From assembly GCA_003219215.1 (NCBI GenBank), contig QHPY01000168.1, positions 1 through 43,371 of the forward strand: a DNA stretch of 43,371 bases, given 5' to 3'. How positions within the stretch are numbered: position 1 is the stretch's first letter; every line of letters starts with the position of its first letter. The notes beneath the pieces were generated by a model. The model did not search any database and was not told the DNA's origin. It saw only the letters and a program-made list of their open reading frames with translations. Of the stretch, positions 1 to 43,371 are shown piece after piece. This DNA comes from Verrucomicrobiota bacterium (lineage in GTDB: Bacteria > Verrucomicrobiota > Verrucomicrobiia > Chthoniobacterales > UBA10450). Position numbers and translations under genes: made by a program.

Positions 1-446
1 CGTCGTGCGCGGTCTTGGCCGTTCCACCGCGCGACACTTCACTGGTCTCCTGGAAATCCTTACCTTCCCGATTCCGATGTGGCATGGCAGTTATCGGCCA
101 GTATTGCCGAGCGATATTCCGTGGATTCACGCCGGTTATTCGGAATTTCCACCCGAGCTCGGAAACGAATCGAAATATCCCTACTGCCGCGATTATTAGC
201 TCATTGGACGCAATTGTAGGGCGGGCGCATCACCTGCCATCCTAATTCGCCAATCGGAGCGGTTGCCCGACAACGTTGGGCGCCGCGCAGAGCGCGACGG
301 CTACAGTTGATTGCCGATCTTGTCCGCCAGCGGACGGACTCGCCGTGGTGAGGAAACGATTTAAAGTTATTCACAAATCGGTTGACCGATGTTGCCAGCC
401 GCGTAACAGGTAGGGCGATTCGCAGAGGCGGTCGGGTAATGAATAG
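1..446. other. Region without an intact gene, upstream of the MASE1 kinase
   Basis: No convincing coding sequence is seen; the open frames here are short and resemble no family I recognise. Around 215-240 there is a GC-rich stretch (tgtagggcgggcgc) of the kind common in bacterial extragenic repeats. From about 389 to 446, two frames carry pieces resembling the N-terminus of a MASE1 domain, interrupted by stops at 404, 437, 440 and 444. This is probably decayed 5' coding sequence of the following kinase gene. Confidence 0.5.
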
Positions 447-491
447 AGTGCGTCACCGGTATGGCCGCCAGCCGGGATCGCCCTGGCGGCA

Positions 492-2369
492 TTGCTTGTT
501 CTGGGATTCCGCGTGTGGCCCGCACTTTTTGTCGGCGCGTTTTTGGTAAACCTGACAACGCTGGGAAACATTTGGACGTCGCTCGGCATCGCCAGCGGGA
601 ACACGTTGGAAGCCCTTTGTGGCGCCTGGCTCGTAAACAGATTTGCTGGAGGCGCTCGAGTTTTCGATCGTCCGCAGGACGTTTTCAAGTTCGCGCTTGC
701 GGCGCTCATTGGTACGACAGTCAGTCCTACGTTTGGAGTTAGCAGTCTGGCCGCTGGCGGCTTCGCGCAATGGTCAAGCTACTGGCCCGTCTGGCTGACC
801 TGGTGGCTCGGCGATGCTTCCGGAGTTCTGGTTATAGCCCCGTTGCTCTTGCTTTGGAGCGTGCCCGCGACGCAGCGCAAGTGGAACCAGAAGCAAGTAT
901 TAGAAGTTTCCGTCCTCTTGCTGTTGCTCGTGGTGCTGGCGGAAACCGTGTTCGGTGGATGGCTTCCGATTTCGGCGCGGAATTATCCGATCTCGTTCAT
1001 TTGCGGACCGATCGTCATCTGGACCGCGTTTCGTTTCACGCCGCGCGAAACAGCCACTGGCATCTTTATTCTTTCGGCCATCGCAATTTGGGGAACGCTC
1101 AATGGATTCGGGCCGTTCATTTTGCAATCCGAGAACCAATCGCTCTTGATGCTGCAGTTATGGACGGCCGCGTTGACGATCACAGCAATGGCAATCGCAG
1201 CCGCAATTACGGAACGCAACCGCACCCAGGTTGCGCTCGAACAGCAAAAGGACGCGGTTGAAGCCGCGAACCGGACCAAAGACAATTTTCTGGCGATGCT
1301 GTCGCACGAGCTGCGCACACCGCTGACGCCCGTCGTGGCAGCGCTCGATACTCTTGAAGCGGATGGTTCGCGCTCGAGTGAATCAAAAAACTCGCTGGCA
1401 ATGATTCGGCGCAATGTCGAACTCGAAAGCCAATTGATAGACGATCTCCTCGATCTCACCCGCATCGCCAAAGACAAATTGCAATTACGATTCGGGCCGC
1501 TCGATTCTCACGAAGTGATTAACAATGTGGTGGAAATTTGCCGCCCGGAAGCGCAGGCGCGAAATTTGACGCTGCAGCTCAACCTGCGCGCTGGTGGGCA
1601 CCATGTCTTGGGCGACGCAGCCAAGTACCAGCAAATTGTTTGGAACCTGCTCAAGAACGCGATCAAGTTCACGGCTGAGAACGGCGAAATCACAATTTCA
1701 TCGTCTAACCCAGAACCGCAGCTCCTCGCCATCGCCGTGCACGACACCGGAATCGGAATCGAACCGGAAGTCATGAATCGCATTTTCGATCCATTCGAGC
1801 AGGGCGAGCGCGCATTTCAGCGGCGCTTTGGTGGACTCGGCCTCGGTTTGGCGATTTCCAAATCACTCGCCCAAGCGCACGGCGGCACACTGATCGCGCG
1901 CAGCGAAGGACACGACCGCGGTTCCACTTTCATTTTAACGATGAAAACCGTTCCGGCACCGCCGCGCATCGTGAAGCTTACATCGCCGGTGCCAGAGAGC
2001 CGGCCGTTGCGGATCTTGCTGGTCGACGATCATCAGGACACTTGCGTTGCGCTCGAGCGACTGCTCGTTCGGCGCGGCCATTTGGTCGCAGCTGCGCACA
2101 ATGTCCGCTCGGCGATGGAAACTGCGGCGCGTAATTCGTTCGACTTGCTCATCAGCGACATCGCCTTGCCCGATGGGACCGGCACCGAGTTGATGACTTA
2201 TCTGCACGCGATTTCGCGAATCCCGGGAATCGCCATCAGCGGATTTGGAATGAATGGCGACATCGAGAAGAGCATCGACGCCGGGTTTGCCGAGCACCTG
2301 GTCAAACCGGTGAAAATGGAAAATCTCGAAGCTGCGATCGACCGCGTGATGGCGACGGCGACTCTGTAG
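492..2369 (+). CDS. MASE1-domain hybrid histidine kinase, 5' end probably damaged
   Basis: Membrane sensor kinase expected to autophosphorylate on histidine and pass phosphate to its own receiver domain. The first 225 or so residues are a multi-span MASE1 sensor. A HisKA domain follows with the phospho-acceptor in SHELRTPL (His272), then a HATPase domain (about 335-470) with DTGIGIEP and GLGLGLAIS, and a C-terminal receiver domain with DD near the start and Asp556 in SDIALPDG as phosphorylation site. The open frame can only begin after a stop at 444-446. The in-frame codons 447-491, before the TTG at 492, still encode SASPVWPPAGIALAA, which is conserved MASE1 sequence. The natural start was therefore further upstream and has been lost by stops and a frameshift, or by a sequence error. 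No partner regulator is adjacent. Confidence 0.8.
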   Translation: MLVLGFRVWPALFVGAFLVNLTTLGNIWTSLGIASGNTLEALCGAWLVNRFAGGARVFDRPQDVFKFALAALIGTTVSPTFGVSSLAAGGFAQWSSYWPVWLTWWLGDASGVLVIAPLLLLWSVPATQRKWNQKQVLEVSVLLLLLVVLAETVFGGWLPISARNYPISFICGPIVIWTAFRFTPRETATGIFILSAIAIWGTLNGFGPFILQSENQSLLMLQLWTAALTITAMAIAAAITERNRTQVALEQQKDAVEAANRTKDNFLAMLSHELRTPLTPVVAALDTLEADGSRSSESKNSLAMIRRNVELESQLIDDLLDLTRIAKDKLQLRFGPLDSHEVINNVVEICRPEAQARNLTLQLNLRAGGHHVLGDAAKYQQIVWNLLKNAIKFTAENGEITISSSNPEPQLLAIAVHDTGIGIEPEVMNRIFDPFEQGERAFQRRFGGLGLGLAISKSLAQAHGGTLIARSEGHDRGSTFILTMKTVPAPPRIVKLTSPVPESRPLRILLVDDHQDTCVALERLLVRRGHLVAAAHNVRSAMETAARNSFDLLISDIALPDGTGTELMTYLHAISRIPGIAISGFGMNGDIEKSIDAGFAEHLVKPVKMENLEAAIDRVMATATL

Positions 2370-2395
2370 CAGACAATCCTGCAACTTCTCATTAA

Positions 2396-2480
2396 CACCG
2401 CGCTTCAGGGCGGTGGCTCGCAAAGCTCTGTGCAAACGAGTTCTGTTCGCGTTTAACACCCTGCTGAAGCAGGGTGTTAA
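2396..2480. repeat. Two palindromic extragenic repeats
   Basis: Two related hairpins lie between the kinase and the methyltransferase. The first (2396-2415) pairs CACCGC with GCGGTG around an 8-base loop. The second (2453-2480) is a perfect 12-bp stem, TTAACACCCTGC against GCAGGGTGTTAA, with loop TGAA. Both begin TTAACACC, so they look like members of one REP-like family. The second ends 4 bases before the ATG at 2485 and could hide the ribosome site or act as a terminator. It lacks the U-run of a standard intrinsic terminator. Confidence 0.7.
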
Positions 2481-2484
2481 TGAC

Positions 2485-3555
2485 ATGCGCACGGTCGATC
2501 TTAAAATCGAAGACGTCGCCTTCGGCGGAAAAGGTGTGGCGCGAGAAAACGGCAAAGCCGTTTTCATTCCGTTTACGATCGACGGCGAATCGGTCTCGGC
2601 AAAGATCACGCGCGAGAAAAAGCAATTTGCCGAAGCGGAGCTTGTCGATCTTCGTGAGACTTCCTCGCATCGCGTCGAACCGCCTTGCCCGTATTTCGGG
2701 CAGTGCGGCGGTTGCGCCTACCAACACATCGATTACGCGCACCAGCTCGCGATTAAGTCACGCCAAGTCCACGACGTTCTCCAGCGAATCGGAAAACTTA
2801 AAGACGTTCCGATGCGTTCAATCATCCCCTCGCCTCTTCAATATGCTTATCGCAATCGCATCACCGTTCACGCCGAGAATGGCGTGATCGGATATTTTCG
2901 ACGCGATTCGCATCGGTTGATCGACGTCGAGCGATGCCCGATCGCGATGGACGAAGTGAATCGCGAACTCACTGATTTGCGGGCGCGCGATCTTGGCGAC
3001 GGTCATTACACTCTGCGCGCGCGATCTGGCCCGCGCGTTTTTTCACAAACGAATGACGGCGTGGCGAACGCGCTGCGCGATTTGATTGTTGAACTGATGC
3101 CGCCGAATCAGGACCTGCTCATCGATGCGTTCTGCGGTGCCGGGTCTTTTACCAAGGCCCTCGTCGACAAATTTAATCGAGTTGTCGGCATCGACTGGGA
3201 CAGGTTCGCAATCGCGGCGGCGCTGGAGACGGCAGGCGCGAAGGAAACGTACATTGCGGGCGATGTTGATGCTAACCTTAACTCAATTTTGGGACAATCC
3301 GACGCCGACCAGACCGCGGTGATTGTCGATCCGCCGGCAGTCGGTCTGAGCGCGCACGCTCGGAAGACGATTGTCGATCTCGCGCCGGCGACGCTGATTT
3401 ACGTTTCGTGCAATCCGGCTACGCTCGCGCGCGATCTCGCTGAGCTGCAGCAGCAATTCAAAATCGAATCCGTCACGCCGCTCGACATGTTTCCGCAGAC
3501 GGCGGAAATCGAAGTGGTCGTGCAGTTGCAACGCTCTGATGCTTCGACGATTTAA
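2485..3555 (+). CDS. RlmD/RumA-type 23S rRNA (uracil-5-)-methyltransferase
   Basis: SAM-dependent methyltransferase of the TrmA/RumA family, expected to make 5-methyluridine in rRNA (or tRNA). The N-terminal TRAM-like domain (about 1-55) carries DVAFGGKGVAR. An iron-sulfur cysteine cluster follows in CPYFGQCGGC with a later RCPIAM cysteine. The C-terminal Rossmann domain has FCGAGSFT for SAM binding, VDPP, and the catalytic cysteine in YVSCNPATLARDL. Length (356 residues) is slightly short for RlmD but all motifs are present. ATG 2485 is chosen because the open frame to 2413 would translate the palindromic repeat and because MRTVDLKIED is the usual family start. Which uridine is modified cannot be read from sequence. 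Confidence 0.85.
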   Translation: MRTVDLKIEDVAFGGKGVARENGKAVFIPFTIDGESVSAKITREKKQFAEAELVDLRETSSHRVEPPCPYFGQCGGCAYQHIDYAHQLAIKSRQVHDVLQRIGKLKDVPMRSIIPSPLQYAYRNRITVHAENGVIGYFRRDSHRLIDVERCPIAMDEVNRELTDLRARDLGDGHYTLRARSGPRVFSQTNDGVANALRDLIVELMPPNQDLLIDAFCGAGSFTKALVDKFNRVVGIDWDRFAIAAALETAGAKETYIAGDVDANLNSILGQSDADQTAVIVDPPAVGLSAHARKTIVDLAPATLIYVSCNPATLARDLAELQQQFKIESVTPLDMFPQTAEIEVVVQLQRSDASTI

Positions 3556-3573
3556 CGATTTAGCCATTCGTTT

Positions 3574-5166
3574 ATGACTTCGCCAAAAGTTTTGATTGCC
3601 GATTCCATTTCGCAGCGCGGAGTCGATGAGCTTACCCGCGACGATATGCTGGACGTTTCGGTTCAAACAAAGCTAAGCCCGGTGAAGTTGATCGAAATTA
3701 TTCCGGAATTCGCGGCGTTGATCGTTCGTAGCGAAACGAAAGTGACCGGAGAAGTACTGAATGCCGCAAAAAAAATGCGCGTCGTCGGGCGTGCCGGGGT
3801 CGGCGTAGATAATGTCGATGTTGAAACGGCAACGCGGCGCGGCGTGCTCGTGCTCAATGCCCCCGGCGGCAACACGGTTTCAACAGCGGAACACGCATTT
3901 TCGCTTTTGCTTTGCGTTGCGCGAAAAATTCCGCAAGCGGACGCGAGTCTGCGTGGCAAAAAGTGGAGCAGAAAAGATTTCGAAGGTGTCGAGCTCTACA
4001 ACAAAACACTCGGCGTTATCGGCATGGGGCGGATTGGAAGCGAACTGAGCCGGCGCGCCATCGCCTTTGGGATGCGGGTTGTGGCTTACGATCCCTATCT
4101 CTCGGCCGCGCGCGCACGCAGTTTGCAGGTCGAACTGGTAGAAGAGCTCGACGATCTGCTTGCAAACGCGGACTTCATTTCGTTGCACCCGCCGCTCACT
4201 AACGAAACGCGTCACCTTCTGGACGCGACGCGCATTTCAAAAACGAAACGCGGCGTTCGCATCATCAATTGCGCGCGCGGCGGTTTGATTGATGAAACGG
4301 CGCTGGCTGCGGCGTTGCAAGATCGACATGTTGCTGCCGCCGCGCTCGACGTGTTCGAAATCGAACCGTTGCCGGATGAGTCGCCGCTGCGCGTCGCGCC
4401 GAATTTAATTCTGACGCCGCATCTTGGCGCTTCCACCGCCGAAGCGCAGGAAAGCGTCGGGATTGAAATTGCGCAATCGATCCGGGCCGCACTCCTCGAA
4501 GGAACAATTCGCAACGCAGTGAACATGCCGAACCTCGACGCGAAAACATTATCGGTCATCGGCCCGCATCTGCGATTCGGAGAAAAGCTCGGCCGGTTTC
4601 TCTCGCAAGTTGCGCCAAGGCGCGTGGATGAGTTGAAAATTAATTACAGCGGCAAAGTGAACGAACTCGATACCGGGCCGATCACCCGCTCGGTCTTGAA
4701 AGGTTTTCTCCAAAGCGCCGGCGGCGCTGACATCAACGAAGTGAACGCGCCGGCGTTCGCTGAAAGTCTCGGATTAAAAGTAACTGAGACGCGATTGAGC
4801 GCGGCCGGCGATTACACCGATCTGGTTGAGTTGTCCGCCGATGCGGAAGGAAAAACCGTTTCGGTTGGTGGCGCATTTTTCGGCGCGACGCCGCGCATTG
4901 TGAGCGTCAACAGTCGCCCGGTGGAGGCACGGCCACACGGTGTTATTCTCGTTCTCGAAAATACGGATCGGCCGGGAATCGTCGGCCGCATCGGAACATT
5001 ACTGGGCGAGCATGATGTAAACATCGCCACCATGTCGTTGAGCCGAAATCAGGCGGGCGGCACCGCGCTCACGATTTTGAATTTGGACAACGCGCCGAGC
5101 GAGCAATTGCTGCGAGAAATCCGGGCCGGCGGCGACATTCATTCCGCTCAAGTCATTCAATTGTGA
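3574..5166 (+). CDS. serA: D-3-phosphoglycerate dehydrogenase (long form with ACT domain)
   Basis: Oxidises 3-phosphoglycerate to 3-phosphohydroxypyruvate with NAD, the first committed step of serine synthesis in the cytoplasm. The N-terminal substrate domain is followed by the NAD-binding GMGRIGSE motif (about residue 150). The catalytic arginine lies in NCARGGLIDE, the glutamate in FEIEPLPDES and the histidine in LTPHLGASTAEAQ. An intervening domain and a C-terminal ACT domain (NTDRPGIVGRIGTLLGEHDVNIA) complete the 530-residue form. The ACT domain suggests serine feedback, as in other long-form enzymes. It begins 19 bases after the methyltransferase stop and contains one exact AAGATCGACA at 4319-4328. 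Confidence 0.95.
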   Translation: MTSPKVLIADSISQRGVDELTRDDMLDVSVQTKLSPVKLIEIIPEFAALIVRSETKVTGEVLNAAKKMRVVGRAGVGVDNVDVETATRRGVLVLNAPGGNTVSTAEHAFSLLLCVARKIPQADASLRGKKWSRKDFEGVELYNKTLGVIGMGRIGSELSRRAIAFGMRVVAYDPYLSAARARSLQVELVEELDDLLANADFISLHPPLTNETRHLLDATRISKTKRGVRIINCARGGLIDETALAAALQDRHVAAAALDVFEIEPLPDESPLRVAPNLILTPHLGASTAEAQESVGIEIAQSIRAALLEGTIRNAVNMPNLDAKTLSVIGPHLRFGEKLGRFLSQVAPRRVDELKINYSGKVNELDTGPITRSVLKGFLQSAGGADINEVNAPAFAESLGLKVTETRLSAAGDYTDLVELSADAEGKTVSVGGAFFGATPRIVSVNSRPVEARPHGVILVLENTDRPGIVGRIGTLLGEHDVNIATMSLSRNQAGGTALTILNLDNAPSEQLLREIRAGGDIHSAQVIQL

Positions 5167-5167
5167 G

Positions 5168-5191
5168 CGTCGACATGGCTCTATGTCGATC
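5168..5191. promoter_or_regulatory. Hairpin made of two opposed uptake-like cores, covering a start codon
   Basis: TCGACAT (5170-5176) and ATGTCGA (5183-5189) form a perfect 7-bp inverted repeat with the 6-base loop ggctct, directly after the serA stop. The right arm is the one-mismatch motif TGTCGATCCT and contains the ATG (5183) of the next gene. In Neisseria, opposed uptake sequences at gene ends often double as terminators. Here there is no U-run, so a terminator role is only a possibility. Sequestering the start codon is an equally simple reading. Confidence 0.5.
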
Positions 5192-6994
5192 CTAGCAGGT
5201 ACTAATTCCAAGACCTGGGCCGGCGCGATCTTTGTTGTTAGTGTGGCCGCAGTTTTATATTTCCTCACTGCCGCCCGCGACATCGTTGTCGGCGACTCGC
5301 CGGAATTGATTACGGCCGCAGTGACTTTGGGAGTCGCGCATGCGCCGGGTTACCCGCTGTTCACCATGCTCGGGCATCTTTTCAGTCTGCTCCCGTTCGG
5401 CTCGCTTCCGTCTCGAGTGAATTTACTTTCGGTGACATGCGACGCGCTCACGATTGGCGTCGTCTATTTCAGCGCATTCCGCCTCACGAAGTCGCGGTTT
5501 GCTGCTGCGGTTGCAGCTTTGGTTCTCGCCGTTAATCCCACGTTCTGGGAGTGGTCGCTCGCGGCTGAGGTTTTTCCGCTAAATAATTTGTTGGCCGCGG
5601 TGCTGATTCTGTTGCTGGTCACGTGGCACGAACACCCAGAACGCACCGGTTTTTTAGTCGCAGCGTTTTTTGTCGCCGGACTCGCGCTCACAAATCACCA
5701 AACAATCGCGCTCCTGGGTCCGGCGTTTTGTTTTGTTCTGTGGCGGCGGCGATCGATTTTGCGGCCTCGTCTTCTCGCGATCGGCATCGCTGCGTTCGTC
5801 ATCGGACTTTTGCCGTACGCGTACATCCCGTGGGCGTCGGCCCATCATCCTGCCCACAATTGGGGGAACGTCTCTTCGTTTCGCGATCTCGTCGGCCTGA
5901 TTACTCGACGAAGTTATGGGTCAGCTCGACTCGTCGCGACGGCCGGCTATTCCGGCGGATCGCCATGGGCTAGACTCGCAGAGCTTGGCATTTCTTTCGG
6001 ACCGGTCGCGGGATTACTCATCATGTTGGGCGCGATCCAAGTTTTTCAGCGCGCGCGTTGGTATTTTTGGTTCAGCCTGATCGCATTTATTTTCGCGGGC
6101 CCGTTTTTTGTCTGGATCAGTAACCTGAACCTGAGCACGGCGCCGTCTGCGCTTTTTGTTCTGCAGCGATTCTTTCTGCTGTCGCAAGTCATCCTGGCCC
6201 CGTTTGCCGCATTTGGCGTCCTCGCGCTTGCGCAATTCGTTACAAGGTCTATCGCTTCAACGCCGTCGTTGGCTTTGCGTGTCGTTACCGCAACTTGTCT
6301 CGCTGCAGTTCTGATTACTGTGGCAACAAGTTATCGCCGCATCGATCAGAGCCGAAATTTTATCGCCCGACACTTTGCCGAAGACGTATTCAACACGGTC
6401 CGGCCACATTCAATCCTGCTGGTCAGCGGCGATGGCCTCGCTTTTCCGCTGATGTATCTCCAAAAAGTTGAGAACGTCGGCAACGAGACAACTCTCGTCG
6501 TAGTTCCACTTCTGCTTGGCAATTGGTACGTGCGTCAGTTGCGCGAACAACATCCTGACCTCGCCCTCCCTTTTGATCGCTACGATCCTCTGAGCACTAA
6601 CATAAAGATTTTCGTGGAGGCCAATTCCAGCCGCACGATTGCCATTGCCGGGACGATCGGAAATGATCACAGCCTCGACGCGGATTATTGGCCGTACCAA
6701 CAAGGTCTCTTAATTGTGGTCAGGCCGAAATCGCGCGACGTGCCGCTGGGTACTTTGCTCGCTGAGAACGAACAATTGCTTGCTAGTTGTCGTCCTCCAG
6801 CACCGGGGACACTCCGCGCGAATACTTTCGAAGGGGACATCCTTTCCCTTTATGCATATCCGGCATTCAACATTGGCGGCACTTGCGAGCGCGCCGGCTT
6901 GAAAGCGGAAGCCCGGACTTGGTACCAGCGCGCGCTTGCGATCAATCCGCAGTTTCCGAAAGCGCGCGAAGCGCTGGCCCGACTGGAACATTGA
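5183..6994 (+). CDS. DUF2723 family membrane protein (glycosyltransferase-C-like)
   Basis: Integral membrane protein of 603 residues with about ten hydrophobic segments between residues 12 and 400. The stretch GDSPELITAA followed by LGVAHAPGYPLF (about 37-60) is the signature of DUF2723, related to GT-C enzymes such as protein O-mannosyltransferases and TMEM260. The acidic residue after the first membrane segment fits a GT-C catalytic loop. The C-terminus (about 575-600) reads as one TPR-like helix pair (EARTWYQRALAINPQFPKAR). The likely role is transfer of a sugar from a lipid carrier outside the membrane; donor and acceptor are unknown. ATG 5183 is the only good start before the first membrane helix and lies in a hairpin. 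Confidence 0.8.
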   Translation: MSILAGTNSKTWAGAIFVVSVAAVLYFLTAARDIVVGDSPELITAAVTLGVAHAPGYPLFTMLGHLFSLLPFGSLPSRVNLLSVTCDALTIGVVYFSAFRLTKSRFAAAVAALVLAVNPTFWEWSLAAEVFPLNNLLAAVLILLLVTWHEHPERTGFLVAAFFVAGLALTNHQTIALLGPAFCFVLWRRRSILRPRLLAIGIAAFVIGLLPYAYIPWASAHHPAHNWGNVSSFRDLVGLITRRSYGSARLVATAGYSGGSPWARLAELGISFGPVAGLLIMLGAIQVFQRARWYFWFSLIAFIFAGPFFVWISNLNLSTAPSALFVLQRFFLLSQVILAPFAAFGVLALAQFVTRSIASTPSLALRVVTATCLAAVLITVATSYRRIDQSRNFIARHFAEDVFNTVRPHSILLVSGDGLAFPLMYLQKVENVGNETTLVVVPLLLGNWYVRQLREQHPDLALPFDRYDPLSTNIKIFVEANSSRTIAIAGTIGNDHSLDADYWPYQQGLLIVVRPKSRDVPLGTLLAENEQLLASCRPPAPGTLRANTFEGDILSLYAYPAFNIGGTCERAGLKAEARTWYQRALAINPQFPKAREALARLEH

Positions 6995-7020
6995 TTCGCA
7001 TCGAGTAACTGTCATCTGTC

Positions 7021-7977
7021 ATGGCAGTGCCGCGACAAATCCAGATCGTTAGCGCTTTCGCAGCGCTTTATTTGATTTGGGGCTCGACCTATCTCGGAAT
7101 TCTTTTCGCCATTCAATCGATCCCGCCATTTCTGATGGCGGGCGCACGCTTTTTTTTCGCCGGCCTCATCATGTTCGTGATCGCCCGAACTCAAGGGTCG
7201 CTAAGATCGACATGGGCGGAGTGGCGGACCTCCCTCATTGTCGGCGCCTGTTTGCTGTTAGGCGGAAACGGCGGCGTCACCATTTCGGAAAAGTTTATTG
7301 AAACCGGACTCGCCAGTTTGATCGTCGCGACCGTTCCGATTTACATCATTTTGCTTGGCTGGCTGTTCGGGATGACGCCGCGACCAGGTGGAATTGTCTG
7401 GCTCGGACTTGCCGGCGGATTTTTAGGCGTCGGAATTTTGCTCGGCCCGGCGTTGCGATTTTCCGGCGGCGGCAATAGCCATCCGCTCATCGGGATGTCG
7501 ATCTTGCTGGTCGGATCGTTCCTTTGGTCGGCCGGCTCGCTCTATTCGCGCACGGCAAAGCATGCCGCGTCGCCTTTTCTCGGTGCAGCTCAACAAATGT
7601 TTTGTGGCGGTTTGCTTTTGATGCTGACCGGATTGTTTCTTGGCGAGCCGAAACATTTTCACCCGTCCGCCATCACAGGTCTATCGTTAGGCGCGTTTGT
7701 CTATCTCGTGCTGATTGGCGCAATCGTCGGCTACACCGCCTATTTTTGGCTGCTCCGAAATTGCGATCCGGCCAAGGTGGCGACTTACGCTTACATAAAT
7801 CCAATCGTGGCCGTCTTGCTCGGCGCGTTGTTCGCCCACGAAGTCGTGACGTTGCGAACAGTGCTGGCTGCAGCATTGATCATCGGGTCGGTCGCGCTCA
7901 TCATCACTGTTCAACAATTGAAGCCGAAAGCGCTGCCGCCAATCACGGCTGCAATCGAAACCGAATGCGCGCGATGA
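7021..7977 (+). CDS. EamA/DMT-superfamily transporter
   Basis: Ten predicted membrane segments in 318 residues arranged as two EamA repeats, as in RhaT- and YedA-type drug/metabolite transporters. LIWGSTYLGI near the N-terminus (about 20-30) and YINPIVAVLLGALF in the second half (about 258-271) are typical family sequences. Such proteins export amino acids or other small metabolites; the substrate cannot be told. Its stop overlaps the next start (ATGA at 7974-7977), so it is translationally coupled to the iron exporter. It contains an exact uptake-like motif at 7203-7212, read as Arg-Ser-Thr. Confidence 0.85.
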   Translation: MAVPRQIQIVSAFAALYLIWGSTYLGILFAIQSIPPFLMAGARFFFAGLIMFVIARTQGSLRSTWAEWRTSLIVGACLLLGGNGGVTISEKFIETGLASLIVATVPIYIILLGWLFGMTPRPGGIVWLGLAGGFLGVGILLGPALRFSGGGNSHPLIGMSILLVGSFLWSAGSLYSRTAKHAASPFLGAAQQMFCGGLLLMLTGLFLGEPKHFHPSAITGLSLGAFVYLVLIGAIVGYTAYFWLLRNCDPAKVATYAYINPIVAVLLGALFAHEVVTLRTVLAAALIIGSVALIITVQQLKPKALPPITAAIETECAR

Positions 7978-9137
7978 ACTCCAAACAAGATCGACAGGAG
8001 ACAGTCGAAGTCGTGAAGCGCAACTGGCGCGCGGAAGTGGAGACGGCGCAAGTTTATCGTGAGCTCGCTGCGCGCGAGGTTGATGAGAAACGCAAAGGCA
8101 TTTTGAATCGGATGGCGGAAGCCGAGGAACGCCACGCGCAACGTTGGGCAAAAAAACTGGCCGACCTCGGCGAACCGATTCCGACAATTCCGGATTCGTT
8201 AGGCCGGCGCTTGCAACGCTGGTTGAATCGCGCGCTCGGGACCGAAATCGCAATCCGTCGAATGGAAGCGGCGGAAGAAAAACACGAAGCCGCGTTTCGC
8301 GATCAACGCGAGCGCGTTCTCGCCGGCGAACACGACGTGAAAGATTTTCTGCGCGAAAGCGCGGTCGAAGAAAAAGCGCACGCGCGCGCGCTTCAGACAA
8401 TGGTGCCGCAGCTCGGCCCGCGCACGGTGCTCGACACCATTCTGAAACGCGAACGCTGGCATGGGCGCGGTGGCAGTTGGGTGGCCGACGCAATTTATGG
8501 AGTGAACGATGGACTCGGCGCCGTATTCGGAATTGTCTCCGGCGTCGCGGGTGCGACGAACAATCAGCAACATTACGTCCTGATCTCGGGTCTCGCGGGA
8601 ATGTTGGCGTCGTCGTTGTCGATGGGCGCCGGCGCGTACCTGGCCGTGAAAAGCGAACGCGAGGTTTACGAGGCGGAGATCGCGCGGGAAAAAGCCGAAG
8701 TCGAAGAAAATCCCGAAGAAGAGATCGAAGAAATGTCGCTCTTCTACCAATTACAAGGATTCAACGCTGAAGAAGCGCAGAGAATGGCGGAACGATTGGC
8801 CGAGCAGCCGGACCAAATGGTGCAGGCAATGGCGCAGAGCGAGCTTGGACTTTCTCAACAACACTTTGGCAAACCGTGGACCTCCGCATTTTCAGCGGCA
8901 GTCTCCACCGCCATCGGCGCGTTTATTCCGATCATTCCTTTCTTTTTTATGAGCGGCGTCCCGGCGATCGTCGCGGCTTTCGTCATTAGCATCATTGCGC
9001 ATTTCGCCGTCGGCGCCTTGAAATCACTGATCACGATTCGCTCCTGGTGGGCGTCGGGATTGGAAATGACGATCGTCGGCGTAATCGAAGCCGCCGTCAC
9101 CTACAGTCTCGGCCTCGCCTTCGGCGCGATCAGCTAA
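7974..9137 (+). CDS. mbfA: MbfA-like protein: ferritin-like domain fused to VIT1/CCC1 transporter
   Basis: Probable inner-membrane iron (or manganese) exporter of 387 residues. The N-terminal half (about 10-150) is a rubrerythrin/ferritin-like four-helix domain with two metal-binding patterns, EAEERH and EEKAH. The C-terminal half is a VIT1 domain that starts at GGSWVADAIYGVNDGLGAVFG, has an acidic cytoplasmic loop rich in Glu (EVEENPEEEIEE) and ends with several membrane helices. This Er-VIT1 arrangement is that of MbfA, which exports iron and protects against peroxide in Bradyrhizobium and Agrobacterium. ATG 7974 is chosen over a longer open frame because that extension lies entirely inside the EamA gene and ATGA coupling is present. 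An uptake-like motif lies at 7987-7996. Confidence 0.85.
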   Translation: MNSKQDRQETVEVVKRNWRAEVETAQVYRELAAREVDEKRKGILNRMAEAEERHAQRWAKKLADLGEPIPTIPDSLGRRLQRWLNRALGTEIAIRRMEAAEEKHEAAFRDQRERVLAGEHDVKDFLRESAVEEKAHARALQTMVPQLGPRTVLDTILKRERWHGRGGSWVADAIYGVNDGLGAVFGIVSGVAGATNNQQHYVLISGLAGMLASSLSMGAGAYLAVKSEREVYEAEIAREKAEVEENPEEEIEEMSLFYQLQGFNAEEAQRMAERLAEQPDQMVQAMAQSELGLSQQHFGKPWTSAFSAAVSTAIGAFIPIIPFFFMSGVPAIVAAFVISIIAHFAVGALKSLITIRSWWASGLEMTIVGVIEAAVTYSLGLAFGAIS

Positions 9138-9471
9138 CGTCGACAATCACCGATCATCACGTGACTAGGCTTAGGCGCACCTTTATTTTGCAGGTTGAAA
9201 GGAAAGGACACATTTTGATTTGGGTAACAAAACTACTTCATACCGTTGCCCTTCTTTCGGATATCGCGGATAGAAGAACAAGTTGTGCGATTCGTCCCAA
9301 AACCGAGCAGCAGAATCCCATTCTTGGGACGTTGGTGAAATCGAAAATTTCGCAGTGGCCAATAAAACACTGATCAGAAGCAACTTGTAGCGCCAAGCCG
9401 CGTTTGGCATATGCTTTGCATATTAACGCGGCGCGACCATTCTGTTCTACGTCGCTTCGGCTCAACCTCAT
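9138..9471. other. Intergenic region of 334 bases
   Basis: No convincing gene is seen. A minus-strand frame at 9183-9410 (75 codons) has a hydrophobic start but no recognisable family and no ribosome site, so I do not call it. The main structure is the hairpin at 9398-9431. A weak TCGACA core occurs at 9150-9155. Confidence 0.5.
9398..9431. promoter_or_regulatory. Strong hairpin upstream of the LolA-like gene
   Basis: CCGCGTT (9398-9404) pairs with AACGCGG (9425-9431), and inside it ATATGC pairs with GCATAT around loop TTT. The structure ends 40 bases before the ATG at 9472, so it is probably in the leader or promoter of that gene. There is no U-run on either side, so it is not a clear intrinsic terminator. 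Its function is unknown. Confidence 0.5.
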
Positions 9472-10230
9472 ATGAATTTACGTTTAATTGCTCTCTTCGT
9501 CACTGGTGTCGCGTTGATTTCAGCGTCGGCAGAAACTCAGGATCAGAAAACGCCAACACTCGAAGAGTTGGTAACAAAAAACACTGAGGCCAAAGGCGGC
9601 GCGGATGCGTTACGCGCCTTGCAATCGCTCAAGCTCACCGGAAAACTGATCGTGGATGAGGGCCAGCTTCAGCTCGCCTATCTTCAAACAAAAAAGCGTC
9701 CCGGCGAGATTCGCAGTGAGTTCACACTGCAAGGTATGACCGCCGTTCAAGCCTACGACGGCAAAGAAGGATGGAAGATATCGCCGTTCCAAGGCCGCAA
9801 AGATCCGGAAAAAATGTCGGCTGACGATGTGAAGCCGTTGATGGAAGATGCCGAAATCGACGGACCGCTGGTGGATTGGAAAACGAAAGAGAGCAAGCTC
9901 GAGTATCTCGGAAGAGAAGATGTCGATGGAACGTCGGCCTACAAAATCAAAGTGGTCCGCAAGAATGGCGACGTGAGTTTCGTTTATCTCGATCCGGATC
10001 ACTTTCTCGAGATTCGGATTTTAACTCAGCGGATTAAACACGGCGCCCAGGAAGAAGTGGAAACGGACGTCGGCGACTACGAAAAAATCGGCGGCGTGTT
10101 TGTTCCGTTTTCGATCGAGGCCGGGCGCAAAGGCGATCCGGACAAACAAAAAATCGTCATCGAAAAAGCTGAAGCCAATGTGCCGATCGAGGACGCGATC
10201 TTTCATTTTCCGACAACAGCTACGAAATAA
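9472..10230 (+). CDS. Periplasmic LolA-like/outer-membrane lipoprotein-sorting family protein
   Basis: A 252-residue exported protein: residues 1-20 are a signal peptide (MNLRLIALFVTGVALISASA). The mature part starts with TLEELVTKNTEAKGGADALRALQSLKLTGKL and continues as alternating beta strands (VQAYDGKEGWKISPF, YKIKVVRKNGDVSFVYLDP). This is the pattern of the LolA-like proteins often annotated as outer membrane lipoprotein-sorting proteins. True LolA function is not implied; many relatives are uncharacterised secreted proteins. It lies 12 bases before the BNR-repeat gene and may be co-transcribed with it. Confidence 0.7.
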   Translation: MNLRLIALFVTGVALISASAETQDQKTPTLEELVTKNTEAKGGADALRALQSLKLTGKLIVDEGQLQLAYLQTKKRPGEIRSEFTLQGMTAVQAYDGKEGWKISPFQGRKDPEKMSADDVKPLMEDAEIDGPLVDWKTKESKLEYLGREDVDGTSAYKIKVVRKNGDVSFVYLDPDHFLEIRILTQRIKHGAQEEVETDVGDYEKIGGVFVPFSIEAGRKGDPDKQKIVIEKAEANVPIEDAIFHFPTTATK

Positions 10231-10242
10231 TTCTTTTCAATC

Positions 10243-13200
10243 ATGCGCTTACAAAAGTTTTTCTCAGTCGGTTTCGAAGTGAAATCGCTGCCGCGATTTA
10301 TTTGGTCGGAGCCCTCATCGTCGTCTTCTCCCTCGGGAAGAAGGAACCGCCTCTCCCTGTGGGAGAGGATTGAGGTGAGGGAAACTCTTTCTGCACTAAC
10401 GCTCGCTGTTGCGATTTGCCTTGCCGCGACTAGTTCGCCCGCGCAGCAGCCGACATTCAGTTCCGCGACCATTTCCGGCTTGGGCGCGCGCAATATCGGC
10501 TCAGCCGCGATGAGCGGACGCATCTCAGCGATTGCCGGAGTCCACGAACCGTCTGGAAAAATCACCCTCTTTGTCGCCGCCGCCAGCGGCGGCGTTTGGA
10601 AATCGGACGATGGCGGCACCCGATATCGCCCAGTGTTTGACGAGCAGGATGTGCAATCGATCGGCGCGATCTCGATCGATCCGAGCAACGGCAAAAATGT
10701 TTGGGTTGGGACCGGGGAGTCGTGGACACGCAACAGCGTTGCGATCGGCGACGGAATTTATAAATCCAGCGACGGAGGCGAAACTTGGAACCACGTTGGA
10801 TTGGAAAAATCGGAGCGCATCGGGCGGATCGCGGTGACTCCCGGAAAGAGCGATACGGTTTTCGCTGCAGTGCCGGGCGCGCTCTGGAGCGATTCAGCGG
10901 ATCGCGGTCTCTACAAGACAAGCGACGGCGGCAAAACATGGAAACAAGTTCTAAAGGGAGCAAATCTCTCCACCGGCTGCACTGATGTCGCGATCGATCC
11001 GACGAATCCCAACACCATGTTCGCCTGCATGTGGGATTTCCGGCGTAAAGGCTGGGAATATCGTTCCGGCGGCGACGGACCCGACAAGCCTTCTGCGAGC
11101 GGATTGTTTCGCTCAAACGATGGTGGCGAGACTTGGACTGAAGTTACGCCGGAAGCTAACAAAGGTTTTCCGAAAAAGCCTTATGGCCGGCTAGCGGTCG
11201 CAATCGCGCCTTCAAATTCAAAACGCGTTTATTGTTTTGTGGAATCGCCGGCGAGCGCGCTGTTCGTTTCCGATGATGGCGGCGCGACCTGGGAGCAGCG
11301 CGACAAAAGCAATTGGATGGTGTGGCGTCCGTTTTATTTCGCGCGGCTGGTTGTCGATCCAAAAAATCCCGACCGGCTTTTCAAGCCCGACGGCGCGCTG
11401 ATTTTGAGTGAAGATGGCGGAAAGAGTTTCGCTATGGTTGGCGGTTTCCAGGGAAGTCACGGTGACGACCACGATGTTTGGATCGACCCGACGAATCCGC
11501 AGACCGTGTTCGCCGGAGATGACGGCGGGATGTGGTATTCCTACAACGGCGGAAGCAAATGGTGGAAAGGCGAGAATCTTCCTGTCTCACAATTTTATCA
11601 CGTGAGCGTTGACGACGAAGATCCGTATCGGGTCTACGGCGGCCTTCAGGACAACAGTTCGTGGGTGGGCGATTCGCAATATCCGGGCGGAATCACCAAT
11701 CATCGTTGGGAAAATATGTATGGTGGCGACGGATTCTGGATGTTCCCAGACCCGGCGGATGCCGATTACATTTACGCGGAATATCAGGGCGGCGAAATCG
11801 CGCGAGTCAACCGCCGGACCCACGAAGCGCGCAACATTAAACCGCGGCCGAATTACAACGAGAAGCTGCGTTATAATTGGAATACGCCGATCGCGCTTTC
11901 GCCTAACGAGAAGGGAACGGTTTACATCGGTGCGCAGTTTTTATTTCGCTCGCGCGATCACGGCCAAAACTGGGAGCGCATTTCGCCCGATCTGACCACA
12001 AACGATCCGCAAAAACAAAAGCAGGAACAGTCCGGGGGCGTGACGGTGGACAATTCGTCTGCGGAAATGCACACCACGATTTATTCGATCAGCGAATCGC
12101 CCAAAGACAAAAATCTGATCTGGGTTGGGACCGATGATGGCAATCTTCAGGTCACCCGCGACGCCGGAAAAACCTGGAACAACGTCGTCAGTAATATTCC
12201 CGGCCTCGCGAAAAATTCCTGGGTGAGCTGGGTGCAAGCCAGCAACTTCGATGCAGGCACGGCCCACGCCGCGTTTGATCGACATACATTCGGCGACATG
12301 TCGCCGTACGTTTTTCGCACGACGGATTACGGGAAAACGTGGACGCCGCTCGTCAATGCGCAGGATGCCAAAGGCGTTCGCGGTTACGCGCATGTGATTA
12401 AGGAAGATTTGGAGACACCGGATCTGCTTTTTCTCGGGACCGAGTTTGGTTTGTGGGTGTCCATCGATGGCGGAAAAAACTGGGCCCAGTTCAAAGGCAA
12501 TCATTTCCCGGCCGTCGCCGTTCGCGATTTGGCGATTCAACCGCGCGAGAATGATCTTGTCCTGGCGACGCACGGCAGGGGCATTTGGATCGTCGACGAC
12601 ATTGTCCCGCTTCGTAACCTAACGAATGATGTAACCTCACAGGATGTTGCGTTCGTTTCCGCGCGGCCGGTGCAGCAACGCATTGAAGGAAGTGGCGGTT
12701 GGGCCAACGGCGACGCCGTGTTTGTCGGTGACAATCCGCCGGACGCTGCGGTCATTACGTATTATCAGAAAACGCGTCATCTGTTTGGAAAATTGAGAAT
12801 CGAAATCCTCGATTCAGCTAAACGCGTCGTCGATGAAGTTCCGGCGAGCAAACGGTCGGGGTTGAATCGGGTAACTTGGAGCATGCGCGAAAAACCGCCG
12901 CGCGTCCCCCCCGCCGCGCAAATTGCTGGCGCTGGCACACGCGGTCCTCGTCTTGTTCCCGCCGATTACACGGTTCGCCTGACAAAAGCCGGAAAAGCGT
13001 ACGAGACCAAGTTCACGGTCGGCTTGGATCGGCGCGCCAAATTTACGCTGGAAGATCGCAAGGCGCAGTACGACGCGGCCATGAAGGTGCACGCGCTCTT
13101 CAACGACGAAAGCGCCTTGATGGACCGGATTTTGGTCTTGCGACGCGACGTGACAAAAGCCTCTTCAACGATTTCAGAAAATGATCCGTTGAAAAAGAAC

Positions 13201-13560
13201 ATCAAAGCCTTCGATGACAAGATCGAGAACGTGCGCAAGAAAATCGTCGCAACGAAAGAAGGCGGCGCCATCACCGGTGAAGAACGATTGCGCGAACACA
13301 CCGATCAGCTTTACGGCGCATTGCTGAGCTTTGAGGGCAAGCCGGGCGATTACCAGCTCGCTTACATCGACGCGCTGCGCCACGAGTTGCAGGACGTCAC
13401 GAAAGACTTCGATCAGTTGCTGACGAAAGATCTGCCGAGCTTGAACGATTCGCTCAAATCAAAGGATCAACCGACAATTTCGGCCCCGCCGCCGAAGGTC
13501 GCGATCAGTGAAACGCAATTCGGTTCAGGAACAACTGCGATTCCCGTGCTTCGAGACTGA
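10243..13560 (+). CDS. Secreted sortilin/BNR-repeat beta-propeller protein
   Basis: A very large (1105-residue) secreted protein built of repeated BNR/Asp-box motifs: SDDGGTRY, SSDGGETWN, TSDGGKTWK, SNDGGETWT, SDDGGATWE, DAGKTWNN, IDGGKNWAQ. It matches the VPS10/sortilin-like glycosidase-like proteins common in Acidobacteria and Verrucomicrobia. The propeller covers about residues 70-790; the C-terminal 300 residues hold a beta domain and helices. No catalytic activity can be assigned. The start is uncertain: ATG 10243 gives a 44-residue lead encoding an extragenic palindrome (10336-10382). GTG 10375, in frame, gives RETLSALTLAVAICLAATSSPAQ, a normal signal peptide, and is likelier to be the working start. 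Confidence 0.8.
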   Translation: MRLQKFFSVGFEVKSLPRFIWSEPSSSSSPSGRRNRLSLWERIEVRETLSALTLAVAICLAATSSPAQQPTFSSATISGLGARNIGSAAMSGRISAIAGVHEPSGKITLFVAAASGGVWKSDDGGTRYRPVFDEQDVQSIGAISIDPSNGKNVWVGTGESWTRNSVAIGDGIYKSSDGGETWNHVGLEKSERIGRIAVTPGKSDTVFAAVPGALWSDSADRGLYKTSDGGKTWKQVLKGANLSTGCTDVAIDPTNPNTMFACMWDFRRKGWEYRSGGDGPDKPSASGLFRSNDGGETWTEVTPEANKGFPKKPYGRLAVAIAPSNSKRVYCFVESPASALFVSDDGGATWEQRDKSNWMVWRPFYFARLVVDPKNPDRLFKPDGALILSEDGGKSFAMVGGFQGSHGDDHDVWIDPTNPQTVFAGDDGGMWYSYNGGSKWWKGENLPVSQFYHVSVDDEDPYRVYGGLQDNSSWVGDSQYPGGITNHRWENMYGGDGFWMFPDPADADYIYAEYQGGEIARVNRRTHEARNIKPRPNYNEKLRYNWNTPIALSPNEKGTVYIGAQFLFRSRDHGQNWERISPDLTTNDPQKQKQEQSGGVTVDNSSAEMHTTIYSISESPKDKNLIWVGTDDGNLQVTRDAGKTWNNVVSNIPGLAKNSWVSWVQASNFDAGTAHAAFDRHTFGDMSPYVFRTTDYGKTWTPLVNAQDAKGVRGYAHVIKEDLETPDLLFLGTEFGLWVSIDGGKNWAQFKGNHFPAVAVRDLAIQPRENDLVLATHGRGIWIVDDIVPLRNLTNDVTSQDVAFVSARPVQQRIEGSGGWANGDAVFVGDNPPDAAVITYYQKTRHLFGKLRIEILDSAKRVVDEVPASKRSGLNRVTWSMREKPPRVPPAAQIAGAGTRGPRLVPADYTVRLTKAGKAYETKFTVGLDRRAKFTLEDRKAQYDAAMKVHALFNDESALMDRILVLRRDVTKASSTISENDPLKKNIKAFDDKIENVRKKIVATKEGGAITGEERLREHTDQLYGALLSFEGKPGDYQLAYIDALRHELQDVTKDFDQLLTKDLPSLNDSLKSKDQPTISAPPPKVAISETQFGSGTTAIPVLRD
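10336..10382. repeat. CTCTCCC-GGGAGAG extragenic palindrome inside a predicted N-terminus
   Basis: The sequence gcctctccctgtgggagaggat with ttgaggtgaggga behind it is the widespread bacterial extragenic repeat with stem CTCTCCC/GGGAGAG and a trailing GAGGTGAGGG. Here it lies in frame in the 5' part of the BNR gene as written. This supports the later GTG start at 10375, at the repeat's right edge. Confidence 0.6.
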
Positions 13561-13582
13561 GGAAGAGGAGCAGCAGTGTCGC

Positions 13583-14005
13583 TCAGCGGTAGAAACCGTG
13601 AAACTGATAGCCGCCGTCTTCGAGAAGGATCGTCTCGACTTCCCACAAAGCAGTGAATGAGTAATTTTGGCCGGGCACCAGATCGATGGTGCGATGCGTA
13701 AACTTCGTTTTGCCGTAGGGAGATGGGGTATCAGTAACACTCAGCTGATGATGACCTGGCCGCACAATGGCTCGATAACCTTCACCACGTGAAAGCGTCG
13801 TAATCGGAATCCCATCAATGTAGATACTCAGGCCTATGTCGTTGCCGAAATCTGCCGATCGCCAAATTGTGAGTCCACTGTTGCCCATCAATTCGCTTCG
13901 TGAGTAATCGTAACCACTACCAGCTGAAACTGCTGCCACGATGGCGAGATTGATTGCCGCAAAAAGAAGAACGATCAGCTTGCCGCCCGAGTTGTAGTTT
14001 TTCAT
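13583..14005 (-). CDS. Small secreted protein, unknown function
   Basis: A 140-residue protein on the minus strand, convergent with the BNR gene. I do not recognise the family. The N-terminus is a signal peptide or membrane anchor (KLIVLLFAAINLAIVAAVSAGSG in two parts, about 8-30). The rest is beta-rich with LSIYIDGIPITTLSRGEGYRA and VRPGHHQLSV, which resembles the PEGA-like or DUF2846-type beta sandwiches of envelope proteins. The start ATG at 14005 (MKNYNSGGK) is chosen over an upstream ATG because AGGAGG stands seven bases before it, the strongest ribosome site seen in the window. Confidence 0.7.
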   Translation of the reverse strand: MKNYNSGGKLIVLLFAAINLAIVAAVSAGSGYDYSRSELMGNSGLTIWRSADFGNDIGLSIYIDGIPITTLSRGEGYRAIVRPGHHQLSVTDTPSPYGKTKFTHRTIDLVPGQNYSFTALWEVETILLEDGGYQFHGFYR

Positions 14006-14129
14006 AAGGGGACCTCCTCGCGTCGCAATCATTCAACTGCGGCGTTGCCAAATAGTATCGGAAACAATCGCCGAAGCCAAGATTTTTTCCTTCAGACCCT
14101 AGCACATTCCAAATCCGAGCGGACAATGC

Positions 14130-14158
14130 TTGATGAAAGCCGAGATCGACGTGATAAT
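14130..14158 (+). promoter_or_regulatory. Sigma-70-type promoter of tRNA-Ala
   Basis: TTGATG (14130-14135) and GATAAT (14153-14158) are separated by 17 bases and lie 14 bases before the first base of the tRNA. Spacing and match to the TTGACA/TATAAT consensus are good. Confidence 0.65.
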
Positions 14159-14172
14159 CTTTCTCCGATTTC

Positions 14173-14245
14173 GGGGGTATAGCTCAGTTGGTAGAGCGTC
14201 TCGTTCGCAATGAGAAGGTCAGGGGTTCGAATCCCCTTACCTCCA
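14173..14245 (+). tRNA. tRNA-Ala (anticodon CGC)
   Basis: A full cloverleaf folds by eye. The acceptor stem is GGGGGTA with TACCTCC (one G-U pair) and discriminator A. The D arm is GCTC/GAGC with loop AGTTGGTA. The anticodon stem is TCTCG/TGAGA with loop TTCGCAA giving CGC, which reads GCG alanine codons. The T arm is AGGGG/CCCCT around TTCGAAT. The gene is 73 bases and does not encode the CCA end, which must be added by CCA-transferase. The GCG-reading tRNA fits the high use of GCG in the genes around it. Confidence 0.95.
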
Positions 14246-14300
14246 CATTTAGCTTGGCAAATTCCGGCAACTGATTCTCCATTCCACCAGCCTCAAATCT

Positions 14301-14732
14301 ATGAAATCAAAGACTTACCTTATTGCCGCGGCTATTATTGCTCCCCTCGTTTTTTCCTTATCACTTGCTGCACAGACGACGACAAAATCGAGTTCTGCTT
14401 CCCCATCGCCCACGGCATCGACATCGCCAGGCAAGCAGGCGAATCGACCAATTCCTTTCCACGGGATGGTTTCAGCAGTCGATCAGAAGAACAAAACGTT
14501 CACGATTAGCGGCAAAGAAGCGACGCGGGTTTTTAAAGTCACGAACAAGACGGGCATCATGAAAGGCGCAGCGGCCGGAACAATGAAGGACATTGCTGAT
14601 AATGAAGAAGTGAGCGGCGCTTATTGGAAAAACCCAGACGGCACTTTGGAGGCAAAATTTGTAAAGCTTGGACCGACAGAAAAGAAAACTGCGAGCCCGG
14701 CGCCAAAAGCGTCGACGACGCCGAAGTCTTAA
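14301..14732 (+). CDS. Small periplasmic protein, unknown function
   Basis: A 143-residue exported protein with a clear signal peptide (about 1-24, cleaved after LAAQ or close by), a Ser/Thr/Pro-rich linker (about 27-45) and one small beta domain (FHGMVSAVDQKNKTFTISG, then RVFKVTNKTGIMKG). The C-terminal tail is rich in Lys, Pro, Ala and Ser. The domain has the look of the DUF5666/OB-like small secreted domains, but I cannot name the family. It starts 55 bases after the tRNA. Confidence 0.7.
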   Translation: MKSKTYLIAAAIIAPLVFSLSLAAQTTTKSSSASPSPTASTSPGKQANRPIPFHGMVSAVDQKNKTFTISGKEATRVFKVTNKTGIMKGAAAGTMKDIADNEEVSGAYWKNPDGTLEAKFVKLGPTEKKTASPAPKASTTPKS

Positions 14733-14743
14733 GTCTGCATCAT

Positions 14744-14753
14744 AAGATCGACA
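14744..14753 (+). repeat. Uptake-like motif AAGATCGACA, gene-end copy
   Basis: Exact copy 11 bases past the stop of the small periplasmic protein and before the membrane protein. It shares a 15-base identity (ATCATAAGATCGACA) with the copy at 15194-15203. Confidence 0.7.
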
Positions 14754-14773
14754 CCGAACCCGACAATCAGCAA

Positions 14774-16507
14774 TTGGTCGGTCAGACTACAAAAAAGAAC
14801 TGGCCTGATATTACCGCGATCATTCTGCTCGTTGCACTGATCGCGGTCTGTTGGTGCTACGCCAATTCTATGTACGCCGTGGCGGACTGGAATCTCCCGA
14901 CCACTTACGACGGGCCTTATGCGGGAAGAGACAAATCCGATATCCTTGTCTATTCAGCTTTCGTCCGGGCTGCTCGGGACGGCCACTTCGCGCCGTTTCA
15001 CACCAAGTTTGTTCCCGAACTCGGCGCGCCTTATGGGGCGAATTGGAACGACTGGCCGTATCTCGAGTACGTTCCACTTTACTTAATTGGTGTTTTAGCG
15101 CGGGTCGTTGGAATATTCGCAGCGCTAAACGTCGCTTTAATTCTATGGCATACGCTAGCGGGAATCACATTTTATTTCGTTGCTCGGTATCATAAGATCG
15201 ACATTCTCTGGTCGTTCGCCGCCGCGCTCGCATTCGGGCTCGCGTCCTTCATTTTTTCCGAGTCGCCGGATCATCCGATGGTCGCTTTGTGCTGGCATGT
15301 TCCTTTATTTCTGGTGGTCTGGCGCTGGCTCTCCGATCCATCCGGAATTAAACCGGGTTCGAAGCACTTCTGGTTCGGAATGGCCGTTGGATTTTTGGCC
15401 GGACTCCTGAATCCGTATTACTTCGCGGTTTTTTGCCAAATCGTTCTGCTCACAGCGGCAGTAATGTTGATTCGCACCCACAAGTTGAATCATCTGATTT
15501 CGGGTCTGTCGTTTATCACGGCCACCGCGTTGGGCCTTGTCTTGATAAACCTTAGCCCTTGGCTCTACCAAATTCGTTCTGGTCGCAATCAAGGAGCCGT
15601 TGTCCGCGAATTTCAGTGGGTTGAAATCTATGCCCTGAAGGCCCTCGATCTTTTCGTGCCGCCGCTCAACCATCACTGGGAGACGTTTCGCAACTTTGCC
15701 CAATGGCGCGCACACGTTGCGATACTGCACGATGAGGGATCGTACCTCGGAATCGTTGGGACAGGTGCGCTGTTGCTGTTGTTGCTGAGCGCGATTCGCG
15801 CCGCCATCAGCCGGAATTCATTGCACCTCCCCGCGGCTGCCTTCCAAGTGCTTTGGATCTTTTTGTTTTTCACTACTGGCGGGTTGAACGCGATCGCGGC
15901 CGCAGCGGGGTTTTCTTACCTGCGAGCCGGTTGCCGGCTGAGTATTGTTATTTTAGCCATTTCACTCCTTTACGCTGCCGACTGGCTGACACGTCGACGC
16001 ACGCGACCGCAATTTTCCGCTGTCGCAGCTGGAGTCTGCTGCGTGATCATTCTCTTCGATCAAGTCCCGACGCCGCCTTCGCTGGAAGAAAAGAGCGCAA
16101 TAACGCGCCACATAACGTCCGATGAAAAATTTGTCGCCGAAATAGAATCCACTTTTCCCGAGGGCGCGATGGTCTTCCAAATCCCGGTAATGGACTTTCC
16201 GGAATCTCCTCTGCGCACTGAAAGTTCATACGACCATCTCCGGCCTTACCTTTACACTCGCCATCTTCGGTTCTCGTTTGGTTCAATGAAGGGACGTCCA
16301 CGCGAACAATGGCAACACGATGTGGAGAAGCTGTCCTTGCTGGACGCTGTCGCCGAAGTTAAGAGACGCGGCTTCAGTGCGCTGTGTGTCAGTCGCGTCG
16401 GTTACCCGGACGGGGCACGCGAGCTAGAGCAAAATCTACGGCTGCTCGGATACAATGAAGAGATTCAGAGCGCCGAGGGCGATTTGTTCTGCGTCCGGCT
16501 CCAGTAG
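14774..16507 (+). CDS. Polytopic membrane protein, possibly GT-C-type glycosyltransferase
   Basis: About ten hydrophobic segments (the first at DITAIILLVALIAVCWCYA) followed by a soluble C-terminal domain of about 150 residues. After the first membrane segment comes an acidic loop, GPYAGRDKSDILVYSAFVRA, which resembles the first periplasmic loop of GT-C enzymes. I cannot assign a family or substrate. The frame is open back to ATG 14624, but that would overlap the preceding gene by 109 bases and translate its out-of-frame shadow. TTG 14774 is proposed; the 14624 start cannot be excluded. An uptake-like motif lies at 15194-15203 (Lys-Ile-Asp). Confidence 0.6.
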   Translation: MVGQTTKKNWPDITAIILLVALIAVCWCYANSMYAVADWNLPTTYDGPYAGRDKSDILVYSAFVRAARDGHFAPFHTKFVPELGAPYGANWNDWPYLEYVPLYLIGVLARVVGIFAALNVALILWHTLAGITFYFVARYHKIDILWSFAAALAFGLASFIFSESPDHPMVALCWHVPLFLVVWRWLSDPSGIKPGSKHFWFGMAVGFLAGLLNPYYFAVFCQIVLLTAAVMLIRTHKLNHLISGLSFITATALGLVLINLSPWLYQIRSGRNQGAVVREFQWVEIYALKALDLFVPPLNHHWETFRNFAQWRAHVAILHDEGSYLGIVGTGALLLLLLSAIRAAISRNSLHLPAAAFQVLWIFLFFTTGGLNAIAAAAGFSYLRAGCRLSIVILAISLLYAADWLTRRRTRPQFSAVAAGVCCVIILFDQVPTPPSLEEKSAITRHITSDEKFVAEIESTFPEGAMVFQIPVMDFPESPLRTESSYDHLRPYLYTRHLRFSFGSMKGRPREQWQHDVEKLSLLDAVAEVKRRGFSALCVSRVGYPDGARELEQNLRLLGYNEEIQSAEGDLFCVRLQ

Positions 16508-16513
16508 GTCGCG

Positions 16514-17158
16514 TCACTCGTCGTGGTGAGAAGCTTTCACCGCCACGCGAAGATCGGAGACGAAGTTTTTATATTCGCGATGGCGCGATTCTTCATCTGG
16601 CTGCCGCAACAGCGACGAAGGATGGACCGTGGCCACGACTTTGGGCGCGAACTTTGAAGAAAGAACTTTCCCGCGCTCGCGCGTGACTCGAAACGAAGGC
16701 CCGAAGATCGCCTGACCAGCCGTCGAGCCGAGAACGACAAGCAATTTCGGCCTAACGAGTCGCAACTCCGCTTCGAGCCAAGGGCGACACGCTGCGACTT
16801 CCCGCGAGTTCGGTTTCTGATGGATGCGACGTTTGCCGCGTGGCTCCCATTTGAAATGTTTGACCGCATTGGTGACGTAAACTTCTTTGCGATCGATCCC
16901 GGCTTCTTCAAGAGCTCGATCCATGATTTTTCCGGCTGGTCCGACGAACGGTTTGCCGGCCACATCTTCGTAATCGCCGGGTTGCTCACCGACCAACATC
17001 ATCGGCGCTTTTTTGGGGCCTTCGCCGAAAACGGTTTGCGTTGCGCGTTTGTACAGGTGACAGGCCGTGCAATTCCGCGCGGCCTCTCGCACGGTCGAGA
17101 GGCTCGATGAGTCCGGGGGCGTCGCCGGTCGCGCGTATTCGTCGGTTTTCGTCGGCAT
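16514..17158 (-). CDS. udgX: UdgX-type uracil-DNA glycosylase/binding protein
   Basis: A 214-residue family-4-related uracil-DNA glycosylase. The substrate-pocket motif is GEQPGDYEDVAGKPFVGPAG (about 57-76). The distinctive R-loop KRRIH (109-113) is that of UdgX, in which the histidine (here His113) becomes covalently joined to the abasic sugar after uracil excision. Cysteines at 30, 33 (CTAC) and 124 (AACRPW) fit the iron-sulfur cluster. The second conserved motif HPSSLLR is near residue 180. The enzyme acts in repair of deaminated cytosine in DNA. It is convergent with the membrane protein, 6 bases away. Other family-4 enzymes lack KRRIH, so the UdgX call is firm. Confidence 0.88.
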   Translation of the reverse strand: MPTKTDEYARPATPPDSSSLSTVREAARNCTACHLYKRATQTVFGEGPKKAPMMLVGEQPGDYEDVAGKPFVGPAGKIMDRALEEAGIDRKEVYVTNAVKHFKWEPRGKRRIHQKPNSREVAACRPWLEAELRLVRPKLLVVLGSTAGQAIFGPSFRVTRERGKVLSSKFAPKVVATVHPSSLLRQPDEESRHREYKNFVSDLRVAVKASHHDE

Positions 17159-17211
17159 CTTTCCTTAATAAATCGCAACTCATGCGCGATTCGTCTTTAT
17201 TCATAGCGATG

Positions 17212-17475
17212 ATGATTCTGGAAACTTCACGCTTACTTTGCGGCCATTCCGCCAAGACGATGTCGATCTTTTATCCGGGTTAATCGCGAACCAGGATTTC
17301 ATGCGTTTCTCGCTCGGGGTTTATACACGCGAGCAGACGCTCGGAGTTCTGGAAAAAGTTCTGGCGCGGCAAAATGCAAACATGCCGTCGCTCTTTGCGG
17401 CGATGCTCCGAAGCAATGGAATGTTGCTCGGCTATTGCGGTTTTGAAAAAATCGGAATGAGTTTGAAGAAGCAGA
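17212..17475 (+). pseudogene. GNAT acetyltransferase remnant
   Basis: The N-terminus of a RimJ/RimL-like GNAT acetyltransferase can be read in two frames. From ATG 17212 the first frame gives MILETSRL. One base is then missing, and the second frame gives TLRPFRQDDVDLLSGLIANQ with FMRFSLGVYTREQT and LGYCGF. The normal family start ETxRLxLRPF is restored only by a one-base change near 17230. After about 85 residues the sequence runs into the end of parA, so the acetyl-CoA-binding half is absent. It is best read as a frameshifted, truncated gene. An exact uptake-like motif, TGTCGATCTT, lies at 17261-17270. Confidence 0.65.
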
Positions 17476-18300
17476 CTATCCATCGAGGCTTTCTGACAAA
17501 CGTGTTCTCTCGGTCTCGCGCGCGATGGGGAAAAGAGAGTGCCGCTTGATGAATTCGCGCGCGAGGGAGCGGTAAGCGCTGGCGCCGACTCCGCTCGGGT
17601 CGTACTCGAGAATCGATTTTCCGAAGCTCGGCGCTTCACTTAAGCGCACGGTCCGAGGAATGACCGTTCTATAAACGCGCTCGCCGAAATGCTGCCGCAC
17701 TTCGTTTACGACTTGTTCGCTCAAATTCGTCCGACTGTCGAACATTGTCATGACAATGCCGCCGATCTCGACCTGATCGTTCGCGCCTGAATCGCGCACT
17801 TGCTCGACCACGCGCACGATTTTGACCAAACCTTCGAGCGCAAAATACTCGCACTGGATCGGCGTCAGGATCTCGTCGGCCGCGGCCAGCGCGTTGGTCA
17901 TGAGAATGCCTAACGACGGCGGGCAATCCAAAAGGACGAGATTAAACGTTTCGTCCGAACGAAAGGTAGACAATGTCCTGGCCAGACGCGTGAGATGGTC
18001 CGGCATTCGAGCAATCTCAACTTCCGCGCCGGCGAGATCGAGATCGGCGGGAATGATAAATAGCTGATTGAGGCGAGTCGGCAATATTTTGTTCGCGATG
18101 GACGCACCGCCAAGAAGCGATTCATATATGCTCTCGCCTTCCACTTCGTGCATTCCGAGCGCGCTGGTCGCGTTCGCCTGAGGATCGAGATCAATTAAGA
18201 GAACGCGCAGTTTTTTTTCCGCCAAAGCGACGCCGAGATTCACCGCGGTCGTTGTCTTCCCGACTCCGCCTTTTTGATTTGCGATCGCGACAATTTTCAT
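17476..18300 (-). CDS. parA: ParA/Soj chromosome-partitioning ATPase
   Basis: A 274-residue ParA-type ATPase with deviant Walker A motif KGGVGKTT (10-17), Walker A' region LLIDLDPQANAT and Walker B LLDCPPSLG. No N-terminal helix-turn-helix is present, so it is the chromosomal Soj type. It normally works with ParB and parS to move origins. Here no parB is next to it and I see no copy of the parS consensus TGTTTCACGTGAAACA in the window. Its ATG overlaps the stop of the LanB-like gene (ATGA read on the minus strand), so the two are translationally coupled, an unusual pairing. Confidence 0.92.
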   Translation of the reverse strand: MKIVAIANQKGGVGKTTTAVNLGVALAEKKLRVLLIDLDPQANATSALGMHEVEGESIYESLLGGASIANKILPTRLNQLFIIPADLDLAGAEVEIARMPDHLTRLARTLSTFRSDETFNLVLLDCPPSLGILMTNALAAADEILTPIQCEYFALEGLVKIVRVVEQVRDSGANDQVEIGGIVMTMFDSRTNLSEQVVNEVRQHFGERVYRTVIPRTVRLSEAPSFGKSILEYDPSGVGASAYRSLAREFIKRHSLFPIARETERTRLSESLDG

Positions 18301-20357
18301 GAACGCGGGACAATTAATGTGCGCAGCTCAAAGCTGTGGCGACCATTCGATTCTTTCCAAAACAAATGTTCCGGGTCAGGCAACATTTCCGTTACTTCGA
18401 TCTCGCCCGCTTTAATGAGCCAGCGGTGGAAAATTTCCAGAAACAAATAGCTCTCAAGATCGACAAAGACTGGCTTGGTATCTTTGTCGCGACCTTCCGC
18501 CCCGCTCCGACGCAAGACTTGCTCGGTCGGACGAATGTAAATAAAGCGGGGTAAATTTCTTTCGGCGCGCAATTTTTCAACGGCGACGACCAAGTGATTT
18601 GATACGCCGGTGTAATTGCCAGGGATCAAATCGTGGGCTTTCACGGTCCAGCTGCGACGTTGCACAATCACCTTCCCGCAACGCAAACGAGGTGTCTGCG
18701 GAGCCATTCCAAATTGAAATGGATGAAAGCCGAGCGGAATCACCCACGCACGCGCAAACGATCCGAGATGTTCGTGATTGTCGATCCTGCGCACACAAAC
18801 GTCACCGGTTGCTTCATCGATATAAACTTCCGCATCCGCCGGTGAAGTCTTTTTCCATTTTGGGTGCCCACGTTGCGGCGCGACGAAGTTTGCAAGCTCC
18901 GGGATCGCATCGAACAAACGCACGGTGGTATGCGCGGTGAAATCGGCTGCGAAAAAACCGAAGTGAAAATTCGGCCGACTGAACGTCGTGCTCGTTAACG
19001 CGCGACTGAGCGTTTCTTTGTCCGGGCAACTCCAGAACATGCAATGATGAAGCATTGCGATTGGCGGATGAAGCTCGGCCAGTATCCATTGATAATCGCC
19101 GCGCTCGATCGCTTCAATTGAAGTCGCGGCCAATTGCAGATCGGCTGACGGATAAGTGTATTCGTCGAATTTCGGATAATCGAAATTGTCCCGCACGACA
19201 TGACAATCCCCGGCCGTAAGTTCGTATTCACTAAGATCAACACGTGGCTGCAAGCGTTTCCGAAAGGCAGCTTTCACTTCTTGAAACGCCATGACTGCGA
19301 GCGCGACCAGGCCTGGTCCGGTCAGCGGGAGTTTCGCCGCTTCGCATGCTTGCAAGAATTCGGGCAACGGCATGACTCCGCTTTTTGCCCCGGCCCTTTC
19401 CATGATCCCGCGCAAACCGGCGGCGACGCGAGAAGCAATGAACGCATAGCTGTCGCGCCAGAGGTCGATCCACGGTTCGGCCGGAGTGACGACTTCATCG
19501 ATCAAGCTTTCGTTAATTTCGAAATGACATTCGCGAAAACATTCTTCGCCGATGGGATTGCTCGCGGCGTAGAGAAAACGGTCGCCATGTTTTGGTGCAG
19601 CGCCGATTGATTGCAAAGACGTTTGCGCTTCGTCCAGAATCGATTGTCGATCTTGTGTGTCGGTCGTCGCGACAAATTTCTGCGGGAGAACGACTAATGC
19701 CTCCAAAATCGACAGCCATTTGTCGCGAGCCGGACTTGGAAGCCAATTTTTCACGTCCTCGAGCAAAATTTCCACAGCGTGCGGTTCAAGCGCGGGCACG
19801 GTTAGCTTTGGATTTGAGTTTTCCGGATCGGCGTTAATCGCCGCCGCGACGGCGTGAGCAGTCCATCGTTCCAGGAATGCTTCGCGTTTTGCGATACCCG
19901 GCTCCGGCTTCAATCCGACTCCGGAAACGTTTTTGCCAATTTTGCCCCAACCGGAAGGTCCGAACTCACTAAACGTGTCGTTTTTCGCCGCGATGCGTTG
20001 AAGATAAAGCACGAGGTGGCGCTCACGTTCGCGGCTGCGCGAGTTGCGTGCGGGAAGCGCAGCATCCGGATTGATTTCCAACAAAGACGAAATGCGGTCA
20101 CGCATTCCTTCCGCACCAAAGATCAAATAGCGCGGCAAAATCGTGCGGGCGGAACCGAGCAATGATCTTCGGGCGGCGTCGAGCTCGTCGTGAAGCGTTA
20201 TCGCCAAGCCCTTCTCATCGCCCGGGTCGATTTTCTCTTGCGTAACCAGCAGATCGCGAACCGTGTTGGCGGTGACAGGAGTGGCCAAACGTTCGACCGT
20301 GTCGAACGGCGCGCCAGCTAAACGAATCAAAAAAATTGGCGCGACGCGGTATGACAC
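18297..20357 (-). CDS. Orphan lantibiotic dehydratase (LanB)-like protein
   Basis: A 686-residue protein resembling the N-terminal glutamylation domain of class I lantibiotic dehydratases. It opens with RVAPIFLIRLAGAPFD, has the family signature RIAAKNDTFSEFGPSGWG (121-138) and ends with LPRFIYIRP and KPVFVDLESYLFLEIF. LanB proteins transfer glutamate from tRNA-Glu to Ser/Thr of a precursor peptide. The C-terminal elimination domain, a LanC, a precursor peptide and an exporter were not seen nearby. The start is GTG 20357 with no clear ribosome site; the gene follows a receiver-kinase by 86 bases and is coupled to parA. Its substrate is unknown; it may act on a distant peptide or have another tRNA-dependent role. 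Confidence 0.78.
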   Translation of the reverse strand: MSYRVAPIFLIRLAGAPFDTVERLATPVTANTVRDLLVTQEKIDPGDEKGLAITLHDELDAARRSLLGSARTILPRYLIFGAEGMRDRISSLLEINPDAALPARNSRSRERERHLVLYLQRIAAKNDTFSEFGPSGWGKIGKNVSGVGLKPEPGIAKREAFLERWTAHAVAAAINADPENSNPKLTVPALEPHAVEILLEDVKNWLPSPARDKWLSILEALVVLPQKFVATTDTQDRQSILDEAQTSLQSIGAAPKHGDRFLYAASNPIGEECFRECHFEINESLIDEVVTPAEPWIDLWRDSYAFIASRVAAGLRGIMERAGAKSGVMPLPEFLQACEAAKLPLTGPGLVALAVMAFQEVKAAFRKRLQPRVDLSEYELTAGDCHVVRDNFDYPKFDEYTYPSADLQLAATSIEAIERGDYQWILAELHPPIAMLHHCMFWSCPDKETLSRALTSTTFSRPNFHFGFFAADFTAHTTVRLFDAIPELANFVAPQRGHPKWKKTSPADAEVYIDEATGDVCVRRIDNHEHLGSFARAWVIPLGFHPFQFGMAPQTPRLRCGKVIVQRRSWTVKAHDLIPGNYTGVSNHLVVAVEKLRAERNLPRFIYIRPTEQVLRRSGAEGRDKDTKPVFVDLESYLFLEIFHRWLIKAGEIEVTEMLPDPEHLFWKESNGRHSFELRTLIVPRS

Positions 20358-20443
20358 GCGTTCAGCAAAACCAAACGCGGGGGAACTGACAAGTGAAACC
20401 GCGCGGGAAGGCCGGCTACGGCAGGTGCGAATCAGCCGACCAT

Positions 20444-21586
20444 TTAACTCGCCGAGAGCGGGAGACGAATCGTGAAAACTGTGCCCACGCCGTGGGTGCT
20501 GTCTACTTTGATTGAGCCGTTATGGTCTTCGACAACTTTTTTGGTGATATAGAGGCCCAACCCGGTGCCGCTCTTGGCCTGCTTGGTTGTGAAATAAGGA
20601 TCGAAGATTCTAGGGAGTTGCGTCGGTTGAATCCCAGCACCCGTGTCTTCGATGCGAAGATCGACATAGAAATCTTTTTGCGCGCAGACAACCGTGACTT
20701 TTCCTTTCTTGTCGGCGGAAGCTTGCACCGCATTGACGACCACGTTCTGAATAGCGCGGCTGATTTGTACAGCGTCGCCTAAAAGAGTGCAGGGGTCTTG
20801 GCAGATGGTGACGTTGAGCTCGACGCCGCTTTCGGTCGCCATTGGCGCAATTCCTTTCAGGACTTCGCAAAGAATACCCGAAACTGAAATTTGTTTGGGC
20901 GGCGAAGCTTCGACGTTGCCGTAACTCTGCCACATCGTAAGCAATTCACGACAGGTGCGCACATGTTGCTCGATGATTTTTAATTCTTTGACCGAGCTGG
21001 CGCTCTCATCCTCCTCAGATTTTTCGAGACGCCGCGCCAGCAGCTGGACATATCCCCAAACGATAGTGAGAGGATTGCCGAGATCGTGAACAAATTCCGC
21101 GGACGCTTGGCCGAGCGCGGCCAGCCGCTCTTTCTGCGCCAGTTGCTGAAGCAAACGATTGTTTAATTCTTTAATCTCGGCGGCCGCATTTTCGCTGGTC
21201 CGATGCGCGCGCGTACGTTCGACATTGCGATCAATCACCTGCTGCATTTCATGAGCATCAAACGGCTTGCTGATGTAATCGTTGGCGCCGAGTCGCAGGG
21301 CCTCCTTGGCCGTGTCGAGTGCGCCGAAACCGGTAAGCATGATGACTGAGAGATTCGGATCGATCTCGCGGATTTGACGTAGACCCTCGATCCCGCTCAT
21401 TCCCGGCATCCGAATGTCCATGACAATCGTGTCCGGTTGTTTCTCTTTCAGGAGTTTGAGGCCGGCCTCGACGCAATCGGCCGTGTGCACCTGATAATTT
21501 GGTTTCAGGAGCATGCGCAAGCTTTCGCGCGGTCCCATTTCATCATCAATCACAAGGATTTGCGGGAGTTCGGTCGCGGCGGTCAT
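20444..21586 (-). CDS. Receiver-histidine kinase (REC-HisKA-HATPase), soluble
   Basis: A cytoplasmic kinase with an N-terminal receiver domain and no membrane segment. In the receiver, Asp14/Asp15 are the acidic pair and Asp57 in MDIRMPGMSG is the phosphorylation site, with LTGF and SKPFD following. A coiled linker leads to HisKA with His167 in FVHDLGNPL, then a HATPase with DTGAGIQP and GTGLGLYITKK. It is probably activated by a distant kinase through the receiver. The ORF extends to 21841, but the extra 85 residues match nothing, and ATG 21586 (MTAATELPQILVIDDE) begins at the receiver's edge. It may be in one transcript with the LanB-like gene and parA. Confidence 0.85.
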   Translation of the reverse strand: MTAATELPQILVIDDEMGPRESLRMLLKPNYQVHTADCVEAGLKLLKEKQPDTIVMDIRMPGMSGIEGLRQIREIDPNLSVIMLTGFGALDTAKEALRLGANDYISKPFDAHEMQQVIDRNVERTRAHRTSENAAAEIKELNNRLLQQLAQKERLAALGQASAEFVHDLGNPLTIVWGYVQLLARRLEKSEEDESASSVKELKIIEQHVRTCRELLTMWQSYGNVEASPPKQISVSGILCEVLKGIAPMATESGVELNVTICQDPCTLLGDAVQISRAIQNVVVNAVQASADKKGKVTVVCAQKDFYVDLRIEDTGAGIQPTQLPRIFDPYFTTKQAKSGTGLGLYITKKVVEDHNGSIKVDSTHGVGTVFTIRLPLSAS

Positions 21587-21928
21587 AAGGCGTCGGCGGC
21601 AATTGAAGCTAGGGGCATGCCGCGGACGGGGCAGAGAAGCAAAAAAGTCAGGCGCAAATTCATCTAGCTCAGCCGGGCGAACGGTGAAGCAGAAATCGTT
21701 GGCATGCAAGGTGCAACTTGTGAATAAGTTCCCGGCTTTAGTGAATAAGTGATCTGTTTGTGGCGCAAAAAATATAATGACTGGAGTTAATGTAGCGTTT
21801 AGAATGCCGGGTGATTCGTTCGTGCCCGAAAAGATCGACAATCAGTTAACCGCCAGCCCCCCAGACTTTGCGGTGGCGAAGGCACGAACTTTCTTCACGA
21901 GGCGTTTGCGCGCACTGGAGCACCAAAA
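21587..21928. other. Divergent intergenic region of 342 bases
   Basis: The region separates the minus-strand receiver-kinase from the plus-strand ketosynthase operon, so it should hold promoters for both. A perfect TATAAT stands at 21773-21778 on the plus strand, 150 bases before the ketosynthase, with only a poor -35 candidate. An exact AAGATCGACA lies at 21831-21840. No gene is seen. Confidence 0.4.
21831..21840 (+). repeat. Uptake-like motif AAGATCGACA, intergenic copy
   Basis: Exact 10-mer in the divergent intergenic region, 89 bases before the ketosynthase ATG. Nothing translated constrains it here, so it argues for a DNA-level role for the motif. Confidence 0.7.
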
Positions 21929-23173
21929 ATGCTGAAGCGAAACCGCGTCGTCATCACCGGGATGGGAATTCTGGCGCCGAATGGGATTGGCAACGACGAA
22001 TTCTGGGAATCGCTCGTCACCGGCCGGAGCGGGATCGGCCCAATTACGCTATTTGATGCGAGCGATCTAAAGAGCCGGATTGCCGGTGAAGTAAAAAATT
22101 TTGACCCGCACGATTACATCGAGCCGGAGTTGAAACCGAAACGGATGGCGCGTCACACCCAGTTCGCCTACGCCGCGACTATGTTGGCGCTCGAAGATGC
22201 GGGTCTCGAAATTAGCGAGGCTGATTTGCCCAGTCCGACACCTATTATTGTGGGAGTAAGCACCAGCGCGATGGACATTATCGAACGATCAATCAGTGAT
22301 TTTGATCGCCGAGGAGGGAATGGCATGTCTCCAACGGCAGTGGGCGCTTTAACGCCTCAAGCGGCCGCGAATGCCATCGCTGATAGAATTGGTGCACGCG
22401 CCCATGCCGCAACAGTTTCTTCTGCCTGCCCATCCGGGTTGGATGCGGTCGCGCTGGCCGCGGACATGGTTCGATCTGGCGCGGCGGAATTGGCGATCGC
22501 GGGCGGAGCTGACGCGCCGATTACAAAACATACATTCGCCGCCTTTATTGCGACTGGGTTGAGTTCTTGTCGCAACAGAGAACCTGAGAAAGCAAGCCGG
22601 CCATTCGACATCGAGCGCGACTCAGGGGTGATCTCGGAAGGCGCGGGAATGTTTGTCTTGGAGACCTTAGAAAGAGCTGAAGCTCGAGGCGCAAAGATCT
22701 ACTTGGAGATCAATGGATACGCTAGGCAAAGGGACCGCGGCCCAGACGATCCAGCTTCAGGATTGGCTGATTCGATGAGACTGGCGTTGGCAAATGCCGG
22801 CCGATCAGAAAATGACATCGATTATATTTCGGCGTATGGACCGGGCCATCCCGTTCTCGACGCAGCTGAAGTGCGTTATATTAAGGAAGTTTTTGGTGAG
22901 CGCGCTTATTCAATTCCGATCAGTTCAATCAAAGGTGTCACCGGCAATCCACTGGCGGCGGGAGGCCCGTTGCAACTGGCCGCCTGCGCCTTAAGCTTCC
23001 GCGACCAGATTATCGCGCCGACAACGAATTGCGAGCTGCCGGACCCAGAATGCGATTTAGATTTTGTGCCTTTGCGAGCAAGAAAAGCAAAGTTGGATTG
23101 CATTTTGATGAATGTCCGAGGCTTGGGAGGCAGCGCCAGTTCACTGGTGGTCTCGCGACCTAATCACAGATGA
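21929..23173 (+). CDS. FabF-like ketosynthase lacking both catalytic histidines
   Basis: A 414-residue protein with the whole beta-ketoacyl-ACP synthase II fold. The nucleophile is kept as Cys167 in SSACPSG, and Lys335 in SSIKG is present. The two histidines needed for decarboxylation are gone: the usual AHGTxT motif reads AYGPGH (Tyr303) and the usual TGHxLGAAG reads TGNPLAAGG (Asn340). In E. coli FabF the equivalents are His303 and His340. An elongating ketosynthase is therefore unlikely; acyl transfer, acyl binding or regulation fits better. No ACP, ketoreductase or other fatty-acid genes adjoin it. Its stop overlaps the start of a membrane histidine kinase (ATGA). Confidence 0.85.
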   Translation: MLKRNRVVITGMGILAPNGIGNDEFWESLVTGRSGIGPITLFDASDLKSRIAGEVKNFDPHDYIEPELKPKRMARHTQFAYAATMLALEDAGLEISEADLPSPTPIIVGVSTSAMDIIERSISDFDRRGGNGMSPTAVGALTPQAAANAIADRIGARAHAATVSSACPSGLDAVALAADMVRSGAAELAIAGGADAPITKHTFAAFIATGLSSCRNREPEKASRPFDIERDSGVISEGAGMFVLETLERAEARGAKIYLEINGYARQRDRGPDDPASGLADSMRLALANAGRSENDIDYISAYGPGHPVLDAAEVRYIKEVFGERAYSIPISSIKGVTGNPLAAGGPLQLAACALSFRDQIIAPTTNCELPDPECDLDFVPLRARKAKLDCILMNVRGLGGSASSLVVSRPNHR

Positions 23174-25701
23174 TCGGCTCCACCCTCGCAATTTTGATCG
23201 CGTTGCTAACTCAGTTAGCACTGGGATTAACTGTCTTTCTAGCCAACCGGCATCGAAAGTCTAATCAGGCATTTTTGCTTTTGTCTTTAGCTGCAGCAGC
23301 ATGGCTGGCCAGTTTGTATTATATACTCACCGCGACAAGTCTTCCGGCAGCACAGATTGGAATCCGCGAAGCCTCTTCGGCCGGGATTCTGATTATTGCG
23401 ATGTTAAATCTTTTACGCTTGTCCATTGGCCGCGCCAACAGTGATTGGCGGAGTATTCTTGGCCAGTCGCGCGTTTGGCTAATCGTGACCGCTGCAATTA
23501 TTGTCTTGTGCCAGACAAAATTTTTCCTTCAGGGGGTGCGAATATTGCGGGTTGGGAGCCAACCGACGCCAGTCCCAATATACGGCCCAGGGGTGTACAT
23601 TTACGTTAGTTATTTTGTTGGCGCGATTGCTTTACTCGGCGTTACTACATGGCGCGATCTGAGACGAACTACAGGCGGCGAGCGAACAGAGATCGCATTC
23701 ATATTGATCGGAGGCATTGCCGCAGTGGTAGTCTCGTTGCCACTTTCGCTTCTTTTGGGTGGGTTTTTTAGGCCGTCGCAGCTTTCTTGGTTTGCTCCAT
23801 TCCGAGTCGTCTTCTTCAGCATCGTTGTCGCCTACGGAATTGCGACACGCAAAATGATGGAAGTGGGCGTCTTGCTGCGGCGACTTATTTCCTATGTGTT
23901 GCTCGCCACATATTTGCTCGCGCTTTACGCGCTGGTGTGGTGGCTAGTGGCAACTGCGCTGCGTTCTTCCGTTCCAAATGCGCATACAGTCGCACATGTA
24001 GCCGCCGCGGTTGTGATCGCCTTTGCCATGGCTCCTGCCCGCGGTATCTCCCAGCGACTGGCGGAGCGGCTTTTCATCGGTTCACATCAACTCGATTTTC
24101 GCGCAACTGTTAGTAAAGCGGCCAAAATCCTGGCGTCAGTAACGACACTGCGCGATTTGCTCGATCGTTTCGCCAACACCGTCGCCGAGGCGGTTGGCAC
24201 CGAACGGGTTTTCATCCTTCTTCCAGACAAGCAGGGATTTTCGCAGCGTTATCCAATGGTCGAACCCGGGGCCCGTTATTGTTTGGAGCTGAGTCGCGAC
24301 CAGGCGACGATCACCGAATTGGAATCAAATCGTGAGCCGATAGTTATGGATGAGCTGCATCGTGCGAGGCCAACGCCGCAACTTCAGCGAGTGATGCGGC
24401 AATTGGATTCGCTTCAAATTGCGCTGGCGATGGGAATTTTCGCGCGGGATCATCTGGCCGGCGTATTGTTGCTTGGGGCCCGAAAATCCGGCCGCATTTA
24501 CGGCGCGACCGAACAAGGCGCCCTTCAGGTTTTGTGCGGGCAACTCGCAGTCGCGATTGAAAACGCAGAGCTTTTCACGGAAGTCCAAAACGCCAAGATC
24601 TACAACGAAACTTTGCTCGAAAATCTGACCAGCGGGGTTATTGCGGCGGGAACGGACGAACGCGTGACCGTTTTCAATAACGAGGCTGGCCAAATCACCG
24701 GATTAAACGCGCAAGAGATAGTCGACTTGGCTGCGCTTCCGCTCGAGCTGGCAGAACCGCTAATCACGACTTTGCGCACGGGCGAGAGCCAGGAAAACCG
24801 CGAGATAGCTCTGCGGGTCGGAACAGGGGACGTGATCATCCGCGCCAGTACGTCGATTTTTCACGGACAAGATCGACAAGTACTGGGGGCGCTAATGGTG
24901 TTAACGAACATCACCGCCATTAAACGCCTCGAACTGCAGATTCGCCGCAGCGACCGACTCGCCAGTCTGGGAACGCTTTCGGCAGGAATGGCGCACGAGA
25001 TCAAAAATCCGCTGGTCTCGCTTAAAACCTTTGCTCAATTGCTGCCAGAGCGCTACCAGGATTCCGATTTTCGCGATACGTTTTCGAATTTGATCGGGCA
25101 CGAGATCGACCGAATTGACTCGCTCGTTAATCAGCTGCTTCGTTTTGCGCGACCAGCAAAACCGATTCTCAAACCGCTCCATGCGCATGAGATTCTGGAA
25201 AAGGCGCTCACACTGGTTGGCCACCGACTCTATCAAAAAGACATTAAATTGAATCGCTCATGGCGCGCAGACACTGACACTATCCACGGCGATGCCGACC
25301 AGCTGGAGCAGGTTTTTCTCAACTTCTTTTTAAACGCAATGGATGCGATGAAAACGCATGGTGAATTGTCGGTGAAGACCGAGATCCGCTCGGACGAACA
25401 ATGGGTCAGCGCCCTGACTTACATGAATGGCGAAAGTAGCGGAAATAGCGAAGCGCGCGAAGCTTTCCGGATCACGATTCGCGACAGCGGAGAAGGAATT
25501 CGCGCGGAAGATATTCCGCACGTCTTCGATCCATTCTTCACAACCAAAGATTACGGAACCGGATTAGGCTTATCGGTTGTGCACGGAATCATCCAGGAGC
25601 ATGGAGGACAGATCGAAGTCGAGAGCGAACTGGAAAAGGGCACCGCGTTTCACATTTTGCTCCCGTTAGTGCGGTTTGACAGCAAGGTGGCTGCCGCATG
25701 A
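23170..25701 (+). CDS. Membrane histidine kinase with GAF and PAS domains
   Basis: An 843-residue sensor kinase. About nine hydrophobic segments (1-290) form an unusually large membrane part. A GAF domain (about 315-470) and a PAS domain (about 475-590) follow. HisKA has the phospho-acceptor His609 in MAHEIKNPL; the HATPase domain carries FLNAMDAM, DSGEGIRAED, FDPFFTTKDYGTGLGLS. The layout resembles the PrsK/NtrB-type kinases but no DNA-binding regulator is adjacent. It is coupled to the ketosynthase upstream and the kinase downstream by ATGA overlaps. An exact uptake-like motif lies at 24869-24878. Confidence 0.88.
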   Translation: MIGSTLAILIALLTQLALGLTVFLANRHRKSNQAFLLLSLAAAAWLASLYYILTATSLPAAQIGIREASSAGILIIAMLNLLRLSIGRANSDWRSILGQSRVWLIVTAAIIVLCQTKFFLQGVRILRVGSQPTPVPIYGPGVYIYVSYFVGAIALLGVTTWRDLRRTTGGERTEIAFILIGGIAAVVVSLPLSLLLGGFFRPSQLSWFAPFRVVFFSIVVAYGIATRKMMEVGVLLRRLISYVLLATYLLALYALVWWLVATALRSSVPNAHTVAHVAAAVVIAFAMAPARGISQRLAERLFIGSHQLDFRATVSKAAKILASVTTLRDLLDRFANTVAEAVGTERVFILLPDKQGFSQRYPMVEPGARYCLELSRDQATITELESNREPIVMDELHRARPTPQLQRVMRQLDSLQIALAMGIFARDHLAGVLLLGARKSGRIYGATEQGALQVLCGQLAVAIENAELFTEVQNAKIYNETLLENLTSGVIAAGTDERVTVFNNEAGQITGLNAQEIVDLAALPLELAEPLITTLRTGESQENREIALRVGTGDVIIRASTSIFHGQDRQVLGALMVLTNITAIKRLELQIRRSDRLASLGTLSAGMAHEIKNPLVSLKTFAQLLPERYQDSDFRDTFSNLIGHEIDRIDSLVNQLLRFARPAKPILKPLHAHEILEKALTLVGHRLYQKDIKLNRSWRADTDTIHGDADQLEQVFLNFFLNAMDAMKTHGELSVKTEIRSDEQWVSALTYMNGESSGNSEAREAFRITIRDSGEGIRAEDIPHVFDPFFTTKDYGTGLGLSVVHGIIQEHGGQIEVESELEKGTAFHILLPLVRFDSKVAAA

Positions 25702-27701
25702 CGCCCGCGCCGATTTGCATTTTATATACTCAGGATGCCGAGCTTGTTCGCCGGACGAGAGCATTTTTGCGCAGCATGTCGCAACTGCGGCATGTGAACG
25801 ACCCCGATCGTCTCGAATCTGTGCTGCAACAAACGGGCCAGTCCGTCTTAATGATGGACTTACGCTCGAAAGAGTGCCGCGAACTAATCGATCAAATCCA
25901 AAATGAGCAGCCTGAAGTTTTGATCATTGCATTCGGTGTTGGGCAATCCGAAACGTTACGCGAAGCCGAGCAGTTTGGAATTTACGCCGCGGAAGAGATC
26001 GGCCTGGAACGACGCCGTTTTCAAGCCCTGCTCGGGCGCGCTTTCGATTATGTGAAACTTTCACAGGAAAACCGCGATTTGCGCGAGACATCGGCAATGA
26101 CGCCGGAAATCTCCCGCAAGGGCGAAGCAACACAACAGCCGATCGACGTAACACGGACGTTTCCATTGCTTCGATTTCCGCGAGTCCTTCGTCGTTTGGA
26201 CAATATCGAGGTGCTTGTGACAACCGTTGTCGAAGCGTTGGCCGATGCGGCCGGCGTAAGTCGCGTGGGACTTTTTTCGCGAACCCGCAAAGGAGATCCC
26301 TATCAGCTGCGCGCTGGGCTGCATTGCTTGCCCGAAACCGAAGAATTGCAGTTTGGAGAGCGCGACGCGCTGGTGCGCTGGTTTGAATCACATGCCCATC
26401 TCATTTCACGCGCCAATCTTCTTCGAACTCAAGATCACAGGCAGCGCACAATCATGCGGCGCGCGCTCGACATGTTCGGGGCCGAAGCGATCGTGCCGCT
26501 TTATGCGCGCGGCTCCATCATCGGCTGGGTTTTCTTTGGACCACGTGTCACCGGGCGGCTTTTCGATGACCGGGATCTGGAAGGCCTTACGGCGCTGGCC
26601 GAACACGTTTCGACCATTCTCGAAAATGCTCTTCTTTACGAGGAAGCGACTGTTCAAAAAACGCTGGCCGAAACACTCCTGAAATCGATTCCACCTGGCA
26701 TTGTCGCCATCGATGAGGACGCCATTATTCGGTGGTTTAATCCGCCGGCGGAAAAAACTCTCGGTCTGTCGGGCACCGCCGCTTTGAATAAACCGGTTGA
26801 AAGTGTCGGCACCAGACTCGCTGGCTTGTTGCGCGAAACGCTGGAATCGAAAACGCCGATGCCGCCGCAACATTGGATCGACAATAACACGCAGCGATCG
26901 CTTTCTGTGGAGACGCGACAGCTTGCCGGCAACGGCTCGCCCCTTGGTGCCGTCGCTGTGATTCAGGATCTGACTGCGCAGGAAACTTTGCGCGAAAAAC
27001 AAGCCTTGCTCGATCGAGCGACGTTTTGGACCGACTTGGCCGCGAGCATGTCTCACGAAATCCGCAATCCGCTGGTGGCGATCAAGACCTTTGCGCAACT
27101 CCTGCCGGAACGCTTCGACGACGCCGATTTTCGCAAGGAATTCAACGAGATTGTGGTAAGCGAGATCGATCGTCTGGATAAAATTATTACCCAGATCAAC
27201 AATTTCGCGCATCCACCCGAGCTTGTGTTTAAACCAATCGACGTTCGGTCACCGGTCAAAAAGGGCGTGGAAATTGCCAGGTCTCGCTATGGCATCAACG
27301 GGAAAGTGGAATTGGAAACGTCATTGCCCAGCAATCTGCCGCGCGTGTTGGGCGACGAGGCGGCTCTGGCTGAAGCATTCGCCCACCTTGTCGCCAACGC
27401 CGCCGAAGCCAGCGCGGATCGCAACAAGCCGCGCATCACACTTTCGGCGAAACCAGTCCGGGAAGGACAACATCCCGCCGCGGTGGTTGTGACCGTGCGC
27501 GATAATGGCTCCGGCATCTCTCCGGAAATAAAAGAGAAAATCTTTTCACCGTTTTGCACGACCAAACCGCGAGGAATGGGTCTCGGTCTGCCGATCGTGA
27601 AACGAACGGTATTTGATCATCACGGCCGGGTAGAAGTCGATTCGACCTCAAAAGGAACGCAGGTCAGCGTGCTCTTGCCCGCAACGAGCGGCCAGGGTTA
27701 A
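25698..27701 (+). CDS. Soluble histidine kinase with receiver-like, GAF and PAS domains
   Basis: A 667-residue kinase without membrane segments. The first 130 residues are a receiver-like fold with an Asp in LMMDLRSKE, but the usual acidic pair at the N-terminus is missing ([10 protein letters not shown]), so it may not be phosphorylated. A GAF domain (about 165-315) and a PAS domain (about 325-430) lead to HisKA with His453 in MSHEIRNPL and a HATPase domain ([27 protein letters not shown]). HisKA is closely similar to that of the preceding kinase (both have [10 protein letters not shown]), so the pair probably arose by duplication. It is last in the ketosynthase-kinase-kinase operon. Confidence 0.86.
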
Positions 27702-27776
27702 CGAAAATTTCGAGTTGCGATTTGCGCCCAGCGATTTGAGGCTTCGCAAAAGCAAATCAGCGTTTTTCCCGCGTTT

Positions 27777-28745
27777 ATGATCGTCACTACTGCTCAACTC
27801 TACAAGGTGGCCTACGGCAAGTTTGCTATCGGCGCCTACAACATCAACAACATGGAGCAATGTCTCGGGCTTTTCCGCGGCAACGTGCAAAGCAAAGCAC
27901 CGTTCATCATTCAACTCTCGAAGGGCGCGCGGAAATACGCCGACAAGCGAATGCTGGAAGCCATCATTCGCACAGCTGAGGGAATCTTTCCCGACGCAAT
28001 CTTTGCGGTCCATCTCGATCATGGCGACGAAGAAGCTTGTTACGATTGCATCGCCTCCGGGTTTTATAGCTCGGTCATGATCGATGCCAGCCATGAGTCG
28101 TTTGAACAAAATGTCGCGATCACAAAACGCGTTGTGGACAAGGCGCATCCCGAAGGCATCAGCGTTGAAGCCGAGCTCGGGAGGCTGGGCGGCGTAGAAG
28201 AAGATATCAAAGTAGATGAAGGGCACGCTTGCCTGACGAATCCGGACGAGGCGGTGGAGTTCATCAAACAAACGAAATGCGACTCGCTCGCCGCCGCAAT
28301 TGGGACGAGCCATGGAGCGTACAAATTCAAGGGTCAACAATCGTTGCACTTTGACGTGATTGAAGGAATTCGCGACAAGGTAAAGAAAGCGGGCCTGCCC
28401 CCCACTCCAATCGTCATGCACGGGTCATCGAGCGTTCCGAAATCGGAGGTTGAACGCATCAACGCAGCTGGAGGCAAACTCGATCCATCCGCTCGCGGCG
28501 TGAACGAGGAAGAATATCTGCCCGCCGCGAAGCTAGGCGTGACCAAAGTAAACATCGACACTGACGGACGCCTGGTTTGGACGCGCGTCCATCGCGAATT
28601 CTTCCGCGATCATCCCGAACAATTCGATTTTCGGCCGCCAGGAAAAACTTTCGTCGAGGAGTATGCCAACTTCATCGCGCACAAAAACGAGAAACTTGGT
28701 TCGGCCGGCCAACTGGACACGGTGCGCGCAAGCATCAAAGCTTAG
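27777..28745 (+). CDS. fba: Class II fructose-bisphosphate aldolase
   Basis: Zinc-dependent aldolase cleaving fructose 1,6-bisphosphate to dihydroxyacetone phosphate and glyceraldehyde 3-phosphate in glycolysis and gluconeogenesis. HLDHGD (79-84) gives catalytic Asp81 and zinc ligand His82; further zinc ligands are in TSHGAYK and MHGSSSVP. AELGRLGGVEED is typical of the family. Length of 322 residues is usual. The stop codon TAG (28743-28745) is itself the start of a one-mismatch uptake-like motif. Confidence 0.93.
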   Translation: MIVTTAQLYKVAYGKFAIGAYNINNMEQCLGLFRGNVQSKAPFIIQLSKGARKYADKRMLEAIIRTAEGIFPDAIFAVHLDHGDEEACYDCIASGFYSSVMIDASHESFEQNVAITKRVVDKAHPEGISVEAELGRLGGVEEDIKVDEGHACLTNPDEAVEFIKQTKCDSLAAAIGTSHGAYKFKGQQSLHFDVIEGIRDKVKKAGLPPTPIVMHGSSSVPKSEVERINAAGGKLDPSARGVNEEEYLPAAKLGVTKVNIDTDGRLVWTRVHREFFRDHPEQFDFRPPGKTFVEEYANFIAHKNEKLGSAGQLDTVRASIKA

Positions 28746-28752
28746 ATCGACA
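28743..28752 (+). repeat. Uptake-like motif variant TAGATCGACA formed on a stop codon
   Basis: One mismatch to AAGATCGACA, with the first three bases being the TAG stop of fba. The same arrangement is seen at the stop of the 45-residue basic gene (30777-30786, minus strand). Confidence 0.55.
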
Positions 28753-28790
28753 TCGTCACCGCTGATGTTGCTGGCGCTCTTTCAAACCAC

Positions 28791-29804
28791 GTGAGTTTTA
28801 CTCTTCAAGAGCTCGCGGCCCTTTGCGGCGGAGAATTGCGCGGTGATCCGACCGAAAAAATCAGCGGCGCTGCTGCACTCTCCGAAGCAGTTGCGGGCGA
28901 GATCACGTTTTATGCCGATCCGCGCTATAGGGCCCGCCTACGAAAGACACGCGCATCGGCGATCTTTGTTCCCCTCGATTTTTGTGAGCAAACCGCTGCC
29001 GCGCAACTCCGAGTCGAAAACCCTTCGAAAGCGTTCGAACAGGTCGTTTTAAAACTCGCACCGAAACCGATCTCCTTCGCGCCAGGCATTCATCCGACGG
29101 CGGTGGTTGATCCGACTGCGAAACTTGGAAACGGCGTTTCCATTCAACCGCACGCGGTCATCGAGTCGCGTGCAGCGATTGGTGACAACACAATGATCGG
29201 CGCCAACACTTACGTTGGACATGAAAGCATTATCGGCGAGTCGTGCCTGATTTATCCAAACGTAACCATTCGCGAACGAACGCGAATCGGAGCGCACGTT
29301 ATTATTCATAGCGGCGCAGTGATCGGCGCGGATGGTTTCGGATTCGAATTGGTCGATGGTCGTTACAAAAAAAATCCGCAAATCGGAATCGTTCAAATCG
29401 ATGACGACGTAGAGATCGGCGCGAACACGACGATTGATCGCGCTCGATTCGGCCGGACTTGGATCCAGGAAGGCGTGAAGATCGACAACCTCGTGCAGAT
29501 CGCGCACAATGTAATCGTAGGAAAAAACTCCGTTATTGCGGCCCAAACCGGAATCTCCGGCAGCACTCGGGTCGGAGAAAAAGTGATGATGGCCGGACAG
29601 GTTGGCGTCATTGGCCATCTCACGATTGACGACAACACCATTATCGCGGCGCAAAGTGGGATTTCGAAAGATCTCCCCGGTGGCGCGTGGTTTGGCTCGC
29701 CAGCCGTGCCGTTACCGGAGGCGAAGCGGCAGATTGCCTGGATTCATCGGTTGGGCAAACTGTTCGATCGAGTCAAAGCGCTCGAGAAAAAGCTCGGGCT
29801 ATAG
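28791..29804 (+). CDS. lpxD: UDP-3-O-(acyl)glucosamine N-acyltransferase
   Basis: Third step of lipid A synthesis: transfers a 3-hydroxyacyl chain from ACP to the 2-amino group of UDP-3-O-acylglucosamine. The N-terminal uridine-binding domain (1-100) is followed by left-handed beta-helix hexapeptide repeats (about 105-300) and a helical tail. The catalytic histidine is His239 in LVQIAHNVIVG. The start is GTG 28791 (SFTLQELAALCGGEL). Presence of LpxD shows a Gram-negative outer membrane. An exact uptake-like motif at 29478-29487 encodes Lys-Ile-Asp. Confidence 0.95.
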   Translation: MSFTLQELAALCGGELRGDPTEKISGAAALSEAVAGEITFYADPRYRARLRKTRASAIFVPLDFCEQTAAAQLRVENPSKAFEQVVLKLAPKPISFAPGIHPTAVVDPTAKLGNGVSIQPHAVIESRAAIGDNTMIGANTYVGHESIIGESCLIYPNVTIRERTRIGAHVIIHSGAVIGADGFGFELVDGRYKKNPQIGIVQIDDDVEIGANTTIDRARFGRTWIQEGVKIDNLVQIAHNVIVGKNSVIAAQTGISGSTRVGEKVMMAGQVGVIGHLTIDDNTIIAAQSGISKDLPGGAWFGSPAVPLPEAKRQIAWIHRLGKLFDRVKALEKKLGL

Positions 29805-29872
29805 GAGACAGCAGCCAGCAGCGGAAAGTGGCGGAGAGGGTTCAAGGTGGCAAGGATAGTGCTTTGCTAATT

Positions 29873-30334
29873 ATGGAAATTATAAAGATGAAGCCGGCCA
29901 AACGCGAATACTTCCAGTTCCTCATCATCGATGATGACCCTGGTATCGCTAAATTTTTGGTCACTTATTTGCGCCAGCAGGGCCACACTTGCTGCGCTTT
30001 GACCGATGGCTTCCAGACCGCTGCCTGGCTGTCCGAGAACGACTGCGAAGTAGCAATTGTCGATCTTAAGATGCCGAAAGTAGACGGGATCTCGCTCATC
30101 GCCTTTATCCGCGAGCTGAATTCGACGCTTCCGATCGTTGTTTTCACCGGGGTTGGTTACGACGAAGAGCAAATGCAGGCGGCCCTCCACGCAGGCGCCA
30201 ACGGTTATGTGAGCAAGAATCTTCCCATCGAACAACTCTACTGCGTGCTCGCGCGAGTCCTTGCGACCTGTCAGCAGCGCAAACGCAGCGTCCCTTTCAA
30301 CGGTCAGCAACCAGCGCTCGCTGGAGCTGCTTGA
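29873..30334 (+). CDS. Single-domain response regulator
   Basis: A stand-alone receiver of 153 residues. The acidic residues are in FLIIDDDPG, the phosphorylation Asp in AIVDLKMPKVDG, the Thr in VFTGVG and the Lys in GYVSKNLP. No output domain is present, so it should act by binding a partner or as a phosphate relay for one of the orphan kinases in the window. Start ATG 29873 (MEIIKMKP) is preferred; ATG 29888 is an alternative. The longer open frame to 29687 runs inside lpxD and is rejected. An exact uptake-like motif lies at 30058-30067, across the phosphorylation-site codons. Confidence 0.82.
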   Translation: MEIIKMKPAKREYFQFLIIDDDPGIAKFLVTYLRQQGHTCCALTDGFQTAAWLSENDCEVAIVDLKMPKVDGISLIAFIRELNSTLPIVVFTGVGYDEEQMQAALHAGANGYVSKNLPIEQLYCVLARVLATCQQRKRSVPFNGQQPALAGAA

Positions 30335-30335
30335 C

Positions 30336-30740
30336 TCAGCGCTTTTCGACTGCTTCCAAAAGCTTGCGCAACCTATCAGGCGAAAGGCAAGCCGCACCGC
30401 TCGCGTTGACGGTTTCCATTTCAAGAGAATCCGAAGTCGCAACCATTATTTCGAAGCGCGAGGCATATTTGCTCGCGAGTCGCTCAATAATCGCATCCGC
30501 GGATTGATCACGGTGGGCGTAGAAGATTTGCACATCGTGCCGATCGGACTGCTCGCTCACACACGCGCCGCGCCCGTCGAAAACAACCGCGACATTCACG
30601 CCCGTCCAGTCTTGATACTGGCGGAGTTCCTTGATCAACGCCTCGCGCGCGAGGGACGGACGTCGGGCGTGCAGTTTCCGCAATTCGGACCAGGCAAAAA
30701 TGATGCTGTGGCCGTCAACAATGAGGTACCGCACAGGCAC
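30336..30740 (-). CDS. NYN-domain ribonuclease, YacP/Rae1-like
   Basis: A 134-residue protein of the NYN (PIN-like) nuclease group. Conserved acidic residues expected to bind metal are Asp9 in YLIVDGHSII, Asp55 in VVFDGRG and Asp82 in SADAIIERL. In Bacillus subtilis the family member Rae1 (YacP) cleaves mRNA at the ribosome; the same role here is inferred. It is convergent with the response regulator, separated by one base, and lies downstream of the 45-residue basic gene on the same strand. Confidence 0.8.
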   Translation of the reverse strand: MPVRYLIVDGHSIIFAWSELRKLHARRPSLAREALIKELRQYQDWTGVNVAVVFDGRGACVSEQSDRHDVQIFYAHRDQSADAIIERLASKYASRFEIMVATSDSLEMETVNASGAACLSPDRLRKLLEAVEKR

Positions 30741-30783
30741 TCGATATTGTAAGTCGCGCGCGTGCCGGAAGCGAGATGTCGAT

Positions 30784-30921
30784 CTATTCCGCCGCGGCCG
30801 GCTCTTTTCTACTTCGCTGTTTCGGTGATTCGCGCTGTTTTGAACGCACGGTCCTTTTCTTGCGTTTCAGGTACGCCCTTCGACGTATACGTTTCTTTCG
30901 AACTCGGTGCTGCTGACCCAC
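30784..30921 (-). CDS. 45-residue highly basic protein, unannotated small ORF
   Basis: GTG 30921 to TAG 30784 on the minus strand. It opens MGQQHRVRKKRIRRRAYLKR (position 1-20) and continues KKRTVRSKQRESPKQRSRK, ending EPAAAE. About half the residues are Lys or Arg, as in small ribosome-associated proteins. It recalls short MGQ-starting Arg/Lys-rich proteins I have a vague memory of from Verrucomicrobia and Planctomycetes, but I cannot name a family. An in-frame TAG nine bases upstream limits the start; no clear Shine-Dalgarno is seen. Its stop overlaps a one-mismatch uptake-like motif (30777-30786). It could also be chance coding in a basic-biased frame. Confidence 0.55.
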   Translation of the reverse strand: MGQQHRVRKKRIRRRAYLKRKKRTVRSKQRESPKQRSRKEPAAAE

Positions 30922-30994
30922 GTCTTGCTATAGGGGCGAAGGATGCCGCGCGCAAGCAACGTAACAGAAAACTTACGAAATCCAGGATTGCATT

Positions 30995-31837
30995 TTGTCC
31001 GCGCCTCCTATTAAAGAATTCGTTGTGCTCTCCCGGTCCGACAATTTTGCTCCCAGTCCGAAAACGCTGATCGGCGCCTCCTTTTTCCTACTCTTGGCCG
31101 CTGCGATTTTGGGTGGGCTCAATATTGCGAAAGTCAAAACGCTACATTCAGCTGCGGCCCAAGCCACAACCGCCCGCGACGACGCCGAGCGTTCTCGCCT
31201 TCAGCACGACAAGGAACTTAAGGCGCGCCAATCGGCGATTGCCACCGAGCAAACCAAACTCGCCGAGGGCGAAGCGAAGACCGGAGCTGCCGAAGGCCAA
31301 TTGACGCAAATTCTGAACGAGAAGAAGCAACTCGAAGCCAGGCTTCAGGATAAAGAAGCGGAGATCCTCACATTACAAAAGCAAATCGAAGAAAAGCAGC
31401 CCGCCTCGGCCAATCCCGGCGCACCGTCCAGTGTCGAGCTCCAGGCGCAGCTGGATGATGCCCGCCAACAACTGGAAGCCGCCGAGCGGGAGAAAAGCCT
31501 TCTCTCCGAAACAGTGCAAACTGCTAAAGACCGTTCCTCACAGCTCGAAGACGAAAAAAAGCGGCGAGCCATGGCGCATGGAAAGATCGGTGTCCGGGGC
31601 GCCGTCCTGGCGGTCAACCAGGCTTACAATTTCGTCGTCCTCAACCTGGGGGGGCGTAACGGTGTCGAGCGGCACTCCGAGATGCTGATCGTGCGAGATG
31701 GCACCTTTATTGGAAAAATTCGTATTTCTTCAGTTGAACCGGCGACCGCTATCGGCGATATCATCACCAGCACGTTGGCGCGAGGCGTCCAAGTGCAACC
31801 TGGAGACATTGTTATTTATGCTGGCGCAAATCCGTAA
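30995..31837 (+). CDS. Membrane-anchored coiled-coil protein with C-terminal beta domain
   Basis: A 280-residue protein with one membrane segment (about 24-45, GASFFLLLAAAILGGLNIA), a long coiled coil rich in Gln, Glu, Lys and Ala (about 50-195) and a beta domain (about 200-278) reading VLAVNQAYNFVVLNLGGRNGV then SEMLIVRDGTFIGKIRISSV and PGDIVIYAG. The last domain resembles the C-terminal domain of FlgT and similar envelope proteins. The protein should face the periplasm. The start is TTG 30995. It overlaps the following lipoprotein gene by 20 bases, so both are likely made together. Confidence 0.72.
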   Translation: MSAPPIKEFVVLSRSDNFAPSPKTLIGASFFLLLAAAILGGLNIAKVKTLHSAAAQATTARDDAERSRLQHDKELKARQSAIATEQTKLAEGEAKTGAAEGQLTQILNEKKQLEARLQDKEAEILTLQKQIEEKQPASANPGAPSSVELQAQLDDARQQLEAAEREKSLLSETVQTAKDRSSQLEDEKKRRAMAHGKIGVRGAVLAVNQAYNFVVLNLGGRNGVERHSEMLIVRDGTFIGKIRISSVEPATAIGDIITSTLARGVQVQPGDIVIYAGANP

Positions 31838-32030
31838 GCAGGAGAGAAAGGTCGCGGCCGTTTTGTTACTGGTCGCGGTGAGCACGTTGGTTTCGTGTGC
31901 GAGCCAAAAAGAGAACGTCGCGTTGGTCAAGGATCCCGATGCCAAACCGGAATCCGCGTTGCCCTGGAACAAACAGGAAAAATGGGAGGGCGGCGGCAGC
32001 CAATTCGCAAACTTCAGCGACAGGCGCTGA
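31818..32030 (+). CDS. Small lipoprotein
   Basis: A 70-residue protein with a signal peptide (RKVAAVLLLVAVSTLVSC) whose lipobox LVSC puts the lipidated cysteine at residue 27, giving a mature protein of 44 residues. The mature part ends KWEGGGSQFANFSDRR. I recognise no family. ATG 31818 lies inside the end of the coiled-coil gene, in another frame, which suggests coupled translation and perhaps a shared envelope role. Confidence 0.72.
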   Translation: MLAQIRKQERKVAAVLLLVAVSTLVSCASQKENVALVKDPDAKPESALPWNKQEKWEGGGSQFANFSDRR

Positions 32031-32039
32031 GCGGATCTC

Positions 32040-32049
32040 AAGATCGACA
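32040..32049 (+). repeat. Uptake-like motif AAGATCGACA, between convergent genes
   Basis: Exact copy nine bases after the lipoprotein stop and 23 bases before the end of glgC on the other strand. Such positions between convergent genes are typical of uptake sequences in Neisseria. Confidence 0.7.
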
Positions 32050-32072
32050 GTGGATTTTCTTGCTAGTACGGG

Positions 32073-33410
32073 TCAGATCCAAAATCCCGACGGAATGACG
32101 GCGTTCTTTGGCACGATCACGATCCCGTCGCGAATAAAGTAATTGTCTGCGTCCGAGTTGGCGGCTTTTCCTTCCGGCGTGATCACGACGCCGTCGGCAA
32201 TCCGCGCGTTTTTATCGATGATGGCGCGATCGATTACGCAATTGCGCCCGACCCCAATTGGCGGAACGTCCGCGGCGCCCGGCCGGTCTTGCTCGAAAAA
32301 ATCGGCGCCCATCACGACGCTGTTGCGAATCGTGGCGCCGCTCTGAATGATGCTGCGAATGCCGATGACGCTCCGCTCGATGTGCGCGTCAGAGATAATG
32401 CACCCGTCGGAGATGATCGCCTGACGCAAAGTCGCCCCGTTGACTTTGCTGCCGGGCAAAAACCGCGGATGCGTGTAAATCGGCGCCTCGGTGTCAAAAA
32501 AACTGTATTCTGGAACAAGGTCGGTCAGATCGAGGTTCGCCTCGTAAAACGCGCGGATGGTACCGACATCTTCCCAATAGCCTTGGAAAATGAATGCACT
32601 CACATGTCGATCTTGGATCGATCGCGGAATGATATGTTTGCCGAAATCCTCCAGTTCATTGTCCAGGCACTTCACGAGCACCTCCCGGTTGAAAACGTAA
32701 ATTCCCATCGATGCCTGAAACAATTCTTCGTCTTCGCTTGAACCAACCGCGCGCAACAGCTCGCGGCTCATTTTCATTTCCTCAAGCACCGAGTCGTCTT
32801 TGGGTTTTTCGACAAAGCGTGTAATCCGGCGATCTACTCCGCTTTGCATGATGCCGAACTCTGCGACCTGTTGTCGATGGATCGGTTTAGTCGCGAGCGT
32901 GATGTCGGCTCCGCTTTGAATATGCTGATGCAACAGCGTGCGAAAATCCATCCGGTAAAGCTGATCGCCGCTGAGAATGAGATAGTAATCGAACGAGCGC
33001 TCGAGGAAGTAGCGCATGTTCTGGCGCACCGCATCCGCAGTTCCCTGATACCATTGCGAACCTTCCGGCGTTTGTTGCGCCGCCAGAATGTCGATAAAGC
33101 TGCGCGAAAAATTGTCGAACTTGTAGCTGGCCTGAATATGTCGATGTAGCGACATGCTATTGAACTGGGTCAACACGTAAATCGAACGCAACCCGGAATT
33201 GAGGCAGTTGCTGATCGGAATATCGACGATCCGGTATTTCCCGCCGAGCGGCACCGCTGGCTTCGCACGATCCTTCGTTAACGGAAACAAACGCGTGCCC
33301 GCTCCGCCGCCCATGATAATGGCGAGCGTGCGCTGCGTCGTCCCTGGTGGAAGTGCGCGGGTCGACAACGGCGAGACTGAATCGCGGCGCGCGGGATTTT
33401 GCGTCTGCAC
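32073..33410 (-). CDS. glgC: Glucose-1-phosphate adenylyltransferase
   Basis: Makes ADP-glucose from glucose 1-phosphate and ATP, the regulated step of glycogen synthesis. The N-terminal nucleotidyltransferase domain has MGGGAGTRLFPLT and AKPAVPLGGKYRIVD, then SGDQLYRMD and FVEKPKDD. A C-terminal left-handed beta-helix (about 300-445) is present with NCVIDRAIIDKNARIADGV. The sequence is of the cyanobacterial/plant type in length (445 residues) and ends SGFWI, not of the enterobacterial type. The start is GTG 33410; the first 25 residues are not conserved, so a later start is possible. No other glycogen gene adjoins. Confidence 0.92.
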   Translation of the reverse strand: MQTQNPARRDSVSPLSTRALPPGTTQRTLAIIMGGGAGTRLFPLTKDRAKPAVPLGGKYRIVDIPISNCLNSGLRSIYVLTQFNSMSLHRHIQASYKFDNFSRSFIDILAAQQTPEGSQWYQGTADAVRQNMRYFLERSFDYYLILSGDQLYRMDFRTLLHQHIQSGADITLATKPIHRQQVAEFGIMQSGVDRRITRFVEKPKDDSVLEEMKMSRELLRAVGSSEDEELFQASMGIYVFNREVLVKCLDNELEDFGKHIIPRSIQDRHVSAFIFQGYWEDVGTIRAFYEANLDLTDLVPEYSFFDTEAPIYTHPRFLPGSKVNGATLRQAIISDGCIISDAHIERSVIGIRSIIQSGATIRNSVVMGADFFEQDRPGAADVPPIGVGRNCVIDRAIIDKNARIADGVVITPEGKAANSDADNYFIRDGIVIVPKNAVIPSGFWI

Positions 33411-33509
33411 ACCTTCAATAACTCAGTGCTCGTGGGTTGCGGCAACCTTTTTGCTCAACTTAGCGCCGGTTGCACGGGCCTTCTGGCAATGGCAACCTTT
33501 ACTTCCAAT

Positions 33510-35366
33510 ATGTGCGGAATTGTCGGCTATGTCGGACGTTCGCAAGCGGCGCCCATTTTGCTCGACGGTCTTCGCCGCCTCGAATATCGCGGCTACGATT
33601 CTGCCGGTGTCGCCATCGTCGATGGCGATCACGTCGAGATGCGCAAGTGCGCCGGTCGAATTGCATCACTCGCCAAACTTATTTCTCAAAAACCGGCCGC
33701 TGGATCTTATGGAATCAGCCACACTCGCTGGGCGACGCACGGAAAGGTCAACGACGAGAATGCCCATCCGCATTTCGACGCCACCGGCAAGATCGCGCTC
33801 GTTCACAACGGCGTCATCGAAAATTATCAGGCGCTCAAAGAACAGCTGATCCAAAATGGTGACACAAATTTTCGCTCCGACACCGATACTGAAGTTTTGG
33901 CCCATTTGATCGGAAGTATTTATGGTCAACTCGAGGGCAAAGATTCGAAAGCGCGTCTTGTGAACGCCACCCGCGCGGCGCTAAAGCAGGTCATTGGCAC
34001 ATACGGCATTGCTGTCGTGCATTCGGACATCCCGAATTTTATGGTCGGTGCACGCCGAGGTAGCCCCCTCGTGCTCGGCGTTGGGAAAGACGAAAATTTT
34101 CTGGCGAGCGATGTCAGCGCCATTGTCGCGCACACCCGCGACGCCGTTTACTTGAACGATTTCGACCTCGTCGCGCTCGAACGAGACAAATTTGAAATCA
34201 GCTCGATCGACGGCGCGGTTGGCCAGCACGCGGTCAGCAAAGTCGAGTTCAGCGCGGAAGACATCAAGAAGGGCGATTACCCGCACTACATGCTCAAGGA
34301 AATCTGCGAGCAGGCGGACACAGTGCGCGACGCGATGCGCGGCCGCCTCACTTACGAGGAATGCACGGCCAAGCTTGGCGGGTTGAACATGACTCCACCC
34401 GAATTGCGCGACGTCGCGCGAGTCGTGTTGACTGGTTGCGGTACTGCATTGCATGCCGGTCGAGTCGGCGAATACTTAATCGAACGACTCGCCAATATCC
34501 CGGTGGAAGTCGAATTCGCGAGCGAGTACCGCCATCGCAATACGCCGATGACTGAACGCACGCTCGTTTTCGCGATCAGCCAGAGCGGCGAAACCGCCGA
34601 TACGCTCGGCGCCTTACGCGAAAGCCGTCGCAAAGGTTATCGAACGCTGGGAATTTGTAACAATGTCGCCAGCACGATTGCGCGCGAAAGCGATGGTGGT
34701 GTGTACATGCACGCGGGCCCTGAGATTGGAGTGGCGGCCACGAAATCGTTTACTTCTCAGCTGGTGATTCTAACCCTGATCGGTCTTCTCCTCGGCCGAA
34801 TGCGCCAACTTTCGACCGCAGAAGGAAAACGAATGATCGACGCGCTCGAAGCATTGCCGGGTCAGATTGAGGAAGTCCTGAAGCTGAGCGACCAAATTAA
34901 GTCGATCGCGAAGAAATATGTCGATGTTAGCGGGATGCTTTTTTTCGGACGGCAATTTAATTACCCGATCGCGCTCGAAGGCGCGCTCAAGATGAAAGAG
35001 ATCACTTACCTTTTCGCCGAAGGCCATCCCAGCGCGGAGCTCAAACACGGAATTATTGCGCTCGTTAGGCCGGATCTACCGTCCATCTTTATCGCCCCAG
35101 ACGACGCCGTGTTATCAAAGAACCTGAACAACATCGAACAGGTAAAGGCGCGCAAAGGACCAATCATCGCCGTCACTTCTGGCAACGGCGCCAAACAATT
35201 GAAGGACCTCGCTGCGGACATTATCGAGGTTCCCGACGTCATCGATTGCCTCAGCCCGGTTCTCACCGTCATTCCATTACAGCTTCTTGCCTATCATTTG
35301 GCAGTCGAACTCGGCCGCGATGTCGATAAACCGCGCAACCTCGCCAAAAGCGTTACCGTAGAGTAA
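33510..35366 (+). CDS. glmS: Glutamine-fructose-6-phosphate aminotransferase (isomerizing)
   Basis: Makes glucosamine 6-phosphate from fructose 6-phosphate and glutamine, first step to UDP-GlcNAc for peptidoglycan and lipid A, so it complements lpxD nearby. The mature N-terminal cysteine follows Met in MCGIVGYVG; RRLEYRGYDSAG and THGKVNDENAHPH belong to the glutaminase domain. Two SIS domains (about 295-430 and 470-605) carry TGCGTALHAG, SQSGETADT and FGRQFNYPIALEGALK, and the end is PRNLAKSVTVE. Length of 618 residues is standard. The longer open frame to 33399 is rejected because Cys must follow the initiator Met. No glmS ribozyme is evident upstream. Confidence 0.96.
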   Translation: MCGIVGYVGRSQAAPILLDGLRRLEYRGYDSAGVAIVDGDHVEMRKCAGRIASLAKLISQKPAAGSYGISHTRWATHGKVNDENAHPHFDATGKIALVHNGVIENYQALKEQLIQNGDTNFRSDTDTEVLAHLIGSIYGQLEGKDSKARLVNATRAALKQVIGTYGIAVVHSDIPNFMVGARRGSPLVLGVGKDENFLASDVSAIVAHTRDAVYLNDFDLVALERDKFEISSIDGAVGQHAVSKVEFSAEDIKKGDYPHYMLKEICEQADTVRDAMRGRLTYEECTAKLGGLNMTPPELRDVARVVLTGCGTALHAGRVGEYLIERLANIPVEVEFASEYRHRNTPMTERTLVFAISQSGETADTLGALRESRRKGYRTLGICNNVASTIARESDGGVYMHAGPEIGVAATKSFTSQLVILTLIGLLLGRMRQLSTAEGKRMIDALEALPGQIEEVLKLSDQIKSIAKKYVDVSGMLFFGRQFNYPIALEGALKMKEITYLFAEGHPSAELKHGIIALVRPDLPSIFIAPDDAVLSKNLNNIEQVKARKGPIIAVTSGNGAKQLKDLAADIIEVPDVIDCLSPVLTVIPLQLLAYHLAVELGRDVDKPRNLAKSVTVE

Positions 35367-35396
35367 CTGTTCCCGGTTTGCCTTAGCCGTTAGTAT

Positions 35397-38324
35397 TCAA
35401 GGCACAATTGTCACCGTTGCCTGTTTGGGCTTGCCAACTTTGTAACCTGCGCCCGATTGCAGCGTCATCGTCGCGGTCTTCTTCTTCTGGCCGGTGCCGC
35501 TCGCTGCACTGAGCGTGACGGAGGCTGAGGATTGGCCTGCCGGAATTGTAACTTGCCCGGGCGCGCCACTCAGAGTGTAATCGGTTCCTTGGCTGGCGCT
35601 GCCACTCATGGAGTACTGAACGGTGGTGGACTGAGACACCACTTTTGAAGCGGTAACTGTAAAGGTCGCGTTCCCTCCTTGCTTAATCTTTGCTGGCGAC
35701 ACTGCCACGCTGACTGTCGGCGTGGATGCTGGTGACGGCGTTGGAGTAGCCGTTGGAGTTGGCGTTGCCGTGGGCGTCGGACTAGGAGTCGCGGTGGGCG
35801 TTGGTGTGGTTGTCGGAGTCGGTGTCGCTGTTGGACTCGGAGTTGGTGTTGGCGACGGCGTGGTTGTTGTATTCCGTAAAACAGTTACCGCCGCCTCAAA
35901 TAGGTTACTTACGACAATGTCCGGCTTGCCGTTACCGGTCAGATCGCCGGCCGTAACAAAAGCTGGATAGTTCCAAGCGGCCCATCCAAACGGCCGTGCG
36001 GCATCGTCGGTTCTATTCGCCGCCGGAACGAATGTGCCATCGCCATTGCTGAGGAGCAGCGCAACGCTGTAGTCGTTCAGATTATTGACGGCGATGTCGA
36101 TCTTTCCGTCGCCGTTGAAATCGGCTGCGACGATGCCTTCCGGACCGGCGCCGACTGTGTAAAGCCCAGCCGATGTGAACATGCCATGGCCGTCGCCTCC
36201 CAGAATCATGACTTGAGCTGCGCTGAAGTTCGCGACCGCAAGATCGATTTCTCCACGTCCGAAGTCGGCCGCTACGATCGCATCTCCTCCCGACTGATTC
36301 CACAATTGTTGAGTAGCAGCCGGTTGAAACGTGCCGTCGCCGTTACCTAACAAGATCGACAACGTAGTATGCGGGTTGGAACTGAAGAAGTTACCCCCAT
36401 TCACAACCGCGAGGTCGAGTTTGCCATCGTGATTGAAGTCGGCGGCGGCCACGCCGGATGGATACGTGCCCACCGCATAATTGACAGGCGCTTTGAAACT
36501 GAGCGTCCCCGGCGTACTCTGGTTGAGGAGGATTGAAACGTTGTTATCGACGAGATCCGTGACAGCGATGTCGAGCTTTCCGTCGCCGTCGAAATCTCCA
36601 AGCGCCAGCGCAGTCGGATTTGTTCCGACCTGAATTGTTATGGCCGGCTGAAATGTGCGATCGCCGTTGCCCTTTAAGATCGACAACGTGTTATCGAACG
36701 CGTTCACGACGACCGCGTCTTTTTTGCCATCGCCAGTCAAATCGGCTACCGCTACAGCGATCGGCCGCCCGCCGACGTAATATTGTTGTTCGGTCTGGAA
36801 AGTTCCGTCGCCGTTGCCCGCGAGGACTGAGATTGTGCCGTGAGTGTCAACCTGCAGTGTGCTGAAATTAATCGTTGGTAAGGGCGGCAAGTTGCCATTC
36901 GCAGCGGGCTCAATCGGAATGTCCCAGTCGGTGACAACGAGATCGAGCTTGCCGTTTCCGGTCAGGTCAGCCAGCGTCAGGCCAACCGCGTTGGTTGTGG
37001 TTGCCTGATTAAACGATGCTCTAACAGAGAAGAGCGGAGGCGGCGTGCCAAAGTCACCGTTGCCCTTGTTCAGTAGCACGGTGAGATAATTTGGACTCAG
37101 ACCCCTGCCTCCTTGTGTGCCCACGACAATGTCGGGCTGGCCGTCGCCGTTCACGTCTGCTACCACCAGTCCCTCGTCATCATACTGGGCCAATGGGTAA
37201 ATCGTCGGTGATTGGAAGGTGCCGTCGCCGTTGCCGCGCATAATCGCAAGCGTCGCGCCGTAGCCGGTGCCGACGACAAGATCGAGATGTCCGTTGCTCG
37301 ATAATTTCTCCGATACAATTTCGCCGAGGCCATGACCGCCTTGATGCTGATTGATTACGTACGTCGGTATCGGCGCCGGAACGAAAACACCCGTGCCCGT
37401 ACCGAGCAGCACATCGACACGCGCGCCATTCACATTCGCGGCGATGTCAAGATTACCGTCCCCGTTGAAATCGCCCACGGTGAAAGAGTTCAGTCCGTTG
37501 ACGAGCGGCACGAAAAAGCTGATCGGTTCGGACCAAATCGCGTAGCCGGGCAGGAACGTGCCATCGCCGTTCCCTAACGACAGGAAGAGACCTTCCGGGT
37601 TTCTCAGAATGACGTCGAGCTTGCCGTCCTTATTAAAATCACCGACTGCGATGCCGTACGGATTATTGACAGATTGGTAGAATATTGGCGCCGCAAATGT
37701 GCCATCGCCGTTGCCGAGCATGATGGCGAGCGTTTGTAGGTTGCCGCCAGTTGCGCCTGAGCCGCCCCACGCCGCGATAGCGAGGTCCGGTTTGCCGTCG
37801 CCGTTGAAATCTGCGATCGCCGCCGCCGTGATACCACCTACAAACGAAGCAGCTGTGATGGGCGTCTGGAAGGTTCCATCTCCATTGCCAAGCAGGACCG
37901 TCACGTTGTTCCCCACACCGCCATCAACAATGACAAGATCTTCTGGCGTGTTGTTGCCGCGTACGTGACCAACGACGACTTCGTACGGGCAGGGTCCGGC
38001 GCCATAATAAACTGGCGCTTTGAATGTGCCGTCCCCGTTGCCAAGATAGACCGCGACAGAATTTGCCGGAAAACCCTGGCCATTCGAACAGGCAAATCCC
38101 GCGACGGCAAGATCCGTAATGCCGTCGCCATTGAAATCGCCCTTCGCGATCGAGAACATGCCCGTCTGGCCCACCTCGCTGCCCGCAACGGAAAAGAGCG
38201 GCGGTGCGGCAAACCTCGCTGGCGGACTTGTTTGCGATGACGGCAATGACGCAAGCAGGCCGCACGTCAACGCAAGACCGAAAACCCCACCAAAACGAAC
38301 TGAACGAACCCAACGCGAAGTCAT
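35397..38324 (-). CDS. Secreted FG-GAP/VCBS repeat protein with Calx-beta domain
   Basis: A 975-residue exported protein with a signal peptide (about 1-32). Residues 55-815 are tandem FG-GAP repeats, each of the form GDFNGDGKxDIAV then LLGNGDGTF, with DxNxDGxxD calcium-binding loops, expected to form beta-propellers. A Thr-Pro-rich linker (about 820-865) joins a C-terminal Calx-beta domain (about 868-972). It is likely an extracellular adhesion or carbohydrate-related protein. A good ribosome site (GGGAGGAT) stands nine bases before ATG 38324. Repeats are similar at the DNA level, so recombination between them is possible. Three exact uptake-like motifs lie inside. Confidence 0.88.
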   Translation of the reverse strand: MTSRWVRSVRFGGVFGLALTCGLLASLPSSQTSPPARFAAPPLFSVAGSEVGQTGMFSIAKGDFNGDGITDLAVAGFACSNGQGFPANSVAVYLGNGDGTFKAPVYYGAGPCPYEVVVGHVRGNNTPEDLVIVDGGVGNNVTVLLGNGDGTFQTPITAASFVGGITAAAIADFNGDGKPDLAIAAWGGSGATGGNLQTLAIMLGNGDGTFAAPIFYQSVNNPYGIAVGDFNKDGKLDVILRNPEGLFLSLGNGDGTFLPGYAIWSEPISFFVPLVNGLNSFTVGDFNGDGNLDIAANVNGARVDVLLGTGTGVFVPAPIPTYVINQHQGGHGLGEIVSEKLSSNGHLDLVVGTGYGATLAIMRGNGDGTFQSPTIYPLAQYDDEGLVVADVNGDGQPDIVVGTQGGRGLSPNYLTVLLNKGNGDFGTPPPLFSVRASFNQATTTNAVGLTLADLTGNGKLDLVVTDWDIPIEPAANGNLPPLPTINFSTLQVDTHGTISVLAGNGDGTFQTEQQYYVGGRPIAVAVADLTGDGKKDAVVVNAFDNTLSILKGNGDRTFQPAITIQVGTNPTALALGDFDGDGKLDIAVTDLVDNNVSILLNQSTPGTLSFKAPVNYAVGTYPSGVAAADFNHDGKLDLAVVNGGNFFSSNPHTTLSILLGNGDGTFQPAATQQLWNQSGGDAIVAADFGRGEIDLAVANFSAAQVMILGGDGHGMFTSAGLYTVGAGPEGIVAADFNGDGKIDIAVNNLNDYSVALLLSNGDGTFVPAANRTDDAARPFGWAAWNYPAFVTAGDLTGNGKPDIVVSNLFEAAVTVLRNTTTTPSPTPTPSPTATPTPTTTPTPTATPSPTPTATPTPTATPTPSPASTPTVSVAVSPAKIKQGGNATFTVTASKVVSQSTTVQYSMSGSASQGTDYTLSGAPGQVTIPAGQSSASVTLSAASGTGQKKKTATMTLQSGAGYKVGKPKQATVTIVP
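35735..35868. repeat. Low-complexity tract encoding a Thr-Pro-rich linker
   Basis: Imperfect hexamer-type repeats (ggagtt/ggcgtt/gtcgga on the plus strand) encode Pro-Thr/Ser/Ala repeats on the minus strand between the FG-GAP region and Calx-beta domain. Tract length probably varies between strains. The 82-codon plus-strand ORF here is its antisense shadow. Confidence 0.85.
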
Positions 38325-38472
38325 CGCTTTATCCTCCCTCTCGTAAAAGTTATTGTCTGAATCGAAAAACGGCGGCGATGTGGACGTGCCTTGACAAAAA
38401 AATGGCGAAATAAATCGCGGTTCACGCCGCGAGCGGATTGCGATAAACTATTCAGCTAGGTTTTCTAAGACC

Positions 38473-40176
38473 GTGCAACAGAACGAAGACTATGTGCTCA
38501 AGGTGCTGCAAGACGTGGGACTGGTTTCACGCAAGCAGATTGAAGGCGCGCGCAAACATCTGAATGGTCAGAACAACGTTGTCGATCTTTTGATCAAGAA
38601 CGGAATCGTCACCGAATCCGATGTCTCGCGTTCGCTTGCGGCGCAGGCGCACATGGACTGGATCGATTTGTCGTCGATGGTGATCCCACCGGGTATCATC
38701 AAACAAATCCGCGCCGAAGACGCCCGTCGTTTCAAAGTGATCCCGGTCGCATTTGGCGAAACCGGTCTGGTCGTCGCGGTGAGCGATCCGCTCGATATCG
38801 ACACGATCGACAGCCTGAGCTTCTTATTGCAACGCGAGCTCGAATTGGTTTGCACCAGCCCGGAAAAAATCCGCGAGGCGCTGATCAAATACTACGGCAC
38901 AGCCGAAGAGGCTGCGGACGTCCTTAAGGAAAAACTCGGCGAAGGTGTCGATCTTGGTCTCGAGATCGGTGATGGCGCCGCCATCGCTGAAGTCGACGAG
39001 GCCGACGCGCCGATTATTCGGATGGTATCGATGTTGATCATCGAAGCGCATCGGTCTGGCGCGAGCGACATTCATCTCGAGCCGCTCGACAAAAAATTTC
39101 GCGTTCGATTTCGAATCGACGGTGTCTTGCAGGAAATGCAGGCGCCTCCGAAACGCTTGCAATCAGCCATCGTCAGCCGACTCAAAATCATGACCGGTTC
39201 GATGAGCATCGCCGAAAAGCGATTGCCCCAAGACGGCCGTATTCAGGTGAAGATCAAAAAGAAGCCGATTGACCTGCGCGTTTCCACAATCCCGACCAAT
39301 CATGGCGAGAGCGTCGTCATGCGCGTGCTCGACAAATCGAGTCTCGTGCTCGGACTGCCCGAACTCGGCTTTTTCAGCGACGACCGGGAAACGTTCGAGC
39401 GATTGATCCAGTTGCCGGACGGGATTCTTCTTGTCACTGGCCCGACCGGCTCCGGAAAAACAAGCACGCTTTACGCCTGTCTCAATTACATCAACAAACC
39501 GGACCGCAAGATCATCACCGTCGAGGAGCCGATCGAATATCAGATGACTGGAATTAATCAGGTCCAAGTGAATCCAGAAATCGAGATGACGTTTCCGGCC
39601 GCGTTGCGCTCGATTCTGCGGCAGGCGCCCAATGTCATCATGATCGGAGAAATTCGCGACCTCGAAACGGCCAGCATCGCGACGAATGCTTCGCTCACAG
39701 GGCATCTTGTTTTCAGCACGCTGCACACTAACGACGCGCCGTCCGCCATCGCGCGTTTGACCGACATCGGTGTCCAACCGTTTCTCGTCGCCTCATCGTT
39801 GCGCGCCATCATGGCCCAACGACTCGTCCGCCGAATCTGCTTGAGTTGCCGGCAGCGTGCCGAATTGAGCGAGAGCGAAATGCGCGCTTTGCGAATTGAA
39901 CCGGGACAATTGCGTGATGCGCAGGTCATGCAAGGCAGAGGTTGCGAACAATGTCGCGGCACTGGTTATAAAGGTCGCATCGGCATCTTCGAGATCTTTG
40001 TGCTCGACGACGAAGTTCGTCACATGATCAACAAACGCAGCGCGACTCTGTCGCTTCGTCAGCGCGCGCGCGAGCTCGGGATGCGCACGTTGCGCGAAGA
40101 CGGAGTGCGCAAAGTTCTTGCCGGCCTGACGAGCGCCGAAGAAGTTATTTCAATTACAATCGGGGACGTCAGTTAA
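38473..40176 (+). CDS. pilB: PilB/GspE-type secretion ATPase, first copy
   Basis: A 567-residue hexameric motor of the type IV pilus or type II secretion system. An N-terminal MshEN domain (about 1-150) is followed by a core with Walker A GPTGSGKTSTLYA (about 323), the Asp box EEPIEYQMTG, Walker B VIMIGEIRDLETA and a His box STLHTNDAPSA. A zinc tetracysteine motif is present (CLSC and CEQCRGTGYKGR). All residues needed for ATP hydrolysis are there. The start is GTG 38473. One base separates its stop from the next ATPase. Exact uptake-like motifs lie at 38580-38589 and 38946-38955. Confidence 0.92.
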   Translation: MQQNEDYVLKVLQDVGLVSRKQIEGARKHLNGQNNVVDLLIKNGIVTESDVSRSLAAQAHMDWIDLSSMVIPPGIIKQIRAEDARRFKVIPVAFGETGLVVAVSDPLDIDTIDSLSFLLQRELELVCTSPEKIREALIKYYGTAEEAADVLKEKLGEGVDLGLEIGDGAAIAEVDEADAPIIRMVSMLIIEAHRSGASDIHLEPLDKKFRVRFRIDGVLQEMQAPPKRLQSAIVSRLKIMTGSMSIAEKRLPQDGRIQVKIKKKPIDLRVSTIPTNHGESVVMRVLDKSSLVLGLPELGFFSDDRETFERLIQLPDGILLVTGPTGSGKTSTLYACLNYINKPDRKIITVEEPIEYQMTGINQVQVNPEIEMTFPAALRSILRQAPNVIMIGEIRDLETASIATNASLTGHLVFSTLHTNDAPSAIARLTDIGVQPFLVASSLRAIMAQRLVRRICLSCRQRAELSESEMRALRIEPGQLRDAQVMQGRGCEQCRGTGYKGRIGIFEIFVLDDEVRHMINKRSATLSLRQRARELGMRTLREDGVRKVLAGLTSAEEVISITIGDVS

Positions 40177-40177
40177 G

Positions 40178-41863
40178 ATGAACGAGAAACAAGTCGCCGA
40201 GCTTTTTGTCGAGCAACAGGTCTTGCAGCCGTCGCAAGCCGAGGACGTCTTGAACGAGGCGAACTTAAATGGCAAAACCATCGTGCAAGCGATGGTGGAC
40301 AGCGGCTTCGTCGATGAGAGCGGCTTCTATCGCACCATTGCCGAAGCACTCGGCGCCGAATATGTCGATTTTGGCGACAAAGAAATCGCGCCGGCGATTT
40401 TGAAATTGATTCCGAGCGGATTGGCGCGGTTGCATCGCGCACTGCCAATTGGTTTGAGCGGAAATACATTGCGCGTCGCGCTCGCAGATCCGCTCGACCC
40501 GCGCGCCGCCGAAGATCTTCGCTTTGCGCTGGGCAAAGATGTCGATGTTGTCGTCGCGCCGACCGAGCAAATCGATAATCGGATCAAGGAATATTATGGC
40601 GCCGACACTACGAGCATGGAGGACGTGCTCAAGCAACTCGGTGAGGCCGGCGAAATGTTACAGATCCGCGGCGACGAGACTGCCGCGGCCGTAGAAGCGG
40701 AAGCAAACGCGACGCCCATCATTCGCTTTGTCGATTTAATTTTGTATCAAGCGATCCAGGACCGCGCGAGCGACATTCATTTCGAGCCGTTCGAAAACGA
40801 ATTCAAGATCCGTTATCGGGTAGACGGCGCGCTCTATGAAATGTCGCCGCCGCCCCGACATCTCGCGCTCCCGGTCATCTCTCGCGTCAAAGTGATGGCG
40901 AATATGAACATCGCCGAGCGACGATTGCCGCAAGACGGACGCATTCAAAAAAATATCGCCGGTCGCCATGTCGATCTTCGCGTTTCGACTTTGCCGACGC
41001 AGTTCGGCGAAAGCGTTGTTCTGCGCGTGCTCGATCGCTCGACTGTGAATCTCGATCTCGAGATGCTCGGCATGCCCGAGTATGTGCACAATTACATTCT
41101 CGAAATCATCAATTGTCCGAATGGAATCTTCATTGCCACCGGTCCGACCGGTTCCGGAAAAACGACCACGCTTTATTCGTGCTTGCGCAAAATCAACACG
41201 ATCGATTCCAAATTGCTGACCGCGGAGGAGCCGGTCGAGTACGATTTGGAAGGAATCGTTCAGGTGCCGGTGAACGAAGCCATCGGTCTCACCTTCGCTC
41301 GGGTTCTGCGCGCCTTCCTGCGGCAGGACCCGGACCGAATCATGATCGGCGAAACCCGCGACCTGGAAACGGCGCAAATCGCGATTCAAGCATCGCTCAC
41401 CGGCCATCTTGTTTTCACCACCCTCCACACCAACGACGCGCCCGGCGCCATCACCCGTTTGATCGACATGGGCGTGGAACCGTTTTTGATTTCAGCGACG
41501 CTCGAGGCCGTGCTCGGTCAGCGATTGCTCCGCAGCATTTGCCCGAACTGTCGCGCGCCCTACCAGCCTAACGAATCAGTGCTCGCGCAACTTGAGCTTT
41601 CCAAACGCGACATTGGCGATCGCAAATTCTTTTACGGCAAAGGTTGCGACGCGTGCAACCACACCGGCTACAAAGGCCGCAAGGGAATTTATGAGCTGAT
41701 GAAAATCACGGACCCGCTCCGTGAGCTGATCAACGAGCGCGCCCCGACGGTCGTTCTCAAACAAAAGGCGATCGAGCTCGGGATGGTGACGCTGCGACAA
41801 GACGGACTGCGCAGCATCTTCGCCGGCGACACTACGATCGAAGAAGTGCTGAAGTACACCTAA
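40178..41863 (+). CDS. PilB/GspE-type secretion ATPase, second copy
   Basis: A 561-residue paralogue of the preceding ATPase with the same order: MshEN domain (about 1-150), Walker A GPTGSGKTTTLYS (about 322), EEPVEYDLEG, RIMIGETRDLETA, TTLHTNDAPGA, and cysteines CPNC and GCDACNHTGYKGRKG. Both Walker motifs are intact, so neither copy is a dead subunit. The two could form separate motors (pilus and secretion) or a mixed hexamer. Exact uptake-like motif at 40969-40978. The gene ends just before a palindromic repeat and the pilC gene. Confidence 0.92.
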   Translation: MNEKQVAELFVEQQVLQPSQAEDVLNEANLNGKTIVQAMVDSGFVDESGFYRTIAEALGAEYVDFGDKEIAPAILKLIPSGLARLHRALPIGLSGNTLRVALADPLDPRAAEDLRFALGKDVDVVVAPTEQIDNRIKEYYGADTTSMEDVLKQLGEAGEMLQIRGDETAAAVEAEANATPIIRFVDLILYQAIQDRASDIHFEPFENEFKIRYRVDGALYEMSPPPRHLALPVISRVKVMANMNIAERRLPQDGRIQKNIAGRHVDLRVSTLPTQFGESVVLRVLDRSTVNLDLEMLGMPEYVHNYILEIINCPNGIFIATGPTGSGKTTTLYSCLRKINTIDSKLLTAEEPVEYDLEGIVQVPVNEAIGLTFARVLRAFLRQDPDRIMIGETRDLETAQIAIQASLTGHLVFTTLHTNDAPGAITRLIDMGVEPFLISATLEAVLGQRLLRSICPNCRAPYQPNESVLAQLELSKRDIGDRKFFYGKGCDACNHTGYKGRKGIYELMKITDPLRELINERAPTVVLKQKAIELGMVTLRQDGLRSIFAGDTTIEEVLKYT

Positions 41864-41864
41864 A

Positions 41865-41944
41865 GCCACAGATGAACACAGATCTTTCACAGATGCCGGC
41901 AGAGATATGTTTCAATCTGTGTTTCATCTGTGTAAATCTGTGGC
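41865..41944. repeat. CACAGAT/ATCTGTG inverted extragenic repeat
   Basis: Left part GCCACAGATgAACACAGAT and right part AATCTGTGTTTCATCTGTG with ATCTGTGGC form a long imperfect hairpin between the second ATPase and pilC, starting two bases after the ATPase stop. Repeats built on CACAGATGAACACAGAT recur in many Gram-negative genomes. It may weaken read-through to pilC. Confidence 0.75.
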
Positions 41945-41953
41945 CATAACTTT

Positions 41954-43243
41954 ATGCCGCGTTTCACTTACATAGCGCTCGATTCCCGCGGACAGGAATC
42001 CACCGGGCTGGTCGAAGCGGCTTCGACTAACGAAGCGATCGGCCAATTGCGCCAGGCCGGATATTTTCCGACCAACGTCTACGAGGAAGGCAAAGGTGGC
42101 GGGCGCGATGGCAAAGCAGCCAAACGCGCCGCCAAAGCAGCGCGCGTCTCGCAACCGCGTGAGCGCAAAGGCATCGTTCTTTTTCAGCGCAAAAAAGTTA
42201 AGCCTAAGATCCTGATGATTTTCACCCGGCAGCTCGCGACCCTGATCGATTCCGGCTTGCCGCTTTTGCGCAGCCTCAATGTTCTCGCGAAACAGGAGCG
42301 CGACCCGGTCTTGAAAAACACAATCAACAAACTGGCCGACTCAGTTCAAGGCGGCAGCACCTTTTCCGAAAGTCTCGCGCAATATCCAATCATCTTTAAC
42401 GATCTTTACGTCAACATGGTGAAAGCCGGCGAAGTCGGCGGTGTGCTCGAGCTCGTTCTGACCCGGCTGGCGGAGTTTCAGGAAAAAGCGGCCAAGATTA
42501 AAAACAAAGTCGCGGCTGCGATGGTCTATCCGCTCATCGTCATGACCATGGCGGTCACGATCATGGGATTTTTGCTCGTCTTCATCGTGCCGAAATTCGA
42601 AGCCATCTTTCACGACATGCTCGGCGACAGACCGCTGCCCGTTATCACGACGTTCGTCATCACCGTCAGCAGATTTGTGCAAGGTCACTGGCTCGTGATC
42701 CTGGTCCTGATTTTCGCCGCGGTCGCCGGTTATAAATTTGCTAACCGCACTCCGCGCGGAAAATCGACAATCGACGGCGTAAAACTTCGTTTCCCTCTTT
42801 TTGGCGATATCATTCGGAAAACCGCAGTATCACGTTTCGCGCGCACGCTCGGAACGCTCGTCAGCAGCGGTGTCCCGATCTTGCAGGCGCTCAACATTAC
42901 GCGCGAAACCGCCGGCAACATGGTCATCGCGCGCGCGATTGGCCAGGTCCACGAGAGCGTGAAAGAAGGCGAATCCATTGTGCAACCGCTTGAAGCCAGC
43001 GCTGCATTTCCGCCGATGGTGGTTAGCATGATCGACGTTGGCGAAGAAACCGGCCAGCTCCCTGAGATGCTTTTGAAAATCGCGGATGTTTACGATGACG
43101 AAGTCGACAACTCGGTCGCGGCCATGACCGCGGCGCTCGAGCCAATCATGATTGTTTTTCTCGCGGTCGTAGTCGGAACGATTGTAGTCGCCCTATTCTT
43201 GCCGCTGATCAGCATCATCCAGGCCTTGCAACAGCAAACGTAG
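41954..43243 (+). CDS. pilC: PilC/GspF inner-membrane platform protein
   Basis: Platform protein on which the PilB/GspE motor acts in type IV pili or type II secretion. A short N-terminal domain (MPRFTYIALDSRGQE) is joined by a basic Ala/Lys linker (about 45-75) to two T2SSF domains (about 90-215 and 292-415), each ending in a membrane segment, with a further one near 235-258. TRQLATLIDSGLPLLRSL, VKAGEVGG and VSMIDVGEETGQLPEML are the family's repeat motifs. Length of 429 is typical. It follows the two ATPases, and pilins and pilD are presumably beyond the window. Confidence 0.93.
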   Translation: MPRFTYIALDSRGQESTGLVEAASTNEAIGQLRQAGYFPTNVYEEGKGGGRDGKAAKRAAKAARVSQPRERKGIVLFQRKKVKPKILMIFTRQLATLIDSGLPLLRSLNVLAKQERDPVLKNTINKLADSVQGGSTFSESLAQYPIIFNDLYVNMVKAGEVGGVLELVLTRLAEFQEKAAKIKNKVAAAMVYPLIVMTMAVTIMGFLLVFIVPKFEAIFHDMLGDRPLPVITTFVITVSRFVQGHWLVILVLIFAAVAGYKFANRTPRGKSTIDGVKLRFPLFGDIIRKTAVSRFARTLGTLVSSGVPILQALNITRETAGNMVIARAIGQVHESVKEGESIVQPLEASAAFPPMVVSMIDVGEETGQLPEMLLKIADVYDDEVDNSVAAMTAALEPIMIVFLAVVVGTIVVALFLPLISIIQALQQQT

Positions 43244-43280
43244 TGCAAGGATTTAAGGTGTAGAGGCGTTTTATTCCGCT

Positions 43281-43357
43281 GTCATGTCGAGCGAAGTCGA
43301 GACATCTCTAAATATTTCCGAAATGGCGAGAGATTCCTCGACTTCGCTCGGAATGAC
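43281..43357. repeat. GTCGAGCGAAGTCGAG inverted extragenic repeat
   Basis: GTCATGTCGAGCGAAGTCGAG with ACATCTCT pairs with AGAGATTCCTCGACTTCGC and TCGGAATGAC across a 20-base loop. It is the well-known type of intergenic palindrome ending GTCAT/ATGAC found in many bacteria. It lies 37 bases after pilC and could stabilise the 3' end of its mRNA. Nothing else is seen to the window end. Confidence 0.75.
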
Positions 43358-43371
43358 TAAAACGGTGCGTT

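Follow-up and report, generated by a model that had tools for sequence, protein, structure and literature searches.

What could a ketosynthase that has lost both of its catalytic histidines be doing in an operon with two histidine kinases? This question is raised by a contig of the Chthoniobacterales (QHPY01000168.1 of the Verrucomicrobiota assembly GCA_003219215.1), which was analysed over its whole stretch of 43,371 nucleotides, referred to here as the window. The operon on its + strand encodes a FabF-type ketosynthase homologue that is predicted to be non-condensing (KS, 21929..23173, 414 aa, Pfam ketoacyl-synt N and C), a membrane histidine kinase (HK1, 23170..25701) and a soluble histidine kinase (HK2, 25698..27701). 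Neighbouring genes overlap by the four bases ATGA, KS with HK1 and HK1 with HK2, and the coordinates and couplings given for all three in an earlier, sequence-only reading are right.

Alignment with FabF places KS Cys167 (codon 22427-22429), Tyr303 (22835-22837), Lys335 (22931-22933) and Asn340 (22946-22948), all on the + strand, at the positions of FabF Cys163, His303, Lys335 and His340, respectively. This bears out the earlier claim that the cysteine and the lysine are kept and that tyrosine and asparagine have taken the place of both catalytic histidines. In FabF/FabB enzymes, the cysteine takes the acyl chain, the lysine aids acyl transfer and both histidines aid malonyl decarboxylation (PMC7138838). 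The window KS has the ketosynthase fold and the two ketoacyl-synt domains that characterize FabF/KAS II, as its AlphaFold2 model (pLDDT 93) adopts the FabF fold with a TM-score of 0.95 against B. subtilis FabF, and carries Cys-Tyr-Asn in place of the Cys-His-His triad of these enzymes. In the gate, Asp269 and Asn395 correspond to FabF Asp265 and Asn396 and are thus retained, which is consistent with acyl handling, and the gatekeeper Phe400 is exchanged for leucine. A kept Cys/Lys pair, a lost histidine pair and a conserved gate make acyl loading without condensation plausible for this protein. Mutants of the histidines and the lysine of KAS I (FEBS J 2006) reportedly provide further background to the roles of these residues. 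With 362.6 bits, KS falls well under the FabF equivalog cut-off of 493.75 (NCBIfam TIGR03150). Its weak family matches include AmcF, which is annotated as an acyltransferase subunit, and its sequence and structure matches are of the FabF/FabB type, with no sign of membership in the KAS III family.

A decaying pseudogene is ruled out by the intact reading frame and by a dN/dS of 0.044 (closest pair, with synonymous sites near saturation), which points to strong purifying selection. Neither is KS the housekeeping FabF, since other ketosynthases with the full Cys-His-Lys-His set are encoded elsewhere in the window's genome and the KSs of this type of locus, referred to below as module KSs, group in a single clade (support 100/99) that is separate from FabF. 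Automated pipelines would be inclined to label them beta-ketoacyl-ACP synthase II, a label that is probably wrong.

HK1 is indeed a multi-span GAF-PAS kinase, as had been proposed, with Pfam matches to HisKA_7TM (7TM region at residues 9-231), GAF, PAS, HisKA (His609) and HATPase, while Pfam detects GAF, PAS, HisKA (His453) and HATPase domains in HK2, which are preceded by a degenerate receiver (approximately residues 1-115). Both thus possess the HisKA histidine and the HATPase N-box asparagine expected of a sensor histidine kinase. Since these residues are invariant among the aligned relatives covering both positions (for HK1, His609 and Asn722 occur in 41 of 41 aligned sequences that span them), HK1 and HK2 both look active. 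The N-terminus of HK2 gives no Pfam Response_reg match and lacks the complete residue set of a response-regulator receiver: Asp13 and the phospho-acceptor-like Asp54 are kept, and neither the first acid nor the lysine of beta-5 is present. This receiver-like region occurs phylum-wide, with Asp13 and Asp54 in most members and again without the first acidic residue and the lysine. Its earlier description as 'lacking the acidic pair' therefore holds for the first acidic residue, but not for Asp13 (nor does it cover the retained Asp54). Similarly, the notion of two duplicated kinases is correct as to two kinases, but given only 28% identity over 530 aa any duplication would have to be ancient, and a recent tandem duplication is ruled out by this divergence and by the presence of both kinases throughout the phylum. 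In NCBIfam, the kinases, like an NtrC-type regulator found in relatives (see below), match best to the AtoS-AtoC, ZraS-ZraR and PrsK-PrsR types, in every case under the equivalog cut-offs.

A further conserved partner of the module is a divergent gene 342 bp upstream of the KS operon, which encodes a receiver-histidine kinase (REC-HisKA-HATPase, 380 aa, 20444..21586, - strand). Its receiver is full in the window (Asp14, Asp15, Asp57) and complete in 33 of 33 aligned sequences, five of which have arginine in place of the histidine; the protein may serve as an acceptor of phosphate or as a sink for it. A receiver-only protein is encoded 2.2 kb downstream of the operon (29888..30334, + strand) and is syntenic within the window's family. 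It clusters with a REC-HTH_8 regulator that follows HK2 in Kiritimatiellae, itself being devoid of the HTH part, and is probably a component of the module in the window's family. No DNA-binding regulator adjoins the window operon, and the REC-AAA-Fis protein of a sigma-54-dependent two-component system is missing from the locus; eight sigma-54 activator-domain matches, some of them weak, are located elsewhere in the genome. The earlier statement that no regulator with an output domain is near is accurate for the window, but in relatives one (NtrC-type or REC-Fis) is encoded directly after HK2. Genes for an ACP or for acyl activation were not noticed next to the window operon, no match to FadL was found in the window's genome, and FadL is gone from the locus in the window's family. 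With neither FadL in the genome nor a DNA-binding regulator in the locus, the window is linked to fatty acids by descent only. Next to the receiver-kinase on its far side, 17476-20357 (- strand) encodes a ParA-type ATPase as well as a protein of 686 aa that partially matches Lant_dehydr_N (residues 545-615); both are conserved there throughout the window's family, and no homologues of them were found beside the receiver-kinase in the other family of the order or in other classes. A MASE1-HisKA-HATPase-receiver hybrid kinase at 492-2369 (+ strand) is positionally unrelated to the module.

Promoters and operators are reported here as consensus matches. A sigma-70-like promoter, ATGACT-N17-TAGAAT (21777..21805, + strand), faces KS and recurs in most family loci. 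Upstream of it lies the direct repeat GTGAATAA-N13-GTGAATAA (21719..21748, + strand), the first copy of which corresponds to TTATTCACA on the - strand, a DnaA-box-like 9-mer that sits at the equivalent place in almost every family locus, where a near copy usually accompanies it at a distance of 18-21 bp. The exact paired GTGAATAA motif is present once in the window's genome and at most once per genome, mostly at the KS locus, which speaks against a regulon defined by this repeat. A replication origin is unsupported as well, as the boxes number only one or two and the skew does not switch clearly. The sigma-54-like site TGGCATGCAAGGTGCA (21700-21715), which also faces KS, is kept only in the genus and in some other genera of the family.

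Is the arrangement more than a peculiarity of one genome? Most genera of the window's family possess a KS orthologue (55-86% identity), and almost every family locus whose contig permits testing shows the order KS-HK1-HK2 together with the divergent receiver-kinase (in G020, HK2 and the receiver-kinase lie on a different contig). Among the family genomes searched with both profiles, all 38 that carry KS also carry HK1 and HK2, as opposed to one of 29 without KS, in which the match is a contig-edge fragment (G014). The absences fall mostly in genus g5, where KS, HK1, HK2 and the receiver-kinase are all missing, and hence mainly reflect the loss or absence of the whole module in one lineage instead of many independent events. 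Cys-Tyr-Lys-Asn is found in 39 family sequences, and a single orthologue (L057) combines His303 with Asn340. The three genes are arranged in the same way in a second family within the window's order (L059, L164, L165), whose KSs contain Cys-Trp-Lys-Ile or Cys-Trp-Lys-Asn.

A profile built from the family KSs and four distant members was then applied to 388 genomes sampled across Verrucomicrobiota and gave high scores in 42 more genomes. Most of the genomes are MAGs, each rank being represented by a sample, and some neighbours are concealed by the ends of contigs. Forty loci were examined, 38 of which are module members and two ordinary FabF (L251, L252). The module thereby spans about 30 genera in other classes, including Kiritimatiellae. 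The order KS-HK1-HK2, with HK1 adjoining KS, is found in 37 of the 38 loci; the remaining contig starts beside KS. The gene order hence recurs across family, order and other classes, in most cases along with a divergent receiver-kinase gene, and such phylum-wide conservation together with the low dN/dS of KS argues that the arrangement is not due to chance. Beyond the phylum, a pattern-limited scan returned, among the matches listed, ordinary FabF except for members from Kiritimatiellae and Chthoniobacterales.

The active sites vary between these loci. Cys-His-Lys-Asn prevails in the 38 other-class loci (28), followed by Cys-His-Lys-Cys (4), Cys-Asn-Arg-His (4, all in one Kiritimatiellae clade) and Cys-His-Lys-Ser (2). 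The cysteine is invariant in every member, even where positions 303 and 340 change, and none of the approximately 83 clade members, close relatives of the window KS included, has histidine at both sites. Tyr303 with Asn340 is the usual state in the window's family, and the histidine-less state is derived: as the wider clade is mostly Cys-His-Asn, the tyrosine represents a later loss. The simplest reading of these residues is an early loss of His340, with the Cys-Asn-Arg-His clade as the only one to have recovered or retained it, followed by independent exchanges of His303 for Tyr, Trp and Asn. Since most of the wider clade retains His303 with Asn340, as in KAS III enzymes, an enzymatic role is possible for the clade, which may as a whole be catalytic.

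Further context comes from the relatives outside the order. In 29 of 38 loci, a gene for a FadL/OMPP1/TodX-family outer-membrane protein, divergent from KS, adjoins the receiver-kinase. A gene for a REC-AAA-Fis regulator of the NtrC/AtoC type follows HK2 in 14 of 38 loci, and a shorter REC-Fis protein is encoded there in several further ones. The 400 bp upstream of KS were scanned for -24/-12 elements, allowing at most one mismatch to TGGYRYRNNNNTTGCW and requiring GG and GC. Sites resembling sigma-54 promoters are oriented towards FadL in 16 of 35 intergenic regions, whereas 0.6 would be expected from random windows of the same loci, and towards KS in none of the 35. They read TGGCAYR-N5-TGCW and are situated about 20-90 bp upstream of the FadL start where that start is well placed. 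Regulator and promoter type thus agree, and the module in relatives has the components of a sigma-54-dependent two-component system. FadL beside the module and the sigma-54-like promoters before it lend independent support to a link with acyl or other hydrophobic compounds. In one other-class family, a fused FeeM-like N-acyltransferase/class V aminotransferase is encoded near the module (L231, L239, L245, L247, L250), most copies being adjoined by a PlsY-like glycerol-3-phosphate acyltransferase gene. A FAD_binding_4 oxidase of about 535 aa lies beside the receiver-kinase in 14 other-class loci, for example L222 (1197-2813, - strand). A literature search for a ketosynthase-kinase-FadL module found nothing relevant and no description of it.

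Taken together, a KS without condensing residues that is bound in an operon to two kinases throughout the phylum, often near FadL, is probably a fatty-acyl sensor or carrier. The earlier idea of an acyl-binding sensor that feeds two kinases is thus supported in part, neither an order limited to this genome nor close relatives with both histidines having turned up. The translational coupling to the kinases and the regulated FadL of the relatives favor a ketosynthase that has turned into an acyl-thioester sensor/carrier and serves as the acyl-handling input of a two-kinase phosphorelay, a reading to which we give about an even chance. KS would take an acyl group on Cys167 or bind an acyl thioester without turnover. 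Being unable to decarboxylate malonyl-ACP, it would report or carry the acyl group instead of extending it, and could pass the acyl state to the co-translated kinases, the membrane-bound HK1 and the soluble HK2. The kinases would then signal to receivers. In relatives, these may be the regulators of NtrC/AtoC type or REC-Fis type whose genes directly follow HK2, and the output would include sigma-54-dependent transcription of the FadL-family importer; in the window's family, the receivers probably are the receiver-only protein and the divergent receiver-kinase. Binding of acyl groups by KS and its control over the kinases, the direction of the signal and the regulon are what we infer from gene context and residues, as is a physical contact between KS and kinases, of which operon membership is no proof. 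The bolder version, in which the dead ketosynthase is the dedicated acyl-state receptor of a phylum-conserved two-kinase phosphorelay that ancestrally controlled FadL-type import, is tentative and in our estimate somewhat doubtful. If true, it would reveal a class of bacterial lipid sensing with the active-site cysteine of a dead ketosynthase as the sensory site.

The chief rival, which we consider rather unlikely, turns the relation around: KS would make an acyl-derived hydrophobic signal, either by transferring an acyl group or by a condensation that involves no decarboxylation, and HK1 would sense it in the manner of the synthase-sensor pairs of quorum sensing, with FadL importing the signal. 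The Cys-His-Asn triad of the wider KS clade, present in 28 of 38 other-class loci and absent from the window because of Tyr303, is that of KAS III-like signal synthases and was reported for the photopyrone synthase PpyS (C129, H281, N310; PMC4578411). In rhizobia, FadL homologues import long-chain AHL signals (PMC5977203). The 7TM sensor region of HK1 and the FeeM-like acyltransferase gene near five related loci would fit as well. Yet KS is of the FabF and not the KAS III type, and His303 is lost in the window's family (Tyr), in the second family (Trp) and in one Kiritimatiellae clade (Asn), all of which keep the whole module. An essential condensing step is hard to square with these lineages, the more so as KS is under purifying selection in the window's family. 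Hence, a signal synthase accounts for the Cys-His-Asn members and FadL, but not for the lineages without His303.

Conceivably, KS could also be an acyltransferase that acylates a lipid or small molecule, with kinases that merely regulate its activity or gene and without being a sensor component itself. Retention of cysteine and lysine upon loss of the decarboxylation residues, reminiscent of KS0 domains, and the weak match to AmcF would be in line with this, but genes for a substrate, a carrier or another biosynthetic step are not conserved alongside the module, whose near-universal neighbours are signalling genes only, plus FadL in relatives; we regard such a role as unlikely. A KS dimer that only bridges or localises the kinases, with Cys167 as a conserved relic, would explain why both histidines are lost and the gatekeeper is leucine. 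It is very improbable in view of a cysteine that is invariant in all members despite variable positions 303 and 340, and of the retained gating Asp and Asn.

Fatty acyl sensing is poorly known in bacteria outside model proteobacteria. Verrucomicrobiota, most of which are uncultured, abound in soil. The combination of a disabled KS with two kinases throughout this phylum, joined in relatives by FadL and sigma-54 elements, offers a concrete, testable lipid-sensing or lipid-signalling system. In its kinases, the NtrC-type regulator of relatives and the sigma-54 output, it resembles AtoS-AtoC, ZraS-ZraR and PrsK-PrsR; unlike these, it unites two kinases and a ketosynthase in one operon, with a third, divergent receiver-kinase gene. 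As in the FadL-assisted sensing of Sinorhizobium, a FadL-family importer would be tied to an acyl-signal sensing system, but there FadL aids quorum sensing of long-chain homoserine lactones, whereas here it is encoded beside kinases and a ketosynthase. With FabF/KAS II, the module KS shares the fold (TM 0.95), the nucleophilic cysteine, Lys335 and the gating Asp and Asn. It differs in that both catalytic histidines are lost in the window and never occur together in the clade, in scoring under the FabF family cut-offs and in residing in a kinase operon rather than among clustered genes of fatty-acid synthesis. The non-elongating KS0 domains found in trans-AT polyketide synthases have also kept the cysteine and lost the catalytic histidine, and are thought to hold or pass chains. 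The module KS likewise keeps its cysteine without the catalytic histidines, but is a free-standing FabF-type protein and not an assembly-line domain. Finally, like the chain-length factor (KS-beta), it is a catalytically degenerate KS paralogue, yet the chain-length factor loses the very cysteine that is the invariant residue of the module KS. With each catalytic histidine naturally replaced and the nucleophile fixed, these proteins form an existing set of variants in which acyl transfer and condensation could be told apart.
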